A program made the position numbers and the translations under genes. A stretch of DNA of 64,000 bases from Halomarina litorea (GTDB taxonomy: Archaea; Halobacteriota; Halobacteria; Halobacteriales; Haloarculaceae), in assembly GCF_024227715.1 (NCBI RefSeq), contig NZ_CP100448.1, forward strand, positions 1,488,001 through 1,552,000. The letters run 5' to 3'. Every line of letters begins with the position of its first letter. The first letter of the stretch is position 1. Positions 1-64,000 of the stretch are shown here, one piece after another. The notes below the pieces were generated by a model that had not been told where the DNA came from, did not search any database, and saw only the letters and a list, made by a program, of their open reading frames with translations.

Positions 1-1
1 C

Positions 2-319
2 GGGTCGTTCCAGGGCATCTCCCACAAGGTCGCGAAGGGGCGGGCGCACAACTACGCTGCCGACGCCGCGGGCCTGAAACTCGCCTGGAAGATGGACGAC
101 GGACAGGAGGCCATCGAGGACTCCTCCGTGTTCAAGTACGTCGCCACGAACGCGATGTGGGACATCGCCGACGACACGGTGCAGGTCCACGGGGGCAACG
201 GCCTCGCGGAGGACAACCCGTTCATGGACCACCTCCACTACGCGCGCCTCCTGCGCATCGTGGAGGGCACCGACGAGATTCAGCTCAACACCATCGCCAA
301 GCAGATGGGCGTCGAGTAG
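2..319 (+). CDS. acyl-CoA dehydrogenase, C-terminal part (5' end outside window)
   Basis: This is the last 105 residues of an acyl-CoA dehydrogenase, the FAD enzyme that makes the trans-2-enoyl-CoA in beta-oxidation. The frame is open from the first bases of the window, so the gene starts further left. The visible part is the C-terminal helical bundle. The stretch VQVHGGNGLAEDNP followed by RIVEGTDEIQLNTIAKQMG is the conserved FAD/dimer-contact end of the family. The catalytic Glu region lies partly before or within the missing part, so activity cannot be judged. It converges on the next gene, which is on the other strand. The family call is firm; the substrate chain length is unknown. Confidence 0.9.
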   Translation, partial: GSFQGISHKVAKGRAHNYAADAAGLKLAWKMDDGQEAIEDSSVFKYVATNAMWDIADDTVQVHGGNGLAEDNPFMDHLHYARLLRIVEGTDEIQLNTIAKQMGVE

Positions 320-328
320 CGCGCTCGC

Positions 329-553
329 CTACCGGCCCGCCGGTCGTCGGGGGTCGAAGTCATCCGCCGACTGCGTTCGTCTCGCCCGGACATACGAGCG
401 CGCCCCGACCAGCACCGTCGCCAGTGCGAGGAGGCCGACGGCGAGGTTCACCGTCATCAGCGCGAAACACGCGAGCAGAACCGTGAGCACGAGCCACGCC
501 CCACGCAGGGCGAGGGCCGCGTCGACGCGACGGAGGAGTTCCGGGTCGGTCAT
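329..553 (-). CDS. small two-helix membrane protein, unknown function
   Basis: A 74-residue protein with two adjacent hydrophobic helices (about residues 18-52, rich in Leu, Val and Ala) and a basic, Arg-rich C-terminus, so it is probably a small integral membrane protein. I chose the ATG whose product begins MTDPELLRRV. A longer reading would extend 20 residues upstream and overlap the 3' end of the neighbouring SDR gene. It lies downstream of that gene on the same strand with a 44-nt gap and may be co-transcribed. I recognise no family and infer no function. Confidence 0.6.
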   Translation of the reverse strand: MTDPELLRRVDAALALRGAWLVLTVLLACFALMTVNLAVGLLALATVLVGARSYVRARRTQSADDFDPRRPAGR

Positions 554-597
554 GGTACGAGGAGGCGCGCCGGGGAGATGAACGAGCGCCGACCACA

Positions 598-1404
598 CTA
601 CTGCGCCAGCCACCCGCCGTCGACGGGGAACGACTGTCCCGTGACGTAGCTCGACGCCTCGCTGGCGAGGAAGACGGCGAGGCCCTTCAGTTCCGACGGG
701 TCGCCCCGTCGCCCGAGCAGGGTGCGCTGGTCGATGGCCCGGTCGAACCGCTCGCGGCCCTCCTCGGAGAGGGCACCGAGGCCCGAATCGAGCAGGTCGG
801 TGTCGAAGAACCCCGGCGCGATGGCGTTGACGCGGATGTCGTGTCTGGCGAAGGAGACTGCCATCTCGCGTGTCAGGTTCACCACCCCTCCCTTCGCGGC
901 GCTGTAGGCCGGTTGCGTCCCCGCGAGACTCCCGACGTGGCCGTAGATCGAGGCCGTCGTGACGATGCTCCCCCCGCCCGTCTCGCGCATGGCCCGCGCC
1001 GCCTCCCGGCAGGTGAGGAAGACGCCGGTGAGGTTCACGTCAAGGACCGCACGCCACTCGTCGAGGTCGTACTCGGCCACGGGGGCCTGTACGCCGCCGA
1101 CGCCCGCGTTGGCGAACGCGACGTCGAGGCCGCCGAGGTCCGCCGCGGTCCGGGCGACGCTCTCTTCCATCGCCATCTCGTCGGTCACGTCCGCATCCAG
1201 CGCGAGCGAGCGGGTGTCGAGACCCGCCGCCGTCTCGCTCGCGGCGTCGGCGTCCACGTCGAGGCACGCGACGGCCGCGCCCGCCTCCGAGAGCGCCTCG
1301 GCGTACGCGCGGCCGATGCCCCCGCCCGCGCCCGTCACGAGCGCGACCGACCCCGCGAGGTCGAACTGCTCCGGCATGCTCCTGTCTCCGTTCCCGTCTC
1401 CCAT
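598..1404 (-). CDS. short-chain dehydrogenase/reductase (SDR), copy 1 of a tandem pair
   Basis: A 268-residue classical SDR, an NAD(P)H-dependent oxidoreductase acting on an alcohol/ketone or 3-oxoacyl substrate. The Rossmann motif TGAGGGIG is near residue 24, NAG follows beta-4 (FANAGVGG), the catalytic Ser is in TTASIYG, and YSAAKGG supplies Tyr and Lys. The C-terminus ends in the usual S(Y)VTGQ...VDGGWLAQ. An internal ATG nine codons in would also fit, but the upstream ATG sits about 24 nt from a TATA-like box that is conserved in the next gene, which supports a leaderless start there. Its paralogue lies directly upstream on the same strand. A nearby acyl-CoA dehydrogenase suggests fatty-acid or ketone metabolism, but this is only an inference. 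Confidence 0.92.
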   Translation of the reverse strand: MGDGNGDRSMPEQFDLAGSVALVTGAGGGIGRAYAEALSEAGAAVACLDVDADAASETAAGLDTRSLALDADVTDEMAMEESVARTAADLGGLDVAFANAGVGGVQAPVAEYDLDEWRAVLDVNLTGVFLTCREAARAMRETGGGSIVTTASIYGHVGSLAGTQPAYSAAKGGVVNLTREMAVSFARHDIRVNAIAPGFFDTDLLDSGLGALSEEGRERFDRAIDQRTLLGRRGDPSELKGLAVFLASEASSYVTGQSFPVDGGWLAQ

Positions 1405-1438
1405 AGCAGGGGCTCTCGCCGGAGCTATATCCGTCTTG
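1405..1438 (-). promoter_or_regulatory. leaderless promoter of SDR copy 1
   Basis: The 34 nt directly before the start codon contain CTATAT (read on the plus strand) about 24 nt upstream. They match the equivalent 34 nt before the second SDR gene at 26 positions, including the block around the TATA-like box and the following GTCTTG. The similarity ends at the start codons, so the promoter was duplicated together with the gene. Confidence 0.6.
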
Positions 1439-1479
1439 ACGTGCGACGGGGCGGGTGCAGGCGTCCCCGGACCGCACGG

Positions 1480-2277
1480 TCAGCGCGCCAGCCAGCCGCC
1501 GTCGACTGGAATCGTCTGGCCGGTCAGGTACGACGCGGCGGGCGAGGCGAGGAACACCGCGGTCCCCATCAGGGCCGCCGGGTCGGCGGGGCGGTCGGAG
1601 AGCGTCCGACGGCCCAGCGCCTCGTCGCGTTCCGCGACGGCCGTCTCCGAGAGCGTCCCAATGGCATCGTCGGCAAGGTCGGTGCTGACGAACCCCGGCG
1701 CGATGGCGTTGACGCGGATGCCGTGCGGGAGGAGTGCGACGGCCATCTCGCGTGTCAGGTTCGTCACGCCGCCCTTCGAGGCGGCGTACGCCGGTGCGGT
1801 CCCGGTGTAGCTCCCGACGAACCCGTAGATGGACGCGGTGCTGACGATTCGGCCCGCCGTGCCCGCGTCCATCATCGCCCGGGCGGCGGCACGCGCCGTG
1901 AGGAAGACGCCGGTGAGGTTCACGTCGAGGACCGCACGCCAGTCTGCGAGCGACAGGTCGTAGAACGGCTCCCGGGCACCGCCGATACCCGCGTTCGGGA
2001 AGACGGCGTCCAGACCGCCCAGTTCCTCGACGGTGTGGTCGACCGCCGCGTCGACCTCGTCCTCGTCGGTCACGTCCGCCTCGACGGCGAGGGCGGGGCC
2101 GTCGAGCGAGGCGGCCGTCGACTCGGCCCGGTCGCCGTCGACGTCGAGACACGCGACGGCGGCCCCGGCCTGTGACAGGCCCGTGGTGTACGCGCGACCG
2201 ATACCGCTCCCGGCCCCGGTCACGAGCGCAACGGACCCCGCGAGGTCGAACTGGTCGAGTACGTTCTCATGTACCAT
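1480..2277 (-). CDS. short-chain dehydrogenase/reductase (SDR), copy 2 of a tandem pair
   Basis: A 265-residue SDR, clearly a paralogue of the gene just downstream: both share FDLAGSVALVTGAG, DEWRAVLDVNLTGVFLT-type text, APAYAASKGG and VDGGWLA at the end. Cofactor motif TGAGSGIG, catalytic Ser in STASIYG, and Tyr/Lys in YAASKGG are all present, so the enzyme should be active with NAD(P)H. Typical homologues are 3-oxoacyl-ACP reductase-like or glucose dehydrogenase-like; the substrate cannot be deduced. The start is the ATG that follows a TATA-like GATATC by about 24 nt. The two copies differ most at the N-terminus and in the lid region, which suggests different substrates. Confidence 0.92.
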   Translation of the reverse strand: MVHENVLDQFDLAGSVALVTGAGSGIGRAYTTGLSQAGAAVACLDVDGDRAESTAASLDGPALAVEADVTDEDEVDAAVDHTVEELGGLDAVFPNAGIGGAREPFYDLSLADWRAVLDVNLTGVFLTARAAARAMMDAGTAGRIVSTASIYGFVGSYTGTAPAYAASKGGVTNLTREMAVALLPHGIRVNAIAPGFVSTDLADDAIGTLSETAVAERDEALGRRTLSDRPADPAALMGTAVFLASPAASYLTGQTIPVDGGWLAR

Positions 2278-2311
2278 GACAGGGACTCTCGACGGGGGGA
2301 TATCTGTCTTG
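2278..2311 (-). promoter_or_regulatory. leaderless promoter of SDR copy 2
   Basis: GATATC lies about 24 nt before the ATG and is embedded in a 34-nt block that matches the promoter of SDR copy 1 at 26 positions. Both genes therefore probably start leaderless and may be controlled together. Confidence 0.6.
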
Positions 2312-2319
2312 GTGCCCGG

Positions 2320-2979
2320 TCAGGTCCCGGCGGCCACTGACCCGCCGTTCCCGGTGAGTTCCTCGAGATTCACGCGCTCCTCGCCGGTCATCCCCGTCGT
2401 GATGACCATCTGGAGGCCCTCCTTGACGGTGAGTTCCGTCGCCACGATGTCGGACTCGGGGAACACCGCGAGGAAGCCGCCCATCGGATTGGGACTCATC
2501 GGGACGAACACGTTGTAACAGCGCTCGCTGTCCACCCGGTCGGCGAGTTCCCGGCTCACCCGGTCGGGCGTGTCGTTGGTGACGAACCCGAGCGTGTACG
2601 CCCCCTCGCGGGGCCACTCGACGATGACGGTGCGCTCGAACTGCCCCTCGCGGCCGACGATGGCGTTCGAGGCCTGCCGGGCGCTCGAGTACACCGCCCG
2701 GAGGACGGGGATGCGCTCCATGCCCTCGTCGAACTGCGTGAACGCCCCCCAGCCGATGCCCCTGCGGACCACGAGGCCGAGGACGGTGACGAGGACGAAC
2801 AGACAGACGACGGCGAGCACCTGAAACAGCGGGTTGTCCCGGATGGCGAAGCTCACGAACGGCTGGACGAGGCCGAGGAGGAGGCCGTAGACGAACAGGG
2901 CGACCCAGACGGTGATAGCGAGCGGCGCGACCAGGACCAGTCCCGTGACGAACCCCTTTCGAACCGCGTCGGCGGGCAT
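2320..2979 (-). CDS. DUF502 family membrane protein
   Basis: A 219-residue integral membrane protein of the DUF502 family. Two hydrophobic segments are visible: about residues 9-38 (LVLVAPLAITVWVALFVYGL) and about 55-75 (LFQVLAVVCLFVLVTVLGL). The family signature follows: IPVLRAVYSSARQ, then the soluble part with EWPREGAYTLGFVT and FVPMSPNPMGGFLAVFP. The function of the family is unknown, although it is widespread in bacteria and archaea. The chosen ATG lies 28 nt downstream of a TATA-like TATACAC (minus strand), matching a leaderless start. The upstream ATG 12 codons earlier would overlap that box. Confidence 0.88.
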   Translation of the reverse strand: MPADAVRKGFVTGLVLVAPLAITVWVALFVYGLLLGLVQPFVSFAIRDNPLFQVLAVVCLFVLVTVLGLVVRRGIGWGAFTQFDEGMERIPVLRAVYSSARQASNAIVGREGQFERTVIVEWPREGAYTLGFVTNDTPDRVSRELADRVDSERCYNVFVPMSPNPMGGFLAVFPESDIVATELTVKEGLQMVITTGMTGEERVNLEELTGNGGSVAAGT

Positions 2980-3060
2980 GTTCCCCCGCAGTCGCCGAAC
3001 GTGTATAGGTACCACGGATCACATCACAGAATTGGCAGGACCCTCGACCCCGGAGCGGGG

Positions 3061-3531
3061 TCAGAGGTTCGCGACGGCCGCCTCCACCTCGTCTCGGGGT
3101 GCCGGCGAGATCCAGTCGTCGGCGACCCACCGGTAGGCGACGCGCATCTCCCCGTCGACGACGAACGTGGCGCGCTGTGGCGTCGTGACGTTCGCCATCC
3201 CGTCGCGCTCCCGGCGGAGGCCGTAGGCGTCGGCGGCGGTGCCGTCCGTGTCCGCGAACAGACGAAACGGACTCTCCAGTTCGCGGAGGAAGGCGTTCTG
3301 CGCGTAGGGGCCGTCGCGGCTCACGCCGACGACGGGCACGTCGAAGTCGGCCCACCCGGCGCGCTCGTAGCGTTTCCACCAGTTCTCGGCGATGGCGGAG
3401 AAGGCGAACGCGGAGAAGACGAGGACGGCTCCCTCGCTCGCCACGTCGGCGAAGCGCGTCGAACGGAACGTCTCGCCGGTACACAACAGCGTCTCGAAAT
3501 CGGGCGCGTCGTCACCCTCCTGCGGTGGCAT
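3061..3531 (-). CDS. peroxiredoxin-like (AhpC/TSA) protein lacking the peroxidatic cysteine
   Basis: A 156-residue thioredoxin-fold protein of the AhpC/TSA/BCP group. It starts with GDDAPDFETL, continues with VLVFSAFAFSAIAENWW and VVGVSRDGPYAQNAFLREL, and ends with a typical PQRATFVVDGEMRVAYRW. In active peroxiredoxins the third segment reads FYPFAFT..C with an attacking Cys. Here that position is Ala (FSAIAEN). The only cysteine in the protein is Cys17 near the N-terminus. Peroxidase activity by the usual mechanism is therefore not expected. It could be a binding or chaperone-type derivative, or use another mechanism. A glutaredoxin gene starts about 110 nt away in the opposite direction. 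Confidence 0.85.
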   Translation of the reverse strand: MPPQEGDDAPDFETLLCTGETFRSTRFADVASEGAVLVFSAFAFSAIAENWWKRYERAGWADFDVPVVGVSRDGPYAQNAFLRELESPFRLFADTDGTAADAYGLRRERDGMANVTTPQRATFVVDGEMRVAYRWVADDWISPAPRDEVEAAVANL

Positions 3532-3639
3532 GGGTGGACCTCACACCCGCCCGGCAAAAGCGTGGCGCGCGCGGCGAGGATTCGTCACGACGACCCGGGG
3601 GAGGTGGGGTTTTTGTCGCTGGGGGACCAGCGTACCAGT

Positions 3640-3882
3640 ATGACGCTGACGCTCTACCGACTCGAGGGCTGTCCGTTCTGTGAACTCGTCGTCGACAAAC
3701 TGGAGGAACACGACCTCGACTTCGAGAGCGTCTGGGTGGAGGGCCTCCACTCCAAGCGCGACGAGGTCAAGCGCGTCTCCGGCCAGCGCGGCGTCCCCGT
3801 CCTCGTCGACGACTCGCGGGGCCTGACGATGGCGGAGTCCGAACGCATCAACGAGTACATCGAGACGTCCTACGCGAACTGA
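3640..3882 (+). CDS. glutaredoxin-like thiol-disulfide oxidoreductase
   Basis: An 80-residue glutaredoxin-fold protein. The redox site CPFC is at residues 11-14 (YRLEGCPFCELV), the cis-Pro is in GVPVLVDD, and the C-terminal helix ESERINEYIETSY completes the fold. It probably reduces protein disulfides or mixed disulfides. Haloarchaea use gamma-glutamylcysteine rather than glutathione, so the physiological thiol is an open question. I used the ATG just before LTLYRLEG; a much longer open frame upstream has no homologous sequence. The gene is transcribed divergently from the peroxiredoxin-like gene and the two could share regulation. Confidence 0.9.
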   Translation: MTLTLYRLEGCPFCELVVDKLEEHDLDFESVWVEGLHSKRDEVKRVSGQRGVPVLVDDSRGLTMAESERINEYIETSYAN

Positions 3883-3946
3883 GCGGCTGTCATTTCGTTC
3901 CGAGTGACACAGGTATTTACGTCGGTGTCGGTTACCTTCGGTCACG

Positions 3947-4105
3947 ATGCCTACGTGCCAAAACTGCGAGTCGTTCGTCACCGAGGCGTACGTCCGAGTG
4001 TTCGCGCCGGACGGGATGAACTCCGTCCGTGTCTGCCCGCAGTGCGAGGACAAACTCCGTGACGGCGCGGAGATACGCGAGGCGCGTTCCTCGCGCGGGA
4101 ACTAG
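3947..4105 (+). CDS. small zinc-ribbon protein (DUF7563-like)
   Basis: A 52-residue protein beginning MPTCQNCESFVTEAYVRV, with two CxxC pairs (Cys4/Cys7 and Cys30/Cys33) that should bind one zinc ion. The C-terminus is basic and polar. Very short double-CxxC proteins of this kind are common in haloarchaea and usually lack a known role. I associate this one with the DUF7563 group, with moderate confidence. A TATA-like ATTTAC sits about 30 nt upstream of the ATG, consistent with its own leaderless transcript. A DNA, RNA or protein contact role is possible. Confidence 0.8.
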   Translation: MPTCQNCESFVTEAYVRVFAPDGMNSVRVCPQCEDKLRDGAEIREARSSRGN

Positions 4106-4122
4106 TCTCGACCCCCCGCGAC

Positions 4123-4524
4123 TCAGTCGTCGAGGCTGTGCGGGTCGAGTCCCGGGTCGTCGACGGCCGGCGCGCCGAGAGCGAGGACGACGCCCCGGTC
4201 CTCACCGACGTACCGGTGGCCGTGACCCGTCTCCGGGCCGGCGACGTAGAACGTCCCCGGCCCGGCCTCGACGAACTCCTCCTCGCCCGACTTCCCGAGT
4301 TTCAGGGAGAACTCCCCCTCCATGATGTAGTAGAGTTCCTCCTGTTCGCTGTGGGCGTGGTACTGAATCTCCTCGCCGGGGTCGAAGTACCAGACCTTCA
4401 CCTTCATCTGTTCGGTGCCGAGCGCCTCGTCCACGGCCCGGATGTCGAGGTCCGGGGGAATCTCCTCGACCTGCGAGAGGTCGGTCAGCGCCACGTCGTC
4501 GGTGTGTACCACTTCGTATCCCAT
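4123..4524 (-). CDS. cupin-domain protein
   Basis: A 133-residue single-domain cupin. The metal-binding motif 1 is visible as PGEEIQYHAHSEQEELYYIMEGE (His-x-His plus Glu), and motif 2 as AGPGTFYVAGPETGHGHRYVG with the second His. The metal site is thus intact. Cupins of this size act as dioxygenases, isomerases or small-molecule sensors; the sequence does not decide between them. I chose the ATG giving MGYEVVHTDDV. An alternative start ten codons upstream is possible. The gene converges with the zinc-ribbon gene and follows the sirtuin gene on the same strand with a gap of 49 nt, so a common transcript is possible. Confidence 0.88.
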   Translation of the reverse strand: MGYEVVHTDDVALTDLSQVEEIPPDLDIRAVDEALGTEQMKVKVWYFDPGEEIQYHAHSEQEELYYIMEGEFSLKLGKSGEEEFVEAGPGTFYVAGPETGHGHRYVGEDRGVVLALGAPAVDDPGLDPHSLDD

Positions 4525-4573
4525 GGCAGGCTGACCCACGGAGGGGGGTACCAAAACTCCTCGCCCGCGCGCC

Positions 4574-5335
4574 CTACTCGGTCACCAGTTCGGCCAGTCG
4601 CGGGAGGGCCTCGGTCACGTCCACCCGGAGGTCGTAGTCCGCCCGCCCCGATACGGGCGTCTTCTCTAAGTTGACCACGGCGAGTGTCGCCCCGCGCGTG
4701 GCCGCCTCGCGCGGAAACCCCGCCGCGGGTTCGACCGTCAGCGACGACCCGACGGCGAGGAACACGTCACAGCGCTGGGCGAGCGAGTGCGCCCGGAGGC
4801 GGGCGCCCTCGGGCAACTGCTCGCCGAACAGCACCACGTCCGGTTTCAACACGCCCTCGCACTCCTCGCAGGTGGGCGGCACCTCGCCCGCCCGCACGCG
4901 TTCGCGGACCGGCGGCGCGTCGAACCGCCGTCCGCAGTCGGTACAGACCACCCGCCGTCCGTTCCCGTGGAGTTCGACCACGTCCTCATGGCCCGCCGCC
5001 GCGTGGAGGCCGTCGACGTTCTGCGTGACGAGACCGGTGAGGTGGCCCGCCCCGGCCAACTCCGCGAGTGCCTCGTGGGCGGCGTTCGGTTCCACGTCCC
5101 CGTCGTACAGTTCGGCGGCGAGTTCGAGACGGTCTCGCCAGAACCCCGCCGGGTCCGACCGGAAGCGCGAGACGTGGAAGTCCCCCGTGTCGTAGCGCGT
5201 CCAGAGGCCGTCCGGCCCACGGAAGTCCGGGATGCCGGACGCCGTCGAGACGCCCGCGCCAGTCATCGCCACGACCCGGTCGGCGTCCCGTACCGACGAC
5301 GCCAGTCCCCGGAGCGCCGACTCGTCCACAGTCAT
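4574..5335 (-). CDS. NAD-dependent protein deacylase (sirtuin, Sir2 family)
   Basis: A 253-residue sirtuin that removes acyl groups from lysines using NAD+. The NAD-binding GAGVSTASGIPDFRG covers residues 26-40, TQNVDGLH starts at 104, the catalytic His is 123 (ELHGNG), and the structural zinc is held by Cys131/Cys134 and Cys156/Cys159. GSSLTVEPAAG closes the Rossmann fold. All expected residues are present. The true start is the ATG of MTVDESALRG; the same frame stays open far upstream through antisense of the next gene but carries no homology. It probably acts on acetylated or otherwise acylated DNA-binding and metabolic proteins. Confidence 0.94.
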   Translation of the reverse strand: MTVDESALRGLASSVRDADRVVAMTGAGVSTASGIPDFRGPDGLWTRYDTGDFHVSRFRSDPAGFWRDRLELAAELYDGDVEPNAAHEALAELAGAGHLTGLVTQNVDGLHAAAGHEDVVELHGNGRRVVCTDCGRRFDAPPVRERVRAGEVPPTCEECEGVLKPDVVLFGEQLPEGARLRAHSLAQRCDVFLAVGSSLTVEPAAGFPREAATRGATLAVVNLEKTPVSGRADYDLRVDVTEALPRLAELVTE

Positions 5336-5422
5336 GCCCGGCGTTCGTCCCGTCTCGCTATTAGGTGGTCGGTGTCCGCCGCGCGGCGGTACGATTATGT
5401 GTCGCCAGTATAGTATGAAAAC

Positions 5423-6694
5423 ATGAATGTAGTTGTAAACAGCCGGTCGCGCCGCGCGCTGGCGGCGCTCCTCTGTGCGGTTCTGGTCGTCACGGCGGGG
5501 TGTCTGGGCGGCCTGACGGGGTCGGAGCGCGACGGGACGACGACCACTGACGCGCCGGGAACACCGGTCGGGACGACGGACGCGCCCGGCGGGGCGGACG
5601 AAACGGCGACGGCCGACGGCAGGCCGTACCCGGCGACGCTCCCCGACGGCGAGGCCATCCTCGCCAGACACACCGGACTGGTCGAGGAGCGGGGGTCCGT
5701 CACCGTCCGGTCCACGTTCGAGTTCCGGAGCGCCAGCGTGGACGTCACGCAGAACACGACCATCCGCTCGGACCTCGACGCCGAGACTTACAACCGCTCG
5801 ATCGAACACATCGACGGCCTCACGGCGGTCACCTACGGGTCGTTCGGCGAGGGGGCGGTCGAGATGAGCGTCCTCTCGACGGGCAAGCGGCGCTACCACG
5901 AGGCACGGGCCGTCGAACGACGGAAGGCCCTCGCGGGCGTCGAGGCCGGCGCGTTCGACAAGTACGACTTCGAGTATGCGGGCACCGTCGAGGCGGAGGG
6001 AACGACGCTCCACCACTACACGGTCACGTCGCTCGACCAGGTCGTCGTCCGCGAGATTGGCACCGTCACGGGCGAGGTGTCCCCGGAGAACATCTCGGCG
6101 TTCACCCGCGACGCCTACTTCACCGAGGCGGGCCGTCTGGTCCGCTACGAGGCCCACATGGTCTACGACTACGGCGGGGAGCGGACCGTCTCGCAGACGC
6201 TCCGCGTCACCGACGTGGGCGAGACGAGCGTCGAGGAACCCGCCTGGTACGACGAGGCGAAGCGGTCCATCGAGAACCGCCCCCGACCGGACGACGTCGT
6301 CACGCGCACCGACAGCGACCGGGGGGCGACGCTCAGCGTCACGGGCGAACGCCACGCGGTCGGCGGGCAGTACACCGACGTCGAGGTCCGGGAGCCGTGG
6401 TTCTGCTGTCTCTACAACGAGGGGACGAACGCCTCGCGCGCCTCGGAAATCGTCGGCCTCGACCTGCCCGAGACGTACGGCGAGTCGTCCTTGACCGTCG
6501 AGTACGACGAGTCGCGGGTCCCCGACGGCGACGAGTCGGGCCTCGTGCTGGTCCGGTTCGACCGGGAGGCACAGACGTTCGTGCGCGTGGAGGCGACTCA
6601 CGACGCCGAGGCGAACACGTTCACGCTCGACAGCCCCGCGAAGGCCGACTACGCCGTCTTCCACTGGGAGACGTGGGTCGCGCAGTTCGACTGA
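5423..6694 (+). CDS. secreted lipoprotein of a haloarchaeal family
   Basis: A 423-residue exported lipoprotein. The N-terminus has a basic start, a hydrophobic helix and the lipobox VTAGC (Cys near residue 27), followed by a Thr/Ser/Asp-rich linker typical of haloarchaeal surface proteins. The mature domain starts near YPATLPDGEAILARHTG and resembles the lipoproteins annotated as DUF7537. The C-terminal third (about residue 320 on) has a beta-rich segment VRFDREAQTFVRVEATHD found in several haloarchaeal surface proteins. A TATA-like TATAGTATG precedes the ATG. No enzyme motif is visible. The gene is transcribed away from the sirtuin gene. Confidence 0.78.
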   Translation: MNVVVNSRSRRALAALLCAVLVVTAGCLGGLTGSERDGTTTTDAPGTPVGTTDAPGGADETATADGRPYPATLPDGEAILARHTGLVEERGSVTVRSTFEFRSASVDVTQNTTIRSDLDAETYNRSIEHIDGLTAVTYGSFGEGAVEMSVLSTGKRRYHEARAVERRKALAGVEAGAFDKYDFEYAGTVEAEGTTLHHYTVTSLDQVVVREIGTVTGEVSPENISAFTRDAYFTEAGRLVRYEAHMVYDYGGERTVSQTLRVTDVGETSVEEPAWYDEAKRSIENRPRPDDVVTRTDSDRGATLSVTGERHAVGGQYTDVEVREPWFCCLYNEGTNASRASEIVGLDLPETYGESSLTVEYDESRVPDGDESGLVLVRFDREAQTFVRVEATHDAEANTFTLDSPAKADYAVFHWETWVAQFD

Positions 6695-6742
6695 CTCGAC
6701 ACCCCCTGAAAGTACTTGTCTCGGCACGAGAACGTTCGACCC

Positions 6743-7351
6743 ATGTCCCGTCCCTCCAGACGCGCTTTCCTCGCGGCCTGTTGCAGTACCCTCCCCCCTC
6801 TCGCCGGATGCTCGTCACTCCCCGACCCGCCGGGACAGTCCCCGCCGACGGAGACGCCAGAGGAGAGGGAGTACGGTTCGAGGGAAACTACTCGGAGAAC
6901 GACCCGTCCACCCCGCGAGGGTCCCGACCCGTTCTACGTCGAGAACTACGACGACCGGGCGTACTGCCTCTCGCTGTCGGTCACGCGCGGGGACGAGACG
7001 CTCGTCGACGGGAAGTTCCGCCTCGAACCGGGGTCGGGCCTGACGTTCACCGCCGTCGGCGAACTCGAAACGACCCACGAGGTGCGCGCGTCGCTCGCGT
7101 CGGGCGAGTCGGTGTCGGCGGAGTGGTACCCGGTGGTCTGTCCGGGTCGGTACCGCGGGTCGGGAGCGAACCGTGCGGGCGGTATCCTCGTCAACCGAGA
7201 GTCCCTGTCGTTCGGGACGAACCACTGCGACGCCGTCTCGTTCGGGCACGCGGTCGAGACGTACCGCGTCGACCCCGCTTCCGACGACTGCTCGGGGGAC
7301 GTGGAGAACGGGACGAGAGAAACGAGAGAGAACGACTCGAACGCGACCTGA
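6743..7351 (+). CDS. Tat-type lipoprotein, unknown function
   Basis: A 202-residue putative lipoprotein. The N-terminus MSRPSRRAFLAACCSTLPPLAGCSS carries a twin-arginine pair, a short hydrophobic stretch and the lipobox LAGC, as is usual for haloarchaeal lipoproteins exported by Tat. A Pro/Thr-rich linker follows, then a compact domain with four cysteines that could form disulfides (near YCLSLSV, VVCPGRY, TNHCDAV and SDDCSG). I recognise no family. It starts 48 nt after the previous lipoprotein gene on the same strand, so the two may be expressed together. An earlier in-frame start nine codons upstream would spoil the signal peptide. Confidence 0.7.
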   Translation: MSRPSRRAFLAACCSTLPPLAGCSSLPDPPGQSPPTETPEEREYGSRETTRRTTRPPREGPDPFYVENYDDRAYCLSLSVTRGDETLVDGKFRLEPGSGLTFTAVGELETTHEVRASLASGESVSAEWYPVVCPGRYRGSGANRAGGILVNRESLSFGTNHCDAVSFGHAVETYRVDPASDDCSGDVENGTRETRENDSNAT

Positions 7352-7357
7352 CCGACT

Positions 7358-8566
7358 TCAGAACGTCGTCAGGTTCTCCATCGACTGGTCGCCCACCTCC
7401 TCGAAGGCGTCGCGGGCGATGACGCGCTTGTGGACCTCGTCGGCCCCGTCGACGATGCGGAACGCGCGGACGGCCTGGTAGAAGTCCGCGATGGGGAGGT
7501 CCTTCCCGATGCCGTTGGCCCCGCAGGCCTGCACGGCGAGGTCGATGGTCTCCTGCGTGGCGTTGGCGGCGAACACCTTACACATCGAGACGGGGATGCG
7601 CGCCTCGTTGCCCTCGGAAATCTGCTTGGCGGCGTGGCGAACCATCGTCCGGGTGGCGTGGAGATTCGTCTCCGCCTCCGCGATGGAAAAGCGCAGGTCC
7701 TGTTTCTCCGAGAGCGTCGACCCGAAGCCCTCGCGGTCGCTGACGTACGCCTTCGCGATTTCGAGCGACCGGGTCGCCATCCCGGTAAAGCGCATGCAGT
7801 GAGTGAGACGGGCGGGGCCGAGGCGTTGCTGGGCGTGGGTGAACCCCTCGTTGAGGGTGCCCAGCAGGTTCTCCTCGGGGACGCGGACGTCGTCGAAGCG
7901 CACCTCCGAGTGCGTCTCGTCCATGAGCGACTGGCCCATGTGGGGGATGTCGCGGACCACGTCGACGCCCTCCACGTCGCGGTCGACGAGGATGAGCGAC
8001 GCGCCGTTGTACGGGTGGGCGTCCTGATCGGTCAGCGCCATCACGATGAAGAAGTCCGCGATACCGCCGTTCGTGGTCCACCACTTGTGGCCGTCGATGA
8101 CCCACTCGTCGCCGTCCTTCTCGGCGGTGGTCTTCATCATCTTCGGGTCCGACCCGGCGCCCTGCTTGGGTTCGGTCATCGAGAACCCGGAGCGAATCTC
8201 GGCGTTCACGAGGGGCTTCAGGTACTCCTCTTTCTGTTCTTCGGTGCCGAACATCTCCAGGGTGTGCATGTTCCCCTCGTCGGGGGCGTCGACGCGCATC
8301 GCGGGCGCGCCGAGGACCGAGCGCCCGGCCTCCTCGAAGAGGGGGAGGACGTCGCGGAAGTCCATGCCCATGCCGCCGTACTCCTCGCCGATCTGTGGGC
8401 AGAAGACGTCGTACTCGCGTGCCTGGTCGCGCAGGTCCTCGACGACCTCGGGGTCGATGGGACCGTGGCCGAGGTGCTCCCGTTCGGTCGGGATGACCAC
8501 CTCCTCCATGAACGAGTTTGCGCGCGCTCGCAGGTCCTCCGCTTGCGGGGAGTCGTCGTACTCCAT
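7358..8566 (-). CDS. acyl-CoA dehydrogenase (ACAD10/11-like)
   Basis: A 402-residue acyl-CoA dehydrogenase. Recognisable parts are CPQIGEEYGGMGMDFRD in the N-terminal helical domain, FSMTEPKQGAGSDPKMMKTTAEKDGD at the FAD-binding site, the beta-domain DGHKWWTTNGGIADFFIVMALTD, and the C-terminal VQACGANGIGKDLPIADFYQAVRAFRIVDGADEVHK. Text such as GHKWW and RIVDGADEVH is typical of the ACAD10/ACAD11 branch. The ATG follows GGAGG closely, so I prefer it to a GTG six codons upstream. The gene is divergent from an APH-like kinase gene; in animals these two activities are fused and handle 4-hydroxyacyl-CoA. A shared role in such a pathway is inferred. Confidence 0.93.
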   Translation of the reverse strand: MEYDDSPQAEDLRARANSFMEEVVIPTEREHLGHGPIDPEVVEDLRDQAREYDVFCPQIGEEYGGMGMDFRDVLPLFEEAGRSVLGAPAMRVDAPDEGNMHTLEMFGTEEQKEEYLKPLVNAEIRSGFSMTEPKQGAGSDPKMMKTTAEKDGDEWVIDGHKWWTTNGGIADFFIVMALTDQDAHPYNGASLILVDRDVEGVDVVRDIPHMGQSLMDETHSEVRFDDVRVPEENLLGTLNEGFTHAQQRLGPARLTHCMRFTGMATRSLEIAKAYVSDREGFGSTLSEKQDLRFSIAEAETNLHATRTMVRHAAKQISEGNEARIPVSMCKVFAANATQETIDLAVQACGANGIGKDLPIADFYQAVRAFRIVDGADEVHKRVIARDAFEEVGDQSMENLTTF

Positions 8567-8697
8567 ACCCTCCCCTACGGACACACCAATGTAAATCGAT
8601 TGGCGCTGCGGCAGATACGCCGTTCGTCAGAACCGCGATGGACGCAACTTATTCGTCACGTGGTTCCCAGAGTGTGAACAATGGAAGGTGATTCACG

Positions 8698-9798
8698 GTG
8701 AGCGAGGACGGCACCGAGGGCGAGCGGGGGACCGAGTACTTCGAGCGACTCGTCGACGTGGACCGACTGGCGGAGTATCTGGAGGCAGAACTCGGCCCCG
8801 TCGAGGAGTACGAGGTGCGACGCCACCAGGAGGGCCACTCCAACGAGACGCTGTTCGTCACGTGGGGCGACCGCGAACTCGTCATCCGACGCCCGCCGCC
8901 GGGCGAGACGGCCGAGAGCGCGCACGACGTGCTCCGCGAACACCACGTCATGGACTCCTTGCAGGGGACCGAGGTACCCCTCCCGGAGACCATCCTCGCG
9001 TGCGACGACGACGCGGTGATGGGCAGCGACTTCTACGTGATGGCCCGCGTCGAGGGCGACGTGCTCCGGACGGGCGAACCCGAGCGGTTCCAGAACGACG
9101 ACGCGCGCCGGCGCATCGGCGAGGAACTGGTCGATACGCTGGCCGAGATCCACTTGGTGGACTACGAGGCCGTCGGGCTGGAGGACTTCGGCTACCCGCC
9201 GGGGTTCACCGAGCGACAGGTCGAGCGCTGGTCCGAGCAGCTGACGTGGGCGTTCGACGTGACCACGGAGGAACGCGAGGTGCCCGAACTGTACGACGTG
9301 ATGGAGTGGCTCTCGGAGAACGTCCCCGAGGACGCCCCCTCGACGCTCGTCCACGGCGACTACAAACTGGACAACGTGATGTACGGGCCGGACGACGACC
9401 CCGAGATCGTCGCCGTGATGGACTGGGAGATGAGCACGCTCGGCGACCCCTTCACGGACCTCGGGTGGATGCTGTCGTACTGGTGGGACGCGAAGGATCC
9501 CGACCCCCCGCAGGCGACGGACACCCTCACGAAGGACTTCATGACTCACGAGGCCTACCCCACCCGCGAGGAACTCGTCGCGCGCTACGAGGACGCGACC
9601 GGGTTCACCTACGACCGGGAGGCGGACCGCTTCTACCGGACGCTCGCCGTCTACAAACTGGCGGGCCTCGGCGAGATGTTCTTCCGGCGGTACCTGGAGG
9701 GCAACTCCGACGACCCGATGTACCCGAAGATGCGCGAGGGCGTCCCGCAACTAGCGGCCCGCGCACGGCGTATCATCGACGGCGAGGAACCGCTCTGA
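8698..9798 (+). CDS. APH/ACAD10-11-type phosphotransferase
   Basis: A 366-residue protein kinase-like-fold phosphotransferase. The nucleotide-binding part reads HQEGHSNETLFVTWGDRELVIRRPP, the catalytic loop is HGDYKLDNVMYG (His219, Asp221), and the metal-binding segment is VMDWEMSTLGDPFTDLGWML. This form is characteristic of the kinase domain fused to acyl-CoA dehydrogenase in ACAD10/11 and of free-standing bacterial homologues. The start is GTG, preceded by the very strong Shine-Dalgarno GGAAGGTGAT; the ATG within that box opens only a six-codon reading. The gene is head-to-head with the acyl-CoA dehydrogenase. It probably phosphorylates a hydroxyl group, plausibly on 4-hydroxyacyl-CoA, before elimination. 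Confidence 0.92.
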   Translation: MSEDGTEGERGTEYFERLVDVDRLAEYLEAELGPVEEYEVRRHQEGHSNETLFVTWGDRELVIRRPPPGETAESAHDVLREHHVMDSLQGTEVPLPETILACDDDAVMGSDFYVMARVEGDVLRTGEPERFQNDDARRRIGEELVDTLAEIHLVDYEAVGLEDFGYPPGFTERQVERWSEQLTWAFDVTTEEREVPELYDVMEWLSENVPEDAPSTLVHGDYKLDNVMYGPDDDPEIVAVMDWEMSTLGDPFTDLGWMLSYWWDAKDPDPPQATDTLTKDFMTHEAYPTREELVARYEDATGFTYDREADRFYRTLAVYKLAGLGEMFFRRYLEGNSDDPMYPKMREGVPQLAARARRIIDGEEPL

Positions 9799-9872
9799 GG
9801 AGGGCGACGAGACCGACCGCCCGAACCGACCTCCGGGGAAACGTACTCGTACACGTACACCGACAGGTCCGT

Positions 9873-10607
9873 ATGGTCCCTCCACCGACCCGCCGGACGC
9901 TCCTCGGACTCGGGGCGGCCGCGCTCTCCTCACTCGCCGGCTGCTCGACTCGCTCCGTCGACCAGCGACCGGACGACCGCCCCACGTCACGCTCGGAACC
10001 GACCTCGTCCCCGCCAACTCTGTCCCCGGCGTTGCCGGTCGAACCGTCGGACTTCGAGTGGACCGCCACCCTCGCGCGGGACGCGACCGAGGGACACCCG
10101 GCCGGCGTCGAACTCCGCCTGCGGAACGTCGGGGGCACCGAGACGCAACTGCTGTTCGGCGCGACGCCGCCGTTCACCGTGCCGCGCTCGGACCCGTCGG
10201 CGTCGGGTGCCCGACTCCTGTTGTTCCACCCGGAGATGGGGCCGGCCACCGCGCCCGAAGACCGAATCGACGGCTGTTGGCGGTTCCCGCCGGACGCCCC
10301 CGCGGCGGCGGTGAACGCGATCGCTACCGTCGTCCCCCTGAAGCCCGGCGCGTCCGTGAGCGAGACGTACGAACTGTACACCCCCGCAGGAACCGAGGGC
10401 TGTCTTCCCGACGGGTCGTACCGGTTCAGCGACTCGGTCCCCGTCGGCCCCGACGAGGCGGTCACGATGGAACTTCCTTTCCAGGTGACGTGTTCGGAGG
10501 GGGCGGTCGCGTCCGTGGCGGCGGGAGCGCCGTCGGTCCCATCGCCCACCGTCCGAGACGGTACTCCTGCCGAGAGGACAGGTTCATCGTCCGAGGCGAC
10601 GTACTGA
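9873..10607 (+). CDS. Tat-type lipoprotein, unknown function
   Basis: A 244-residue putative lipoprotein starting MVPPPTRRTLLGLGAAALSSLAGCST: twin arginine, hydrophobic helix and the lipobox LAGC. After a Ser/Pro/Asp-rich linker comes a beta-sandwich-like domain (ELRLRNVGGTETQLLFG, then LKPGASVSETYELY and GSYRF). This layout is common in haloarchaeal surface proteins that resemble intracellular proteinase inhibitor (BsuPI) domains; that likeness is tentative. The last 40 residues are low in complexity and probably disordered. The open frame upstream of the chosen ATG is only antisense or shadow. No enzyme motif is visible. Confidence 0.7.
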   Translation: MVPPPTRRTLLGLGAAALSSLAGCSTRSVDQRPDDRPTSRSEPTSSPPTLSPALPVEPSDFEWTATLARDATEGHPAGVELRLRNVGGTETQLLFGATPPFTVPRSDPSASGARLLLFHPEMGPATAPEDRIDGCWRFPPDAPAAAVNAIATVVPLKPGASVSETYELYTPAGTEGCLPDGSYRFSDSVPVGPDEAVTMELPFQVTCSEGAVASVAAGAPSVPSPTVRDGTPAERTGSSSEATY

Positions 10608-10767
10608 GCGCCGGCACCGGGACGACGTGTCGGCGAGACCGTCACTCCCGTCGCGTGACGGCGTCGAGCGAATCGGCACCGTCCGCTTTTCGGTAGCTTC
10701 GACCGACCAGCACGAGCGCCCCGTCGCGGTGCAAACCCTCAAATAGCGAGCGACGCCGACACCTCAC

Positions 10768-12423
10768 ATGGTCACGGCCCCGGGGTGGCTCCCCGCCCAG
10801 CAACTCCTACTGGTCGCCGTCGCCCTCCTCTCGTTCGGGGTGGCGCTCCGACTCGCGGGGGTGGGCGAGAGCGTCGGCCCTCGACTCCGCTCGCGGTTCG
10901 TCCTCGGCGTCCCGTGGGGGACGTTCTCGATTACGCTGTTCGTCCTCTGGGTGTACCTGGTCGTCCAGGGCGGGTGGCACCACCCCTACTCACCGACCGT
11001 CCTCCCGTATCGCGCGTGGTCGTACTTCTATCCGCTGGGGATGCTCGTCTCGCCGTTCGCCCACGCCAGCCTCGGCCACCTCGTGGGCAACCTCGTCGGC
11101 ACGCTCACCTTCGGGACGATGGCCGAGTACGCCTGGAGCCACTACCCCCGAGAGCGCGGGCGGCAGACGTTCACCTCGCTCGGGACGAACCCGTTCGCCC
11201 GCATCGCCCTGTTCGTCGCCGGGACGCTCGCGGTCGGCGTCCTCACCGGACTGTTCGTCCTCGGCCCGTCCATCGGCTTCTCGGGCGTCGTCTTCGGCTT
11301 CGCCGGCTTCGCCCTCCTTCGCTACCCCATCGGCACCGTCGTCGCCCTCACGGCGGGGCAGGTGCTCTCGTTGCTGTACAGCGCGCTCCGCACCCCGACA
11401 GTCGAGGCGGGCGGACAGCCGGCGTTCGTCACGCCCTGGTGGTCGAACATCGCCATCCAGGGCCACGCGCTCGGCCTGTTCATCGGCGCGGTCCTCGCCG
11501 TCCTCCTCGTGCGGCGGCGCGACGCCCGCCCCTCCGCGCTTCGACTCTGGCTGGCGACGCTGCTGTTCGCCGCCTCGCAGGGGCTCTGGGCGGTGTACGT
11601 CCCGCTCTCGGGCGGGCAGTTCCGGCTCTACCGTGCGGTGGGAACGGCGCTCGTGTTCGTCCTCGCGGCCCTGTTCGTCTCGGCGGTCAGGAGCCCCGAC
11701 CGGACGCTCCTGTCGAGAATCGACCTCTCGTACCGCGAGGCGACGTTCGGCCTCGTGGTGGGCGTGACGCTGGCGCTGGCACTCGTCGCCGTCCCGTTCA
11801 ACCTCTTCGCGGTGGCGAACCCAGACGCGGGGGTCACCGAACAGAACAGCGTCGAGGTGCACGACTACACCGTCTTCTACGCCCACGACGTGCCCAACCA
11901 GTACGTCTCCGCGGTGGACGTCGACGCCCTCGGCGCGAGTTCGAGCGTCAACGCCAGCGGCGTCATCGTCGCCAGCGCGGACCGGGAGGTGTGGTGGGAG
12001 GTGGTCCCGACGAGTCGCCTCGCGTACGACGGGCGGAGCTACGTCCGTGTGGGCGGCCTCGGCTGGCGGGACACCGTCGTCGCGAACTTCTCGGGGTGGA
12101 CGCCCGCCGGCAACCGGACGGCGTACGTCGTCTCCCTTGAACACGACGACACCCGCCGCCTCGCGTTCGCCTCGAAGCCGAGCACCGCCGACCCGACCAT
12201 TGAGGGGCGCAACGTCACGTTCGTCCCCGGTCGGGAGTTCACGCTGGTCGTCTCGCGGGCCGACGAGACCGTCGGCAAGGCGGCACTCCCGGGCGTCAAT
12301 CGCACCACCAGCGCCGGCGGCCTGACCTTCTCGCGCGAGGACCACGCGCGCGGCGACCGCATCTACGTGAGCACCGCGAACGGGACGCGCGTGCGCATCG
12401 CGACGGAACCGAGCAGACCCTGA
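10768..12423 (+). CDS. rhomboid-family intramembrane serine protease with large C-terminal domain
   Basis: A 551-residue membrane protein. The rhomboid core occupies residues 1 to about 330. The helix-2 signature FAHASLGHLVGN is near residue 95, the catalytic Ser172 is in GFSGVVFGF, and His233 is in IQGHALGL, giving the Ser-His dyad. Around ten hydrophobic segments are visible. After a last helix near residue 335-355, about 190 residues form an extracytoplasmic beta-rich domain with many Asn-x-Ser/Thr sites. Most rhomboids lack such a tail, so it may select substrates or bind the S-layer. A second, minimal rhomboid lies 36 kb away in this window. Substrate unknown. Confidence 0.9.
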   Translation: MVTAPGWLPAQQLLLVAVALLSFGVALRLAGVGESVGPRLRSRFVLGVPWGTFSITLFVLWVYLVVQGGWHHPYSPTVLPYRAWSYFYPLGMLVSPFAHASLGHLVGNLVGTLTFGTMAEYAWSHYPRERGRQTFTSLGTNPFARIALFVAGTLAVGVLTGLFVLGPSIGFSGVVFGFAGFALLRYPIGTVVALTAGQVLSLLYSALRTPTVEAGGQPAFVTPWWSNIAIQGHALGLFIGAVLAVLLVRRRDARPSALRLWLATLLFAASQGLWAVYVPLSGGQFRLYRAVGTALVFVLAALFVSAVRSPDRTLLSRIDLSYREATFGLVVGVTLALALVAVPFNLFAVANPDAGVTEQNSVEVHDYTVFYAHDVPNQYVSAVDVDALGASSSVNASGVIVASADREVWWEVVPTSRLAYDGRSYVRVGGLGWRDTVVANFSGWTPAGNRTAYVVSLEHDDTRRLAFASKPSTADPTIEGRNVTFVPGREFTLVVSRADETVGKAALPGVNRTTSAGGLTFSREDHARGDRIYVSTANGTRVRIATEPSRP

Positions 12424-12504
12424 GCCACCGGCAGAACACGGAACGGTGTCAGCCCCACGAGAGTGCCGCGGGGGCGCACCGAGTGGGAGTCGGGGCGGGT
12501 CCGA

Positions 12505-12606
12505 CCTCGCCCACGCGAGGGGGTCCGCATGGGGGACCGACCGCGGGGAGGCCACTCGCCCCGAGAGGTGTCGGCGGCCCACTGAGCGCGCCACAGACGC
12601 GCTCAG
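12505..12606. other. hairpin-rich intergenic segment between convergent genes
   Basis: Between the convergent rhomboid and methylase genes lie two perfect inverted repeats: CCTCGC-CCAC-GCGAGG (12505-12520) and CTGAGCGCG with CGCGCTCAG separated by seven bases (12582-12606). They could form stable RNA hairpins on either transcript. A role as bidirectional termination, RNA-stability or processing site is plausible, but no T-tract follows. I see no coding sequence in the 278-nt gap. Confidence 0.45.
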
Positions 12607-12701
12607 CGGCCGGTTCGACACCACCCGGAAGTACCCGAGACCGATATTGAACGTTGCGGGTCCGGACGAAAACCGTTGATATGACAAGGCCTCTCGCCGG
12701 C

Positions 12702-13313
12702 TCACTCCCAGACGACGCGGAACACCTCGACGTCGAGCGTGTGGCGCTCGCTCGTGTGGAACGCGAACTGCCGGTCCAGGTCGAACTCCGCGCCGAACGC
12801 GTGCGTGACCGTCCCGCCCGCGTCGTCGGCGAACGCCTCGACGAACCCGCGACTACCCGCGTTGTGTACCGAGTAGGTGACCCGCGCGAGGCGACGGGCC
12901 GCGTCCAGAAACGCTCGGTCGGCGTGTTCCCGGCCGTGCTGGGCGCCGAACGGGGGGTTCATCAGGACCGTCGCCTCGCGCGGGCAGAGCGGGGGTCGCG
13001 TCGCGTCGCCGAGGACCCACGAGACGCCCGGCGCGTCCACCCGGTCCGCGTTCGCCACGGCGATGGCGAGCGCCGAGGGGTCGCGGTCGACGCCGACCAC
13101 CTCGGTCGCCCCGAGGAGGCGCGCACCGAGTGCGAGCATTCCGGTGCCCGTCCCGAGGTCGACGACCGGTCGGTCGAAGTCGCCCTGCAGAGCGGCGAGG
13201 TGGACGAGGTGCGCCGCCAGCGGTGCGGGCGTCGGGTACTGCTCCCACTCGACGCGCGGGTCGTCGAACCCGGCGACCGATTCGAGGCGGCGTTCGAGGG
13301 AGCGACGGTTCAT
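12702..13313 (-). CDS. METTL5-type SAM-dependent (adenine-N6) methyltransferase
   Basis: A 203-residue methyltransferase. Motif I VVDLGTGTGMLALGARLLGA binds SAM, DRDPSALAIA follows as motif II, and the catalytic NPPFGAQ (motif IV) is the (N/D)PP[YFW] signature of amino-methyltransferases acting on adenine or glutamine. The leading EWEQYPTPAPLAAHLVHLA matches the METTL5/archaeal small-subunit rRNA adenine-methylase group, which in eukaryotes modifies 18S rRNA. The start is the ATG of MNRRSLERRLE; the frame extends further but without similarity. The likely target is rRNA. Confidence 0.88.
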   Translation of the reverse strand: MNRRSLERRLESVAGFDDPRVEWEQYPTPAPLAAHLVHLAALQGDFDRPVVDLGTGTGMLALGARLLGATEVVGVDRDPSALAIAVANADRVDAPGVSWVLGDATRPPLCPREATVLMNPPFGAQHGREHADRAFLDAARRLARVTYSVHNAGSRGFVEAFADDAGGTVTHAFGAEFDLDRQFAFHTSERHTLDVEVFRVVWE

Positions 13314-13526
13314 CTGCCGTGGGTTCGGCGGGCGGGCGGTCAAACGTTGCGGGTCGACGGCGTCGTCGGTCCGCGGACCCTCCGCCTCCTCGACGCCGCC
13401 TTCCGCGACGAACCCGCCACCGTCCGGGAACTGCACGCCGACGGGCGACCCACGGGCGCATCGGTTGTGACACTCGGTGGAACGGACCGGGGGTTAGATT
13501 CATCCCGCGCGACCCGAACACGAGGT

Positions 13527-13694
13527 ATGGACTGTCCACGCTGTGACGCGCCGCTCGAAGCGTACGTCCTGTTCGGGCGGGAGGCCGTCGCCTGCGAGAC
13601 CTGTGGCTACCTCGGCGTCACCGTCGAACACCGGAGCGAACCGCGAGAAATCGAGAGTTGGCAGGCGGCAATCGACCGCTTCCGGTCGGAGTAG
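13527..13694 (+). CDS. small double-CxxC zinc-ribbon protein
   Basis: A 55-residue protein, MDCPRCDAPLEAYVLFGREAV onward, with Cys3/Cys6 and a second CETCGY pair that together form a zinc ribbon like those of TFIIB or TFS N-termini. The C-terminal 20 residues look helical and acidic. It has no enzyme motif, and I recognise no named family. It lies between the methylase (divergent) and the actin gene (convergent, stop codons adjacent). Conserved small zinc-finger proteins of this size are frequent in haloarchaea, and some affect growth or motility, but nothing specific can be said here. Confidence 0.75.
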   Translation: MDCPRCDAPLEAYVLFGREAVACETCGYLGVTVEHRSEPREIESWQAAIDRFRSE

Positions 13695-14813
13695 TCAGTC
13701 CTCGGTCGCCGCGGCTTCCTCCTCTTTCTTGTCGCTGCCGGCGTCGGAGGACTTCGACTTGCCCTTCGACTTGGACCCAGATTTGGACCCGGACTTCGAA
13801 GAGGAGACGGGTGCGCTCTTCTTGGGAGCGTCGCGGTCCTCCTCGCTGCGGGCGGCGACGAGCGACCCGCGGGCGACGCTGTAGAGGGTCTCGTCGGCGC
13901 TCCGGACGTCGCTGATGGAGAACGGGAGGTTCGCGTCCTTCAGGTGGTCCTCGAAGAGCTTCTCGAAGCCGCTCGGGCTCGCCGTGCCGCCGGTGACGAC
14001 GACGGGCACGTCGAGACCCTCCTCGACGTCCTCGTCGTCGACCTCTCGCGCGATGTGCTGGATGACGTAGTCGAGCAGGTTCTCGTAGTAGATGGCCAGC
14101 GCACCCTCGACGCCGCCGACGTCGGTGCGGAAGTCGAGTTCGAAGTCGTCCTCCTTGATGGAGGTGACCTTGTCGACGGGCTTGCCGGTGGCCTGTGCGG
14201 CCTGCTCGTCGATCCAGTCGCCGCCGCGGGCGATGGAGAACGTCATGACGGGCACGGCGTAGTAGGCGAGACAGACGTTCGTCATGCCCGCGCCGAAGCT
14301 GATGCCGAGGCCGGTGAAGTTGTTGTCCGCGAGTTCGCTGTAGATGACCGCCATCCCCTCGTTGATGGGTTCGGGGTTGTAGCCCATGTCCGCGAGGAAC
14401 GACTCGCAGGTCTTCTGGTGGTACAGCGTCGAGAGGTCCGAGTCGATGGGATCCGCGGGCGTCGAGAAGTGGATGGTCTCGCCGGGGTAGTCCGGTTCGC
14501 CGACGACCTGTTCGATGATGAGCTTGATCATCGGGATGGCGCTCTTCTCGTCCGAGGAGAGGATGCCGCGCTGCATCGGGCGGCGCGTCTCCTGCTTGAA
14601 GATGTTCGCAAAGTTGAGCGCGTCGTCGCCGACCACGTAGACGGTGTCGTCCTTGCGGATGTGGAGGACGTCCGACCGCGAGAGCATCTGCTCTGCCATG
14701 TCGGAGTACTCGATTTCGACGAAACTGTTTCGCTGCTGGACGAACACGGTGTCGCCCTCGTCTTGCCGACCCGATACCAGGTTCATCGTGCCGACGTCTA
14801 GGCCTTTCGCCAT
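13695..14813 (-). CDS. haloarchaeal actin homologue (salactin/volactin type)
   Basis: A 372-residue protein of the actin/Hsp70/MreB ATPase fold. The phosphate-1 loop is [15 protein letters not shown], phosphate-2 is the segment [20 protein letters not shown], and an adenosine-site loop [17 protein letters not shown] follows. Lys/Ser-rich repeats ([16 protein letters not shown]) and an acidic end make a disordered tail of about 40 residues, possibly a membrane or filament-regulating tail. Haloarchaeal relatives (salactin in Halobacterium, volactin in Haloferax) form dynamic filaments; which of these is the true orthologue I cannot tell. TTTATAA about 29 nt before the ATG marks its promoter in an AT-rich patch. 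A membrane protein gene follows upstream on the same strand. Confidence 0.85.
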
Positions 14814-14880
14814 ACCTCTGAATTCGAGGAAATCGTTATAAACGTTCTCTCTAATCGTATTGTTTTAATTGCGTATCTGA
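14814..14880 (-). promoter_or_regulatory. AT-rich promoter region of the actin homologue
   Basis: On the minus strand TTTATAA lies about 29 nt before the ATG, with GAGGT immediately before the start codon. The surrounding 60 nt are far richer in A and T than the rest of the window, which is typical of a strong haloarchaeal promoter. Confidence 0.6.
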
Positions 14881-14943
14881 ATCCGGTAAATTCGGGTGCA
14901 GCGGGGTTGTGAGCGCGATATCGGGGAGGGGTAGTCGGTGGTG

Positions 14944-15834
14944 TCAGCCGAGACTGAGCCACGATCGGAGGCGGGCGACGAACCCGTCGGGTCGCTCCGC
15001 CTCGGCCTGGGCTTGCTGGTCGCGGAGGGCGGCGAGCGCCTCGGCCTGGTCGTCCGTGCCCGCGCCGCGTTCGCTCCGGTCGGCGTCCCCGCGCATCCCC
15101 TGCAGGCCGGCGACGGCGGCGTCGACGCTCCCACCCGACGAGCGGACGGATTTCGCCTCCACGCCGTCGAACCCGGAGGTGTCGAGTCCAGCGTCAGCCG
15201 ACGCCCGCTCGCTGCTGAACGTGATACGCCGCGTCTCGTCCTTCGCGACGCCACCCCACGTGAGTTCGGTGCCCGACATCGCCTCGTCGATGTCCCGGCG
15301 GACCTGTTCGTCCGTCACCTCGGGGCCGGCGCTCGCCGCCTCGCCACTCTCGGTCGGGGCGACGCGTTCGACGTGGTAGCTCACGAGCGCCGCCGCCGTC
15401 ACCGCCACGACAGTGACGAGACCGACGGCGTAGACGGCGACGCCCTGCATGCTGTAGTCCACCCCGCTGGTCGTGTCCCACTGGTAGGGGTACGCCCAGA
15501 CGAAGAAGCCGACGGCGGCGAGGGTGATAGCCCCGCCCGCGAACGCGCCCACCCGAGCACGCCGTTCGACCGGGAGGAGCACCGTCACGCCCGCCAGCAG
15601 CGCCGGGAGGCCGAGCGCGCCGATGGCGAACGCTATCTCGCGGAGCCAGTAGAGTTTCCCCTCGCCGGAGGCGGCCTGCTCGGCGACGAACAGGACGAGC
15701 CCCGCGACGCCGAGGGCCAGCCCCCCGAAGAAGAGCGCGAACCCGAGGTAGACGTCGATGCGTCGCTCCGGTTCGCCGATGTACTGTCGATACCACCCCA
15801 CGAGCGTTTCCTCCACGTCGCCGAAGTCGCTCAT
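14944..15834 (-). CDS. four-to-six-helix membrane protein with cytoplasmic tail (DUF7139-like)
   Basis: A 296-residue membrane protein. It begins MSDFGDVEETLVGWYRQYIGEPERRIDVYLGF, a helical cytoplasmic start I associate with the haloarchaeal DUF7139 group. Hydrophobic helices follow at about residues 28-50, 66-86, 92-113 and 128-155. The remaining 130 residues are soluble, with a conserved-looking block TELTWGGVAKDETRRITFSS and a Gln/Ala-rich helix near the end. TATACTCC precedes the ATG by about 27 nt. It is the upstream neighbour of the actin gene on the same strand, 130 nt away with the actin having its own promoter. A membrane anchor role for filaments is attractive but purely speculative. 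Confidence 0.7.
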   Translation of the reverse strand: MSDFGDVEETLVGWYRQYIGEPERRIDVYLGFALFFGGLALGVAGLVLFVAEQAASGEGKLYWLREIAFAIGALGLPALLAGVTVLLPVERRARVGAFAGGAITLAAVGFFVWAYPYQWDTTSGVDYSMQGVAVYAVGLVTVVAVTAAALVSYHVERVAPTESGEAASAGPEVTDEQVRRDIDEAMSGTELTWGGVAKDETRRITFSSERASADAGLDTSGFDGVEAKSVRSSGGSVDAAVAGLQGMRGDADRSERGAGTDDQAEALAALRDQQAQAEAERPDGFVARLRSWLSLG

Positions 15835-15934
15835 TGCACACCATTACTAGTTGGAGTATATGATTGTTGGCCCTACGAGGATAGCTCCTCCCGCTCGTGA
15901 CTGGGCTGACGGGTCAGGACGATCACGGATACAG

Positions 15935-15953
15935 CGGGCCGTCCGACGGCCCG
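15935..15953. other. hairpin in a 291-nt gene-free gap
   Basis: CGGGCCGT-CCG-ACGGCCCG is a perfect 8-bp stem with a 3-nt loop. It stands in the divergent gap between the membrane-protein gene and the esterase gene, too far from either start for a core promoter element. I see no coding potential in this gap. Confidence 0.4.
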
Positions 15954-16125
15954 GTGCGCGCCCGTTGGAGCGTCGGTCGCCGTGGTCGACGCACCCCCCG
16001 GTCACGGAGCTACACGCGGGAGACACCCCTCGGGCGCTTCGACCTGTCGCGGGCGTGCTTTCGGTCCACCGAACAGCCACGCTCACCGAGGAAACCCTTA
16101 CGGTCCCGACAGTTGCACCCTCCCC

Positions 16126-17115
16126 ATGGCCGACGACCCGCATCCACAGGCGCAGGCGCTCCTCGACACCATCGACCAGTCGCCGATGCCGCCGACGTAC
16201 TCGCTCTCGACGGCGAACGCGCGCGCCGTCGCCGAGGAGTTCTTCGCACCGACCGATCCCGAACCCGTCGACGAGGTCACGGAGTTCTCGATTCCCGGTC
16301 CTGCAGGCGACGTCCCCCTGACCGTCTACCACCCCGAGGGCGACGGCCCACACCCCGCGCTCGTCTACCTCCACGGCGGCGGGTGGACCCTCGGTAGCCG
16401 CGACACGCACGACGGCGTCTGTCGGGCCCTCTCGAACCGCGCGGACTGCGTCGTCGTCAGCGTCGAGTACCGCCTCGCGCCCGAACACCCCTTCCCCGCC
16501 GGACTGGAGGACTGCTACGCCGCCGTGCGGTGGGTCTGTGCCCACGGCGACCGCTTCGGCGTCGACACCGACCGCGTCGCCGTCGGCGGCGACAGCGCGG
16601 GCGGGAACCTCACCGCCGCCATCACGCTGATGGCGCGCGACGACCGGGAGGCCGCCCGCCTCTCGGAGCGTCGGGACGGCCCGCGGGACGCCCCCGAATC
16701 GGCCCCCGACATCGCCCATCAGGTACTCATCTACCCCGCAGTGGCCTCTCCGATGATTCAGCGCTTCGACTCCTACGAGGAGAACGGCGAGGGCTACCTG
16801 TTGGAGTGGGAGAGCATGGTCAACTACTACGGGAACTACCTGCCCAACCCGGCCCAGCGCAGAAACGAGTACGCCGCGCCACTCCTCGCGCGTGACCTCT
16901 CGGGCCTGCCGCCCGCGACGGTCATCACGGCCGGGTTCGACCCCCTCCGCGACGAGGGGCGGGCGTACGCCGACCGACTCGAAGAAGCGGGTGTGACGGT
17001 GTCGCGCCACCACTACGAGGGGATGATCCACGCCTTCGTCAACTTCGCCGAGGCGATGGACGCGGCGGGCGAGGCGTTCGACGCCATCGGGGACGACCTG
17101 AAGAAGTCCTTCTGA
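16126..17115 (+). CDS. alpha/beta-hydrolase (HSL-type esterase/lipase), copy 1
   Basis: A 329-residue esterase of the hormone-sensitive-lipase family. The oxyanion-hole motif HGGGWTLG begins at residue 83, nucleophile Ser157 is in GGDSAGGNL, the acid is in the segment AGFDPLRDEGRAYADRL, and the catalytic His is in HYEGMIHAFVNF. Such enzymes hydrolyse short-chain acyl esters. There is no signal peptide, so it acts in the cytoplasm. I chose the ATG giving MADDPHPQAQALLDTID. A clearly related copy lies 29 kb downstream and shares the layout LVNLHGGGW, YRLAPEHPFPA and AGYDPLRDEGRAYADRL-like text. Confidence 0.93.
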   Translation: MADDPHPQAQALLDTIDQSPMPPTYSLSTANARAVAEEFFAPTDPEPVDEVTEFSIPGPAGDVPLTVYHPEGDGPHPALVYLHGGGWTLGSRDTHDGVCRALSNRADCVVVSVEYRLAPEHPFPAGLEDCYAAVRWVCAHGDRFGVDTDRVAVGGDSAGGNLTAAITLMARDDREAARLSERRDGPRDAPESAPDIAHQVLIYPAVASPMIQRFDSYEENGEGYLLEWESMVNYYGNYLPNPAQRRNEYAAPLLARDLSGLPPATVITAGFDPLRDEGRAYADRLEEAGVTVSRHHYEGMIHAFVNFAEAMDAAGEAFDAIGDDLKKSF

Positions 17116-17156
17116 TTCACGAGAAAGTATTTACCGACGTGTCGGCGAGTGGATGT

Positions 17157-18161
17157 ATGCGACGCAGACAGGTCCTCGCGCTCGCGGCGGTCGGAATCGG
17201 TGGCTGTCTCTCCGATTCCGACCCCGACGGCTCCGGGAACGGCACGACCGACGAACCGACCGACGCACCCACGACCACCCCCTCCACGGACGACACCGAG
17301 ACGGCGACCACGACCGAGAAACCGGACCCGCCGGATCTCCGGGCCTACCCCGGTGACTGTCCTACGTACGATGCCACCACCGTCGTCTGTTCGGACGCGG
17401 CACCCGACGACGTACCCCTGCGGATGACGCCCTCGGCGTCGTCGGCGGAACTCCCCGGCGACCTCTCGTTCACCCTCTCGAACGACACCGACGCCGAGTT
17501 CCAGACCAACCACTACGCCGCCCGCCTGCACAAACGGGTCGACGGCGAGTGGTTCCACGTCGCGCCGCGAGCGTGGCCGCAACCCCTCACCCCGATTTCC
17601 GCTGGCGGGTCGTACACGTGGACGGTCGAGTTCGCCGGGGGTGAGGGAGAGCGCCCGGACGCGGGGGAGACCGACCGCACCGTCGGCGGACTGGGCGGCG
17701 GGCGCTACGCCTTCGGCAACGACGGCTGGTTCGCAGGCGGCTCTCACGAGTCCAAGACCGCCGCCGTCGCCATCTTCGACCTGCAGGGGCCGCCGGCCGA
17801 ACTCACGACGACCGACCGCCTCTCGAAGGTCTCCGTCGAGGGCGGGACGGTCACCGGGCGCTGGAACGTGAGCCACCTCGAAGCGGGCGACCGGGTGGCG
17901 ACGTTCACGCTGGAACGAACCGACGAGAGCGCGGAGGGACGTCTCATCACCGAACAGGTACGACAGGAGGGACTGCATCCGCGCCCCCTTCGGGACGCCC
18001 TCGCCCTCGCCGTCGAACACGACGCGGCGACGGTGCGACTGACCGGGGAGACCGGGTCGAGTCCCCCGTTCGGGGTCGGGGAACCGCGGGTGTTCGAGTA
18101 CGAGGGATCGAACTACCGAATCAGCGCGGAGGTGACGGAAGGGACGCCCGAGTCGGGATAG
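17157..18161 (+). CDS. Tat-type lipoprotein, unknown function
   Basis: A 334-residue lipoprotein. MRRRQVLALAAVGIGGCLSD has multiple arginines, a hydrophobic stretch and the lipobox GGC. A Thr/Asp/Pro-rich linker of about 40 residues follows. The body contains beta-sandwich-like blocks (DLSFTLSNDTDAEFQTNHYAA, GGSYTWTVEFAGG, VTGRWNVSHLEAGDRVATFTLERTD) repeated loosely, as in other haloarchaeal surface lipoproteins. A TATA-like TATTTAC lies about 30 nt before the chosen ATG, so it is probably leaderless. No catalytic motif is visible. It ends 8 nt from the end of the convergent dph2 gene. Confidence 0.72.
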   Translation: MRRRQVLALAAVGIGGCLSDSDPDGSGNGTTDEPTDAPTTTPSTDDTETATTTEKPDPPDLRAYPGDCPTYDATTVVCSDAAPDDVPLRMTPSASSAELPGDLSFTLSNDTDAEFQTNHYAARLHKRVDGEWFHVAPRAWPQPLTPISAGGSYTWTVEFAGGEGERPDAGETDRTVGGLGGGRYAFGNDGWFAGGSHESKTAAVAIFDLQGPPAELTTTDRLSKVSVEGGTVTGRWNVSHLEAGDRVATFTLERTDESAEGRLITEQVRQEGLHPRPLRDALALAVEHDAATVRLTGETGSSPPFGVGEPRVFEYEGSNYRISAEVTEGTPESG

Positions 18162-18168
18162 CGGACGC

Positions 18169-19224
18169 TTACCAGGTGCCGTGGAAGGTGTCGAACGACA
18201 GCGAGTCGAGGGGCTTCTCCCCGATGGCTATCTCGTACTCGCCGGGAGTGAGCATCGGCTGTTTGAACTGCGGGCCGTCGTCGGTGGTGATGCGCGGACA
18301 GCCGGTGTTGACGTAGGCGTCGAACCCGAAGTTCGTCAGGCGGTCGGGCGTCACCTCGTCCATCGTCAGCAGGTAGGCGTTCTCGTTGTTCTCGACGATG
18401 TCGTTTGCGACCTCCCAGCGGCCCTGTCCGATCTTCGTACAGAAGACGACGCCCCACGTCTCGGCGTCCATCGCGCGGTGGACGGCACCGTAGCGCTGTT
18501 TGAGGAACTTCTCCGTGTCTGCGACGGTGACCACGTTGTTGACGGGGTCGGCGATGACGACGTTCTTGTCGGGATGTTCCATCGCGAGGCCCAGGGGGTG
18601 GAACTTCCCGCCGCCGACGTACAGCACCTGATCGGCGTCGATGTCCGCGCTCGCGTAGTTACACCCGAGGACCTGCCCCTCGTGGGTGAGTCGGTCGTCG
18701 CCCCGGCGGGTGTGGACCGTGAAGCCCCGTGCTTCCAGCCACGTCCGCATCTCCTCGAACTTGTTCATGTGCTGGGCCGTCGTCACGAGGCCCACATCGG
18801 GGTCCTCCGCGGGGTCGGAGAGTTCCGCCAGCGACTCCTCCATGATGGGCGTCACCTCGACGTTGGAGAACAGCGGGACGTAGATGATCTTCTCCGACTC
18901 CTTCATCGGCGAGTGGCCGAAGTGGACGAACACGTCGGTCCGGCGCATCATGTACGTGTCGAGGTCGCAGGCGCCGTAGCAGGGTTGCCCGGAGATGAGC
19001 ACGCGCACGTCGTCCGGGAGGAGGTCGCGCAGGTCGTCGGCGACGTGCGGCGCGCGCCGTTTCAGCCCCTCGGGAAACTGCAGGCCGACCTTCTTCGCGC
19101 CCCGCTCCTCGACTGCCTCGACGATGCGGTCGAGTTCGTAGTCCCACGTCCGCTCGTGTTTGAGGGACATCCCCGTGTTCCGGAGGTCGCCCTCGGTGTA
19201 CTCGGACTGCGGTTCCTGACTCAT
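18169..19224 (-). CDS. dph2: diphthamide biosynthesis enzyme Dph2 (radical 3-amino-3-carboxypropyl transferase)
   Basis: A 351-residue enzyme that makes the first step of diphthamide on elongation factor 2, transferring the aminocarboxypropyl group of SAM to a histidine by radical chemistry. It has three homologous domains. Conserved cysteines are in QPCYGACD (Cys82/Cys86), GCNYAS (Cys188) and NTGCPR (Cys309), consistent with the [4Fe-4S] ligands of the archaeal homodimer. VGLQFPEGLKRRAP and LYVGGGKFHPLGL are strong family signatures. The start is the ATG giving MSQEPQSEYTEG; the frame runs 52 codons further without conserved text. Confidence 0.96.
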   Translation of the reverse strand: MSQEPQSEYTEGDLRNTGMSLKHERTWDYELDRIVEAVEERGAKKVGLQFPEGLKRRAPHVADDLRDLLPDDVRVLISGQPCYGACDLDTYMMRRTDVFVHFGHSPMKESEKIIYVPLFSNVEVTPIMEESLAELSDPAEDPDVGLVTTAQHMNKFEEMRTWLEARGFTVHTRRGDDRLTHEGQVLGCNYASADIDADQVLYVGGGKFHPLGLAMEHPDKNVVIADPVNNVVTVADTEKFLKQRYGAVHRAMDAETWGVVFCTKIGQGRWEVANDIVENNENAYLLTMDEVTPDRLTNFGFDAYVNTGCPRITTDDGPQFKQPMLTPGEYEIAIGEKPLDSLSFDTFHGTW

Positions 19225-19276
19225 TACCGACGTCAATGGCTGGGTGCGGTTAACCTCCGCGATTGGTCGTCGGAGC

Positions 19277-19588
19277 TCAGTCCTCCAGCCAGGCGTACAG
19301 GTCCTCCTTCGGCGCGCCGCAGTTGGGACACTCCTCCGGATACCCTCCCTCCAGGTCGCCCATCTCGCCGCACTCCGCACAGCGCCACATCAGGTAGCCC
19401 TCGCCGAACTCCTGGCCGGGGTCCACCTCGAAGTCGATGTGGTCGACGGACTCGTCGGTGCGGACCTGGAACCCCTCCTCGGAGAACCCGCGGATGACGC
19501 CGAGTGCGGTCCCGTCCTCGTCGTACACGGTCTGGCCGGGCTTGACGACTCGTCCCTCGGTGGTCCGGTCGCTCGTCTGGTCGCTCAT
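19277..19588 (-). CDS. rubredoxin-like zinc-ribbon protein (DUF7130-like)
   Basis: A 103-residue protein with two parts. Residues 10-60 resemble a short beta-barrel (VVKPGQTVYDEDGTALGVIRG, then DHIDFEVDPGQ). The C-terminal part, MWRCAECGEMGDLEGGYPEECPNCGAPKEDLYAW, has two CxxC pairs in rubredoxin-type spacing and would hold iron or zinc. Haloarchaeal proteins of this build are annotated as DUF7130 rubredoxin-like proteins. It may be a redox carrier or simply a zinc-stabilised domain. The chosen ATG is the only one close to the conserved part; the same frame continues through antisense of the next gene. Confidence 0.82.
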   Translation of the reverse strand: MSDQTSDRTTEGRVVKPGQTVYDEDGTALGVIRGFSEEGFQVRTDESVDHIDFEVDPGQEFGEGYLMWRCAECGEMGDLEGGYPEECPNCGAPKEDLYAWLED

Positions 19589-19717
19589 GTTCCCCTCGAC
19601 CCACGTTCGCCGAGACGATGAATCCACCGCGTGTGCCGGCGGTCCGGGACACCTTTCGCCCCCGGCCCCGACTCGCACATTCGGCAAGCCTAAACCGTCG
19701 GGGTCCCAAGCCGGACC

Positions 19718-20122
19718 ATGAGCATCGAATCGCCGGCTGACGACGCTGTCGAGCACCCCGCCGCCCGTGCGACCGAACTCGCCTCCGACCTCGGCGACGC
19801 CATCACCGAACTCCCCGCCTACCGGGAGTTCGCAGAGGCCAAAGAGGCGGTCGAGGCCAGCGAGGACGCCCAGGAGCGTATCCGCGAGTTCGAGCAACTC
19901 CGCGAGGAGTTCATGCTCGCCCGCCAGACCGGCAACGCGACCAACGAGGACCTCCGCGAACTGCAGGCCGCACAGGAGGAACTCCACGACGTGCCTGTGA
20001 TGGCCGACTTCCTCGAGGCCCGCTCGGACCTCGAACTCCAGTTGCAGGAACTCAACGAGATGATTTCGGCACCCCTCTCCGTCGACTTCGGCGAGAAGGC
20101 CGGCGGGTGCTGTCAGGACTAA
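19718..20122 (+). CDS. YlbF/YmcA family protein
   Basis: A 134-residue all-helical protein of the YlbF/YmcA (Com_YlbF) family, beginning near ELASDLGDAITELPAYREFAEAKEAVEAS. Helices continue through RIREFEQLREEFMLARQTGN and the family core LQAAQEELHDVPVMADFLEARSDLELQLQELNEMI. It ends with two adjacent cysteines (GGCCQD), which might bind metal or form a disulfide. Bacterial members guide RNase Y or biofilm regulation; in haloarchaea the role is unknown. A TATA-like CCTAAACC lies about 28 nt before the ATG. It is transcribed divergently from the rubredoxin-like gene. Confidence 0.88.
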   Translation: MSIESPADDAVEHPAARATELASDLGDAITELPAYREFAEAKEAVEASEDAQERIREFEQLREEFMLARQTGNATNEDLRELQAAQEELHDVPVMADFLEARSDLELQLQELNEMISAPLSVDFGEKAGGCCQD

Positions 20123-20133
20123 ATCCCCCACCG

Positions 20134-20140
20134 TTTTCTT
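20134..20140 (+). terminator. T-rich putative terminator after the YlbF-family gene
   Basis: A run reading TTTTCTT follows the stop codon by 12 nt in otherwise GC-rich DNA, which is the usual form of an archaeal intrinsic terminator. Confidence 0.35.
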
Positions 20141-20508
20141 CGTCGGATGTCATCGCGGTGCCCCCGGCATCGCTGCGGGCACCGTTCTCCACGGACGACC
20201 CGTAAGTCGCCCGTGGGAAGCGAGACGCCTCCGCTGTCTCACAACGAGACGAGAAGGCCGGGTTCTGGAACTCGCCGTCCGGGGTACGAGAACTCCGAGA
20301 ACTGCGCTCGCCGCACTCACGCGGACGCTCCGCGAGGACTGTTCGCGTCGCCGATAGCCCGAATCGACCGGTCGGACGGAGAGCGCGGGTCTACCGCGGG
20401 GAGACACGACCGCTCGACGTTCTACGCGCTTCTGCGCGCTGACACGGAACGCAGATTCAGGGTCGGCCGGACGCCGTTCGGACCTCCGACCCCTCCGGTC
20501 CGGCGGAG
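20141..20508. other. gene-free intergenic stretch
   Basis: I see no credible gene here. One piece, GAACTGCGCTCGCC followed by GCACTC (about 20300), recurs almost unchanged in the gap before the TFB gene near 42389, so parts of this region may be decayed repeat sequence. Confidence 0.4.
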
Positions 20509-21363
20509 CTACGTGTCAGACAGGTGGTTCTCCAAGCCGACCACGACCGGGTCGAACATCTCTGTCACGCCCCGATTCTGGTGGGTTTCCGGCTGCCACT
20601 CCTCGGGCGTGAGAACACCTCCCTGCTCGTGGACGGAGGCGGTGTCGACACCGCGGTACTGACACACCGCCCAGATGGCCGCGGATTCCATGTCCAACGT
20701 GATGACCCCGTCGTCGCCGTACGCCCTAATCTCGGGGACCGTCTCGCGGTAGAAGGCGCCCGTCGTCCACGTCGTCCCCCGCGGTGTGTCGAAGCCCGCC
20801 TCCGAGAGAGCACCGTCCAGGTTGTCGACGAGCGACGCCGTCGGTGTCACCGACACCTCGTCGGGGACGTAGTGGTAGGAGACTCCCTCGTCTCTGATGG
20901 CATCGGTCGGGAGGATGGCCGCTTCGGGCGGGGTGTCCGTCTGCAGTCCTGCTGCACCACCCAACAGGACGACGGCCTCGGCGCCCGCCGCGATGACGTT
21001 CTCGGTGACCATCGCCGATATCGGGGCGCCGGTTCCCCACTCGTGGACGGGAACGTACCCGACCGTCTCCGTCACCGGGTACAGGGACTGTGAACGGACG
21101 ATCTGGACCGGCGAGTCGGCCCGCGGTTCGACGAACTCCGTGAGTTTCGGCTGGTAGCCGAGGACCACCGCCGGAGGAACGTCGGGCAGTCCCCCACCCC
21201 CCATTTCGATCACCTCCTTCGGCGAGAACAGTGCTTCCGCGCCGTATTTGTCCCCGTAGTTAGGAATCACGACCTGCGTTCGTTTCACTCCGGCAAAACC
21301 CTTCTCCGACCCCGTGATGCGGGGTGAGGGAGACCACCGCCACGATGGATTCACCCCCTCCAT
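20509..21363 (-). CDS. nucleoside phosphorylase-like protein (PNP/UDP family)
   Basis: A protein of up to 284 residues in the purine-nucleoside/uridine phosphorylase family. Key text: VVLGYQPKLTEFVEP, then GAPISAMVTENVIAAGAEAVVLLGGAAGL (phosphate/ribose loop), and VITLDMESAAIWAVCQYRGV, where the Met-Glu pair contacts ribose. Such enzymes split nucleosides with phosphate in salvage. The first 25 residues look atypical; a GTG start at 21288 (giving VKRTQVVIPNYGDK) is a fair alternative, but a TATA-like CATATC lies 23-25 nt before the ATG used here. The stop codon is about 14 nt inside the boundary of the gene-free region. Confidence 0.82.
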   Translation of the reverse strand: MEGVNPSWRWSPSPRITGSEKGFAGVKRTQVVIPNYGDKYGAEALFSPKEVIEMGGGGLPDVPPAVVLGYQPKLTEFVEPRADSPVQIVRSQSLYPVTETVGYVPVHEWGTGAPISAMVTENVIAAGAEAVVLLGGAAGLQTDTPPEAAILPTDAIRDEGVSYHYVPDEVSVTPTASLVDNLDGALSEAGFDTPRGTTWTTGAFYRETVPEIRAYGDDGVITLDMESAAIWAVCQYRGVDTASVHEQGGVLTPEEWQPETHQNRGVTEMFDPVVVGLENHLSDT

Positions 21364-21474
21364 CCGGCAGAACGGAAGCCGATATGCGCGCTACCTGGAA
21401 GGATTCGCGGTACCGGGCTCGTGGCACGCGCCGAACGATACGCACGGACCGTAAATATCCCGACCGGTATCGGA

Positions 21475-21903
21475 CTATCGGGCGACGAGGAGCACCCCGA
21501 CGGCGGCGAGCACGAGACCGACACCCTTCCCCACGGTGAACTCGTCGCCGAGGACGGCCATCCCGATGAGCGCCGCGACGACGAAGTACATCGCACCGAC
21601 CGTCGAAACGGTCGTGGTCGTCCCCACGGAGAGGCCGATGTACGTCGAGATGAGGCCGATCGCCACGAAGACGCCGGCGACGGCCGCGAGCACTCCGCCC
21701 CGCGGGGTGACGGCGAGCGACGCATCGGAGGTGACGACGTAGGCTACGGCGAGGGTCGTCGCGACGACGTACGAGATCGCAGCGGCAGTCCTCGGGTCAA
21801 TCGATTCGGATGCGGCGTTCCCGACGACCAGCCAGATTCCCCACGCAACCATCGTGACTCCGCCGAAGAAGACACCCGCGCCCGCTTCTGAGAGGTCGAT
21901 CAC
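21475..21903 (-). CDS. half-size DMT/EamA-type transporter
   Basis: A 142-residue membrane protein with five predicted helices. It contains the EamA signature near the end: GAMYFVVAALIGMAVLGDEFTVGKGVGLVLAAVGVLLVAR, with the conserved Gly and Glu of the last two helices. Full-size EamA exporters have two such units (ten helices); single-unit forms exist and dimerise. It may export small metabolites. The start codon is only 34 nt from the left edge of a decayed transporter/USP gene on the other strand, so the junction may be a rearrangement point, but the gene itself looks complete. Confidence 0.82.
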   Translation of the reverse strand: MIDLSEAGAGVFFGGVTMVAWGIWLVVGNAASESIDPRTAAAISYVVATTLAVAYVVTSDASLAVTPRGGVLAAVAGVFVAIGLISTYIGLSVGTTTTVSTVGAMYFVVAALIGMAVLGDEFTVGKGVGLVLAAVGVLLVAR

Positions 21904-21936
21904 TGTAGAACACGTTCGTGGGCACGACGTGAGTAG

Positions 21937-22703
21937 TTATGCCTGCTGGATGCGGCTACGACGGAGCGGTCGTGTACGGTCGCATCGAGAGTCGCCCAGG
22001 TACCGGACCAGGCCCCCCTCACGGAGAACGTGACGGCTCAGTCGCCGTCCGACATCTCCTACGAGACCCGCATCGAGTCGCTCTCGGGGGAGTGGGCGTC
22101 GACATCGAGGCCGACGAGGTCGTGAGCCACGATACGAAACACGCGGTCGTCAACTTCGCGACGAACCGGGGGGTCGACGCCATCGTCGCGGAACACGAAC
22201 CCCTCTGGCTCCGGTCCCGTCTGCTCGGCGACCCCATCGACTGGGTGGTTCGTCACGCCACGTGCGACGTGCTCCTCGTGGACAACCTCGGGTACGACCG
22301 GCCCGAACGCGTCGCGCTCTCCGGAGACGGCGGCCCCTACCCGCCACTGGCAGTCAACGTCGCCGAGGCCATCGCCGTCGCGAACGGGAGCGACCTCTCG
22401 CTTCGGTATCCCGCCGGCCGAGCGAGCACCGATCAGTACGAGCGCACGATCGGCGACTACCAGACCGAACTCTCGGCGCTCCGCTCGGTTCCAGTCTCCG
22501 TAGAACCCATCAGAGCCGACGGCGGGCGGTCGTCGGACCCCGACGTCGTCGTCCGTCGCGGCAGCGACGAGGGGCTTCGAGGCGTCCTGTTCGACGACCG
22601 GCCGGTCCTCCCGACGCCGGGGTGCACGACGGTCACCGTGTACTCGCACGCGTCGCGTCGACCGCGGTTCTCGCGTCGACTGTTCGAACGGCTGACGTTC
22701 TGA
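21937..22703 (+). pseudogene. frameshifted, 5'-truncated relic of an amino-acid transporter/USP fusion
   Basis: The 3' part (from about 22090) encodes USP-like text: GVDAIVAEHEPLWLRSRLLGDPIDWVVRHATCDVLLVDNLG, then NVAEAIAVANGSDLSLRYP. This is typical of the C-terminal universal-stress domains of haloarchaeal cationic amino-acid (APC) transporters. The expected preceding text continues in another frame, reading LLDAATTERSCTVASRVAQ then VPDQAPLTEN and SDISYETRIE between about 21943 and 22080. A shift of frame near 22080-22090 joins the two. The transmembrane part is missing altogether and a stop codon at 21934 ends the left side. A 254-codon open frame over the region begins with non-homologous sequence. 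Confidence 0.7.
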
Positions 22704-22815
22704 CCGTCTCGCGACACCTCGGACGGGGTCGTGCGGCCGCGGGTCGGACCGCGAGCGACCCCCCGTCGCGACCAGAAGGTGGACGTTTTTGGTGCGCTCG
22801 CCCGGACCCACGCCC

Positions 22816-23652
22816 ATGGAACAGGTCCACTCCGACTGGGGCGACTGGCTCCCGCGCGCCGTCGAAGAGAGCGACCCCGACGGCCTGCGCGTCTGGTATC
22901 TCGGCTGTAACGGCTTCGTCGTGAAGGCGAGCGACGGGACTGTGGTGTACATCGACCCGTACCTCGGGACGGGCGACCCGCCGCGGACCGTCCGGATGGT
23001 CCCGGTTCCGTTCGACTCGGCGGACGTCCGGGAGGCCGACGCCGTCCTCGCCACCCACGAACACACCGACCACGTCCACGGGCCGAGTCAGGCACCCATC
23101 CTCGCCAACACGGACGCGACGTTCTACGCGCCCGACGCGTCCATCGACGCGGTGGAAGAGGAGGGTTGGCGTGACGAGTGGGACCTCGACGCCGAGCGCT
23201 TCTCGCAGGTGGAGGAGGGTGACACCCTCGAACTCGGCGAACTGACGGTCCACGTCGAACCGGCCCACGACCCGGACGCCGAGCACCCCGTCTCCTACGT
23301 CTTCGAGCACGCGGGTCGGACGTTCTTCCACGGTGGCGACGCCCGCCCGAGCGAGGACTTCGCGGCCGTGGGCGAGCGATACGACGTCGACCTCGGGGCC
23401 CTCGCGTTCGGGAGCGTCGGGATGCTCCCCGACAAGGAGACGCGCGAACCGAAGCGCACGCAGTGGTACTCCGACGAGAACATGGTCGTCGAGGCGGCCG
23501 CACAGCTAGAACTCGACCGCCTGCTCCCCACCCACTGGGACATGTGGAAGGGCCTGACCGCGGACCCGACCGCCCTGTTCCACCACGCGCGGAGCTTCGA
23601 GCACCCCCGCTCGCTCGAACTGCTCGAAATCGGCGACAGCGCGGCCGTCTGA
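22816..23652 (+). CDS. metallo-beta-lactamase-fold hydrolase, UlaG-like
   Basis: A 278-residue MBL-fold hydrolase. The metal-binding motif is THEHTDHVHG, preceded by VVYIDPYLGTGDPP, and further ligands are in EPAHDP, GGDARPS and the terminal block LLPTHWDMWKGLTADP. The last segment and the overall order match UlaG-type lactonases (L-ascorbate-6-phosphate lactonase) and related phosphodiesterase-like enzymes. The real substrate in haloarchaea is unknown; the sequence does not prove lactonase activity. Start: ATG of MEQVHSDWGDW. It follows the transporter/USP relic by about 110 nt. Confidence 0.9.
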   Translation: MEQVHSDWGDWLPRAVEESDPDGLRVWYLGCNGFVVKASDGTVVYIDPYLGTGDPPRTVRMVPVPFDSADVREADAVLATHEHTDHVHGPSQAPILANTDATFYAPDASIDAVEEEGWRDEWDLDAERFSQVEEGDTLELGELTVHVEPAHDPDAEHPVSYVFEHAGRTFFHGGDARPSEDFAAVGERYDVDLGALAFGSVGMLPDKETREPKRTQWYSDENMVVEAAAQLELDRLLPTHWDMWKGLTADPTALFHHARSFEHPRSLELLEIGDSAAV

Positions 23653-23711
23653 GCCGGCGGCTACGATAGTCACGAATACTTTTATTACTGGCTAGGAGTA
23701 GATTCAATCAG

Positions 23712-25352
23712 ATGAGTACCGCTGATACGGATGCCGTCACCGTCGCGGCCGACGGCATCTCCGTGGAGAAATCGTTCGAACCGGACGAGTTCCCCGTCCC
23801 GGCCATCGCCTTCGTCGTCGAGTCGGAGCGAGACACGCCCGCCACCTTCCGGCTGGTCGACGACCTGCCCGAGGGGGTCGGTCCGGAGGACGTCGGCTTC
23901 CACCCCGACTACGGCGAAGAGTACTGGACCGTCGAGGGGACGCGAATCGTCTTCGAGCGCGAGTTCGACCCCGGCGAGTCGTTCACCACGGTGTACGGCC
24001 TTCGAGACGGCGAGTTCGGCTCCGGCGACCAGTTCCTCGGCGCGCCCGACGTCGAGACGAACCGCACCGCGAACGACCCGGTCGGGACGAACAACAGCCA
24101 GGTGGTCCGGGACGTCATCGCCGGGACCGCCGACACCGTCCCCGGCCTCGAGGACGAGACGGACGAGGAGGAGATCGTCCCCCTCGACCTGAACGACCCC
24201 GGCGCCGTCGGCGCCCCGGCCGGCGGGAACGAGGCGGCGGACGCGGAGCGAGCAGTCGCCCCCGCAGAACCGGAGGCGGACGATGCAGACGAGGCCGTCG
24301 TCGACGACCCCACCACCGACGTCGAGACGCCTTCGCCCGAGGACGACACCGACGTCGAGTCCGCCGGCTCCGACGACGCGGTCCCGAGCGCGGGGGTGGG
24401 GGCGGCCGACCGACCTCCCGCGTTCGAGTCCGGGGTCGCCGCGGCCCTCGTCGACGAACTCCGCACCGGGACGGTCGACGACGAGGTCGCCGCCGAACTC
24501 AGAGAACACCTCGGCGTCGCCGAGGAACGCGCCGCGGGTGGAGACGGCGGCGCGGCGGCCAACAGCGTCGAGACGCGACTCAAACACGTCCAGAGCGGAC
24601 TGAGCGACATGCGCGCGTACGTCGACGCGCTGGAGGCGTTCATCGACGAGGAGGGCGAGGCCCAACAGGTCCTCGGCGACCTCCGCACGTCGGTCGAGGC
24701 GCTGGACGGCCGCGTGGACGGCGTCGGGGAGCGCGTCACCGCCGTGGACGACCGCGTCTCTGCCATCGACGAGCGCGCCGAGGGCGTGAGCGAGCGACTC
24801 GGGGCCGTCGAGGACGAGACCGACGACCGCTTCGGGGCCGTCGAGTCCCGACTGGACTCGCTCGACGACCGGACGGACGACGTCGCGGCCACGGCCGACG
24901 ACGTAGAGGACGGCCTCGTCGGGGTCGAGTCCCGCGTCGACGGCCTCCGGACCGACCTACTCGCCGCCGAGACCCAACTGGAGGACCTGCGCGAGGAGGC
25001 CGCCGTCGCCGACGACGTGGAGGCGGTCGTCGCTCGTCTGGACGACGTCGAGGCGGAGGTCGACCGCGTCCAGTCGCTCACCGACCGACTCGACACGTTG
25101 GAGGACGACCTCGACCGGATGGAGACTCTCGCGGGTCGCCTCGACGACCTGGAGGAGGACCTCGACCGGGTCGAGTCCCTCTCGGAGCGCGTCGACGCGG
25201 TCGAATCCGACTTCGGGGACCGGGTCGACGCCATCGAGACCGACCTCGCCGAGTTCGAGGGCTTCCGCGAGCGGATGGCGAGCGTCTTCGCGGCGGCGGG
25301 CGGCGGACCGGCGGCCGACGACGACTCCGACGACGGGTCGGACGACGAGTAA
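23712..25352 (+). CDS. acidic long coiled-coil protein, unknown function
   Basis: A 546-residue protein. Residues 1-115 form a compact beta-rich domain (AVTVAADGISVEKSFEPDEF, then AIAFVVESERDTPATFRLVDD and RIVFEREFDPGESFTTVYGL). An acidic, Ala/Asp/Glu-rich linker follows to about residue 270. From about 280 to 530 the sequence is heptad-patterned coiled coil with recurring text such as RVDGVGERVTAVDDRVSAID and RLDDLEEDLDRVESLSERVD, ending in an Asp/Ser tail. There is no membrane segment or signal peptide, so it is a soluble rod. A TATTACT-type box about 25 nt upstream indicates a leaderless start. Roles as scaffold, filament partner or adaptor are possible; none is shown. Confidence 0.8.
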   Translation: MSTADTDAVTVAADGISVEKSFEPDEFPVPAIAFVVESERDTPATFRLVDDLPEGVGPEDVGFHPDYGEEYWTVEGTRIVFEREFDPGESFTTVYGLRDGEFGSGDQFLGAPDVETNRTANDPVGTNNSQVVRDVIAGTADTVPGLEDETDEEEIVPLDLNDPGAVGAPAGGNEAADAERAVAPAEPEADDADEAVVDDPTTDVETPSPEDDTDVESAGSDDAVPSAGVGAADRPPAFESGVAAALVDELRTGTVDDEVAAELREHLGVAEERAAGGDGGAAANSVETRLKHVQSGLSDMRAYVDALEAFIDEEGEAQQVLGDLRTSVEALDGRVDGVGERVTAVDDRVSAIDERAEGVSERLGAVEDETDDRFGAVESRLDSLDDRTDDVAATADDVEDGLVGVESRVDGLRTDLLAAETQLEDLREEAAVADDVEAVVARLDDVEAEVDRVQSLTDRLDTLEDDLDRMETLAGRLDDLEEDLDRVESLSERVDAVESDFGDRVDAIETDLAEFEGFRERMASVFAAAGGGPAADDDSDDGSDDE

Positions 25353-25409
25353 CACGCCGCGCGGGGAGCAATCGGACGCGTTTTACCGCCGGAGGTGGAG
25401 TTCCCGACA

Positions 25410-26282
25410 ATGGCAACCATCAGCGTCGCCGTCCCCCGCAAGGGTCGCCCGCTCGAAGCAGTGCTCGAACGGGTGGCCGCGCATACGGAGACGGCCGGAC
25501 TCGCTGACGAGGTCATCTCGACGCTACGCTACGAGAAGGCGGTGACGAAGGACGACCAGACCGCGGACCGTCCGGTCTACGAGCGACTGGCCGACTACAG
25601 CGACGGCAACGCCGAGTTCTCCCTGTTGCGAGACGCCCGCGAGGGGTTCCCCCGGCGCATCGTCTTCGACTCTGCGACGTTCCCGCTGGGCGACCACGAC
25701 CTGCAACTGGTGGGCCGCGAGGAACCGTTCCGGGCGCTCCGGAAACACGAGTTCGCGCTCGGGTTCGACAGCGCCGACCTCGTCCTGGAGGAAGTCGTCC
25801 GTCTCGACCCGGATCCCCTCGCGGACATCGCGGACATCAACGACCGCATCGACCCGCGCGACACGGACGTGCGCGTCGTCACGGGCCTCGGAGACACGGT
25901 GTACCACACGCTCCTCGCCACGCCGGAGGTCGCGAGCGGTGACCTCGACCGCTCGTTCGTCGCCGACTACGAGGGTCCCCTGTGTATCTCCCCGCGCTAC
26001 GAACGCCTCGTGGAGGCGGTCCTCGGCACCGATGCCCTCGAAGACGTCACGTTCTGTTACCCCGGCGGGGGCGAGGAGGAGGAGGCCGCCATCTCCGAGG
26101 CCGGCCTCGGCGTCTACGTGACCGTGACGGGGTCGACCGCCCGCGACCACGGCCTCGTCGTCGGCGACGGCCTGTTCCCCAGCGAGACGGTCCTGCTGGA
26201 GAACCACCGTGAGACGACGCCGGTCCACGAGGAGGTCGAGGCGCTGTTCGACCCCGTTGAGACGGAACTGGCGGCGCTGTAG
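25410..26282 (+). CDS. HisG-like (periplasmic-binding-fold) protein
   Basis: A 290-residue protein. The start MATISVAVPRKGRPLEAVLERV resembles the phosphoribosyl-binding start of ATP phosphoribosyltransferase (HisG: AVPNKGR), and the later RIVFDSATFPLGDHDLQLVGREE and FALGFDSADLVLEE fit the same two-domain fold. GLGDTVYHTLL and DHGLVVGDGLFPSETVLLENH follow. The classical HisG text is not fully conserved, and no other histidine gene is nearby, so it may be a divergent relative with another substrate. The ATG is preceded by GGAGGTGGAG. Regulation not visible. I hold the family call with only moderate confidence. Confidence 0.6.
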   Translation: MATISVAVPRKGRPLEAVLERVAAHTETAGLADEVISTLRYEKAVTKDDQTADRPVYERLADYSDGNAEFSLLRDAREGFPRRIVFDSATFPLGDHDLQLVGREEPFRALRKHEFALGFDSADLVLEEVVRLDPDPLADIADINDRIDPRDTDVRVVTGLGDTVYHTLLATPEVASGDLDRSFVADYEGPLCISPRYERLVEAVLGTDALEDVTFCYPGGGEEEEAAISEAGLGVYVTVTGSTARDHGLVVGDGLFPSETVLLENHRETTPVHEEVEALFDPVETELAAL

Positions 26283-26384
26283 CGCGTCGGAGCGCACCGG
26301 AGCGCGCCGTACCAACTGGCGGTAGCCCCCACGTCCTGCCGATTCTCCCGACGTTATCCGCGCGCCGCGGCTAGCGGGTGGTAC

Positions 26385-27416
26385 ATGTCCGACTCCAGCG
26401 ACAGCACGATGCGAGCGGTACAGGTCCCCGAACCCGGCGGCGACTTCGAGGCCGTCGACCGCGAGATACCCGACCCGGAACCGAACGAGGTGCGAGTCGC
26501 CGTGGACGCCTGCGGGGTCTGTCACAGCGACGCCTTCGTCAAGGAGGGGGCGTTCCCCGGTATCGACTACCCCCGGACGCCCGGCCACGAGGTGGCGGGG
26601 CGCGTCGACGCCGTCGGCGAGGACGTCGAGGGGTGGGAGGCGGGTCAGCGCGTCGGCGTCGGCTGGCACGGCGGGCACTGCTTCACCTGTGACGCCTGTC
26701 GCCGCGGCGACTTCATCAACTGCGAGGACGCCCTCGTGACGGGCATCGCCTTCGACGGCGGCTACGCCGAGTACCTGACCGCCCCTGCGGAGGCACTCGC
26801 CGCCATGCCCGAGGACCTCGCACCGGTCGACGCCGCACCCCTGCTCTGTGCGGGGGTCACGACGTTCAACGCGCTTCGTAACACGGACGCCGGTCCCGGT
26901 GACCTCGTCGCCGTGCAGGGTATCGGCGGCCTCGGCCACCTCGGGGTGCAGTACGCCAGTCGTGCGGGCTTCGAGACGGTCGCGCTCTCGCGGGGCACCG
27001 AGAAGCGGGACCTCGCGCTGGACCTCGGCGCGGACCACTACGTCGACACCGAGAGCGAGGACCCCGCGGAGGCGCTCACCGAGTTGGGCGGCGCGTCCGT
27101 CGTCCTCGCCACTGCCCCGAGCGCGGACGCCATCGAGTCCGTCGTCGGCGGACTGGGTGACAACGGCGAACTCGTCGCCGTCGGCGTCCCCGGCGAACCG
27201 GTGTCGGTGGACGTCCAGCAACTCGTGATGGGCAAGCGCTCGGTATCCGGGTGGGCCTCGGGGACCGCGAAGGACTCACAGGACACGCTGGAGTTCAGCG
27301 ACCTGCGCGACGTGACGCCGATGGTAGAGGAGTTCGCGCTGGAGGAGGCCGACGAGGCGTATCAGGCGATGATGGACAACGAGGCGCGCTTCCGGTCGGT
27401 CGTCGTTCCCGAGTAG
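26385..27416 (+). CDS. zinc-dependent alcohol dehydrogenase
   Basis: A 343-residue medium-chain dehydrogenase. Catalytic zinc ligands are in CGVCHSDAFVKEG (Cys) and TPGHEVAGRV (His, Glu). The structural-zinc loop is only partly conserved: HGGHCFTCDACRRGDFINC has four cysteines. The Rossmann motif AVQGIGGLGHLGVQYA and LGADHYVDT bind NAD(P). It therefore oxidises alcohols or reduces aldehydes. The start is the ATG of MSDSSDSTMRAVQVPEPG. The end SVVVPE is usual for the family. It converges on the VIT1-like gene. The substrate is not predictable. Confidence 0.94.
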   Translation: MSDSSDSTMRAVQVPEPGGDFEAVDREIPDPEPNEVRVAVDACGVCHSDAFVKEGAFPGIDYPRTPGHEVAGRVDAVGEDVEGWEAGQRVGVGWHGGHCFTCDACRRGDFINCEDALVTGIAFDGGYAEYLTAPAEALAAMPEDLAPVDAAPLLCAGVTTFNALRNTDAGPGDLVAVQGIGGLGHLGVQYASRAGFETVALSRGTEKRDLALDLGADHYVDTESEDPAEALTELGGASVVLATAPSADAIESVVGGLGDNGELVAVGVPGEPVSVDVQQLVMGKRSVSGWASGTAKDSQDTLEFSDLRDVTPMVEEFALEEADEAYQAMMDNEARFRSVVVPE

Positions 27417-27426
27417 GCCGCTTCGC

Positions 27427-27981
27427 TCAGACCAGCCCCTTCAACAGCGTTCCGACGGCGAACGCGACGCCCGCGGCGAGCATCCCGACGACGAACATCT
27501 CGCTGCCGTTGTGGAGCCACGACCGGGCGGTGACGAGACTTCTGCTCGCCCCGACGACGAAGAAGGCGACGCCGGTGAACAGCACCGACAGCGGGAACAG
27601 CGGTTCGACCGCGAGGAGGTAGGGGACGAGCGGGAGCACCCCCGCGGTGACGAACGCCGCGAACGTGGCGAAGGCCGTCCGCGTGGGGCGCTTCCCGTCG
27701 TCGCGTGGACGGCCGCCCGGTTCGGCCGTCTCCCCGCTGCGGGCCGCACGGTAGTCCCGCTCCGACCGTCGGCTGAGGTAGTTGCTCATCCCCATCGAGA
27801 ACCCGTCCGCGAACAGGTTGGCGGCACCGAGGACGAGGACGATGGCGGGGTCGAGCGCGGCCCCGGCTACCCCCGCGACGACGGCGAACGTCGTCACGAT
27901 GCCGTCGTTCGCGCCGTAGATGAGTTCCGCGATGTACTGCCCCGGCGGGTCGATGTCGTCGCCCAGTACCCGTTCGAGCAT
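27427..27981 (-). CDS. VIT1/CCC1-family metal-ion transporter
   Basis: A 184-residue membrane protein of the VIT1/CCC1 family, which moves Fe2+ or Mn2+ out of the cytosol. The first helix carries the signature IYGANDGIVTTFAVVAGVAGA and the next NLFADGFSMGMSNYLS, with the conserved Asp, Gly and Met residues that line the pore. Four or five hydrophobic segments are visible. The long ferritin-like insertion seen in some relatives is absent; a short Arg/Asp-rich loop replaces the cytoplasmic metal-binding part. It has no neighbour of related function here. Confidence 0.88.
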   Translation of the reverse strand: MLERVLGDDIDPPGQYIAELIYGANDGIVTTFAVVAGVAGAALDPAIVLVLGAANLFADGFSMGMSNYLSRRSERDYRAARSGETAEPGGRPRDDGKRPTRTAFATFAAFVTAGVLPLVPYLLAVEPLFPLSVLFTGVAFFVVGASRSLVTARSWLHNGSEMFVVGMLAAGVAFAVGTLLKGLV

Positions 27982-28057
27982 GGGTGAGGGTGGCGGGGCG
28001 TCGGCCTAAGCTCTCGCCCGACAATCACTTCTTGGCCACCCGCGACCTACCCTCCCC

Positions 28058-28579
28058 ATGTACCGGGCTATCCTCGTGCCGACGGACGTTCACGAGAGCG
28101 AAGCTCTCGTGAGCCAGCCAGAACCGTCACGTTCTGGTGACGGGAGCGACCCCGCGCGGGGGGCGCTGGACCACGCCATCGACCTCGCGGGGCAGTACGG
28201 CGCGTCGCTGCACGTCCTCTTCGTCGTCGACACGCGGGCGATTCCGGCCAGCCCCCACGCGGACGACGTCGTCGCGGCCATCCGGGCGGTCGGCGAGGCG
28301 GTGACGGACGAGGCCGTCGCCGTCGCGACCCGGGCGGGAGTCGAGTGCGTCGGGTCCATCCGGGCGGGCGTCCCCGCCTCTGAGGTCATCGACTACGCCG
28401 CCGACCACGACGTGAACCTCGTCGTGATGGGCACGCACGGGCGGACCGATCTGCGGCGCTACCTCCTCGGGAGCGTCGCCGAACGCGTCGTCCGCGAGTC
28501 GCCCGTGCCGGTCCTGACGGTTCGAGGGGACGGCCCGGACGGTGGCGGCCCGGGGACCCCCGCCGGGAGGGGGGCGTGA
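28058..28579 (+). CDS. universal stress protein with an 18-residue insertion
   Basis: A 173-residue UspA-domain protein. It begins [10 protein letters not shown], where the family normally continues with GSD. Here 18 residues ([18 protein letters not shown]) stand between VPTD and [16 protein letters not shown]. The ATP-binding motif near the end, [21 protein letters not shown], is intact. The insertion is encoded by 54 nt made almost entirely of two palindromes, and it keeps the frame, so it behaves like an inserted repeat rather than a natural loop. It falls in the loop after beta-1, where ATP binds. The protein may still fold. A second modified USP lies 380 nt downstream on the other strand. 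Confidence 0.88.
28088..28141 (+). repeat. 54-nt in-frame palindromic insertion inside the USP gene
   Basis: It consists of two adjacent hairpins. The first is TCACGAGAGC-GAA-GCTCTCGTGA (10-bp stem); the second is CCAGAAC-CGTCAC-GTTCTGG (7-bp stem). The element ends in GAC, repeating the GAC that precedes it, which may be a short target duplication. Length is divisible by three and the codons are all sense codons, so the gene remains open. No transposase is nearby. Confidence 0.7.
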
Positions 28580-28584
28580 CGTCG

Positions 28585-28941
28585 ATGGCGGGACCGATAA
28601 CCGGGCAGCGGACCCCCTCCCCGACGCGCCGTGAGATGCTCCGCTGGGTCGCCGTCGGGTCGGCACTCCTCATCGCGGCCGTCAATGTCGGCCTCGGGAT
28701 GGTGACGGGCGATCCGGTGTTCGCGCTCGTGGGGGCGACCTACGGCTTCGGGGTCGCCCTCTATCTCTCCCCGCTCTGGCGGCCGGTGTGCTACGCGCTC
28801 GCGGCGCTCCACACGGGCGTCCTCGGCGTCCTCTGGGTGCTCGACGGAATGCCACACCGGGCCACCGGCCTCGCCGTCGGCGTCGTCGCGACCGTGTTCG
28901 TCGTGACGGTCCTCTCCCTGTTCGTCACCGAACGGTCGTGA
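28585..28941 (+). CDS. small three-to-four-helix membrane protein, unknown function
   Basis: A 118-residue membrane protein (MAGPITGQRTPSPTRREML onward). Hydrophobic helices lie at about residues 23-40, 46-62, 68-88 and 96-113. I recognise no family. It begins six nt after the stop codon of the USP gene and probably forms an operon with it; a GGAGGGG run about 12 nt before the ATG may serve as ribosome-binding site. An overlapping GTG three codons earlier is possible. The function is unknown. Confidence 0.7.
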   Translation: MAGPITGQRTPSPTRREMLRWVAVGSALLIAAVNVGLGMVTGDPVFALVGATYGFGVALYLSPLWRPVCYALAALHTGVLGVLWVLDGMPHRATGLAVGVVATVFVVTVLSLFVTERS

Positions 28942-28959
28942 GGCACGAGCGCCCCGGAC

Positions 28960-29283
28960 TCAGACCGGGAGGACGGGGACCTCCGAGAGTCGGATGACGC
29001 GGTCGGTGACGCTCCCGATGTGGAGGCGCGCGACGCCGCCCGCCCCGCGGCGACCCATCACGGTGAGGTCGACGTCGTGGTCGGCGGCGAACGACAGGAT
29101 GGACTCGTAGGGTGAGCCACGCAGGCAGTGGGTCTCGACGGTGACGCCCGCCGCCACGACGGCGTCGAGGGCGGACTGGCCGCGTTCCTCCCACGCCTCC
29201 AGCGCGAGTTCGAAGCTCCCGGGCGCCGGTGTCATCCCGTAGCTCTCGTCAACGTCCGTCGGTACGAGGATGGTTCGGTACAT
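28960..29283 (-). CDS. universal stress protein shortened by internal deletion
   Basis: A 107-residue UspA-domain protein; complete relatives usually have 135-150 residues. It starts MYRTILVPTDV and then continues with DESYGMTPAPGSFELALEAWEERG, which in other USPs comes only after the first helix and second strand. About 30 residues (helix 1 and strand 2) therefore seem to be missing. The C-terminal ATP-binding block GRRGAGGVARLHIGSVTDRVI is intact. Reading around the break point resembles the insertion point of the neighbouring USP (CCGACGGACGTT followed by ACGAGAGC in both). The start is the ATG 18 codons inside the longest open frame. Confidence 0.85.
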   Translation of the reverse strand: MYRTILVPTDVDESYGMTPAPGSFELALEAWEERGQSALDAVVAAGVTVETHCLRGSPYESILSFAADHDVDLTVMGRRGAGGVARLHIGSVTDRVIRLSEVPVLPV

Positions 29284-29333
29284 ACTGACGATCGGGCGCG
29301 AGCGGATTTGAGGTTCGCCGCCAGCGAGAGGGG

Positions 29334-30065
29334 TCACCGGCCGGCGACGGCCGCGAGAAGCGCCTCCCGGCGGAGGTAGCCGACGAGGGTGAGGGCGACG
29401 AGGGCGGCGACGACGAGGAGACCTTCCGCGAGGTGTGCGTCCGCCACCTGCGCGCCCGCGAGGTTGGCGAGGAAGTACCCCGGCGCGCGCCCGACCAGCG
29501 AGGCGGCGACGAGTTTCGACAGGTCGATGTCCGTCAGACCGGCGAGAAAGCAGACTGCGTCGTCGGGGAGGCCGGGGACGAGGAAGACGAGGAAGATGGC
29601 GAGGAGACCCTGTTCGTCGCCGAAGTCGTCGAACAGGCCGAGCGCGTCCGGGTCGAGCGCCCGTTCCACGTAGGGGCGTCCGTACGCCCGCGAGAACCTG
29701 AAGACGACGTAGCTGCCGATAGTGGCACCGAGGAGGCTGTAGGCCGTCCCCGCGACGACGCCGAAGAGGTAGCCGCTGACGAACCCGAGCACCTGTCCGG
29801 GGACGGGCGCGACCACCACCTGTGCGGCCTGCAGACAGACGAAGGCGACGGGCGCCCAGACGCCGAACCCGGCGACGAACGCCCGGACGGCGACGGGGTC
29901 GGACAGCGCCGACACGCGCGCCCGGAGGACGGCGGCCCCGACGAGCGTCAGGCCGACGACAGCGACGACTAGGAGGAGCGTCGTCCGCCTACTCCTCGCG
30001 TCGGCGAACAGGTGCGCGGGACGCGAAGGGCCGGACGTCCCCGACTCGGCGCTGCGTTCGGACAC
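29334..30065 (-). CDS. TVP38/TMEM64 (DedA-like) membrane protein
   Basis: A 243-residue membrane protein of the TVP38/TMEM64 (SNARE-associated Golgi protein) family. The family core is well preserved: APVAFVCLQAAQVVVAPVPGQVLGFVSGYLFG, then GSYVVFRFSRAYGRPYVER and FLVPGLPDDAVCFLAGL. About six helices are visible. Related proteins in eukaryotes act as lipid scramblases; the archaeal role is open. The start is GTG (VSERSAESGTSG). The open frame continues upstream but runs through the divergently transcribed molybdoenzyme gene. The two start codons are about 80 nt apart, so the promoters overlap. Confidence 0.85.
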   Translation of the reverse strand: MSERSAESGTSGPSRPAHLFADARSRRTTLLLVVAVVGLTLVGAAVLRARVSALSDPVAVRAFVAGFGVWAPVAFVCLQAAQVVVAPVPGQVLGFVSGYLFGVVAGTAYSLLGATIGSYVVFRFSRAYGRPYVERALDPDALGLFDDFGDEQGLLAIFLVFLVPGLPDDAVCFLAGLTDIDLSKLVAASLVGRAPGYFLANLAGAQVADAHLAEGLLVVAALVALTLVGYLRREALLAAVAGR

Positions 30066-30146
30066 GTCCGTTCGTTGGTCGCGGGGGGAGAAAGCAATAG
30101 TGACAGCGACAGCACAGCTAAGCCCCTCCCCGAGACATAGTATCAC

Positions 30147-32207
30147 ATGGAGCGCCCGTCGGGACGCACGTTCACCCCCCGCGAGAGCGTCTGTCCGTTC
30201 TGTGGCGTGGGCTGTGGTGTCCAGTACGACCCCGCGACGGGGGCGGCCCGTGGGTGGCGCGGCCCCGTCAACACGCGCGGCGAGGTGTGCCCGAAGGGCG
30301 TCGCCGCCTTCGACGTGGTCGACCACGAGGAGCGACTAACCCGCCCGCTGGTCCGCGAGGACGACGAACTCGTCCCCGCGACGTGGGAGGCGGCCCTCGA
30401 CAGAGTGGCGACGGCGTTCGCGGATGCCCTCGCGGTCCACGGTCCCGAATCGTTGGCCTTCTTCGCCTCCTCGAACTGCACGAACGAGGAGAACTACCTG
30501 CTGGCCAAACTGGCTCGCGCCCTCGGGACGAACACCGTGGACAACTGCGCGCGCCTCTGTCACTCCTCGACGGTGGCGGCCATGCGCGAGCGCTTCGGGG
30601 CGGGCGCGATGACGAACACCCTCGTGGATATCCGGGAGACGGACGCACTGCTGGTCTGGGGGGCAAACCCCGCCGTCAACCACCCCATCATCTTCCGGTC
30701 GTACCTCCTCCCGGCGATACGCGACGGGGCGACGCTGATTCACGTGGACCCCCGCGAGACGGAGACGACGCGCGTCGCGACCCACCACCTCCCGGTCAGG
30801 CCGGGCTACGACATCCCTCTCACCAACGCGATGGCGGCCGTCGTCGTCGAGGAGGGCCTGACCGACGAGACGTTCCTCGCTGACCGGGTTTCGAACGTCG
30901 AGGCGTTCCGCGCGTTCGCGGAGGGCGTCGACGTGGCCGCGACCGCCGAACTCGCCGGCGTCGACCCCGATACCCTGCGCGAGGCGGCCCGGGCGTACGC
31001 TGGGGCGGACCGCGCCGCGATGCTCACGGGGATGGGGACGAGCCAGCACCACTGCGGGACCGACACCGTCCACGCCCTCCTGAACCTCGCGCTCCTGACC
31101 GGCAACGTCGGGAAGCGCGGGGCGGGCGTCAACCCGCTTCGCGGGCAGAACAACGTGCAGGGTGCGGGCGACGTAGGTGCCCTCCCCGACGTCCTCCCGG
31201 GATACCGCCGGGTCACGGACCCCGACGCCCGGCGCGAGGTGGCGGCGGTCTGGGGCTTCGACCCGCCCGCGGAGCCGGGGCTGACGGAAGTCGAGGCCAC
31301 CCACGAGTTCGGTGAGTCGGTCCACGTTGCCTACGTGCTGGGCGAGAACCCCCTCGTCACGGAACCGAACGCCGACCGGGTCCGCGAGCAGTTCGCCCGC
31401 CTCGACTGCCTCGTCGTGCAGGACCTCTTTCTCACCGAGACGGCCCGCGTCGCGGACGTGGTCCTCCCCGGGAGCGCGTGGGCCGAACGTGGCGGTACCG
31501 TGACGAACACCGACCGGCAAGTCCTCCGTATGCGCCCGAACGGCGACCCGCCGGGGGACGCCCGCAGGGACCTCGACATCCTCTGTGCGGTGGGCCGACG
31601 GCTCACGGACCTCCCGTTCGACTACGACGGTCCCGAGGCCGTGTTCGAGGAACTCCGCCGCGTGACGCCCCTGTACGCCGGGATGTCCTACGACGGTATC
31701 GGGACGGGGAGCCAGCGCTGGCCGTTCCCCGAGGGGACCAGCGAGGGCCTGGCCGTCCTCCACCGCGACCGGTTCGCGTCCGGACGACGACGGGCCGACC
31801 TGCGAATCGTCGACCACGTCGACCCCGCCGACGGCGTGGACGACGACCACCTCGTCCTGACGACGGGGCGCGTCCTCGAACACTTCAACAGCGGGGCGCT
31901 CACTCGCCGGTCGGGGATTCTCGTGCGACTCCGGCCGGCGGACGCCCTTCAGATACACCCGGACGACGCGGCGGACCGGGGCATCGCCGACGGCGACAGG
32001 GTCGCCGTCGAGAGCGCCCGCGGGGCCGTCACGGCCACCGCGGACCTGACCCCGGCGATTCGGCGCGGGACGGTCTTCTCGACGTTCCACTTCGCCGACC
32101 CGCTCGTCAATCGTCTCACTGGCGACGCCCTCGATCCCGTCTCACGCATCCCAGAGTACAAACACTCCGCCGTCCGGGTCGCCCCCGCCGACGAGGGCGG
32201 CCCGTAG
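30147..32207 (+). CDS. formate dehydrogenase-like molybdopterin oxidoreductase
   Basis: A 686-residue Mo/W-bis-MGD enzyme of the DMSO-reductase superfamily, closest in motif style to FdhF and assimilatory nitrate reductases. The N-terminal [4Fe-4S] site is Cys16-x2-Cys19-x3-Cys23 (CPFCGVGC) plus Cys48 (VCPKG). NCARLCHSS places Cys138 where formate dehydrogenases have the Mo-bound Cys or Sec, followed by the conserved His. GMGTSQHHCGTD, RGQNNVQGAGDVG and LTTGRVLEHFNSGALTRRS belong to the MGD-binding domains. No signal peptide is present, so it is cytoplasmic. No electron-transfer subunit lies beside it. The P-type ATPase gene starts 5 nt after the stop. Confidence 0.93.
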   Translation: MERPSGRTFTPRESVCPFCGVGCGVQYDPATGAARGWRGPVNTRGEVCPKGVAAFDVVDHEERLTRPLVREDDELVPATWEAALDRVATAFADALAVHGPESLAFFASSNCTNEENYLLAKLARALGTNTVDNCARLCHSSTVAAMRERFGAGAMTNTLVDIRETDALLVWGANPAVNHPIIFRSYLLPAIRDGATLIHVDPRETETTRVATHHLPVRPGYDIPLTNAMAAVVVEEGLTDETFLADRVSNVEAFRAFAEGVDVAATAELAGVDPDTLREAARAYAGADRAAMLTGMGTSQHHCGTDTVHALLNLALLTGNVGKRGAGVNPLRGQNNVQGAGDVGALPDVLPGYRRVTDPDARREVAAVWGFDPPAEPGLTEVEATHEFGESVHVAYVLGENPLVTEPNADRVREQFARLDCLVVQDLFLTETARVADVVLPGSAWAERGGTVTNTDRQVLRMRPNGDPPGDARRDLDILCAVGRRLTDLPFDYDGPEAVFEELRRVTPLYAGMSYDGIGTGSQRWPFPEGTSEGLAVLHRDRFASGRRRADLRIVDHVDPADGVDDDHLVLTTGRVLEHFNSGALTRRSGILVRLRPADALQIHPDDAADRGIADGDRVAVESARGAVTATADLTPAIRRGTVFSTFHFADPLVNRLTGDALDPVSRIPEYKHSAVRVAPADEGGP

Positions 32208-32212
32208 CGGCG

Positions 32213-34849
32213 ATGGGCAGACAGGCCGACGGGTCGACAGTCGGGGTGCTCGACGAGTCGTCGACGGAGTGGCACGCCCGCCCGCTCCCCGAGGTGTTCG
32301 ACGCGCTCGGAACCGACGAGCCGGGCCTCACGGACGAGGAGGCGGCCGCCCGTCTCGCGTCCGTCGGACCGAACGACGTCGTCGGCGACGGCTCGCGGTC
32401 CCCCTCGCGCGTCCTCCTCGCCCAGTTCGAGAGCGCGCTCGTCCTCGTCCTCGTGGGAGCCGTCGTCCTCTCGGCCGCCGTCGGCCACGTCGTCGACGCG
32501 GTACTCATCGCCGTCATCGTCCTCGCGAACGGTGGGTTCGGCTTCGTCCAGGACTACCGCGCCGAGCGGAGCCTCGACGCCCTCCGGGAACTCGCGGTGC
32601 CGACGGTCACACTCCGACGGGGCGGAGAGCGACAGACCGTCCCGGCGACCGAGGTGGTGCCGGGCGACGTCGTCTACCTGACCGGCGGTGACGTGGTGTC
32701 GGCGGACGCGCGACTGGTCGAGTGCCGGTCGCTCTCGGTCGAGGAGGCGGCACTGACGGGCGAGAGTGTCCCCGTCGAGAAGGCCGTCGGGCGGCTCCCC
32801 CCGGAGACGCCGCTCGCGGAGCGGACCAACCTCGTCTACCGGGGGACGAGCGTCGCGAGTGGGCGGGCCACCGCAGTCGTCGTGGCGACGGGGATGGACA
32901 CCGAAGTGGGAGCCATCGCGGCGGAACTCGCGCGCGCGGAGAGCCCGCAGACGCCCCTCCAGCGCGACCTGGATGTCCTCGGTCGGCGTCTCGGTGTCGC
33001 GGTCCTCGCGCTCTCGGCGCTGGTCGTTCCCTTCCTCGTCCTCGGCGGGACCTCCGTCGTGCAGGCGGCGCTGACGGCCGTCTCGCTCGCTGTCGCGGCC
33101 ATCCCGGAGGGACTCCCGGCCGTCGTCACGCTGACGCTGGCGCTTGGCGTCCGCCGGATGGCGGACGAGAACGTCCTCGTCCGGACCCTCCCGGCGGTCG
33201 AAGCCCTCGGCGCGGTGGACGTCGTCTGCACCGACAAGACGGGGACGCTCACGCGCGGGGAGATGCGCGTCCGGCGCGTGTGGGTGGACGACGCGACGAG
33301 CACCCTCGGCGGCGCTCCCGGCGACCCGCGGGTCCGCCGCGTCCTCGAAATCGGGGCGGTCTGCAACGACGCCGCCGACGGTGCCGGCGACCCGACGGAG
33401 CGGGCGCTGGTCGACGCCGCCCGGGAGGCGGGACTCGACCCCGACTCGCTCCGGGCCGCTCGTCCCCGTCGGGACGAAGTCCCGTTCTCGGCCGAGCGAA
33501 AGCGGATGGCGACGGTCCACGACGACGTGGTGTTCGTCAAGGGCGCGCCGGAGGTGGTCCTCGACCGCTCGACCCGCCTGCACGGGCCGAACGGACCCGA
33601 ACCGCTCGACGACGCGGCCCGCGACCGAATCCGCGAACGTGTCGAGGCGTTCGCGAACGACGCCCTCCGGGTTCTCGCGGTCGCCTCCCGCGACCGGGCG
33701 GGCGACGAATCAGGTGGCGACCCGGACACCGACCTCGTGTTCGCGGGGCTGGTCGGACTCATCGACCCGCCACGCGAGGAGGTGCCCGACGCCATCGCCG
33801 ACACCTACCGAGCGGGCATCGACGTGAAGATGGTGACAGGGGACAACCGGCTGACGGCGGCGGCCATCGCGCGACAGGTCGGCATCGCCGGCGACGTGGT
33901 ACTGGGCGACGAACTCGACGCACTCGACGACGAGGCGTTCGCAGAGCGACTGACGGCCGTGGGGGTCGTGGCCCGCGCGACGCCCACGCACAAGGTCCGT
34001 ATCCTGCGGTCGCTGCAGGCCTCGGGCCACACCGTCGCCATGACAGGCGACGGCGTGAACGACGCGCCAGCGCTGAAGAGCGCGGACGTGGGTATCTCGA
34101 TGGGGGTCAGGGGGACGGACGTGGCCAAACAGGCGAGCGACATCGTCCTGCTGGACGACGACTACGCGTCCATCCGCGACGCGGTCCGTCGGGGGCGAAC
34201 GGTGTTCGACAACGTCTGGAAGTTCGTCACGTACCTCCTGAGTGCGAACCTCGCGGAGGTCGCCCTCGTCTTCGTCGCGTCGCTGTTCGGCTATCTCGTC
34301 CTGCCGGCCGTCCAACTGCTCTGGATCAACCTCCTCACCGACGGGCTGCCGGCCCTCGCCATCGGCGTAGACCCGTCCGACGAGGAGGTCCTCCGGCGTC
34401 GCCCGCGCGCCCGCAACAGGGGTATCATCGATCGGCCGATGCTCTCGCTGGTCGGCGGCGCGGGTGGGGTGACGACGCTCCTCATGCTCGGCCTCCTCGT
34501 CGTCGTCCTCGACGGCGCGCCGAGCGTCACCCCGTACGCGATGACGATGGTGTTCACCGGGTTCGTCCTCGTCGAGTTCGGCAAACTGTACGTCGTCCGG
34601 TGGACGCGGGGGGCCTCCCTGCGCTCGAACCCGTACCTCGCGCTCGCGGTCGCCGCCTCGATCGTGCTCCACCTCACCGTGCTCTACACGCCGCTGTCGG
34701 GGTACTTCGGGACGGTTCCGCTCGGTCTTGGGGACTGGGCGGTCCTCGCGGGGACGCTCGCGGTCGGTCTCCCCGCGCTCGCCGCCGTCGGGTGGACGGT
34801 TCGGCGGGCGCGCGAGCGCGACGCGGCGGTCACCGGGACGGTCGGCTGA
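32213..34849 (+). CDS. P2-type cation (probably Ca2+) transporting ATPase
   Basis: An 878-residue P-type ATPase. The N-terminal cation-ATPase domain (ALGTDEPGLTDEEAAARLAS) is followed by TGESVP (actuator domain), the M4 pore motif VAAIPEGLPAVV as in Ca2+ pumps, the phosphorylation site DKTGTLT (Asp341), KGAPEVVLDR, and the hinge MTGDGVNDAPALKSADVGI. Late helices contain WINLLTDGLPALAIGVDP. The pore motifs fit class P2A/P2B-like pumps rather than heavy-metal pumps. It has no CxxC metal-binding head. It follows the molybdoenzyme gene by 5 nt on the same strand, so the two share a transcript. The biochemical link between them is unclear. Confidence 0.93.
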   Translation: MGRQADGSTVGVLDESSTEWHARPLPEVFDALGTDEPGLTDEEAAARLASVGPNDVVGDGSRSPSRVLLAQFESALVLVLVGAVVLSAAVGHVVDAVLIAVIVLANGGFGFVQDYRAERSLDALRELAVPTVTLRRGGERQTVPATEVVPGDVVYLTGGDVVSADARLVECRSLSVEEAALTGESVPVEKAVGRLPPETPLAERTNLVYRGTSVASGRATAVVVATGMDTEVGAIAAELARAESPQTPLQRDLDVLGRRLGVAVLALSALVVPFLVLGGTSVVQAALTAVSLAVAAIPEGLPAVVTLTLALGVRRMADENVLVRTLPAVEALGAVDVVCTDKTGTLTRGEMRVRRVWVDDATSTLGGAPGDPRVRRVLEIGAVCNDAADGAGDPTERALVDAAREAGLDPDSLRAARPRRDEVPFSAERKRMATVHDDVVFVKGAPEVVLDRSTRLHGPNGPEPLDDAARDRIRERVEAFANDALRVLAVASRDRAGDESGGDPDTDLVFAGLVGLIDPPREEVPDAIADTYRAGIDVKMVTGDNRLTAAAIARQVGIAGDVVLGDELDALDDEAFAERLTAVGVVARATPTHKVRILRSLQASGHTVAMTGDGVNDAPALKSADVGISMGVRGTDVAKQASDIVLLDDDYASIRDAVRRGRTVFDNVWKFVTYLLSANLAEVALVFVASLFGYLVLPAVQLLWINLLTDGLPALAIGVDPSDEEVLRRRPRARNRGIIDRPMLSLVGGAGGVTTLLMLGLLVVVLDGAPSVTPYAMTMVFTGFVLVEFGKLYVVRWTRGASLRSNPYLALAVAASIVLHLTVLYTPLSGYFGTVPLGLGDWAVLAGTLAVGLPALAAVGWTVRRARERDAAVTGTVG

Positions 34850-35039
34850 TCGTGGGGCCTCGGGCAAACAGGCGGCGCAAGGCGACCCCGGCGGTGGTGC
34901 GCCGCACACCCGTGTGCCATCGCCGGGTGACAGTCACGTCACGGGGGCGATGGCCGCGTCCCGACTGATAAGCTCTCGCAGAGGGCGTGGTCACTCCTGT
35001 CGGCGGGGGTTCGTCGACTGGTCCTCCCTGCAGGGGACG

Positions 35040-35186
35040 CTACTCCGAGAAGCCCTCCTGAACGAACCGTGTGCTCTCGTAGATGTTGAGCAGTTCCTCG
35101 ATGAGTTCCTCGTAGGTCTCGTCCTCTTCGAGGTGGGTATCGAGGCGGTCGCGGATCTCGTCGCTGAGGGTGAGAGTCAACGGCAT
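35040..35186 (-). CDS. 48-residue acidic protein (DUF7557-like)
   Basis: A 48-residue protein, MPLTLTLSDEIRDRLDTHLE then EDETYEELIEELLNIYESTR and FVQEGFSE. The initial LTLSDEIRDRLD segment is antitoxin-like ribbon-helix-helix in style, and a short acidic helix follows. Very similar tiny proteins occur in many haloarchaea and are labelled DUF7557. It could be a DNA-binding protein or an antitoxin, but no toxin gene is adjacent. Its codon pattern is normal and both ends are clear. The rest of the 190-nt gap before it contains no gene that I can support. Confidence 0.75.
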   Translation of the reverse strand: MPLTLTLSDEIRDRLDTHLEEDETYEELIEELLNIYESTRFVQEGFSE

Positions 35187-35247
35187 GAGATGAGTGTGGT
35201 GATCAGGTCCCAACAGTCGGACCCGACGTGCTTCGGGTTTCGCCGCG

Positions 35248-35634
35248 TCAGGGACCGCCCGCGTCGGACAGTCGCTCGTACGTGTCCCGGGAGAGCGGAT
35301 CGGTCCCCTCGCTGTCGTCGACCCACTCCTCTGCGAGGACGCTCACCTCCAGTCCCTCGTCACCGGGGAAGACGACGACGGCGGCGAACGACCGCTGGTA
35401 CTGGCTCGCGTGGTTGCCGTCGACCCGGACGCGGGTGGTCCGTGCGAGCAGTCCGGCGGACGCGAGCAGGCGTATCTTCCGGTAGGCGGTCGACGAGGAG
35501 ACGCCACAGACCCCGGCGATCTCGCTCGCGCTCAGCGGTTCGTCGGCCGTCTGGTCGAGGATACACCGGCACGTCTCGTCGTCGAGCGCCCCGAAGACCT
35601 CCTCGGTCGACGGTGCGGGCGCGTCGCGTTCCAT
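35248..35634 (-). CDS. winged-helix transcriptional regulator
   Basis: A 128-residue regulator. The winged-helix part covers residues 10-75: EVFGALDDETCRCILDQTADEPLSASEIAGVCGVSSSTAYRKIRLLASAGLL, typical of ArsR-like haloarchaeal regulators. The rest, VRVDGNHASQYQRSFAAVVV and EVSVLAEEWVDD, probably binds a partner or forms the dimer. The start is the ATG of MERDAPAPSTEEV. A perfect inverted repeat TGTCCAT-N7-ATGGACA stands 46 nt upstream and could be its own operator. The HTH10 gene lies just upstream on the same strand. Confidence 0.85.
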   Translation of the reverse strand: MERDAPAPSTEEVFGALDDETCRCILDQTADEPLSASEIAGVCGVSSSTAYRKIRLLASAGLLARTTRVRVDGNHASQYQRSFAAVVVFPGDEGLEVSVLAEEWVDDSEGTDPLSRDTYERLSDAGGP

Positions 35635-35680
35635 CTGCCGACTCACTGCCCCCCACCTCGCCCCTGCCGGGAACACGAGA

Positions 35681-35701
35681 TGTCCATGACAGGTATGGAC
35701 A
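35681..35701. promoter_or_regulatory. perfect inverted repeat, putative operator
   Basis: TGTCCAT and ATGGACA are exact reverse complements separated by GACAGGT. The site is 46 nt before the start codon of the winged-helix gene, within the expected control region. The size (7-7-7) fits a homodimeric regulator. Confidence 0.5.
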
Positions 35702-35721
35702 CTCGACGAACAAACTCGCTG

Positions 35722-35739
35722 GGTAGCATCGTTGCTACC
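35722..35739. promoter_or_regulatory. hairpin/palindrome between two regulator genes
   Basis: GGTAGCA-TCGT-TGCTACC has a perfect 7-bp stem and a 4-nt loop. It lies two nt beyond the stop codon of the HTH10 gene, between it and the winged-helix gene. It may terminate or process the upstream transcript or act as an operator. Confidence 0.45.
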
Positions 35740-35741
35740 GT

Positions 35742-36407
35742 TTATTCCACGCCGAACTCGGTCGGAGGGGCACCACGGTCGAGGAGCGACTCCTCGACGA
35801 GTGCCTTGTTGCCCCGCCGGAGGCGCTGTGAGAGCGCCTGCGTACTGATGTCCATGTCCTCGGCGAGGTCGGTGAGCGTGATTCGTCGTGGGATGTCGAA
35901 GTACCCGGACTCGTAGGCCGCGAGCAGCGCGTCGTACTGCTTGTCAGTCAGGTTCGACTGTGCCGTCGGTCCCGGGCTATCGCTGATCCGGGAGATGGCG
36001 ACCGGGATGTCGTTCGACTGGCACTGCTCGTAGAACGCGGTGACGTCCTCGCGCGAGGGGAACCTGAGGTCGAGATACCACTCGTCGTTCCGGCTGACGA
36101 ACGAGACGACGGCGGCGTCTGCCTCGGCGAGCGAGGCGACAAGTCCGTTGATAGGGTAGTGCCACCGAACCTCGTAGAGCCCCCACTGGTCGATTTCGGC
36201 GATTCGGCGGACCGACTCGACGGAGGGGAGCGAGACGAAGGCCGCCTCGACGTCGCGCTCGTCACCCAGCGCCCACACGTACGGGATAATGCGCTCGCGA
36301 ACGGGGACGACGCGCTCGATCTCGATCGACACTCCCTCCATGGCTGTCAGGACCTCCCCTAGCTCGAAGGAGTCGCCGGGGACCGCCAGCTCGACAGCCA
36401 CGCTCAT
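35742..36407 (-). CDS. HTH10 (bacterio-opsin activator-type) regulator
   Basis: A 221-residue regulator of the bacterio-opsin activator (Bat) HTH family. The first 150 residues form the non-conserved sensor-like part (MSVAVELAVPGDSFELGEVL onward). The C-terminal LTDKQYDALLAAYESGYFDIPRRITLTDLAEDMDISTQALSQRLRRG is the HTH10 domain. CCTGATAAAGC about 29 nt upstream is the TATA box, so translation starts leaderless at the ATG used. It is one of three HTH10 genes in this window. The inducing signal is unknown. The winged-helix gene follows on the same strand. Confidence 0.9.
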   Translation of the reverse strand: MSVAVELAVPGDSFELGEVLTAMEGVSIEIERVVPVRERIIPYVWALGDERDVEAAFVSLPSVESVRRIAEIDQWGLYEVRWHYPINGLVASLAEADAAVVSFVSRNDEWYLDLRFPSREDVTAFYEQCQSNDIPVAISRISDSPGPTAQSNLTDKQYDALLAAYESGYFDIPRRITLTDLAEDMDISTQALSQRLRRGNKALVEESLLDRGAPPTEFGVE

Positions 36408-36693
36408 ACGCTAGCGAGGCGCGCTGCGGCTTTATCAGGTTCGCACGACGTGACGACCGCCCGGAACGTCACGGACCCGGCCTCGACGGGACGGTTCACG
36501 TACTGTCGAGCGCCCCGATGGGTGACCTCCCGACCCGAACCCACCGAACCCACTCCGCACAGGCCTCGTGAGCAGGGCTCCGGCGCGAGCCGCCGGCTCG
36601 ATTTGATATAGCGAAATAGGATTTACTAGTCGCGAGGCGAACGTCCTACCTGTCGGCTGAAGGAGGTCAGGATAGTCGGACGTCGGCCCGGAG
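36408..36693. other. gene-free gap with an AT-rich patch
   Basis: The gap contains the HTH10 promoter (TATA-like box near 36430) and an AT-rich patch at about 36600-36635 (ATTTGATATAGCGAAATAGG) that may be a terminator of the recombinase transcript or another promoter. I see no coding sequence. Confidence 0.5.
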
Positions 36694-37728
36694 TCAGGAG
36701 AGGCGGTAGATGTTCGCCTCGTACACCTCCCGGACCCGGTCGCCCCAGTTGTGGGTGTAGGTGTCGATGATGTCGGTGGCGACGTCCCCGCGGAGGTACT
36801 TCACGATGCCGCGGTCCCCGGTGCGGTCCCGGAGGTGGGTCGTGAAGAAGTGCCGGAAGTAGTGCGGGGTGACGTTCTCGCTCGCGTCGCCGCCCGCGCG
36901 GTACCACCCGCGCGCTGTCGCGTGGGTCCTGACGACCCGGCGGACCTGCGACGGAGTGAGACGGTCGCCCCATCCGTCACCCGTGCCGGCGAACAGGGGC
37001 CGGGCGGGAGAGGGGGTGTCGGGCCGGATGGCGAGCCACCGGACCAGAACCGAGGCGAGTTCGTCGTCGACGGGCACCACCGTCGCCCGCTTGCGCTTGT
37101 TCGAGGCCGTCCGCTCCTCGCCGTTGACGGTCTGGCCGCGCGCCACGTCGCTCGCGACGAACAGCGAGTCGGGCCGGCCGTCCAGTTGTGGTCGCGGGCG
37201 CGCGTCGAAGTGCTCGTCCACCGTCGGCGCGTCGAGGTTGAGGTCCCGGAGGTCGAGGTTGCACAGCTCCCCCACGCGCATCCCGGTCTTGAGCAGGGTG
37301 ACGACCAGCGCCCGTTCGAGCGGGTGGGGGATATCTGCGACGAACTCGCGCATCGCGGGGACGCTCACCTCGCGGCGGGCGGGGTCGGTGTCGATGGACT
37401 CGTCCATCTCGGCCATCACCAGCGCCATGGGGTTCTCCTCGAAGACGCCCGCCTGTACGAGGTAGGCGTAGAACCGGTGGACGTACGTCGCGTAGGTGGC
37501 GACCGTACTCGGCGCGAGGTCGCCGCGCAACCCGTGGACCCACGCGAGACACTCGCGCTGGCTGGCGCTCGCGGGGGTGGCCCCCTGCGTCCCGACGAAC
37601 CGCTCGAAGTCGCGGAGGACCCGTTCGTAGGCGTCGCGGGTTCGCTCGGCCCGGCCGTGGTAGGTCATGTCCTGGAGGAAGTACGCGACGGGGTCCTCCG
37701 CGTCCGCGGGCGGACTCTCAGTGCTCAT
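36694..37728 (-). CDS. tyrosine recombinase/integrase (XerC/D-like)
   Basis: A 344-residue site-specific recombinase. The SAM-like N-terminal domain (YFLQDMTYHGRAERTRDAYE...WVHGLRGDLAPSTVATYATYVHRFYAYL) binds DNA. Catalytic residues are visible: Arg151 in TGMRVGEL, His289 and Arg292 in HYFRHFF, and Tyr324 in IIDTYTHN. The usual LGH motif reads LRGD, as in other haloarchaeal members. It probably resolves chromosome dimers or moves a genetic element. The gene overlaps the preceding gene (RHH/winged-helix) by 11 nt, so they are co-translated. No tRNA or direct repeat that would mark an attachment site is seen nearby. The start is the ATG after ATGAGCACTG-like text. Confidence 0.92.
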   Translation of the reverse strand: MSTESPPADAEDPVAYFLQDMTYHGRAERTRDAYERVLRDFERFVGTQGATPASASQRECLAWVHGLRGDLAPSTVATYATYVHRFYAYLVQAGVFEENPMALVMAEMDESIDTDPARREVSVPAMREFVADIPHPLERALVVTLLKTGMRVGELCNLDLRDLNLDAPTVDEHFDARPRPQLDGRPDSLFVASDVARGQTVNGEERTASNKRKRATVVPVDDELASVLVRWLAIRPDTPSPARPLFAGTGDGWGDRLTPSQVRRVVRTHATARGWYRAGGDASENVTPHYFRHFFTTHLRDRTGDRGIVKYLRGDVATDIIDTYTHNWGDRVREVYEANIYRLS

Positions 37729-38110
37729 CGCCCACCAGCGTGTACCCGCCCCGCCGCCCGTCGTGCCGGACGCGGTTCTCGCTCTGGAGTTCGTCGAGGG
37801 TCGCCTCGATGCGGTCCTCGATGTCACCGGTGAGTCCGGCGACCAGTTCCTCCCACGACCGGGGCTCCTCGCGGAGCAGGTCGAGGAGGGCCGTCTTCAT
37901 CCCGTCACCCCCTGGGGTTGCGTCCGTAGAACCGCCTTCGACGGGGTTCGTCCGGTCGCCCCCCGCGAGGAGGCCGCTCCGGCCCGCCTGCACCATCGTC
38001 CGGACGAACTCGGCCTGACTCATGTCGAGGGACTCGGCTTCCTCGGCCCACCGGGATTTCTGGTCGCGCGTGACGTAGGTCTGGACCGCCACGCGGTCGC
38101 GTTCGGTCAT
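37718..38110 (-). CDS. RHH + winged-helix protein (DUF5805-like), recombinase partner
   Basis: A 130-residue protein. Residues 1-50 (MTERDRVAVQTYVTRDQKSRWAEEAESLDMSQAEFVRTMVQAGRSG) look like a ribbon-helix-helix DNA-binding domain. A Gly/Thr-rich linker follows, and residues 75-130 (ALLDLLREEPRSWEELVAGLTGDIEDRIEATLDELQSENRVRHDGRRGGY) form a winged helix. I associate it with DUF5805. It overlaps the recombinase gene by 11 nt. It could direct the recombinase to its site or repress it. Upstream lies a 130-nt AT-rich region, probably its promoter and control region. Confidence 0.82.
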   Translation of the reverse strand: MTERDRVAVQTYVTRDQKSRWAEEAESLDMSQAEFVRTMVQAGRSGLLAGGDRTNPVEGGSTDATPGGDGMKTALLDLLREEPRSWEELVAGLTGDIEDRIEATLDELQSENRVRHDGRRGGYTLVGDEH

Positions 38111-39484
38111 GTTTCGGGGGGACGAACGGGCCCCACATCAATCTACGTCAGACACGACGATAATGCACCTTATCGTCGGGAGTGGAACTGAAAGAGCAGT
38201 AACTTTGCAAGCGCAATAGACGATTACCTTAGCAGATACTGTACAACAAACGATTAGTAGATATCGACGATGACTGCACCAGCCACGATTAGTGGGTGAG
38301 TGGGCGACGGCGAGAGCGACCCGACGGCCTCTCCGGGGGCGTCCACTACTCCGCCGGGTCGAGTCTCGGCGCGTGTCGGATGGGGGTGTCGACACTCGGT
38401 CGGGAGTGGATGGGCACGCCCCGGTCGACCCCTCGATTGTCGAGGGGCTGTTTCAGGAGCGTTCTCGCGTCGGATGGGTTCTCCGACGAGCGTCGGGCGC
38501 GATTCGACGTGGGGCCACTCAGTGGCCGCTCAGGCCTCGCCGTGGTAGGGGGCCCGGTCGTCGCGTTCGGTCGGCCTCGACGGACCTCGCCGGCCGGCGG
38601 GGGTCACTTCGCTGGGCTGGACGTCCGGTACGTGACCGGGGTCGCTGGCTCACACGGACTCGCGCGTGGGCCGCCGTCGTCGGCCCGCGACGGGCACGTG
38701 TGTGAGCGAAGCGGGTCGCCCTCGGCTTCGACCGACCCGCCGCCCGCCCCCGGTACGCTCTGCGAGCGGGCCGTCCGACGGATATGGGGGTGGCCGGAGT
38801 ATCGCCCGGTTCCCGTGTATGACGTGGCGCCGTGAGAGAGGCGACACCGACGGACGTGCTCGAAGACGGTGACTCCCCGCCGACACCACGAGAACGGGCG
38901 GCAGCCCGGCGGAAACGAGTCGGCACCCAGTGTAGATTGGATTACACAGGTTGGTAGCCGCGTTCGGTGGCGGGCTCGTACATCGTATGTCGCTATACGT
39001 AGTTCCTCCCACCGAACCCGAGGTTCGGGAAGCTGTTTCGCCGGTCGTCGCGGGGTGGATTTTCCATCCGACCACCTCCCCGCAGTCTGCGCGAGTGTGC
39101 AGCTCGCGGTCCCTCTGGTCGCGGTGGGTCCGAGTATCCGACCGCGTCAGCGTGTCACGGACCGCCAGACCTATGTTCGTCGTCGGTCACGCTCGGTACG
39201 AAGCGTTCTATGACCCGCCGGTTCGCGTCTCGCCCGGTGTTCGACCCCCTCTCGCCCCCCGCCGCGCGGCGGGCCCGATAGCTGCAGCACTCGGGTTCGC
39301 TCCGCTACCTCCGGTAGTCGCAGTCCATCCGTCGAACACGCACGCACATGCCAATATCCGTCGAGCCACCGGCCCGTCGCCGGGGCTCGCCCGTCCACGC
39401 ACCGTATCAGCGCCAGCAGTCGCATCGCCCCCGGTCACGCAGACCGGTCGAACCACGACCGACGCCCGTCGGCGGTGGGTCGGG
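38111..39484. other. 1.37-kb stretch without a credible gene
   Basis: From 38140 to 38290 the DNA is AT-rich, like a promoter or a replication/transfer region. The rest is GC-rich but none of its open frames has a plausible protein. It carries several small inverted repeats (CGAACC-CGA-GGTTCG near 39020, CCGCCGCGCGGCGGG near 39260) and motif A (see separate entry). It could be a decayed mobile-element site, the attachment region of the neighbouring recombinase, or a structured RNA. Confidence 0.5.
38975..39002. repeat. motif A, copy 1 of a dispersed 28-nt motif
   Basis: Reads CTCGTACATCGTAT, then eight variable positions and GCTATA-type text. It matches motif B at 48752-48779 in 22 of 28 positions; the first 14 are identical. 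Both copies lie in intergenic DNA that also contains gene relics or no gene. On the minus strand it resembles a TATA box followed by ATACGATGTACGAG. Confidence 0.5.
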
Positions 39485-40783
39485 ATGACCGCGACCGACC
39501 CGGTCGGCCGGGACCGGTCGCTCTGGCGCAACCGCGACTTCCGGCGCTTCTTCGCCGGGCAGTTCGTGACGAACGCCGGTGACAGCCTCTACACCGTCGC
39601 CATCCTGTGGCTCGTCTTCGACCTCAGCGGATCGACCGTCCTCACGGGGCTCGCGAACGCGCTCCTGTTGCTCCCGTGGCTCCTGCAGGTGCTCGCCGGG
39701 CCGGTGGTCGACCGCCTCCCGCTCCGGCCCGTGCTCGTGGGGTCACAGGTCGTCCAGGGCGTCGTCGTTCTCGTGCTCCCGCTCGCGGCGGCGACGGGAC
39801 GGCTGAGCGTCGGCGTCCTTCTCGCTGTGGTCCCGATTCTGACGCTGGCGACACTGGTGATGGCACCGATGCAGGCGACGCTCGTCCCCCGCATCGTCGA
39901 CGACACCCGGCTGTCGCGGGCGAACTCCGCGCTCGCGACGGTCACGCTCGGGCTGGACATGGTGTTCGACGCGCTCGGCGGCGCGTTCATCGCCGTCTTC
40001 GGCGCGGCGACGCTGCTCCTGGTCGACGCGGCCACGTTCGCCCTCGCGGGCCTGCTGTTCGTCGGCATCGCCGTTCCCCCCTCGGGGGCGGCCGACGACG
40101 CACTGGCGGAGACCGACGAGTCGGTCCTCGAGTCGTACGTCGGCGACCTGCGGGCCGGTGTCGACGTGCTTCGCGGGTCCGTCTTCGTCGAACTGGTCCT
40201 GCTGACGGCGGTGGTCAATCTGGCGACCGGAGTGACCCTCGCCATCCTGCCGGCGTTCGGGGATGGACTCGGCGGGCCCGCCGTCTACGGCCTGTTGCTC
40301 GGTGCGCTCGGCGTCGGACGACTGGTGGGGTCGCTCGTCGCGCCCGCACTCGAGGGCGTGGGATACGGGCGACTCCTCCTCGTCGGTCACTCGCTGGCCG
40401 CGTGTTGCTGGTTCGGTGCGGTGTACGCGCCCTCTACGGCACTCACCGTCGTCCTGTTCGGACTCGTGTGGGTGCCCGCGGGAGCCAGCGGCGTGCTCAC
40501 GGCGACGCTGAACCAGACCGTGTTCCCGGCCGACCTGCTCGGCCGCGTCTCGACCACCAAGGGGACGGCCTCCGGGGCGACGCTCCCCCTCGGCTCGCTC
40601 GTCGGCGGTCTCGTCGCCCGAACGCTGGGGACGACCACCACGATGGCGCTGGCGGCCTTCGGGTTCGGGTTCACGGGGCTGTACGTCCTCCTTCGCCCGC
40701 GCCTCCGGAAACTTCCGGCGGTCGCGAGGGCCGATCCCGCGGACTTCGACGTGGAGACGCCGCCCGGCGACGGCGAAAAGTAA
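39485..40783 (+). CDS. major facilitator superfamily exporter
   Basis: A 432-residue MFS transporter with about 12 predicted helices. It begins WRNRDFRRFFAGQFVTNAGDSLYTVAILWLVFDLSGSTVLTG, the typical first two helices of the DHA/enterobactin-exporter-like group (compare the sequence FxLLxxGxxxSxxGD). The loop 2-3 reads AGPVVDRLPLRPVLVGS. The family is usually linked to efflux of drugs or siderophores. The start is the ATG of MTATDPVGRDRSL; an open frame extends 178 codons further upstream but has no homology. Regulation is not obvious, and the promoter area lies in the long gene-free region. Confidence 0.9.
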   Translation: MTATDPVGRDRSLWRNRDFRRFFAGQFVTNAGDSLYTVAILWLVFDLSGSTVLTGLANALLLLPWLLQVLAGPVVDRLPLRPVLVGSQVVQGVVVLVLPLAAATGRLSVGVLLAVVPILTLATLVMAPMQATLVPRIVDDTRLSRANSALATVTLGLDMVFDALGGAFIAVFGAATLLLVDAATFALAGLLFVGIAVPPSGAADDALAETDESVLESYVGDLRAGVDVLRGSVFVELVLLTAVVNLATGVTLAILPAFGDGLGGPAVYGLLLGALGVGRLVGSLVAPALEGVGYGRLLLVGHSLAACCWFGAVYAPSTALTVVLFGLVWVPAGASGVLTATLNQTVFPADLLGRVSTTKGTASGATLPLGSLVGGLVARTLGTTTTMALAAFGFGFTGLYVLLRPRLRKLPAVARADPADFDVETPPGDGEK

Positions 40784-40846
40784 GACGGCCGCTCTCGCGC
40801 ACCCGTCGTGGCGTGACTCGGGGGCGACTGCCCCGTTCCTCCGGGG

Positions 40847-41095
40847 CTACCGCGAGCCTTCGACGACGAGAACGCCGTTGTTCATCGAGTGGTCGGCCTC
40901 GTCGGTGGGGAGGTCGAGGTCGAACTGGGTGCGGACGGCGGGCGTGTCGACGGCGACGACGGCACCGTCGCCGACGACGTCGACGGTCACGTCCGCGTCT
41001 TCGACGCCGAGGGGGGCGAGGTCGACGGCGACGACCCAGCGGTCGCCGTAGTCGTGGCGCGTGACGTGCGGGTCGTTCGTCTGGGTTGTGTCCAT
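40847..41095 (-). CDS. Hsp20-like short protein (DUF7127-like)
   Basis: An 82-residue protein that looks like the core of an alpha-crystallin/Hsp20 fold: YGDRWVVAVDLAPLGVEDADVTVDVVGDGAVVAVDT and a C-terminal NNGVLVVEGS. I associate it with the haloarchaeal DUF7127 group of single-domain proteins. It lacks the N-terminal extension and the IXI tail of typical small heat-shock proteins, so chaperone activity is not implied. The chosen ATG gives MDTTQTNDPHVTRHD. It is transcribed divergently from the first HTH10 gene of the TFB module; about 115 nt separate the two starts. Confidence 0.78.
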   Translation of the reverse strand: MDTTQTNDPHVTRHDYGDRWVVAVDLAPLGVEDADVTVDVVGDGAVVAVDTPAVRTQFDLDLPTDEADHSMNNGVLVVEGSR

Positions 41096-41135
41096 CGGTA
41101 CTCCCGGATACGGCCCGCGGAAGGGAAAGAGGTCG

Positions 41136-41151
41136 TTCGGCGAGCGCCGAG
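41136..41151. promoter_or_regulatory. palindrome in the HTH10-1 promoter region (15 of 16)
   Basis: TTCGGCGAGCGCCGAG differs from the perfect palindrome found twice before the TFB gene by one base. It stands 60-75 nt before the HTH10-1 start codon and 41 nt before the divergent DUF7127-like gene. Confidence 0.45.
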
Positions 41152-41186
41152 GCCACCCGGTCCCATCGTCGGCAGGTGGGTTCTTG

Positions 41187-41201
41187 TTCGGCGAGTGCCA
41201 A
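41187..41201. promoter_or_regulatory. palindrome-like copy just before HTH10-1
   Basis: TTCGGCGAGTGCCAA, a degenerate copy of the same motif (two changes in the aligned part), ends 10 nt before the HTH10-1 start codon, where a bound protein would block initiation. Confidence 0.35.
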
Positions 41202-41210
41202 CCGGTTCCC

Positions 41211-41984
41211 ATGCGGGAGTTCGTCTTCAGAGTCGAGTACGAGCGGGGGGCCGACCCCATCATGGATCTGTTCATGGAGTACCCGAGCGCGCACGCCAGG
41301 ACACTCTCCTGTCACGTCTCGAAGAGCGGTATCTGGCGCATCGACCGCATCGGGGGACCGCACGAGGCACTCGAACGAATCGACGCGGTGTACGACGAGC
41401 ACGAGAACTGCCTCGAGTGCGTCACGGGCACCCACGACCACCCCGACTGGGAGTACGAACTCCTCGACGCCGACCGCCACACCCGGACGCTGTACATGTA
41501 CCGGGCGGCCACGACGGACTGTCACTCCGTGCCCTGTCTCGCGGCCCACTACCTCGGCGACGGTGTCATCGCGGAGGCCGAACGCCGGGAGAACGTCTAC
41601 GAGTGGCACCTGCTCATGCGCGACGACAGCGGCCTCGGCGACCTGTACGACTCGCTCGAATCCCACCTGCAACCGGGGCTCTCGCTCCACTTCGAACAAC
41701 TGGGTGAACCCACCAGGTGGCTCGGCCGGTCGGTGTCAGTCGCAGAACTCCCCTACGAGCAACGGGCCGCCGTGGAGGCGGCCGTCGCCAACGGCTACTA
41801 CGAGACGCCCCGCGACCTCTCGCTGTCGGACCTCGCCGACTCGCTCGGGGTGCCACGCTCGACGCTCCAGTATCGCCTCCAGCAGGCCGAGTCGTGGATC
41901 GTCACCCACTTCGTCGAACACTCCACGCTCGGGGACGTGGCGCTCGCGAGACGGGCGGTCGACACACCGGAGAGCGAGGCCTGA
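41211..41984 (+). CDS. HTH10 (Bat-type) regulator, copy 1 of the TFB-linked pair
   Basis: A 257-residue regulator. The N-terminal part begins MREFVFRVEYERGADPIMDLF and contains clustered Cys residues (ENCLECVTG, TDCHSVPC) that may bind metal or sense redox. The C-terminal HTH10 domain reads AAVEAAVANGYYETPRDLSLSDLADSLGVPRSTLQYRLQQAE. A paralogue at 56184 is closely similar in layout, and 57 nt of the HTH coding sequence are identical between the two. The gene is followed by the divergent aIF1 gene and a TFB gene. I propose that it acts with TFB proteins, but binding sites are not proven. Confidence 0.9.
   Translation: MREFVFRVEYERGADPIMDLFMEYPSAHARTLSCHVSKSGIWRIDRIGGPHEALERIDAVYDEHENCLECVTGTHDHPDWEYELLDADRHTRTLYMYRAATTDCHSVPCLAAHYLGDGVIAEAERRENVYEWHLLMRDDSGLGDLYDSLESHLQPGLSLHFEQLGEPTRWLGRSVSVAELPYEQRAAVEAAVANGYYETPRDLSLSDLADSLGVPRSTLQYRLQQAESWIVTHFVEHSTLGDVALARRAVDTPESEA
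41827..41883 (+). repeat. 57-nt stretch identical to HTH10-2 (copy 1)
   Basis: The sequence coding for the recognition-helix region (DLADSLGVPRSTLQYRLQ) is identical at the nucleotide level to 56797-56853. The surrounding parts of the two genes are clearly diverged. This is the mark of recent gene conversion or very strong constraint. Confidence 0.75.
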
Positions 41985-42006
41985 GTGCGCGGCGGGGACC
42001 GGACGG

Positions 42007-42303
42007 TCAGCCGTCGACCCGGAAGCCCTCCTCGCGGAGGACGTCGGGCAACCGACCGCCGTGGTCGCCCTGCAGTTCGATGCGCCCGTCGGTCACGGTC
42101 CCGCCCACGGCGAGACGCGACTTCAGCGTCGAGGCGAGGCCGTCGAGGTCCGTCGAGTCGTCGAACCCGGAGACGACGGTCATCGCCTTGCCGTACCGCC
42201 GGGTGTCGACGGTGATGGAGACGCGCTGTTCCGCCCGGGCGAGGTCGTCCCCGATACCGAGTTCGTCGGGGAGGCCCGCGACGTCGTTGAGGTCGTTGCT
42301 CAC
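42007..42303 (-). CDS. translation initiation factor aIF1 (SUI1 family)
   Basis: A 98-residue SUI1-domain protein: AEQRVSITVDTRRYGKAMTVVSGFDDSTDLDGLASTLKSRLAVGGTVTDGRIELQGDHGGRLPDVLREEGF. This is the archaeal start-codon-selection factor aIF1. The typical RRYGK, LAVGGTV and QGDH motifs are intact. The N-terminus lacks the zinc-binding Cys seen in some homologues. The start is a GTG (VSNDLNDVAGLPDELG); no ATG is near. The gene lies between the HTH10-1 and TFB-1 genes on the opposite strand, unlike the second module, which has no aIF1. Confidence 0.92.
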   Translation of the reverse strand: MSNDLNDVAGLPDELGIGDDLARAEQRVSITVDTRRYGKAMTVVSGFDDSTDLDGLASTLKSRLAVGGTVTDGRIELQGDHGGRLPDVLREEGFRVDG

Positions 42304-42339
42304 TACGTCCCCTAGGGACGCGACCGGAATGTGCGGTCG

Positions 42340-42355
42340 TTCGGCGCTCGCCGAA
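42340..42355. promoter_or_regulatory. perfect palindrome near the aIF1 start
   Basis: TTCGGCG-CT-CGCCGAA: two 7-nt arms with a 2-nt centre. It lies about 37 nt before the aIF1 start codon. It is the exact reverse complement of the copy at 42442. Confidence 0.5.
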
Positions 42356-42441
42356 CCTCCTGTCGGCGGTGCGACGGCCTTCGCATTCGAACTGCGCTCG
42401 CCCACTCCTCGAACCGTGTACCGGACCACCGGCCCACACGA

Positions 42442-42457
42442 TTCGGCGAGCGCCGAA
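42442..42457. promoter_or_regulatory. perfect palindrome before the TFB-1 gene
   Basis: TTCGGCG-AG-CGCCGAA. Together with the inverted copy at 42340 it flanks a 118-nt segment of non-coding DNA between the divergent aIF1 and TFB-1 genes. Confidence 0.5.
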
Positions 42458-42499
42458 GTGAGACTGATATCGGTTCGACCCGTTCCGAAGAGTGAAGCG

Positions 42500-43558
42500 T
42501 TGACTCCGCTTCCCGTACCGGGCGTCACCACGCGTCCGGCCGAACCAGTTACCACCCACACCACGTTCCGACGGAACCGGACCAGCACGGAAACGAACGA
42601 CGAACGAGCGGACGGGACCGAGGAGACGACGGAGGACGACGAGCGGTTGGTCTGCCCCGAGTGTGGCGGCCAGCTCTCACACGACGGCAAGCACGGCGAG
42701 ACCACCTGCCGAGAGTGCGGTCTCGTCGTGGACGAAGACGAGATCGACCACGGCCCCGAGTGGCGGGCGTTCGACTCGGCCGAGCGCGACAGCAAGTCAC
42801 GCGTCGGCGCGCCCACCACGAAGATGATGCACGACAACGGCCTGTCGACGAACATCGGCTGGCAGGACCGGGACGCCTACGGCAACTCCCTGTCCTCGCG
42901 CCAGCGCGCGAAGATGCAGCGCCTGCGCACCTGGAACGAGCGCTTCCGGACGCGTGACTCCAAGGAGCGCAACCTCAAGCAGGCGCTCGGCGAGATAGAG
43001 CGCATGGGGTCGGCGCTCGGCCTCCCGAAGAACGTCCGCGAGACGGCCAGCGTCATCTACCGCCGCGCACTGGCGGAGGACCTGCTCCCGGGCCGGTCCA
43101 TCGAAGGGGTCGCGACGAGCGCGGTGTACGCCGCCGCACGGCAGGCGTCCCTGCCGCGGACCATCGGGGACGTCGCCGCCGTCAGCCGCGTCGGCGAACA
43201 GGAGTTCACCCGGACGTACCGCTACATCGTCCGCGAACTCAAACTGGAGGTCCAGCCGCCGGACCCCGAGGACTACGTCGCCCAGCACGCCTCCGAACTC
43301 GGCGTCAGCGACGAACTCGAAGAGCGCGCCCACAGCCTGCTCCGAACCGCGAAGAACGCGGGCATCCACTCGGGCAAGTCGCCGGTGGGCCTCGCCGCGG
43401 CCGCCCTGTACGCCGCCGGCTTGCTCACCAACGAGACGCTCACCCAGCGGGCAGTCGCGGAGGCGACGGACATCAGCGAGGTGACCATCCGCAACCGCTA
43501 CCGCGAACTGCTGGAGGCGGAGCAGGGCAGTCAGGACCACGCGGTGGCCGCCGACTGA
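42500..43558 (+). CDS. transcription initiation factor TFB, copy 1 (start uncertain)
   Basis: A 352-residue TFIIB homologue. The zinc ribbon is CPECGG...CRECGLV, the B-reader/linker GPEWRAFDSAERDSKSRVGAPTTKMMHDNGLSTNIGW follows, and two cyclin folds (ERNLKQALGEIERMGSALGLP; HASELGVSDELEERAHSLLRTA) end with RNRYRELLEAEQ. It recruits RNA polymerase to TBP-bound TATA boxes. No ATG precedes the zinc ribbon. I use the TTG at 42500, about 31 nt from a TATA-like GATATC; a GTG at 42458 is an alternative. Very similar to TFB-2 at 54950. Probably one of several TFBs in this genome. Confidence 0.85.
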   Translation: MTPLPVPGVTTRPAEPVTTHTTFRRNRTSTETNDERADGTEETTEDDERLVCPECGGQLSHDGKHGETTCRECGLVVDEDEIDHGPEWRAFDSAERDSKSRVGAPTTKMMHDNGLSTNIGWQDRDAYGNSLSSRQRAKMQRLRTWNERFRTRDSKERNLKQALGEIERMGSALGLPKNVRETASVIYRRALAEDLLPGRSIEGVATSAVYAAARQASLPRTIGDVAAVSRVGEQEFTRTYRYIVRELKLEVQPPDPEDYVAQHASELGVSDELEERAHSLLRTAKNAGIHSGKSPVGLAAAALYAAGLLTNETLTQRAVAEATDISEVTIRNRYRELLEAEQGSQDHAVAAD

Positions 43559-43590
43559 ACCTCCCCTCCCCCTGACGCTCGTCCTCCTCC

Positions 43591-44862
43591 CTAACTGACA
43601 CCTCCTCCCCTCGTGTCGAACGCCTCGTAGCCGCGCGTCTCGACGATGTCGCGCAGGTGGTCGACCACCCGCCAGACGTCCTCGAAGCCGACGTACAGCG
43701 GGGCCGGACAGACCCGGACGACGTTCGGCGGGCGGAAGTCGACTACGACCCCGCGTTCCTTCAGCGCCCGACTGATGCGGTCGCCCTCCGGGTGTTCGAC
43801 GGCGACGTGACCCCCGCGACGACTGGCCTCGCGGGGCGTCCCCACGTCGCACTCGAGGACGCGTTCGTCCACGAGCGAGACGAGGTAGTCGGTCAGCGCG
43901 ACCGACTTCTCGCGGATGGCGTCGATGCCGGCCTCCTCGACCACGTCGAGTGCCCCTTCGAGAGGGGCGGCGGCGAGCATCGGGACCGTGCCGATCTGGA
44001 ACGCCCCGGCGCTCTCGGCGGGGGTGTACTCCATGTTCATCTCGAACTGCGTCCCCTTCTCGTGGCCCCACCACCCCGCGAGCGCCGGCGTCACGCCGTG
44101 GTGCTCGCGGTTCACGTAGAGGCCCGCGACGGCCCCCGGCCCGGCGCTGAGGTACTTGTAGTGACACCAGACGGCGAAGTCCACGCCGAGCGCCGAGAGG
44201 TCGTGGGGAACGACGCCGACGGAGTGTGCGAGGTCCAGCCCCAGCAGGACCCCCCGTTCGTCGGCGGCGCGGGCGATTCGCTCGACGTCGAGCAACTGGC
44301 CCGATCGGTAGAGGACGCTCGGGAGGAAGGCCAGTCCCACGTCGTGGGCGTCCATCGCCCGGACCACGTCCTCGGCGGCGATGGTCCGCCCGTCGCGCGA
44401 CTCCACCTGCACGAGGTGCTCGTCGGGGTCCAGCCCCCGCTGGCGCAGTTGCGCGCGGACGGCGTAGTGGTCCGTCGGGAAGTCGAGTTCGTCGACGAGT
44501 ATCTTCGGGGTTCCCTCCAGCAGGTCGTAGAACGTCGCGACGAGGGTGTGGACGTTGACCGTCGTGGAGTTGGCGACCACCACCTCGTCGCCCCTCGCCC
44601 CGACGAGGGGTGCGAGTCGCTCGCCGAGGGACTCCGCGTACTCGAACCACGGCGGGTCGCCGTCCGTCCACCCGCGGATGCCCTGCTCGCGCCACTCGTC
44701 GACGACCCGGTCGAGCGTCCGTTCGGCGTCCGACGAGAGGGGCCCGAGGGAGTTGCCGTCCATGTACAGGTCGTCGGGGAGGGCGAACCGTTCGCGGAAC
44801 GACGAGAGGGGGTCCGCCTCGTCGCGCCGCCGGGCGGCCTCGCGGGTGGCGTCGAAGCTCAT
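43591..44862 (-). CDS. kynU: kynureninase
   Basis: A 423-residue PLP enzyme of the aspartate aminotransferase fold that cleaves kynurenine to anthranilate and alanine. Family text: YMDGNSLGPLS at the start, ANSTTVNVHTLVATFYD, DLAHSVGVVPHDLSALGVDFAVWCHYKYLSAGPG, with the PLP lysine at 236, and GTVPMLAAAPLEGALD. The ATG of MSFDATREAARR is chosen; 16 further codons upstream lack similarity. It belongs to tryptophan catabolism, and no tryptophan dioxygenase gene lies beside it in this window. The next gene, an esterase, is divergent; kynurenine formamidase can be of the alpha/beta-hydrolase type, so a link is conceivable but unproven. Confidence 0.93.
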   Translation of the reverse strand: MSFDATREAARRRDEADPLSSFRERFALPDDLYMDGNSLGPLSSDAERTLDRVVDEWREQGIRGWTDGDPPWFEYAESLGERLAPLVGARGDEVVVANSTTVNVHTLVATFYDLLEGTPKILVDELDFPTDHYAVRAQLRQRGLDPDEHLVQVESRDGRTIAAEDVVRAMDAHDVGLAFLPSVLYRSGQLLDVERIARAADERGVLLGLDLAHSVGVVPHDLSALGVDFAVWCHYKYLSAGPGAVAGLYVNREHHGVTPALAGWWGHEKGTQFEMNMEYTPAESAGAFQIGTVPMLAAAPLEGALDVVEEAGIDAIREKSVALTDYLVSLVDERVLECDVGTPREASRRGGHVAVEHPEGDRISRALKERGVVVDFRPPNVVRVCPAPLYVGFEDVWRVVDHLRDIVETRGYEAFDTRGGGVS

Positions 44863-44942
44863 ACCCCGGGGACGGGGGGACCCCTGTTGGTCCTTCTGCA
44901 CTGAGGGCAAGCGGTTTCCGTGGCGGTGGTGATTGGACCACC

Positions 44943-45923
44943 GTGCGCGAACCCCTCGACCCCCAAGTCGCCTCCGTCATCGACCGAATCGACCGGCAGG
45001 GAGTCCCCGAGTGGCACGCGATGGGGGTCGAGTGCGCTCGTCGCGTCGAGGACGAGGTGTTCTCCGGCGGGGCCGGCCCGCCCGTCGAACTCGTCCGGAA
45101 CCTCTCGGTGCCCGGGCCGGACGGCGACATCCCGATCCGCGTCTACCGCCCGGAGGGCGACGAACCCCACCCCGTCCTCGTCTACTACCACGGCGGCGGG
45201 TGGGTGCTCGGGACGCTCGACTCCGTCGAGAGCGTCTGTCGCGAACTCGCCGACCGCACCGGGTGTGTCGTCGTCAGCGTGGACTACCGCCTCGCGCCCG
45301 AACACCCCTTCCCCGCGGCGGTCGACGACGCCTACGCCGCCCTCGAGTGGACGGCGGCGAACGCCCCATCGCTGGGTGGCGACCCCACGCGAATCGGCGT
45401 CGCGGGCACCAGCGCGGGCGGGAACCTCGCGGCGGCGATGGCCCTCCGCGTCCGGACGGTCAACGGCGAGGCGTCGTGGACCGGGTGTCGCCGGGAGGGT
45501 TCCAACCGGCCGACCAGCACCGTCGACCTCGCCTACCAGTTGCTGTTGTACCCCATCACGGACCACGCCTTCGACAGGCCGTCCTACGAGGAGTGCGAGG
45601 GCCACCTGCTCTCGTCGGCCGACATGGAGTGGTTCTGGACGCAGTACCTCCGCAGTCCCGTCGACGGGCACAACCCCTTCGCGTCGCCGCTTCGCGCGCC
45701 GGACCTCTCGGGGGTGGCTCCGGCGACGGTGGTGACGGCCGGCTACGACCCGCTTCGCGACGAGGGACGGGCGTACGCCGACCGACTGGCGGCGGCCGAC
45801 GTACCGGTCGACCACGAACACTACCCGTCGATGTGTCACGGCTTTCTCAGTCTCACCGACGAGGTGGACGTGGCCGACCGCGCGATGGACACCATCGCCG
45901 ACCGGGTACGCTCGAACCTCTAG
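44943..45923 (+). CDS. alpha/beta-hydrolase (HSL-type esterase/lipase), copy 2
   Basis: A 326-residue esterase, paralogous to the gene at 16126. Motifs: HGGGWVLG (oxyanion hole), GTSAGGNLAAAMAL (nucleophile Ser), AGYDPLRDEGRAYADRL (Asp) and HYPSMCHGFLSL (His). The start is GTG (VREPLDPQVASVIDRID), close to the divergent kynureninase gene, whose start is 80 nt away. The enzyme should hydrolyse short-chain esters or N-formyl compounds; kynurenine formamidase activity would fit the neighbour, as an idea to test. The stop codon overlaps that of the convergent zinc-ribbon gene by a few bases. Confidence 0.92.
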   Translation: MREPLDPQVASVIDRIDRQGVPEWHAMGVECARRVEDEVFSGGAGPPVELVRNLSVPGPDGDIPIRVYRPEGDEPHPVLVYYHGGGWVLGTLDSVESVCRELADRTGCVVVSVDYRLAPEHPFPAAVDDAYAALEWTAANAPSLGGDPTRIGVAGTSAGGNLAAAMALRVRTVNGEASWTGCRREGSNRPTSTVDLAYQLLLYPITDHAFDRPSYEECEGHLLSSADMEWFWTQYLRSPVDGHNPFASPLRAPDLSGVAPATVVTAGYDPLRDEGRAYADRLAAADVPVDHEHYPSMCHGFLSLTDEVDVADRAMDTIADRVRSNL

Positions 45924-46168
45924 AGGCCCTCCTCGCAGTGGTGGCAGGCGTCGGCGTCCGCGTCGTTTCGCGCCCCGCAGTGCGGACAGTTCGTCTTCGC
46001 CGCGTCGCCGCCCGACCCAACCGTCCCCCCGTCGCCCTCCTTCGCCCCGACGACGCCGGCGACGAGGAAGAGGACGCCGACGAACACGAGGCCGAGCGGT
46101 CCGGCGACGAGGAGACTCAGGCCGGCCACCGTCACGAGTGCCCCCGCGGCGACGAGTGGGTTCTCCAT
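45920..46168 (-). CDS. small membrane protein with zinc ribbon
   Basis: An 82-residue protein. Two close hydrophobic segments (about residues 5-45: LVAAGALVTVAGLSLLVAGPLGLVFVGVLFLVAGVVGA) are followed by a double CxxC zinc ribbon, NCPHCGARNDADADACHHCEEG. Such zinc-ribbon/membrane combinations are common in archaea and usually have unknown roles. The start is the ATG of MENPLVAAG. It ends inside the stop codon of the convergent esterase gene and begins about 40 nt downstream of the thymidine kinase gene, so it may belong to the same transcript. Confidence 0.8.
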   Translation of the reverse strand: MENPLVAAGALVTVAGLSLLVAGPLGLVFVGVLFLVAGVVGAKEGDGGTVGSGGDAAKTNCPHCGARNDADADACHHCEEGL

Positions 46169-46208
46169 GTCCGGTTGGAATCCCGACACGACAAAAAGGC
46201 TTGGTCGC

Positions 46209-46796
46209 TCAGTCCCTGCGGACGGTGTGGCAGTTCCGACAGCGCGCCTGGTAGGACTCCTCGGCGCCGACCATGATGGTCGGGTCGTCGGCGTGGGCGG
46301 GTTCGCCGTCGATGAGTCGCTGGTTGCGCGAGGCGGGTTCGCCACAGACGGTGCAGATGGCCTGCAGTTTGTCGACGTACTCCGCCAGCGCGACGAGTTG
46401 CGGCACGGGGTCGAACGGTTCGCCCCGGAACGTCTGGTCGGTGCCGCTGACGATGACGCGGCGACCGTCGGCCGCGAGGCGTTCGCAGACGCCGACGAGG
46501 TCCTCGGAGAAGAAGTTGGCCTCGTCGATGGCGACGACCTGCTCGCCGTTCAGGTGGTCGAGCAGTTCGTAGACGTCCTCGCCGTCGTTCTCGACGACGG
46601 TCGCCTCCCAGTGCTGGCCGTCGTGCGACCCGATGGTGGTCTCGCCGTAGCGGTCGTCCAGCGCGGGGGTGAAGACGGCGACCGACTGGCCCGCGATTTC
46701 GGCGCGCCGGAGTCGCCGGATGAGTTCCTCGGTCTTCCCGGAGAACATACAGCCGGTGATGACCTCGACCCACCCGCTCCGGGTGATGGCGTGCAT
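46209..46796 (-). CDS. tdk: thymidine kinase (type II)
   Basis: A 195-residue thymidine kinase of the TK1-like class, which phosphorylates thymidine with ATP for salvage. The P-loop is TGCMFSGKTEELIRR, the Walker B/Asp segment VVAIDEANFFSEDLV, and the zinc/lid part is CTVCGEPASRNQR followed by RCRNCHTVRRD. The conserved glutamate catalyst lies in DEANF. The start is the ATG giving MHAITRSGWVEV; the same frame remains open far upstream without similarity. It is transcribed in the same direction as the small rhomboid gene upstream. Confidence 0.94.
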   Translation of the reverse strand: MHAITRSGWVEVITGCMFSGKTEELIRRLRRAEIAGQSVAVFTPALDDRYGETTIGSHDGQHWEATVVENDGEDVYELLDHLNGEQVVAIDEANFFSEDLVGVCERLAADGRRVIVSGTDQTFRGEPFDPVPQLVALAEYVDKLQAICTVCGEPASRNQRLIDGEPAHADDPTIMVGAEESYQARCRNCHTVRRD

Positions 46797-46990
46797 GCCC
46801 TCACCGGACGAGCGTGAGGACAAAACCGTTGTCACTCGCCCCGACTTCGCCACCCGAATGCCCCCGTCGTCCGTCGGTTCCCGTCGCTGTCCCGCCGGGA
46901 GCGCGAGTCCCTCGCTCGCGCGGCCCCGGTCCCGTAGCGTCGTGTCACGTGCGCGTCTGCTCGCCGGCGAGTAATAACTCGTGCGAACTG

Positions 46991-47581
46991 TCACGCGGGG
47001 GCCCGACCCGGGCGGAGCAGGTGCGTCCGGCCCGCGAGGATGCCGAGCAGGAGTCCCGTGAAGTGGGCGACGAGGGCGACGCGCGGGGCGGCGGCGACCA
47101 GCGTGATGAGCGCCGCGAGGCCGACGAACAGCACCGACTCGCCGCGCGGCCCGAGGCCGAGGCGGGTGAGGAGCGTCCGCGAGAGGGGGTTGCCGACCAT
47201 CGCGTAGCCGAACAGTGCAAGGACGGCCCCGCTTGCGCCCACGACGGCGACGCGTTCGCCGAGCAGGCCCCAGACGGTCACCTCGGTCAGCGCGGCGAGC
47301 ACACCGGTCCCGAGGAAGAAGGCGTGGAAGCGCCGGGGCGTCGTGACCTGCTCGATGCCCACCCCGAGGATGGCGACGCCGAGGGCGTTCACCGCGAGGT
47401 GCGTGAGGCTGTCGTGGGCGTACACCGTCGTCACCACCGTCCACGGGTGGCGGTCGAGCGGGAGGGACAGCGAAAACAGGTTCCGACCGACGCCGAATTC
47501 GGTCGCGACGCTCTGGAAGCAGAACACGACGAGGAGGACGGCGAGGGTGGTGAGGGTCGGACTCCGGAGGCCCCGTCGCAT
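46991..47581 (-). CDS. minimal rhomboid-family protease
   Basis: A 196-residue six-helix rhomboid. Helix 2 carries HDSLTHLAVNALG (His61 and Asn65), the catalytic Ser117 is in VVGASGAVLALFG, and His173 is in VAHFTGLLLG. The dyad and the GxSG motif are therefore intact. Unlike the large rhomboid at 10768, it has no extra soluble domain. Its substrate is unknown. Thymidine kinase follows at 194 nt on the same strand. The start is the ATG giving MRRGLRSPTLTTLAVLLVV. Confidence 0.92.
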   Translation of the reverse strand: MRRGLRSPTLTTLAVLLVVFCFQSVATEFGVGRNLFSLSLPLDRHPWTVVTTVYAHDSLTHLAVNALGVAILGVGIEQVTTPRRFHAFFLGTGVLAALTEVTVWGLLGERVAVVGASGAVLALFGYAMVGNPLSRTLLTRLGLGPRGESVLFVGLAALITLVAAAPRVALVAHFTGLLLGILAGRTHLLRPGRAPA

Positions 47582-47638
47582 ACGGAGTCTGGGGGTCCGA
47601 GCCCTATCAATCGTCGGTCGTGGCGTCCGGGCCGGCCG

Positions 47639-47869
47639 TCAGTCGGCGTATCGCCCGGTCAGGTCCGGGACGAGCGGGAGCAGTTCCTCGGTGTCGCGGG
47701 TCCGCCCCTCGGCGTAGGTGGTGTCGACGGGGCGTTCGGCCAGCCGTCGGGCCGTCGTCGTCGGGCCTCGGCCGCCGTCCGTCCGCGGGATGGGGGTCTG
47801 ACGGGGGAGTTCGGGAACCAGTGGGGCGTCTTCGTCTTCGGGGGAGTACCGGGTGAGTTCGTTCGTCAT
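47639..47869 (-). CDS. small polar protein, unknown function
   Basis: A 76-residue hydrophilic protein (MTNELTRYSPEDEDAPLVPE, then PIPRTDGGRGPTTTARRLAERPVDTTY) with acidic and basic stretches and no hydrophobic core, probably disordered. I recognise no family. Its stop lies about 57 nt from the start of the small rhomboid gene on the same strand. AT-rich sequence upstream (TTATGATAGATAGCG) probably is its promoter, shared with the divergent glycosyltransferase gene. It may be a genuine small protein, but the coding evidence is weaker than for its neighbours. Confidence 0.5.
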   Translation of the reverse strand: MTNELTRYSPEDEDAPLVPELPRQTPIPRTDGGRGPTTTARRLAERPVDTTYAEGRTRDTEELLPLVPDLTGRYAD

Positions 47870-48020
47870 AGTGTGTGCCGCGGCGGTCGGCTGACCACCG
47901 CCTGTCTCTCTAATCGTCGCTATCTATCATAAATGTTAATGTTGGACTCAGGCTTGCCGAGCGACGCACCTCCGGAGATTTTGGTAAACCTAAAGTGGGC
48001 GCTCGTGGGACTCTCGACCG

Positions 48021-48707
48021 ATGACAGAGGGGTTCACTTTCGACGACGTGAGCGTCGTGATGGGGACGTACAACGAGGAGGCGGCCATCGGGCAGGTCCT
48101 CGCGGACGTTGACCGCGTCACTGACGGGCGTGCGGAGGTCGTCTGTGTCGACGGGTCGAGCGACCGCACGCCCGACATCGCCCGCGAGCACGGCGCGTGC
48201 GTCGTCGAACAGGAGCCACAGGGCTACGGCGTGGCGGTCCGCACGGCCCTGCTCGCCGCCGACCGGCCGGTCGTCGTCACCACCGACTGCGACGACACCT
48301 ACCCGATGGAGGCCCTCCCGCGCTTTCTCGACTACATCAACGAGGGCTACGACGTGGTCAGCGGCGACCGCCTCTACCACGGCGCGGAGACGATGCCCCG
48401 GTTCAACCGACTGGGCAACCACGCCTTCGCCCTGCTGGCAAGCGCTCTCCTGGGGAAGCGCGTCCACGACACGACGACGGGGATGCGCGCCTACCGACGC
48501 GAACTGATCGAACAGATCGAGTGGACGGAGAACACCGGCCTCTCCGCGGAACTGCTCCTTCGCCCTCGCGCGCGCGGCTACCGCGTGCGCGAGGAACCCA
48601 TCGAGTACGCCGAACGCCTCGGCGAGACCAAACTCGACCCGCTGACCGGCGGGTGGGAGATCGCCCGCTCCATCGTCGAGGTGTGCCTGCAGGAGCGGTT
48701 CAGATAG
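48021..48707 (+). CDS. family 2 glycosyltransferase (dolichyl-phosphate sugar synthase-like)
   Basis: A 228-residue GT2 enzyme. VSVVMGTYNEEAAIGQVL opens the GT-A fold, VVCVDGSSDRTPDIAREHG follows, and the metal-binding DxD is in TTDCDDTYPM. VSGDRLY and DTTTGMRAYRREL complete the acceptor region. It has no membrane helices, as in AglJ-type dolichyl-phosphate glycosyltransferases, which start N-glycan assembly in haloarchaea. The sugar is not predictable. It starts in the divergent AT-rich region; a TATA-like CCTAAAG is about 33 nt upstream. Downstream is a decayed region with an SDR remnant. Confidence 0.88.
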   Translation: MTEGFTFDDVSVVMGTYNEEAAIGQVLADVDRVTDGRAEVVCVDGSSDRTPDIAREHGACVVEQEPQGYGVAVRTALLAADRPVVVTTDCDDTYPMEALPRFLDYINEGYDVVSGDRLYHGAETMPRFNRLGNHAFALLASALLGKRVHDTTTGMRAYRRELIEQIEWTENTGLSAELLLRPRARGYRVREEPIEYAERLGETKLDPLTGGWEIARSIVEVCLQERFR

Positions 48708-48996
48708 TCCTCACGGAGAATTTCCGCATCTCGTTCTCGTTCTGCAGGCAACTCGTACATCGTATAGTGCTATATGGAATTCGAGTGTGACGGCGGTTGC
48801 GGTGACGCTTCGACGACACGCGGTTCCGGTGCTCCGGGGTAGCCTCGGAGGGTTCTCCCGGAGCGGGCGCTGCGTTCGTGACGTCGAGTGCACAGCCCCG
48901 GTACCCGTCGGTGAGGAGCGTCCGCGACGTGTGGTGGTCGATTCCCCGGCTCGCCCCGGTGAGGACGACGACCCGGCCCGTCTCTGTGGCGTCCAC
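48700..48996 (-). pseudogene. remnant of a short-chain dehydrogenase gene
   Basis: The first 45 codons (MDATETGRVVVLTGASRGID, then HHTSRTLLTDGYRGCALDVT) match the Rossmann start of SDR enzymes, where TGASRGIG is normally followed by an alanine-rich helix. Here the last Gly is Asp and the helix is shortened. The following codons have no similarity to any SDR and the frame ends after 98 codons, so catalytic Ser, Tyr and Lys are absent. It is best read as the decayed 5' part of an SDR gene. It lies next to motif B. Confidence 0.55.
48752..48779. repeat. motif B, copy 2 of a dispersed 28-nt motif
   Basis: CTCGTACATCGTAT followed by AGTGCTATATGGAA. The first 14 positions are identical to motif A at 38975, and 22 of 28 in all. 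It lies inside the gap that holds the SDR remnant, downstream of the GT2 gene. Confidence 0.5.
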
Positions 48997-49059
48997 GCGT
49001 CGAGTAGGTGGCCACAGATGAATGACGAGCGACTAAATGTTCCGGCGGTAGGTGCCGAC

Positions 49060-50745
49060 TCAGAGGCGTGCGTCGACGCTGTCCGCCACTCTGAGCGCCA
49101 GCGCCGCGATGGTGAGCGTCGGGTTCACCGCCCCGCCCGTCGGGAACACCGACGACGAGGAGACGTAGAGGTTCTCGACCTCGTGGGTCCGCCCGGTCGC
49201 ATCGACGACGCTCGTCGCCGGGTCGGTCCCCATCCGGGTCGTCCCGAGGTGGTGCGACCCCATGTCGGAGTCCTCGTAGCCGACGACGAGGGTGTCCGTC
49301 GCGCCGAGTTCGGCCATGACCTCCCGACAGACCTCCTCGGCGCGTTCGAGCGTCCGGCGTTCGTGGTCGCCGTACGACAGCGAGACGTTCGGCACCGGCC
49401 GCCCGTGGTTGTCGGTCGTCGACGGGTCGAGGGTGACGCGGTTCTCGGGACGCGGGAGTACCTCGGCGACGGCGCGCATCCCGAGGACGTTCCCGCCGGA
49501 CTCCGGGACGCCGTCGAGGAGTGCGTCGCCGAACGTGCTGCTGTTGAACGGGTCGGCGGCAGCGTCCGTCAGCGTCCCGACGCCGGGGTCGCCGAGCGCG
49601 CCGAACACCTGCTTGATGGCGGCGGACTTGCGCGTGTGTTCCCCCACGCCACCCCCCGCGGTGTTGAGGAAGACGAGCGCGAAGGTCCCCGGGGTCGGAC
49701 CGTCGGGGACGTAGAACTGGTCGGACCTGCTGGTGGTGAACCCGACGGTGTTCTGCCAGGTCGGTTCGTCCACCGTCGCGCGCACCTCGATTTCGGCGTG
49801 GTCCATCAGGTAGCGCCCGACGGCACCGCTCCCGTTGGCCAGTCCGTCCGGGTGGGCGTCGGAGTCGGAGAGCAACAGGAGGCGAGGCGTTTCGATGCCC
49901 CCCGCCGCGAGGACGAACACGTCGGCTTCCTGCCGGTAACGTTCGCCGCCGGGGGTGGCGTACTCGGCCGCGACGACACGCTCGCCCCGGTCGTCGGTGT
50001 GGAGTTCGAGCACCTGCGCCCGGTCGACGACGTGCGCGCCGCGCTCCACCGCCCGGTCGACGTGGTGCTCGGAGGTGTAGCGAGCCCCGACCGGACAGGC
50101 GTTGCAGACGCCCGTAGCGGAACAGGACGCCCGGCCGTCGTAGGGTTCGGAGGCGATGGCTTTCGGCTGGCTCGCCATGTCGATGCCGAGCGACTCGCAG
50201 GCTCGCGCGAAGATGCCGTCGCTGTGCGAGGGCGGGAACGCTGGCATCGGGAACGACTCGCTCCGGGGCGGCCCGTGTGGGTTGTCGTCGCTCCCGGAGA
50301 CGCCCATCTCGCGTTCGGCCGCGTCGTAGTAGGGAGCGAGGTCGGCGTAGCCGAGGGGCCAGTCGACGCCGACCCCGTAGCGCGACGCCATCTCGAAGTC
50401 CTTCTCGTGGAGTCTGGGCGTGTTCCCGTTCCAGAGGAGCGACGAGCCACCGACGCCCTTCGCCCGCACCTGATTCAGGCGGGCAAAGAGGCTCCCCGAG
50501 GAGGTGTAGCGGTCCCGTTCCTCCTCCAGCCAGAAGGCGTTGTGCGACACGTCCGACCGGAGCCACAGTTCCATCCGGCGAGTGCGGTCCTCGACGGAGT
50601 GGCGCTCGCCGGCTTCCAGCACGACGACCGAGTGGCCCTTCCCCGCCAGCGCGTCCGCCACCAGCGCCCCGCCGGGCCCCGACCCGACGACGCACACGTC
50701 CGCGCTCGCGACCGGTCGTCGGTCAGCGCGGTCGGTCCCCGTCAT
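49060..50745 (-). CDS. GMC-family FAD-dependent dehydrogenase
   Basis: A 561-residue GMC oxidoreductase. The ADP-binding motif is VCVVGSGPGGALVADALAGKGHSVVVLEAG, then the GMC signature LFARLNQVRAKGVGGSSLLWNG and the middle block PVGARYTSEHHVDRAVERGAHVV. The C-terminal SSSVFPTGGAVNPTLTIAALALR contains the active-site His/Asn loop (HHLGTTRMG). It oxidises alcohols or sugars. A Cys-rich segment RASCSATGVCNACPVGAR is present, as in gluconate- and fructose-type dehydrogenases with an iron-sulfur site. The start overlaps the stop of the preceding Tat-subunit gene by 4 nt (ATGA), so they are translated together and probably form one exported complex. Confidence 0.9.
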   Translation of the reverse strand: MTGTDRADRRPVASADVCVVGSGPGGALVADALAGKGHSVVVLEAGERHSVEDRTRRMELWLRSDVSHNAFWLEEERDRYTSSGSLFARLNQVRAKGVGGSSLLWNGNTPRLHEKDFEMASRYGVGVDWPLGYADLAPYYDAAEREMGVSGSDDNPHGPPRSESFPMPAFPPSHSDGIFARACESLGIDMASQPKAIASEPYDGRASCSATGVCNACPVGARYTSEHHVDRAVERGAHVVDRAQVLELHTDDRGERVVAAEYATPGGERYRQEADVFVLAAGGIETPRLLLLSDSDAHPDGLANGSGAVGRYLMDHAEIEVRATVDEPTWQNTVGFTTSRSDQFYVPDGPTPGTFALVFLNTAGGGVGEHTRKSAAIKQVFGALGDPGVGTLTDAAADPFNSSTFGDALLDGVPESGGNVLGMRAVAEVLPRPENRVTLDPSTTDNHGRPVPNVSLSYGDHERRTLERAEEVCREVMAELGATDTLVVGYEDSDMGSHHLGTTRMGTDPATSVVDATGRTHEVENLYVSSSSVFPTGGAVNPTLTIAALALRVADSVDARL

Positions 50746-51275
50746 CGCCCCGGCCCCCGCTGGTAGACGTCCGTCCCCCCCGGCCACCCCGGCGGGTTCG
50801 GGTTCCCGAGGAGTTCGCCGCCCGTCGGGTGGGTGAACAGCGCGTAGAGCAGGTCGTTGACGAGGTAGTACCTGACTCGCTCGGCGACGCTCCCCTCGGG
50901 GTTCGCGTGGACGGCGTAGACGCCCAGTTGCGCCAGCGCCCGGTGGCGGTCGGCCGGGTCGAGGGCAGCGACCGGCCGGTCGAACCGCGCGACGCAGAAT
51001 TCGTCGACGGTGTCGATGGCTCGCGCCAGCCCGTCGAAGTGGCCGGGGAGCGGTTCGGGTCGCCCGAACACCCGCCTGCGGACGAACGAGGCGTCCACCG
51101 TCACCGCCGAGGGGTAGACCACCGCAGCGACTGCCGTCGCCGCCGCGACGCGGGCGTCCGTCGCCGGTTCGTCCGCTCCGTCCGCCGCGAGGGCCCCCGG
51201 CCCGTAGCCGAGGGCCGTCGCGCCGAGCGTCGTCCCCGCCAGCGCGGCCAGCGCGTCGCGTCGCGAGAGGGTCAC
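50742..51275 (-). CDS. Tat-exported small subunit (gluconate 2-dehydrogenase subunit 3-like)
   Basis: A 177-residue protein with the twin-arginine signal LSRRDALAALAGTTLGATALG, then a soluble all-helical domain: AVVYPSAVTVDASFVRRRVFG, FDGLARAIDTVDEFCVARFDRPVAALDP and AVRYYLVNDLLYALFTHPTGGELLGNPNPPGWPGG. The last part matches the gluconate 2-dehydrogenase subunit 3 family. The large GMC protein has no signal of its own, so it probably leaves the cell bound to this subunit. The GTG at 51275, preceded by GGGGGTGGT, is chosen; another GTG lies three codons upstream. The gene overlaps the GMC gene by 4 nt. Confidence 0.85.
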   Translation of the reverse strand: MTLSRRDALAALAGTTLGATALGYGPGALAADGADEPATDARVAAATAVAAVVYPSAVTVDASFVRRRVFGRPEPLPGHFDGLARAIDTVDEFCVARFDRPVAALDPADRHRALAQLGVYAVHANPEGSVAERVRYYLVNDLLYALFTHPTGGELLGNPNPPGWPGGTDVYQRGPGR

Positions 51276-51347
51276 CGGTACCACCCCCGGCCGCCGCCCG
51301 TGAAGGGTCGTATCGTCGCGCGTGTCGAGGGGAGGGGCCGCGCTGGT

Positions 51348-52223
51348 TCACTCACGGGAGAATCCCTCCGAGAACGCGACGGGAAGTCGGTCCGCCCGAG
51401 CCCACCGCAGGGGTGGCCAGAGGGCGGCGAGCGCGAGGAACCCAGCGATACCGAGGAGCGCGACCAACAGGTCGCCGTGCCAGTAGAGCGCCAAGAGCAC
51501 CCCGGACGCGATCTCGCCGAGGGTTCCGTCCCCGGCCAGCCCCGTCGCGTAGTCCACCACGGCCGGGCGGGACGTGAAGACGCGGACGTCGTGCGTGAGC
51601 GTCGCGAGACCCGTCCCGGCGACCAGCCACCCGACGCCGACGACGAACAGGGCGGCCGTCGCGAACCGTCCGCCGGTGCTCCCGCCGTCCGCCGAGAGGT
51701 GCGTCGACGCGCTCGTCCCGTCCACGAGGTGGTAGTCGGCGGCGACGAGGACGGCCAGTCCGACTGGAAGCGAGAGCGCCGCGCCCACGAGGTACGTCCA
51801 GACGTTCGTGAGGTAGGGTGCCCTCCCCAGGAGAGCCGCCAGCCACGCGACGACGGCGAGCGTACACGCGACGGCGACGACGAGGGTGACGACGTACGAG
51901 CCCACCGCTCGCGGCGAGCGCCACCCGTCGTCCCCCCGGAGGACCGCCGCGGCGTAGGGAACACCGGCGGTCCAGACGGCCAACAGGACGGTCCACGGCC
52001 CGACGACGCCGGACCCGAGGTCGGCGAGGACGACGCCGAACACGCCGCCCCACGCGACGCGCGGTCCGAGGAGGAGCGCCGGACCGACGAGCACCGCCAC
52101 GAGGTACTCGGGGGGAACCTCGAGCCACGAGGCGGCGACCCCTGCGACGAGGACACCGACCGTGGTACCCAGTACGGTCAGTCCGTCACTCACGTTGGTC
52201 TCTCCGAGTGAATGTGCTGACAT
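51348..52223 (-). CDS. multi-pass membrane protein, unknown function
   Basis: A 291-residue protein with about eight hydrophobic helices (for example VLVAGVAASWLEVPPEYLVAVLVGPALLLG, AWTVLLAVWTAGVPYAAAVL-like, LVVAVACTLAVVAWLAALLG and VALLGIAGFLALAALWP). No family is recognised. An AT-rich promoter (TCTATAACC about 26 nt before the ATG) lies upstream, so it is leaderless. It is directly upstream of the Tat-subunit and GMC genes on the same strand (72-nt gap), so all three may be one operon and this protein could anchor the dehydrogenase or take up its electrons; this is inference. Confidence 0.72.
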   Translation of the reverse strand: MSAHSLGETNVSDGLTVLGTTVGVLVAGVAASWLEVPPEYLVAVLVGPALLLGPRVAWGGVFGVVLADLGSGVVGPWTVLLAVWTAGVPYAAAVLRGDDGWRSPRAVGSYVVTLVVAVACTLAVVAWLAALLGRAPYLTNVWTYLVGAALSLPVGLAVLVAADYHLVDGTSASTHLSADGGSTGGRFATAALFVVGVGWLVAGTGLATLTHDVRVFTSRPAVVDYATGLAGDGTLGEIASGVLLALYWHGDLLVALLGIAGFLALAALWPPLRWARADRLPVAFSEGFSRE

Positions 52224-52358
52224 AGATGTATGTGTGGTTATAGATACATTAAACCTATGATGAATTTCACACCGATTCGGCCGTCCGGCGAGGACGGAGC
52301 GGCCCCTCACGGGCTCTGAACGCGCCACGTCCTTCGCGACCCTCCGTGGTTCGGTGTC

Positions 52359-53435
52359 CTACCCGGTCGTGTCGGTCGCCGTCGCCTCGCTGTAGACGTC
52401 GAGGACGTCGTCGACGACGGATTTCCAGTCGGGGAGCGGCGCGGCGGGGGCGTCGACACCACGGAGGCGGTTGACGGCCCGCGCGACGACGGGCGGGGTC
52501 GGTTCGTCGACCGTCGCGCAGTCCTCCCGTCGACCCCACTCGGCCAGCGCGCCCGTCTCGCGGACGACACAGGGGGTCCCCGCGGCGAGCGCCTCGGCGA
52601 CGGTCATCCCGTAAGCCCCCATCGTCGAGAGCGCGATGAGGGCGTCCGCGCCGGCGTAGAGGCCCGGCAGTCGGTCGTCGTCGACGTAGCCGAGGAAGGA
52701 GACGCGGTCGGCGACGCCGACGGTCTCGGCGACGTATTCGAGTTCCTCGCGGTACGGCCCGTCCCCGGCGACGAGGAGGTCGTACTCGGCGAGGTCGGGC
52801 GAGCACAGCGCCCGGATGGCGTGGTGGACGCCCTTGTACGACTCCAGTCGCCCGACCGAGAGCAGGTACGGCCGGTCGTGCTCCTCGGGTGGTGCGTCGG
52901 CGAAGCGGTCGGTGTCGAGACCGTTCGGGACGACGGTCGCGTCGAGACCGAAGGTCTCCCGCAGTCGCCTGCGCTCCCACTCGCTGACGGCGATGCGGGC
53001 GTCCGCCCGCGCGAGCGCCCGGCGCCCGACGAGTCGGTAGGGGCGGAGGAGCGCGTCGCGGACCGGCGAGGCGCTCTGCCCGTGGTAGTGGGGCGTGGCG
53101 ACGAACGCCGTCCCCTCGACGGCCGTGGCCGCGAGCGCCAGCGGAAGGGCGTGGTAGTTGTGGGCGTGGACGACGTCCGCCTCGCGCCGGAGTCGTCGGA
53201 CCGCCGGGGGGACGCCCGGCGCGAGGTAGTAGGCGTCGCCCGGGGCGAGTGCCCGACACCGCCGCACCGTCACGCCGTCCCGGGTCTCGGTTCGCGGGTC
53301 GTTCCGGTCGCGGTCGGCGGCGACGACGGTCACGTCGTGACCGCGTGCGGCCAGTCGTGTCGCCAGTTCGGAGACGTGACGCTCGACGCCCCCGACGCGG
53401 GGCGGGTACCGGTGGGTGACCTGGACGACGCGCAT
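52359..53435 (-). CDS. family 4 glycosyltransferase
   Basis: A 358-residue GT4 (GT-B fold) enzyme. It starts MRVVQVTHRYPPRVGGVERHVSELATRLAARGHDV, typical for retaining glycosyltransferases. Motifs: DVVHAHNYHALPLAL, VVPNGLDTDRFADAP, LLSVGRLESYKGVHHAIRAL and ALSTMGAYGMTVAEALAAGTPCVVRETG, with the Glu-containing donor-sugar site. The last segment, DDVLDVYSEA, is usual for the family. It probably builds a surface polysaccharide or glycan. A zinc-rich regulator gene lies divergent from it; the two start codons are about 86 nt apart. Confidence 0.92.
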   Translation of the reverse strand: MRVVQVTHRYPPRVGGVERHVSELATRLAARGHDVTVVAADRDRNDPRTETRDGVTVRRCRALAPGDAYYLAPGVPPAVRRLRREADVVHAHNYHALPLALAATAVEGTAFVATPHYHGQSASPVRDALLRPYRLVGRRALARADARIAVSEWERRRLRETFGLDATVVPNGLDTDRFADAPPEEHDRPYLLSVGRLESYKGVHHAIRALCSPDLAEYDLLVAGDGPYREELEYVAETVGVADRVSFLGYVDDDRLPGLYAGADALIALSTMGAYGMTVAEALAAGTPCVVRETGALAEWGRREDCATVDEPTPPVVARAVNRLRGVDAPAAPLPDWKSVVDDVLDVYSEATATDTTG

Positions 53436-53521
53436 CTGGGGAGAATGGCACCGCCCGGCGACATGAGTGGTCCGGTCGCTGGTCACGAACGTTTTAGGTG
53501 GCTGAGGGGAAACCCTCCTCC

Positions 53522-54403
53522 ATGAGCGAAGCGAGCGAGGGGCGTCTCGGTGTGTGTTCCGACTGCGTCGCTCCCGAGGAGGCGTTCTCCCTCATCGCCA
53601 ACGAGACCCGCCTCCGAATCCTCGAAGCCCTCTGGCGGGCCGAGTCACGTCCCGTGCGGTTCTCCGAACTCCGAGAGGCGGTCGGGATGCGCGACAGCGC
53701 CCAGTTCAACTACCACCTGGGGAAACTCACCGACCAGTTCGTCAGCAAGTCCGAGGCGGGCTACGACCTCCGCCACGCCGGCGAGAAGGTGGTCCGCGCC
53801 ATCCTCGCCGGGTCGTTCAACGAACACCCGCACGTCGACCCGTTCCCCGTCGAGGGGTCGTGTGCGTGGTGTGACGGCCCCCTCGAGGCCCACTACGAGG
53901 ACGAGATGCTCTCGGTGGTCTGTGCGGACTGCGAGCGCCGACACGGGAAGTACTCCTTTCCTCCGGGCGGTCTGAACGACCGGACCGACGAGGAGGTGAT
54001 GCGGGCGTTCGACCAGCGAGTCCGCCACCTGCACTGTCTCGCCGCCGACGGCGTCTGCCCCGAGTGCAACGGACGGATGGAGACGCGACTGGAGACGGAA
54101 GGCGAGTGCTGTCTCGGCGGCGGCCTCCGGGCCGACCACGTCTGCGCGCAGTGCAACTACGCGATGTGTTCGACCGTCGGGCTGAGCCTCCTCGACAAGA
54201 GCCCCGTCGTCGCCTTCTACAGCGACCACGGCGTCGACCTCTCCTCGCGTCCCTACTGGACACTCGACTGGTGTGTCGGCGACGAGAGCACCGCCGTCGC
54301 CTCGCGCGACCCGTGGGACATCACGGTCACCGTCGAACTCGACGGGGACTCCCTCGCGGTGACCCTCGACGGCGACCTGAACGTGGTCGCCGTCGACCGC
54401 TGA
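53522..54403 (+). CDS. ArsR-type regulator with multiple zinc-binding Cys pairs
   Basis: A 293-residue regulator. Residues 20-95 form a winged helix: FSLIANETRLRILEALWRAESRPVRFSELREAVGMRDSAQFNYHLGKLTDQFV. The C-terminal part contains several CxxC pairs: CAWCDG, VCADCERR, VCPECNGR, HVCAQCNY, possibly two or three zinc sites. Haloarchaeal proteins of this build are annotated as DUF7351-like; they bind DNA and may sense metals, redox or ligand. TTTTAGG lies about 31 nt before the ATG, so it starts leaderless. A GTG eight codons upstream is an unlikely alternative. The GT4 gene is divergent. Confidence 0.85.
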   Translation: MSEASEGRLGVCSDCVAPEEAFSLIANETRLRILEALWRAESRPVRFSELREAVGMRDSAQFNYHLGKLTDQFVSKSEAGYDLRHAGEKVVRAILAGSFNEHPHVDPFPVEGSCAWCDGPLEAHYEDEMLSVVCADCERRHGKYSFPPGGLNDRTDEEVMRAFDQRVRHLHCLAADGVCPECNGRMETRLETEGECCLGGGLRADHVCAQCNYAMCSTVGLSLLDKSPVVAFYSDHGVDLSSRPYWTLDWCVGDESTAVASRDPWDITVTVELDGDSLAVTLDGDLNVVAVDR

Positions 54404-54472
54404 ACTGTCGGGAACCTTACCGAACGCGATTCCAGTAATCCGGCCTACAGAAATGCATTTCAGATTACACTT

Positions 54473-54793
54473 ATGTCCGTCAGAGGCGTCCGTTCACCTG
54501 TAATGAGACGGAACCACTCCGACCGCTCGACGCCTCTGTTCCGGTCGTCCACCCTGTCGCTCGGCACGACCGAACCCCCCTCCGTGTCCGGCCGGTCGCT
54601 GGTCGTCACGTACCTGTTCGCGCTGGTCGTCCCGCTGACGCTGTGGGTGGTCAGCTACCCCGCGACCGCCGCCCTCGTCGCCGCCAGTTTCGCCGCCGGC
54701 GGCCTCACCGTCTGGGCGCACGTGACGTTCTCGAAGGGCGAGGGGGGCGTTCTCGCCCGCGTCCCCGGCCTCGGCAGCGACCCCCAGCACTAG
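54473..54793 (+). CDS. small membrane protein, unknown function
   Basis: A 106-residue protein. Two hydrophobic segments lie near the C-terminal half (VVTYLFALVVPLTLWVVSYPATAALVAASFAAGGLTVWAHVTF). The N-terminal 40 residues are basic and Ser-rich, probably cytoplasmic. I recognise no family. A second ATG ten codons on would also serve as start. The gene is separate from the regulator by about 70 nt and followed by a T-run (see terminator). Confidence 0.65.
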   Translation: MSVRGVRSPVMRRNHSDRSTPLFRSSTLSLGTTEPPSVSGRSLVVTYLFALVVPLTLWVVSYPATAALVAASFAAGGLTVWAHVTFSKGEGGVLARVPGLGSDPQH

Positions 54794-54840
54794 CATCGCC
54801 CCGCACGACCACCACCCCGCTTCGGCCCTCCCACTTCGCG

Positions 54841-54845
54841 TTTTT
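54841..54845 (+). terminator. T-run, putative terminator
   Basis: TTTTT in GC-rich DNA 48 nt after the stop codon of the small membrane protein gene and before the convergent TFB-2 gene. Confidence 0.3.
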
Positions 54846-54949
54846 CCCCGTCCCGCGAGTCGGCGACCGTTCGTCGTTCCTCGTCTGCCGTCCTCCGTCC
54901 GCGTCGCTCGTCATCTGTCGACGTCGAGAAGCCGAGTCGGCGCGCCGTC

Positions 54950-55915
54950 TCAGGCGGGGGCGGATCCGGTGTCCGGGCCGTCGCCCTGGATGGCGAGCAG
55001 TTCCTTGTAGCGGTTGCGGATGGTGACCTCGCTCACGTTCGTCACCTCCGAGACGGCTCCCTGCGTCAGGTGCTCGTTGGTGAGCAGGCCGCCGGCGTAG
55101 AGGGCCGCCGCCGCGAGACCGACGGGTGACTTCCCGGAGTGCGCGCCGACCTCCTTCGCCCGCCGGAGGAGAGCGTGCGCCCGGGCCTCGACCTCCTCGC
55201 TGACGTCGAGTTCGGAGGCGAACTTGGGGACGTAGTCCTCCGGGTCGGGGGGTTGGACCTCCAGTCTGAGTTCGCGGACCAGGTAGCGGTACGCCCGCTT
55301 GAACTCCTGGTCGTCGACACGGCTCACCATCCCCACCTCGTCGATGGTCCGGGGGATGGCGGCCTGCCGGAGCGCCGCGTACACCGCCGCCGTGGCGATG
55401 CCCTCGATGGACCGCCCCGGCAGAAGGCCGTCCACGAGCGCGCGGCGGTAGATGACGCTGGCCGTCTCGCGGACGCTCTTCGGGAGGCCGAGCGCCGACC
55501 CCATGCGGTCGATTTCGCCGAGCGCCTGCTTCAGGTTGCGCTCCTTGGAGTCGCGCGTGCGGAAGCGCTCGTCCCACGTGCGGAGCCGTTGCATCTTCGC
55601 GCGCTGGCGGCCCGACAGCACCTTCCCGAAGGCGTCGCGGTTCTCCCACCCGATGTTGGTCGAAAGCCCCTTGTCGTGCATCATCCGCGTGGTGGGTGCG
55701 CCGACTCGTCGGCGCTCGTCGGCGCTCTCGCCCTCCAGCGAGCGCCACTCGGGGCCGCGGTCGATCTCGTCCTCGGCGACGACCAGTCCGCAGTCCGCAC
55801 AGACCGTCTCGCCGTGCTCGCTGTCCACTTCGAGTCGACCACCACACTCGGGACAGTCGAGGCGTTCGCTCTCGGCCGTTCGTCGGCGGGTCTCCGCCTC
55901 GTCGGCCGTCGTCAC
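54950..55915 (-). CDS. transcription initiation factor TFB, copy 2
   Basis: A 321-residue TFIIB homologue. Zinc ribbon CPECGG...CADCGLV, linker GPEWRSLEGESADERRRVGAPTTRMMHDKGLSTNIGW, and cyclin folds as in TFB-1 (ERNLKQALGEIDRMGSALGLP; RAHALLRRAKEVGAHSGKSPVGLAAAALYAGGLL). The two TFBs share long identical stretches but differ at the N-terminus and in the second fold. I chose the GTG giving VTTADEAETRRRTAES, with GGAAGAG before it and a GATAACA box 25 nt upstream; the open frame extends 50 codons further without similarity. The HTH10-2 gene is divergent from it, the reverse of the order in module 1. Confidence 0.88.
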   Translation of the reverse strand: MTTADEAETRRRTAESERLDCPECGGRLEVDSEHGETVCADCGLVVAEDEIDRGPEWRSLEGESADERRRVGAPTTRMMHDKGLSTNIGWENRDAFGKVLSGRQRAKMQRLRTWDERFRTRDSKERNLKQALGEIDRMGSALGLPKSVRETASVIYRRALVDGLLPGRSIEGIATAAVYAALRQAAIPRTIDEVGMVSRVDDQEFKRAYRYLVRELRLEVQPPDPEDYVPKFASELDVSEEVEARAHALLRRAKEVGAHSGKSPVGLAAAALYAGGLLTNEHLTQGAVSEVTNVSEVTIRNRYKELLAIQGDGPDTGSAPA

Positions 55916-56052
55916 CTCTTCCCGGTTGTAGCGTGTTATCGTCGACAAAGTGATGGACACGTCCGGTCCGTATCCGGACTCTGCGGCGGTGTCTGCGCGA
56001 CATGCCTGCAGCGTACACGCAGGTACGTTAGCGTCCAGCAAGACCCTTCGTC

Positions 56053-56064
56053 TGGCAGATGCCA
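56053..56064. promoter_or_regulatory. 12-nt palindrome between TFB-2 and HTH10-2
   Basis: TGGCA-GA-TGCCA, perfect, followed by ACTCCGG. It recalls the degenerate copy before HTH10-1 (GGCGAGTGCCAACCGG). It lies in the shared divergent control region, about 120-130 nt before HTH10-2. Confidence 0.35.
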
Positions 56065-56183
56065 ACTCCGGTTCTCGTCGGGTCCCGAGCGGAATCGACC
56101 CTCCTCGGCGCTCGCGGGCCGGGACGGACTCGGACCCCCCACCCGACGAAAGCGCTATTCAGCCTGCGACGAGAGTGGTGGCG

Positions 56184-56900
56184 ATGCGCGAGTTCGTCTT
56201 CACGGTCGAGTACGACGCGGGCGTCGACCGACTCGCGGACGCCTTCATCGACCACCCCGACGCGATGGGGGCCTCTCTCGCCTGCTGTGTCACCGCCCGG
56301 AATATGTGGCGACTCGACCGGCTGACGGGGTCGCCAGCGGCCCTCGACGCCGTCGAGGCGTGTTTCCTCGACGGGCGGTGCAACGAGTGCATCGGCCACG
56401 AGGACTGCGGGGCGACCTGCCAGTACGAGGTGCTCCGGCGGACGCCGGGGAGTCTCACCGTCTACACCTTCCGCCCCGAGGTCGAACACTGCCACTCGAT
56501 TCCCTACCTCGCGACGTCTCACCTCGGCGACGGCCTCCTGTTCGAGACGACGCGGACGGGCGACCGCTACGAGTGGCGCGTCCTCCTTCGGGACGGGGAC
56601 AGCGTGGGCGGCCTGTACGACGCCCTCCAGAGCGACCTGCGGCCCGGCGTCCGACTGAACCTCACGCACCTCGGGACGCCGGACCACTGGTGCGAGCGGG
56701 CGGTCACCGTCGCGGACCTGCCCGCGGAACAGCGCGAGGCGCTCATCGCGGCCGTCGACGGCGGCTACTACCGGACGCCCCGCGAGGCGACCGTGGCGGA
56801 CCTCGCCGACTCGCTCGGGGTGCCACGCTCGACGCTCCAGTATCGCCTCCAGCGGGCCGAGGCGTGGCTCGCGCGGGCGTTCGTGGACGCGACGCGGTGA
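56184..56900 (+). CDS. HTH10 (Bat-type) regulator, copy 2 of the TFB-linked pair
   Basis: A 238-residue paralogue of HTH10-1, beginning MREFVFTVEYDAGVDRLADAF. It keeps the cysteine clusters (CNECIGHEDCGATC) and the C-terminal HTH10 domain EALIAAVDGGYYRTPREATVADLADSLGVPRSTLQYRLQRAE. Overall identity with copy 1 is moderate, but the HTH-coding DNA is identical over 57 nt. It lies divergent from TFB-2. Its own C-terminal extension is shorter than that of copy 1. It probably regulates a related set of genes. Confidence 0.9.
   Translation: MREFVFTVEYDAGVDRLADAFIDHPDAMGASLACCVTARNMWRLDRLTGSPAALDAVEACFLDGRCNECIGHEDCGATCQYEVLRRTPGSLTVYTFRPEVEHCHSIPYLATSHLGDGLLFETTRTGDRYEWRVLLRDGDSVGGLYDALQSDLRPGVRLNLTHLGTPDHWCERAVTVADLPAEQREALIAAVDGGYYRTPREATVADLADSLGVPRSTLQYRLQRAEAWLARAFVDATR
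56797..56853 (+). repeat. 57-nt stretch identical to HTH10-1 (copy 2)
   Basis: Identical at every base to 41827-41883, in the same frame and position of the HTH domain; flanking codons differ. Confidence 0.75.
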
Positions 56901-56901
56901 C

Positions 56902-57207
56902 TCAGCCCAGCAGACGGTCGTGTTCGACCTTCATGCAGTGGTCCTGGACGAACTTCCTGCCCGACTCCTCGACGCGCTTTCCGGTCCCGTCGTTGGTGAT
57001 GCCCAACTGGTGCCACACCATCGCGACGCCGTCGCGGTCGAACATCTCGTCGGCGTAGGGGTTCACCAGCACCACGTCGTAGCCGTGCTCGACGAGGTAC
57101 TTCGGTATCTCGTGGGCCGCCTTCCCCTCGGTGGTGGACGCCCCGACGACCGCCACGCGCCTGCCGCCCAGTGCCTCCCGCAGTTCCTCGTCGGATTCGA
57201 CGGGCAT
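56902..57207 (-). CDS. CoA-binding-domain protein with internal in-frame deletion
   Basis: A 101-residue protein. The start, MPVESDEELREALGGRRVAVVGASTTEGKAAHEIPKYLVEHGYDVVLVNPYADEMF, is the typical first half of the CoA_binding (YccU-like) family. The end MVWHQLGITNDGTGKRVEESGRKFVQDHCMKVEHDRLLG is the typical last part. In full-length relatives about 35-40 residues lie between (roughly the segment of beta-3/alpha-3 to beta-4). Here DRDGVA joins them directly, with no frame loss. The deletion removes part of the Rossmann core, so the protein is probably misfolded or altered. Whether this is a real variant or a decayed gene is uncertain. Confidence 0.8.
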   Translation of the reverse strand: MPVESDEELREALGGRRVAVVGASTTEGKAAHEIPKYLVEHGYDVVLVNPYADEMFDRDGVAMVWHQLGITNDGTGKRVEESGRKFVQDHCMKVEHDRLLG

Positions 57208-57233
57208 GGGTTCCGTGAGGCGACAGGAACGGT

Positions 57234-59306
57234 TCAGGGTTGCCCCGAGGCGTTCCGCGTTCGAACCGTCGTCTCGAAGGAGACGCCGGGCAGGTAGTCC
57301 CCGCCGGGGACGTAGGTGCCCGCCGAGCCACAGTCGGTGGTGAGCCGACAGACCGACCGCTCGCCCGGCCAGAGGACGCGGACGCGCCCGTCGCCCGTCG
57401 CCACGTCCACCTCCTGTCGGTAGGTCAGCGTCGCGCCGCCCTCCTGAACGAACGTCACCGTCAGGGTGACTTCCTCGAAGCGACCGAGCGGGACACTCCC
57501 GCTTCCGAGCGTCGCGTGCGTGTCGTTGACCGCCCACTCGACCGTCGCGGTGCCGTCCTCCGCGCTGACGCCGTCAACGAGGGACGTGCCGTTCGCCGCT
57601 AGCCGAACCGTCGAGGGGCGACCCACCACGCCGACGGTGGTGGTGAACTCGTGGCGGGACCCCTCGCGGACCGCGAGGGACTGGAGGTGGGGCGTGACGG
57701 GACTCGGGCCGAGGTCCCACTCCCCGCGGAACGAGTAGCGATAGAGCCGCCGGTCCGGGTAGGCGTCGACGACGGCGAAGTCGCCCGCGGCGCCGCGGTC
57801 CTGCGCGTAGAGCACGTCGCCGGACTCCAGCGACCCGCCGTTGCGCAGGGGCTGGAACGGGTGGTTGAGCCACGCGCCGTACGTCCGCGGGAGGAAGACG
57901 AGGGCGTCCTCGAACTCCCGGTCGAACGGTTCCAGCGCCCGCCGGAGGTCCTCCGTCGTCCGCTCGTGGTCCGCGACGGGTTCGTCCATCGCGGCGACCT
58001 GCGCCCCGGCGACGACGGGGGCCGCGACGAGGAGGACGGCGAGTCCCGCCGCCCGTGCCTGCCGACGGGGGAGCGCCCCGAGACGCGCCCGCGTCCAGTT
58101 CGCCACGTCCCGGAGGCCGACCGCTCCGAACACCGAGAGGGGGAGCAGGAGGTCGTAGTGGTAGAACGGGCCGAACGCGCCCATGAAGCCGTCTGTGGGG
58201 TCGGAGACGTTCCCGAGGACGTTCAGCGACCCCCAGAACGCGACGTTCCCGACGACCACCGAGAGGGCGACGCCCGCGAGGAGGCGACGGAGGGTGCGGT
58301 CGGGGAGCGTTTCGGTCCCTCCGCCGTCGGACCGCAGGGACCGCAGGCCGACGAACGCGAGCAGGGTCCCGAGGGGTGCGGCGACGGTCCATCGGGTGGC
58401 GAGTTCCCAGAGCAACTGGCCCGCGACCCGCACGGCGAGCGCGGGGGTGTAGTTCCGACTGTACCCCAGCAGTTCGCGCCGCCCGAACCCGAGGCCGTCC
58501 AGCGGTGCGAACGCCTGATAGGGAAACAGCAGGGCGTGACCCGTGACGACCACGTTGTACGCGAGGGCGAGGGCGACGCCCGCCAGTCCGAGGAGGGCGA
58601 CGACGGCCAGTCGGGTCACGCGGGGCGTCACCTCGCCGGTCCGTACGTCCCGACCGACGAGCAGCAGGGCGTGGCCGACGAACGGCAGGCCGAACAGGAC
58701 CGCCGTGTAGGGGCGCGCGAAGAACGCGAGTCCCACCGACACCCCCGCGAGGAGGGCGTAGGCGAGACTCGCGCGCGTCCGGCCCGCGTCGAGTCGCCTG
58801 AGCGCACGGACGTACCCCAGCGCGAAGGCGAGGTTCAGGAGGTGCGTCGGCGCGTAGGGCAGGTAGTTCGGCGTGATGAGCAGGAAGAAGGGCGTGGCGA
58901 GGACCATCGCGCTCGCGAGGACGCCCACCGGCGGGTCGAACGCCTCGCGGGCCAGTAGCCCCGTGAGCGCGACGATGCCCGTCCCCACGAGTACGGGGCC
59001 GACCCGGGGGACGCCGAGTGCCACGCCGGGCGCGAACAGGGCCGCCGTGACGGGCGAGTACTTGGGGTAGAGGCGGCCCCCGTCGACCACGAAGAACCAC
59101 GGGCGGAACGCGCCGGGGTGGTCCGTCGTGAGCCACAGTTTCCCCTCCAGCAACATCGCGGCCTGCTGGAGGTACACCCCCTCGTCGTGGTTCTCCGACA
59201 GGAGGGGGAAGAGGTCGCGTGCGACGGTCAGGAGGACGACGCCCGCGAACAAGGAGAGGGCGAGGAGCGCGAGCGTCTCGGGGGACGGACGACTGCGCCG
59301 GGCCAT
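57234..59306 (-). CDS. GT39-like membrane glycosyltransferase
   Basis: A 690-residue membrane protein. The first 450 residues hold about 12 hydrophobic helices with a GT-C-type first loop (LLSENHDEGVYLQQAAMLLEGKLWLTTDHP; the acidic DEG is the presumed catalytic motif) and PKYSPVTAALFAPG, as in dolichyl-phosphate-mannose/ArnT-like transferases. The C-terminal 240 residues form a beta-rich extracytoplasmic domain (EGSRHEFTTTVGVVGRPSTVRL, VTLTVTFVQEGGATLTYRQE), the pattern of the DUF7846 group. It would transfer sugars from a lipid carrier outside the membrane. It overlaps nothing but ends 27 nt from the CoA-binding gene. Confidence 0.85.
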   Translation of the reverse strand: MARRSRPSPETLALLALSLFAGVVLLTVARDLFPLLSENHDEGVYLQQAAMLLEGKLWLTTDHPGAFRPWFFVVDGGRLYPKYSPVTAALFAPGVALGVPRVGPVLVGTGIVALTGLLAREAFDPPVGVLASAMVLATPFFLLITPNYLPYAPTHLLNLAFALGYVRALRRLDAGRTRASLAYALLAGVSVGLAFFARPYTAVLFGLPFVGHALLLVGRDVRTGEVTPRVTRLAVVALLGLAGVALALAYNVVVTGHALLFPYQAFAPLDGLGFGRRELLGYSRNYTPALAVRVAGQLLWELATRWTVAAPLGTLLAFVGLRSLRSDGGGTETLPDRTLRRLLAGVALSVVVGNVAFWGSLNVLGNVSDPTDGFMGAFGPFYHYDLLLPLSVFGAVGLRDVANWTRARLGALPRRQARAAGLAVLLVAAPVVAGAQVAAMDEPVADHERTTEDLRRALEPFDREFEDALVFLPRTYGAWLNHPFQPLRNGGSLESGDVLYAQDRGAAGDFAVVDAYPDRRLYRYSFRGEWDLGPSPVTPHLQSLAVREGSRHEFTTTVGVVGRPSTVRLAANGTSLVDGVSAEDGTATVEWAVNDTHATLGSGSVPLGRFEEVTLTVTFVQEGGATLTYRQEVDVATGDGRVRVLWPGERSVCRLTTDCGSAGTYVPGGDYLPGVSFETTVRTRNASGQP

Positions 59307-59350
59307 TCAGGGGTCGAGTCGACGGGGGCGGCAGGCAGTGTCGGAGCCGT

Positions 59351-60496
59351 TCATATCGCCCGGGGGCTCCCCTGCGGGAACCACGCCAGATCGTGGTCCG
59401 CGGTCAGTTCCACCCGGACGCGCTCGTCCAGTTCGACCTCGTCGGCGTGGTTGTGCATACACGAGATGGTGTCGCCGGAGTCGAGTTCGACCCGGTAGAG
59501 CACCGTCGGGCCGAGGTAGCGCCGGTTGACCACCTCGCCGTTCGTCGGGCCGTCTGGGTGGGCCTGCACGTCGTCCGGGCGCACGAGGATGTCGATGGCA
59601 GACCCGTCGTACTCGGGGGCGAGACCGTGGACGGCCGCGCGTGACACGTCGCCGAGGCCCGTCTCGACGGCGTCGCCCTCGACCCGGCCGGCGAGGAAAC
59701 TCGCGTGCCCGAGGAAGCTGGCGACGAAGCGCGATTCGGGGTGCTGGAACACCTGTTCGGGGCGGTCGACCTGGTCGAGTTCGCCCCGGTGGAGGACGGC
59801 GACGCGGTCGGAGATGGACATCGCCTCCTCCTGGTCGTGGGTGACCGAGATGGCCGTGACGCCCGCCTCCTTCAGGATGCGACGGACCTCCTCGCGCATC
59901 TCGACGCGGAGGTCCACGTCGAGGTTCGAGAAGGGTTCGTCGAGGAGGAGCAGTTGCGGTTCGGGTGCGAGCGCACGCGCGAGCGCGACCCGCTGTTGCT
60001 GGCCGCCGGAGAGTTCGTCGGGCATCGCGTCGTCCTTGCCGGGGAGGCCGACGAGTTCGAGGAGGTTGGCGACGCGCCGGTCCGTCGACTCCTCGTCCAT
60101 CTCCTTCAGGCCGAAGGCGACGTTCTCCGCGGCGGTCAGGTGAGGGAACAGCGCGAACTCCTGGAAGACGACGCCGATGTCGCGTTCCTCGGGCGGGACG
60201 AACCCGACGCCGGGACCGGCGACGGGGTCACCGCGGAGGCGAATCTCCCCCTCGTCGGGTCGGTCGAGACCCGCGATGAGGCGCAGGGTGGTCGTCTTCC
60301 CGCACCCCGAGGGACCGAGCATGGTGAGCAACTCGCCCTCGCGTACCGAGAGGTCGAGTTCGTCGATGACGCGCGTGTCACCGAAGGACTTGCAGACGCC
60401 GTCCAGTTCGAGGACCACCTCGCCGGGCGATGGTGCCCGGTCCGTCGTCTCGGTACTCCCCGACCCCGTCCGTCCCGAGAGGAGTTCATTCGACAT
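59351..60496 (-). CDS. iron ABC transporter, ATP-binding protein (FbpC-like)
   Basis: A 381-residue ABC ATPase with Walker A GPSGCGKTTT, Q-loop VVFQEFALFPHLTA, signature LSGGQQQRVALARALAP, Walker B LLLLDEPFSNLD and switch His SVTHDQEEA. The C-terminal TOBE-like domain continues to LTADHDLAWFP. With the permease and binding protein it forms the iron(III)-uptake system. The start, ATG of MSNELLSG, overlaps the permease gene by 11 nt, so translation is coupled. The 3'-most gene of the three-gene unit. The start 14 codons upstream is unlikely. Confidence 0.92.
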   Translation of the reverse strand: MSNELLSGRTGSGSTETTDRAPSPGEVVLELDGVCKSFGDTRVIDELDLSVREGELLTMLGPSGCGKTTTLRLIAGLDRPDEGEIRLRGDPVAGPGVGFVPPEERDIGVVFQEFALFPHLTAAENVAFGLKEMDEESTDRRVANLLELVGLPGKDDAMPDELSGGQQQRVALARALAPEPQLLLLDEPFSNLDVDLRVEMREEVRRILKEAGVTAISVTHDQEEAMSISDRVAVLHRGELDQVDRPEQVFQHPESRFVASFLGHASFLAGRVEGDAVETGLGDVSRAAVHGLAPEYDGSAIDILVRPDDVQAHPDGPTNGEVVNRRYLGPTVLYRVELDSGDTISCMHNHADEVELDERVRVELTADHDLAWFPQGSPRAI

Positions 60497-62075
60497 CGTA
60501 CCCCTCCAGTCTGACCATGACGAGCAACGAGAGCGCACTCACCAGCAACAACACGAGTGCAGGTATGGCGGCCTGTCCGTAATAGCCCTGTTGTTCGGCC
60601 GACCAGAGGTGCGTCACGAGGGTGTCGAACCCCGCGGGTCTGAGCAGGAGCGTCGCGGGCAGTTCCTTCATCGTCGTGAGGAAGACGAGCGCCGCCCCGC
60701 CGAGTACCCCGGGGGCGACGAGGGGGAGCGTCACCCGCCGAAACGCCCGCGAGGGCGGCTCCCCGAGGGTGCGGGCGGCCTCTTCGAGCGTCGAGGATAC
60801 CTGCTCGAAGGAGGTGCGCGTCGACCCGACCGCCTGCGGGAGGAACCGGACGACGTAGGCGAATACGAGCAGGGGCAGGAGGATGACGCCCTGCCGGTAG
60901 AACTCGCCGCCGTAGTGTGCCCCGAAGAAGACCAGCGCGAGGCCGATGACCAGCCCCGGAATCGCGTAGCCGACGTACGCAGAGCGTTCGAGGGCGGCCG
61001 GAACCAGCCCTCTCTGTCGCGCCGCGACGAGGGCGATGGGGAGCGCACAGACGGCGGCGACGAGGGCCGCCGCGAACGACAGGCCCACCGAGTTCAGGAC
61101 GTACTCCGGCTGGAAGGCGAGCGAACTCGTCGTCCGGCCCGTGTTGACCAGCCAGAGGCCGAGGATACCGAGGGGAACGGCGAGTGCGAGCGTCGGCACC
61201 GCGAGGCAGGCGAGCACCGCGGGGACCTTCAGTCGGCCCAGTCGGAGCGACGAGGCCCGCCGTCCGGGGTGGTCGGACTGGACGCCGCCGCCGCGCACGC
61301 GCGACTCGATTGCGAGGATGACGAGCGTCACGACCACCAGTTGAAGCGATAGCAACACCGCGAGGTCGAGGTCGTACTTCTGGGCGGAGAAGATGACGCG
61401 CGTGAACACGTCGTAGCGCATGATCTGGGGCGTCCCGAAGTCCGAGAGCGCGTAGAGGGCGACGAGGAGCGACCCGGCCCCGATTGCGGGGCGAATCTGC
61501 GGGAAGGTGACGCGCCTGAACGTCTCCCACCCGTCGTGCTGGAGGGTGCGTGCGGCGTCGATGAGCGAGGTGTCGACCGTCTTCAGCGCCGCGCGCGTCG
61601 TGATGAACACGTAGGGGTAGGTGTACAGCGTGAGGACGAGGACGGTCCCGCCGAACCCGTAGATGGAGGGCAGGGACTCGACGCCGAGGGGGGCGAGGAT
61701 ACCCTGCAGTCGCCCGCGGGGGCCGAACGCCGAGACGAACGCGAACGCGCCGATGTAGGAGGGGACGACGAGGGGCATCGCCAGCAACACGGTGAAGAGG
61801 CGCTTCGCGGGCAGGTCGGTCCTGACGGTGAGGAAGGCGAGGGGGACGCCGATGACGATGGACGCGCCCGTGACGCCCGCGGCGAGGGCGACGCTGTTGA
61901 CGAACACCTCGACGGTCGTGTCGGCGACGAGGAGCGAGAGGCTGTCGCGGGCCTCGAACGCGCCCGCGAGCAACCAGACGAGCGGTGAGAGGACGACGGC
62001 GGCGATGGCCCCCGCGACGAGGGTGAGCCCGACCGACCGGCCCCCGACTCGCTCCTCGACGGTGTTGGTCGCCAT
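60486..62075 (-). CDS. iron ABC transporter, permease (FbpB-like)
   Basis: A 529-residue permease with two homologous six-helix halves. Each half carries the inner-membrane signature: EAARTLGEPPSRAFRRVTLPLVAPGVLGG in the second half and DAARTLQHDGWETFRRVTFPQIRPAIGAG in the first, the EAA motifs that contact the ATPase. About 12 helices are visible. The layout matches iron/spermidine type permeases. It follows the binding-protein gene by 1 nt and precedes the ATPase gene with an overlap of 11 nt. Whether the cargo is Fe(III), a siderophore or thiamine-like is inferred from the iron-type operator ahead of the operon. Confidence 0.92.
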   Translation of the reverse strand: MATNTVEERVGGRSVGLTLVAGAIAAVVLSPLVWLLAGAFEARDSLSLLVADTTVEVFVNSVALAAGVTGASIVIGVPLAFLTVRTDLPAKRLFTVLLAMPLVVPSYIGAFAFVSAFGPRGRLQGILAPLGVESLPSIYGFGGTVLVLTLYTYPYVFITTRAALKTVDTSLIDAARTLQHDGWETFRRVTFPQIRPAIGAGSLLVALYALSDFGTPQIMRYDVFTRVIFSAQKYDLDLAVLLSLQLVVVTLVILAIESRVRGGGVQSDHPGRRASSLRLGRLKVPAVLACLAVPTLALAVPLGILGLWLVNTGRTTSSLAFQPEYVLNSVGLSFAAALVAAVCALPIALVAARQRGLVPAALERSAYVGYAIPGLVIGLALVFFGAHYGGEFYRQGVILLPLLVFAYVVRFLPQAVGSTRTSFEQVSSTLEEAARTLGEPPSRAFRRVTLPLVAPGVLGGAALVFLTTMKELPATLLLRPAGFDTLVTHLWSAEQQGYYGQAAIPALVLLLVSALSLLVMVRLEGYDVE

Positions 62076-62076
62076 C

Positions 62077-63207
62077 TCAGACGGTGATACCGACCTCCCG
62101 CAGGAGTTCGATGGTCGGCCCGTAGTCCGCCAGTTGCGAGAGGTCGAGTTCCGGCGGCGGGCTCAACTCCTCGACGGGCGGCAGGTCGCCGATCGGCTGT
62201 GCCTCCGGGATGACCGGGTACTCGTAGGTCTGGGTGATGAAGTACTCCTGTGCCTCCGCCGAGAGGAGGTGGCGGACGAAGTTCGCGGCCATGTCGGTGT
62301 CGTTTGCCGTGTCCACGACCGCCGCGCCCGCGACGTTGAACACCGCGCCCGCGTCGTTCGTCGTGAACGCCGTCGCGAGGGGGGCGTCGGGGCGCGCGTC
62401 GAGGACCCGCTGGATGTAGTAGTGGTTCGCGAACCCGGCCTGAATCTCGCCGTCGGCCACCGCCTGCGCGATGGCGAACTCGTCGGCGTACTCCTGGACG
62501 CCCGAGTCGAGCATCCCCTGGAGCCACTGCTTGGTCTTCTCACGTCCGTTGAGGACGCGCATCGCGGTGACGAACGCCTGGAACGACCCGTAGGAGGGTG
62601 CCCAGCCCATCGCGTCGTCGAACCGGGAGGCCTCGGGGAACGCGAAGATGTCGTCGGGGATGTCCCCCTCGCCGAACGTGTCGGTGTTGTACGGGATGGT
62701 CCGCGCGCGCCCGGAGGTGCCCGTCCACTCGCCCTCCGGGTCGCGGAACTCCTCTTTCGCGAGGCCGAGAACGTCGTCGGGGAGCGTCGCGGTCCGGCCC
62801 GCCTCCGCGAGTGCGCCCAGCGACCCCGCGTTGACCGAGTAGAAGACGTCCGCGGGGCTGTTCGACCCCTCTTCCCGTATCTTGTTGACGAGCGTGATGG
62901 AGTCCTCGTACCGCGGGTTGATGGTCAGGTCGGGGTACTGCTCGTGGAGGTAGTCGAACAGGCGACCGACGAGGGCCTGTCCGCGCCCCGAGTAGACGTC
63001 GATGGTCCCCGAGAGGTCCGGCATCGCCTCCATGGGCGTCCCCGCGGGGACGTAGTCGCCGCCGCGACCCGACCCGATCTGGCCCGGCTGGAAGGTCTGG
63101 TTGTCACCGCCACCGCCGAACACGTCGAGACAGCCCGCGAGTCCGGCAGTGCCGACTGCTCCTACCGCCTGAAGCACCCGGCGCCGCCGGTGGCCGTTGT
63201 CGCTCAT
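62077..63207 (-). CDS. iron ABC transporter, extracellular binding protein (FbpA-like lipoprotein)
   Basis: A 376-residue exported binding protein. The signal HRRRRVLQAVGAVGTAGLAGCLD contains arginines and a lipobox LAGC. The mature part shows the FbpA/periplasmic-binding layout: TIDVYSGRGQALVGRLFDYL, ITLVNKIREEGSNSPADVFYSVNAGSLGALAEAG, and a Tyr pair near ANHYYIQRVL (tyrosines are typical Fe ligands). It captures Fe3+ and hands it to the permease. The start follows a TATA box by about 26 nt, with a DtxR-type palindrome between them, so it is iron-regulated and leaderless. First gene of the operon. Confidence 0.93.
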   Translation of the reverse strand: MSDNGHRRRRVLQAVGAVGTAGLAGCLDVFGGGGDNQTFQPGQIGSGRGGDYVPAGTPMEAMPDLSGTIDVYSGRGQALVGRLFDYLHEQYPDLTINPRYEDSITLVNKIREEGSNSPADVFYSVNAGSLGALAEAGRTATLPDDVLGLAKEEFRDPEGEWTGTSGRARTIPYNTDTFGEGDIPDDIFAFPEASRFDDAMGWAPSYGSFQAFVTAMRVLNGREKTKQWLQGMLDSGVQEYADEFAIAQAVADGEIQAGFANHYYIQRVLDARPDAPLATAFTTNDAGAVFNVAGAAVVDTANDTDMAANFVRHLLSAEAQEYFITQTYEYPVIPEAQPIGDLPPVEELSPPPELDLSQLADYGPTIELLREVGITV

Positions 63208-63240
63208 TGATCGTTTAGGCTCGCCTAAAACACTTATAGC
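63208..63240 (-). promoter_or_regulatory. iron-regulated promoter with DtxR/Idr-type operator
   Basis: TTTAGGC-TC-GCCTAAA at 63214-63229 is a perfect 7-2-7 palindrome of the type bound by DtxR-family iron regulators (TTAGG...CCTAA). It lies between a TATA-like CTATAAG (minus strand, near 63236) and the start codon at 63207. A bound repressor would cover the transcription start. Confidence 0.8.
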
Positions 63241-63258
63241 TGCTGGTTCCCTGCCGTC

Positions 63259-64000
63259 TCAGTCGTCCGCGGGGGCGGGCGCGGCCCGGACCGGTTCGGT
63301 CCCGAGGGCGTCCAGGCAGTCCAGCCACTCGCGCATGTGTTCGCCGACGAAGGTGAGGAACTCGCTGTTGTTGTAGTCGTTCTCGTGGGTGACGAGGGCG
63401 TCGGCCATGGCGGCGAACGCCTCGCCGTAGGAGTCGGTGTCCTCCCCGGCGTCGTCGACGACCTCCCAGACGTGTTCGTTGAGTTCCAGCGCCGGAACCT
63501 CGTTGTTCAGGTCGTCGAACGTCGAGCGCGGGGCCTTGTTGTGCTCACAGAGCGGGTAGCCGTTGAGAATCTGCGTGCCGACGATGTCGCAGGCGCGCTT
63601 GAGGAAGACGCCCGACCAGATGTCGTCGAAGCGGCCCACGTCCCACGGGTTGTCGTCCATCGGCAACTGGTAGAACGCGGGGACCACCTCGCGGCGGAAC
63701 GCGAGGTTCATCGAACACACCGTGAGGTACTGGCCCCGGACGGCGACGAACTCCTCGCCGTAGTCCTCGCGCGTGGTCCGGGTCCGGGCCTGTCCCCGCA
63801 GGTCGCCGTCCATCAGGATGCGCACGGCGTCGAGGTCGGGCACGTTCGTCCAGAGACCCTGCGAGGCGACGACTCGCTCCACCGCTTCGGTGCCCACCTC
63901 GACCGTCTCGTCCATCGCGCTGTACGGGTAGCCGCGGGGGTAGAGGCCGTGGTCGTCGAAGTTCTGGTAGAGGACGTTCACCCACCGTTCGTCGCTCTCG
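63259..64000 (-). CDS. alpha-1,4-glucan-protein synthase/RGP-like glycosyltransferase (5' end outside window)
   Basis: At least 247 residues; the frame stays open to the window edge, reading SDERWVNVLYQNFDDHGLYPRGYPYSAMDETVEVG. It contains GLWTNVPDLDAVRILMDGDLRG, TVCSMNLAFRREVVPAFYQLPMDDNPWDVGRFDDIWSGVFLKRACD and GYPLCEHNKAPRSTFDDLNNEVPALELNEHVWE. These blocks are like haloarchaeal proteins annotated as alpha-1,4-glucan-protein synthase, related to plant reversibly glycosylated polypeptides (UDP-sugar mutase). The 3' end lies near the fbp operon promoter, on the same strand as that operon but upstream of it. Its N-terminal nucleotide-sugar site is outside the window. A GTG within the sequence must not be taken as the start. 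Confidence 0.85.
   Translation of the reverse strand, partial: ESDERWVNVLYQNFDDHGLYPRGYPYSAMDETVEVGTEAVERVVASQGLWTNVPDLDAVRILMDGDLRGQARTRTTREDYGEEFVAVRGQYLTVCSMNLAFRREVVPAFYQLPMDDNPWDVGRFDDIWSGVFLKRACDIVGTQILNGYPLCEHNKAPRSTFDDLNNEVPALELNEHVWEVVDDAGEDTDSYGEAFAAMADALVTHENDYNNSEFLTFVGEHMREWLDCLDALGTEPVRAAPAPADD

Follow-up and report, generated by a model that had tools for sequence, protein, structure and literature searches.

A probably mobile palindromic DNA element of the Halobacteriales lies in frame within haloarchaeal protein-coding genes

A universal stress protein (USP) gene of Halomarina litorea carries a 54-nt insert of two hairpins that keeps the reading frame. The insert is very probably one copy of a non-autonomous mobile palindromic element of the Halobacteriales, the genic survivors of which lie mostly in frame. 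Its copies are dispersed at unrelated sites, the insertions are precise, the pairing of the stems is conserved and the genic copies are biased towards the sense orientation and a single frame. The dispersal, together with empty sites in related genomes, suggests that the element is mobile.

Results

A two-hairpin insert in a universal stress protein gene

The window analysed is a stretch of 64,000 nt of the H. litorea genome (contig NZ_CP100448.1, positions 1,488,001 to 1,552,000), and coordinates without a contig name are positions within it. The host gene, the insert and a related short match were located as follows.

28058..28579, + strand: USP host gene, 173 aa including the 18-aa insert (Pfam PF00582, Usp, E 5e-32)
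28087..28088, + strand: CG direct repeat, left copy, formed by the last base of the target flank and the first base of GTT (family-wide dinucleotide test)
28088..28141, + strand: two-hairpin element GTT...GAC, 54 nt or 18 in-frame codons (covariance model; missing in homologues)
28090..28112, + strand: hairpin 1, TCACGAGAGC-GAA-GCTCTCGTGA, with 10-bp arms at 28090-28099 and 28103-28112 and a 3-nt loop (co-varying pairs among copies)
28113..28117, + strand: linker joining the hairpins, GCCAG in the USP copy and AGCCAA in most type A copies
28118..28137, + strand: hairpin 2, CCAGAAC-CGTCAC-GTTCTGG, with 7-bp arms at 28118-28124 and 28131-28137 and a 6-nt loop (comparison with the 55-nt copy L114)
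28141..28142, + strand: CG direct repeat, right copy (family-wide dinucleotide test)
29242..29253, - strand: short match GTTGACGAGAGC directly after VPTD in a neighbouring shortened USP gene (28960-29283, - strand; sequence and translation, below the scorable length for the model)

The original prediction had described two hairpins with 10-bp and 7-bp stems, placed in frame between the VPTD and GSD of the USP, and the coordinates and translation agree with this, the 18 codons containing no stop. The insert is 54 rather than 55 nt long because hairpin 2 is one base below its usual 21 nt. Folded as single-stranded DNA, it reached -16.6 kcal/mol (z -5.3), which none of 200 shuffled sequences equalled, and the covariance model of the family scored it at 70.6 bits (E 1.5e-26 within the window). 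Homologues had been expected to have no residues at this site, and none of the 14 aligned USP homologues from Halomarina genomes has any. Matches to the USP obtained by tblastn across the genus start downstream of the insert, with one exception (36%, from residue 5), and the alignment to PF00582 begins at residue 28. The alignments to PDB entries for this protein and for the Nth protein discussed below also begin downstream of the insert and added little. The conserved motif of the host USP is retained in the homologue alignment despite the insert. The AlphaFold model (mean pLDDT 82.9) showed the USP fold with confidence and the insert at a pLDDT of ~50. This suggests that the insert is a flexible segment in the loop after strand 1 and that the USP fold is intact.

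The neighbouring shortened USP gene translates as MYRTILVPTD-VDES-YGM, and the 12 nt of GTTGACGAGAGC within it equal the 5' arm of the element. The match could be an element remnant, left perhaps by insertion and deletion. A 55-nt copy (L114, C1:371702-371757), 89% identical over the whole element, occupies the same site in a second USP gene of H. litorea; this copy breaks the frame, and its USP gene is shortened. The three USP genes affected at one site suggest a hot spot or gene conversion. Elsewhere in the genome, a thioesterase-like gene (C1:2929165-2929395) contains two differing copies, L118 and L120, ~115 nt apart, and its frame is broken.

The element belongs to a family confined to Halobacteriales in the genomes searched

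The original prediction had proposed a search for further copies in related genomes, and a covariance model was built from 25 copies; the genome-wide counts given here come from searches with such a model. It found 25-28 copies in the H. litorea genome and 858 copies over 96 Haloarculaceae genomes, of which 85 were positive, while BLAST with the element DNA found copies in 41 of these 96. In a sample of the phylum, 39 of 43 Halobacteriales genomes were positive and none of ~204 other genomes was. A strict scan for the exact pattern in 84,980 species genomes returned halobacterial records only. A plasmid peptide search with the 21-aa consensus gave no match. Spread by viruses was rejected as an explanation, the exact pattern being unmatched in IMG/VR and absent from the phage records.

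The general layout of a copy is GTT-hairpin 1-linker-hairpin 2-GAC. Among 143 copies from 13 genomes, lengths ranged from 45 to 59 nt, stems were mostly 9-10 bp and loops mostly 3 nt. Two kinds of copy are common: type A, which is 55 nt long, has the linker AGCCAA and is mostly intergenic, and 57-nt forms with the linker AGC(C/T)AACC or TCGCACACC. Changes on both sides of a pair were seen in 14 of 20 stem pairs, in an alignment that was partly chosen by perfect stems and so leans towards structure.

Genic copies are mostly in frame and in the sense orientation

Most sampled copies are intergenic, and ~20% are genic. Most of such a haloarchaeal genome is coding, so that this small genic share would fit a loss of most insertions into genes. 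For the genic test, a codon model trained on the window scored both flanks of each of the 143 copies, and the open reading frames were then read. There were 23 copies in frame and 5 that break the gene, the 23 being partly non-independent (one DUF460 site occurs in three species, and two of the genes are Rieske-like). The automatic test supplied 15 of the in-frame set, of which L167 was dropped as uncertain, and reading of the frames with Pfam supplied the remainder. All 23 are in the sense orientation and use a single reading frame with GTT as the first codon, giving a peptide close to D-VRESxxDSRANQNAERSGD-G. In-frame copies are in excess (23 of 28 genic copies), since a length divisible by three was found in only 44 of 110 other copies (Fisher p 6e-5).

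By Pfam, the host genes include those for Nth, a nucleoside phosphorylase-type enzyme, a pyridine nucleotide-disulphide oxidoreductase, a Hef-like helicase, a P-type ATPase, DUF460, threonyl-tRNA synthetase (ThrRS), an FAD oxidoreductase, an amidohydrolase, GNAT, a DEAD_2 helicase, an amino acid kinase and S9 peptidases. In three Halomarina species the DUF460 gene is occupied at one shared position (L142, L182 and L196) by inserts with stems that are quite different in sequence and still pair.

Selection acting on the peptide would be the simplest explanation for the bias in strand and frame, because the frame used gives a polar sequence and the sequences from the other frames are more hydrophobic or basic. 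The host protein would go on working if the peptide is polar and flexible and lies in a surface loop, and the intact predicted folds and conserved host genes suggest that the peptide is harmless.

The element sits between 2-bp repeats at precise junctions

Checks against orthologues and homologues covered the USP, Nth and ThrRS sites. The Nth site is filled in H. litorea and is an exact empty site, TACGG(C/T)-GG, in 7 Halomarina relatives. The ThrRS site is filled in one genome (G055) and empty in 7 relatives, again with exact junctions. These precise empty sites in orthologues, and the in-frame copies in unrelated conserved genes, uphold the proposal of a small mobile palindrome resembling those of Rickettsia.

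The left junction dinucleotide is identical to the right one in 81 of 94 non-redundant copies (CG 71, TG 6, CA 3, TA 1), against a mean of 60.7 and a maximum of 70 in 5,000 shuffles. A purine (A or G) precedes the repeat in 120 of 143 copies. The element thus appears to sit between 2-bp YR repeats, which are either a duplicated target or a crossover core. L118, L119 and L279 fall outside this rule, their left junction reading GG and their right junction TG. The right-end tag, read inward, is CGTC in 106 and TGTC in 6 of the 143 copies. In the original prediction, the GAC at both ends of the USP insert was taken for a target duplication. A repeat does exist, but it extends over only 2 bp (CG here), and the rest of GAC is the conserved end of the element; the right end keeps GA regardless of the sequence flanking the left end, which rules out GAC as the duplicated unit.

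Head-to-tail arrays of two to four differing subtypes, with joints of the form GA-CG-TT, occur in two genomes (G063, L261-L264, L269 and L271; G227, L254 and L255), suggesting that the element's own end serves as a target. Another sequence also recurs at the junctions: GCTGTATC directly adjoins L162, L163, L171, L188, L193 and L276, as well as L123 in the opposite orientation, and it is the reverse complement of GATACAGC seen near TnpB elements. With both orientations present, the ends of TnpB elements look like a recurrent target.

Discussion

A mobile palindrome inserted by an enzyme acting in trans

We propose that the element core is TT-hairpin 1-linker-hairpin 2-GA, ~50-57 nt long and lying between 2-bp YR repeats (usually CG) that usually follow A or G. 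A transposase or recombinase acting in trans would recognise the hairpins and insert the element where the target reads R-YR, and the 2-bp repeat would be either a product or a prerequisite of this step. Most genic insertions would then be lost, and the survivors would be those with a length that is a multiple of three, in the frame giving a polar, flexible peptide in a surface loop. The search for a mobilising enzyme gave no candidate in H. litorea, where the count of Y1_Tnp is 0, and a resident transposase beside the copies was rejected, as the neighbouring genes are mostly housekeeping ones and only 5 of 116 are OrfB_IS605.

A possible, though doubtful, alternative is that the element is a terminal-only (PATE-like) derivative of IS200/IS605, moved by a Y1 TnpA acting on single-stranded DNA hairpins. 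Haloquadratum walsbyi has 52-bp terminal-only PATEs that are possibly mobile (PMC3119063), copies of the present element lie within IS605-type left ends and next to TnpB genes, and copy number correlates with the Y1_Tnp count across genomes (Spearman 0.43). Against this, IS605-type left ends exist both without the element (L144 and L145) and with it (L147), which indicates that the element went into them and rules them out as its sole source. The 2-bp YR repeat also differs from the behaviour of PATEs and IS605, which have no target duplication (PMC3119063). Y1_Tnp is absent from the H. litorea genome itself, OrfB_IS605 is rare among the neighbouring genes, and at least 10 copies occur in each of seven genomes that lack Y1_Tnp.

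It is improbable that the element is instead a functional RNA or DNA structure, such as a processing site, terminator or regulator, selected at each place, with the coding copies serving a purpose. In favour of this reading, pairing of the stems is kept although their sequences differ, and the hairpins still form at the DUF460 site common to three Halomarina species. A function at each place is harder to reconcile with copies in or near many unrelated genes, with copies that break genes, and with the empty sites in sister species at both orthologous positions checked (Nth and ThrRS); a search of Rfam also gave no match to the element. Short palindromes abound in GC-rich haloarchaeal DNA, but ordinary variation in USP loop length or a chance palindrome has a negligible probability and is refuted by the copies elsewhere, given the 89%-identical whole-element copy in a second USP gene, the 25 copies genome-wide, the fold z-score of -5.3 and the lack of the insert in every aligned homologue.

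The mobile palindromic element may be placed in a wider setting, for which we see the arguments as evenly balanced: an order-wide family of protein-embedding mobile palindromes in Archaea, not described before and inserted by an enzyme with a 2-bp YR duplication. If this is true, a single type of mobile DNA has carried the same peptide motif into dozens of unrelated proteins of haloarchaea, and essential enzymes are among them. In-frame palindromic elements in proteins have so far been documented chiefly in Rickettsia and a small number of other bacteria, and they are now seen throughout the Halobacteriales, so such behaviour can arise in GC-rich, free-living archaea. These organisms are genetically tractable and offer a setting for studying how the elements are mobilised and how proteins acquire new peptides. 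The motif also accounts for unusual insertions in many gene models of haloarchaea.

Comparison with known systems

The original prediction knew of no such elements in haloarchaea, and the literature searched, which reached few subscription journals, likewise did not describe in-frame palindromic elements from any archaeon. The nearest haloarchaeal descriptions are the SMRs and PATEs of Haloquadratum, small transposase-free repeats without target duplications (PMC3119063). SMR-A are ~110 bp long with inverted terminal repeats and also insert into near-terminal IS605 palindromes (PMC3119063). Going by these descriptions, the present element appears to be set apart from SMRs by its length of 45-59 nt, its lack of long inverted terminal repeats and its 2-bp repeat, and from PATEs by the 2-bp YR repeat and insertion into IS605 ends, although it may be identical to some of these repeats. 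Unlike the present element, neither SMRs nor PATEs are described as in-frame peptides.

REPINs are hairpin pairs that form a mobile unit tagged at both ends and dispersed without a transposase of their own (PMC3116915). The haloarchaeal element shares the hairpin-pair unit, the tags at both ends and this mode of dispersal; it differs from the REPIN/RAYT system in that its tags are CGTT/CGTC rather than GTAG, genic copies are common and no associated RAYT was found, the H. litorea genome having no Y1_Tnp.

Rickettsia palindromic elements (RPEs) are short palindromic repeats within existing open reading frames that leave the frame unbroken and add a peptide (PMC3767692). The haloarchaeal element resembles them in entering reading frames, keeping the frame and adding a peptide, as seen in the 23 in-frame against 5 gene-breaking copies and in the orthologue alignments. 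Compared by description, RPEs are 100-150 bp long and occur in Rickettsia and Wolbachia, whereas the haloarchaeal copies are 45-59-nt double hairpins, occur in Halobacteriales and are mostly intergenic. CGTC at one end is a further likeness, shared with RPE-4 and RPE-6, which are CGTC repeats (PMC3733652).

The CGTC-tagged REP dimers (Di Nocera 2013) have an unpaired CGTC, TGTC or CCTC at one end. The haloarchaeal element is like them in its CGTC (sometimes TGTC) end, in a first pair that is A-T in many of its copies, in its two joined hairpins of unlike sequence (heterodimers) and in having intragenic members, and no dedicated transposase is known for either. These REPs were described from bacteria, and haloarchaea are unmentioned in the text of the paper (PMC3733652). 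They have stems of 8-9 bp, loops of 4-5 nt and a CCA tail; in contrast, the haloarchaeal element has stems mostly of 9-10 bp, loops mostly of 3 nt and TGG or TTGG on that strand, and its other end is CGTT. The 2-bp YR repeat, which in the haloarchaeal element includes the CG of its CGTC tag, offers a concrete clue to the transposase that is missing for CGTC repeats. By their end tags, the haloarchaeal element and the bacterial CGTC-tagged REPs and RPEs may share a mechanism.
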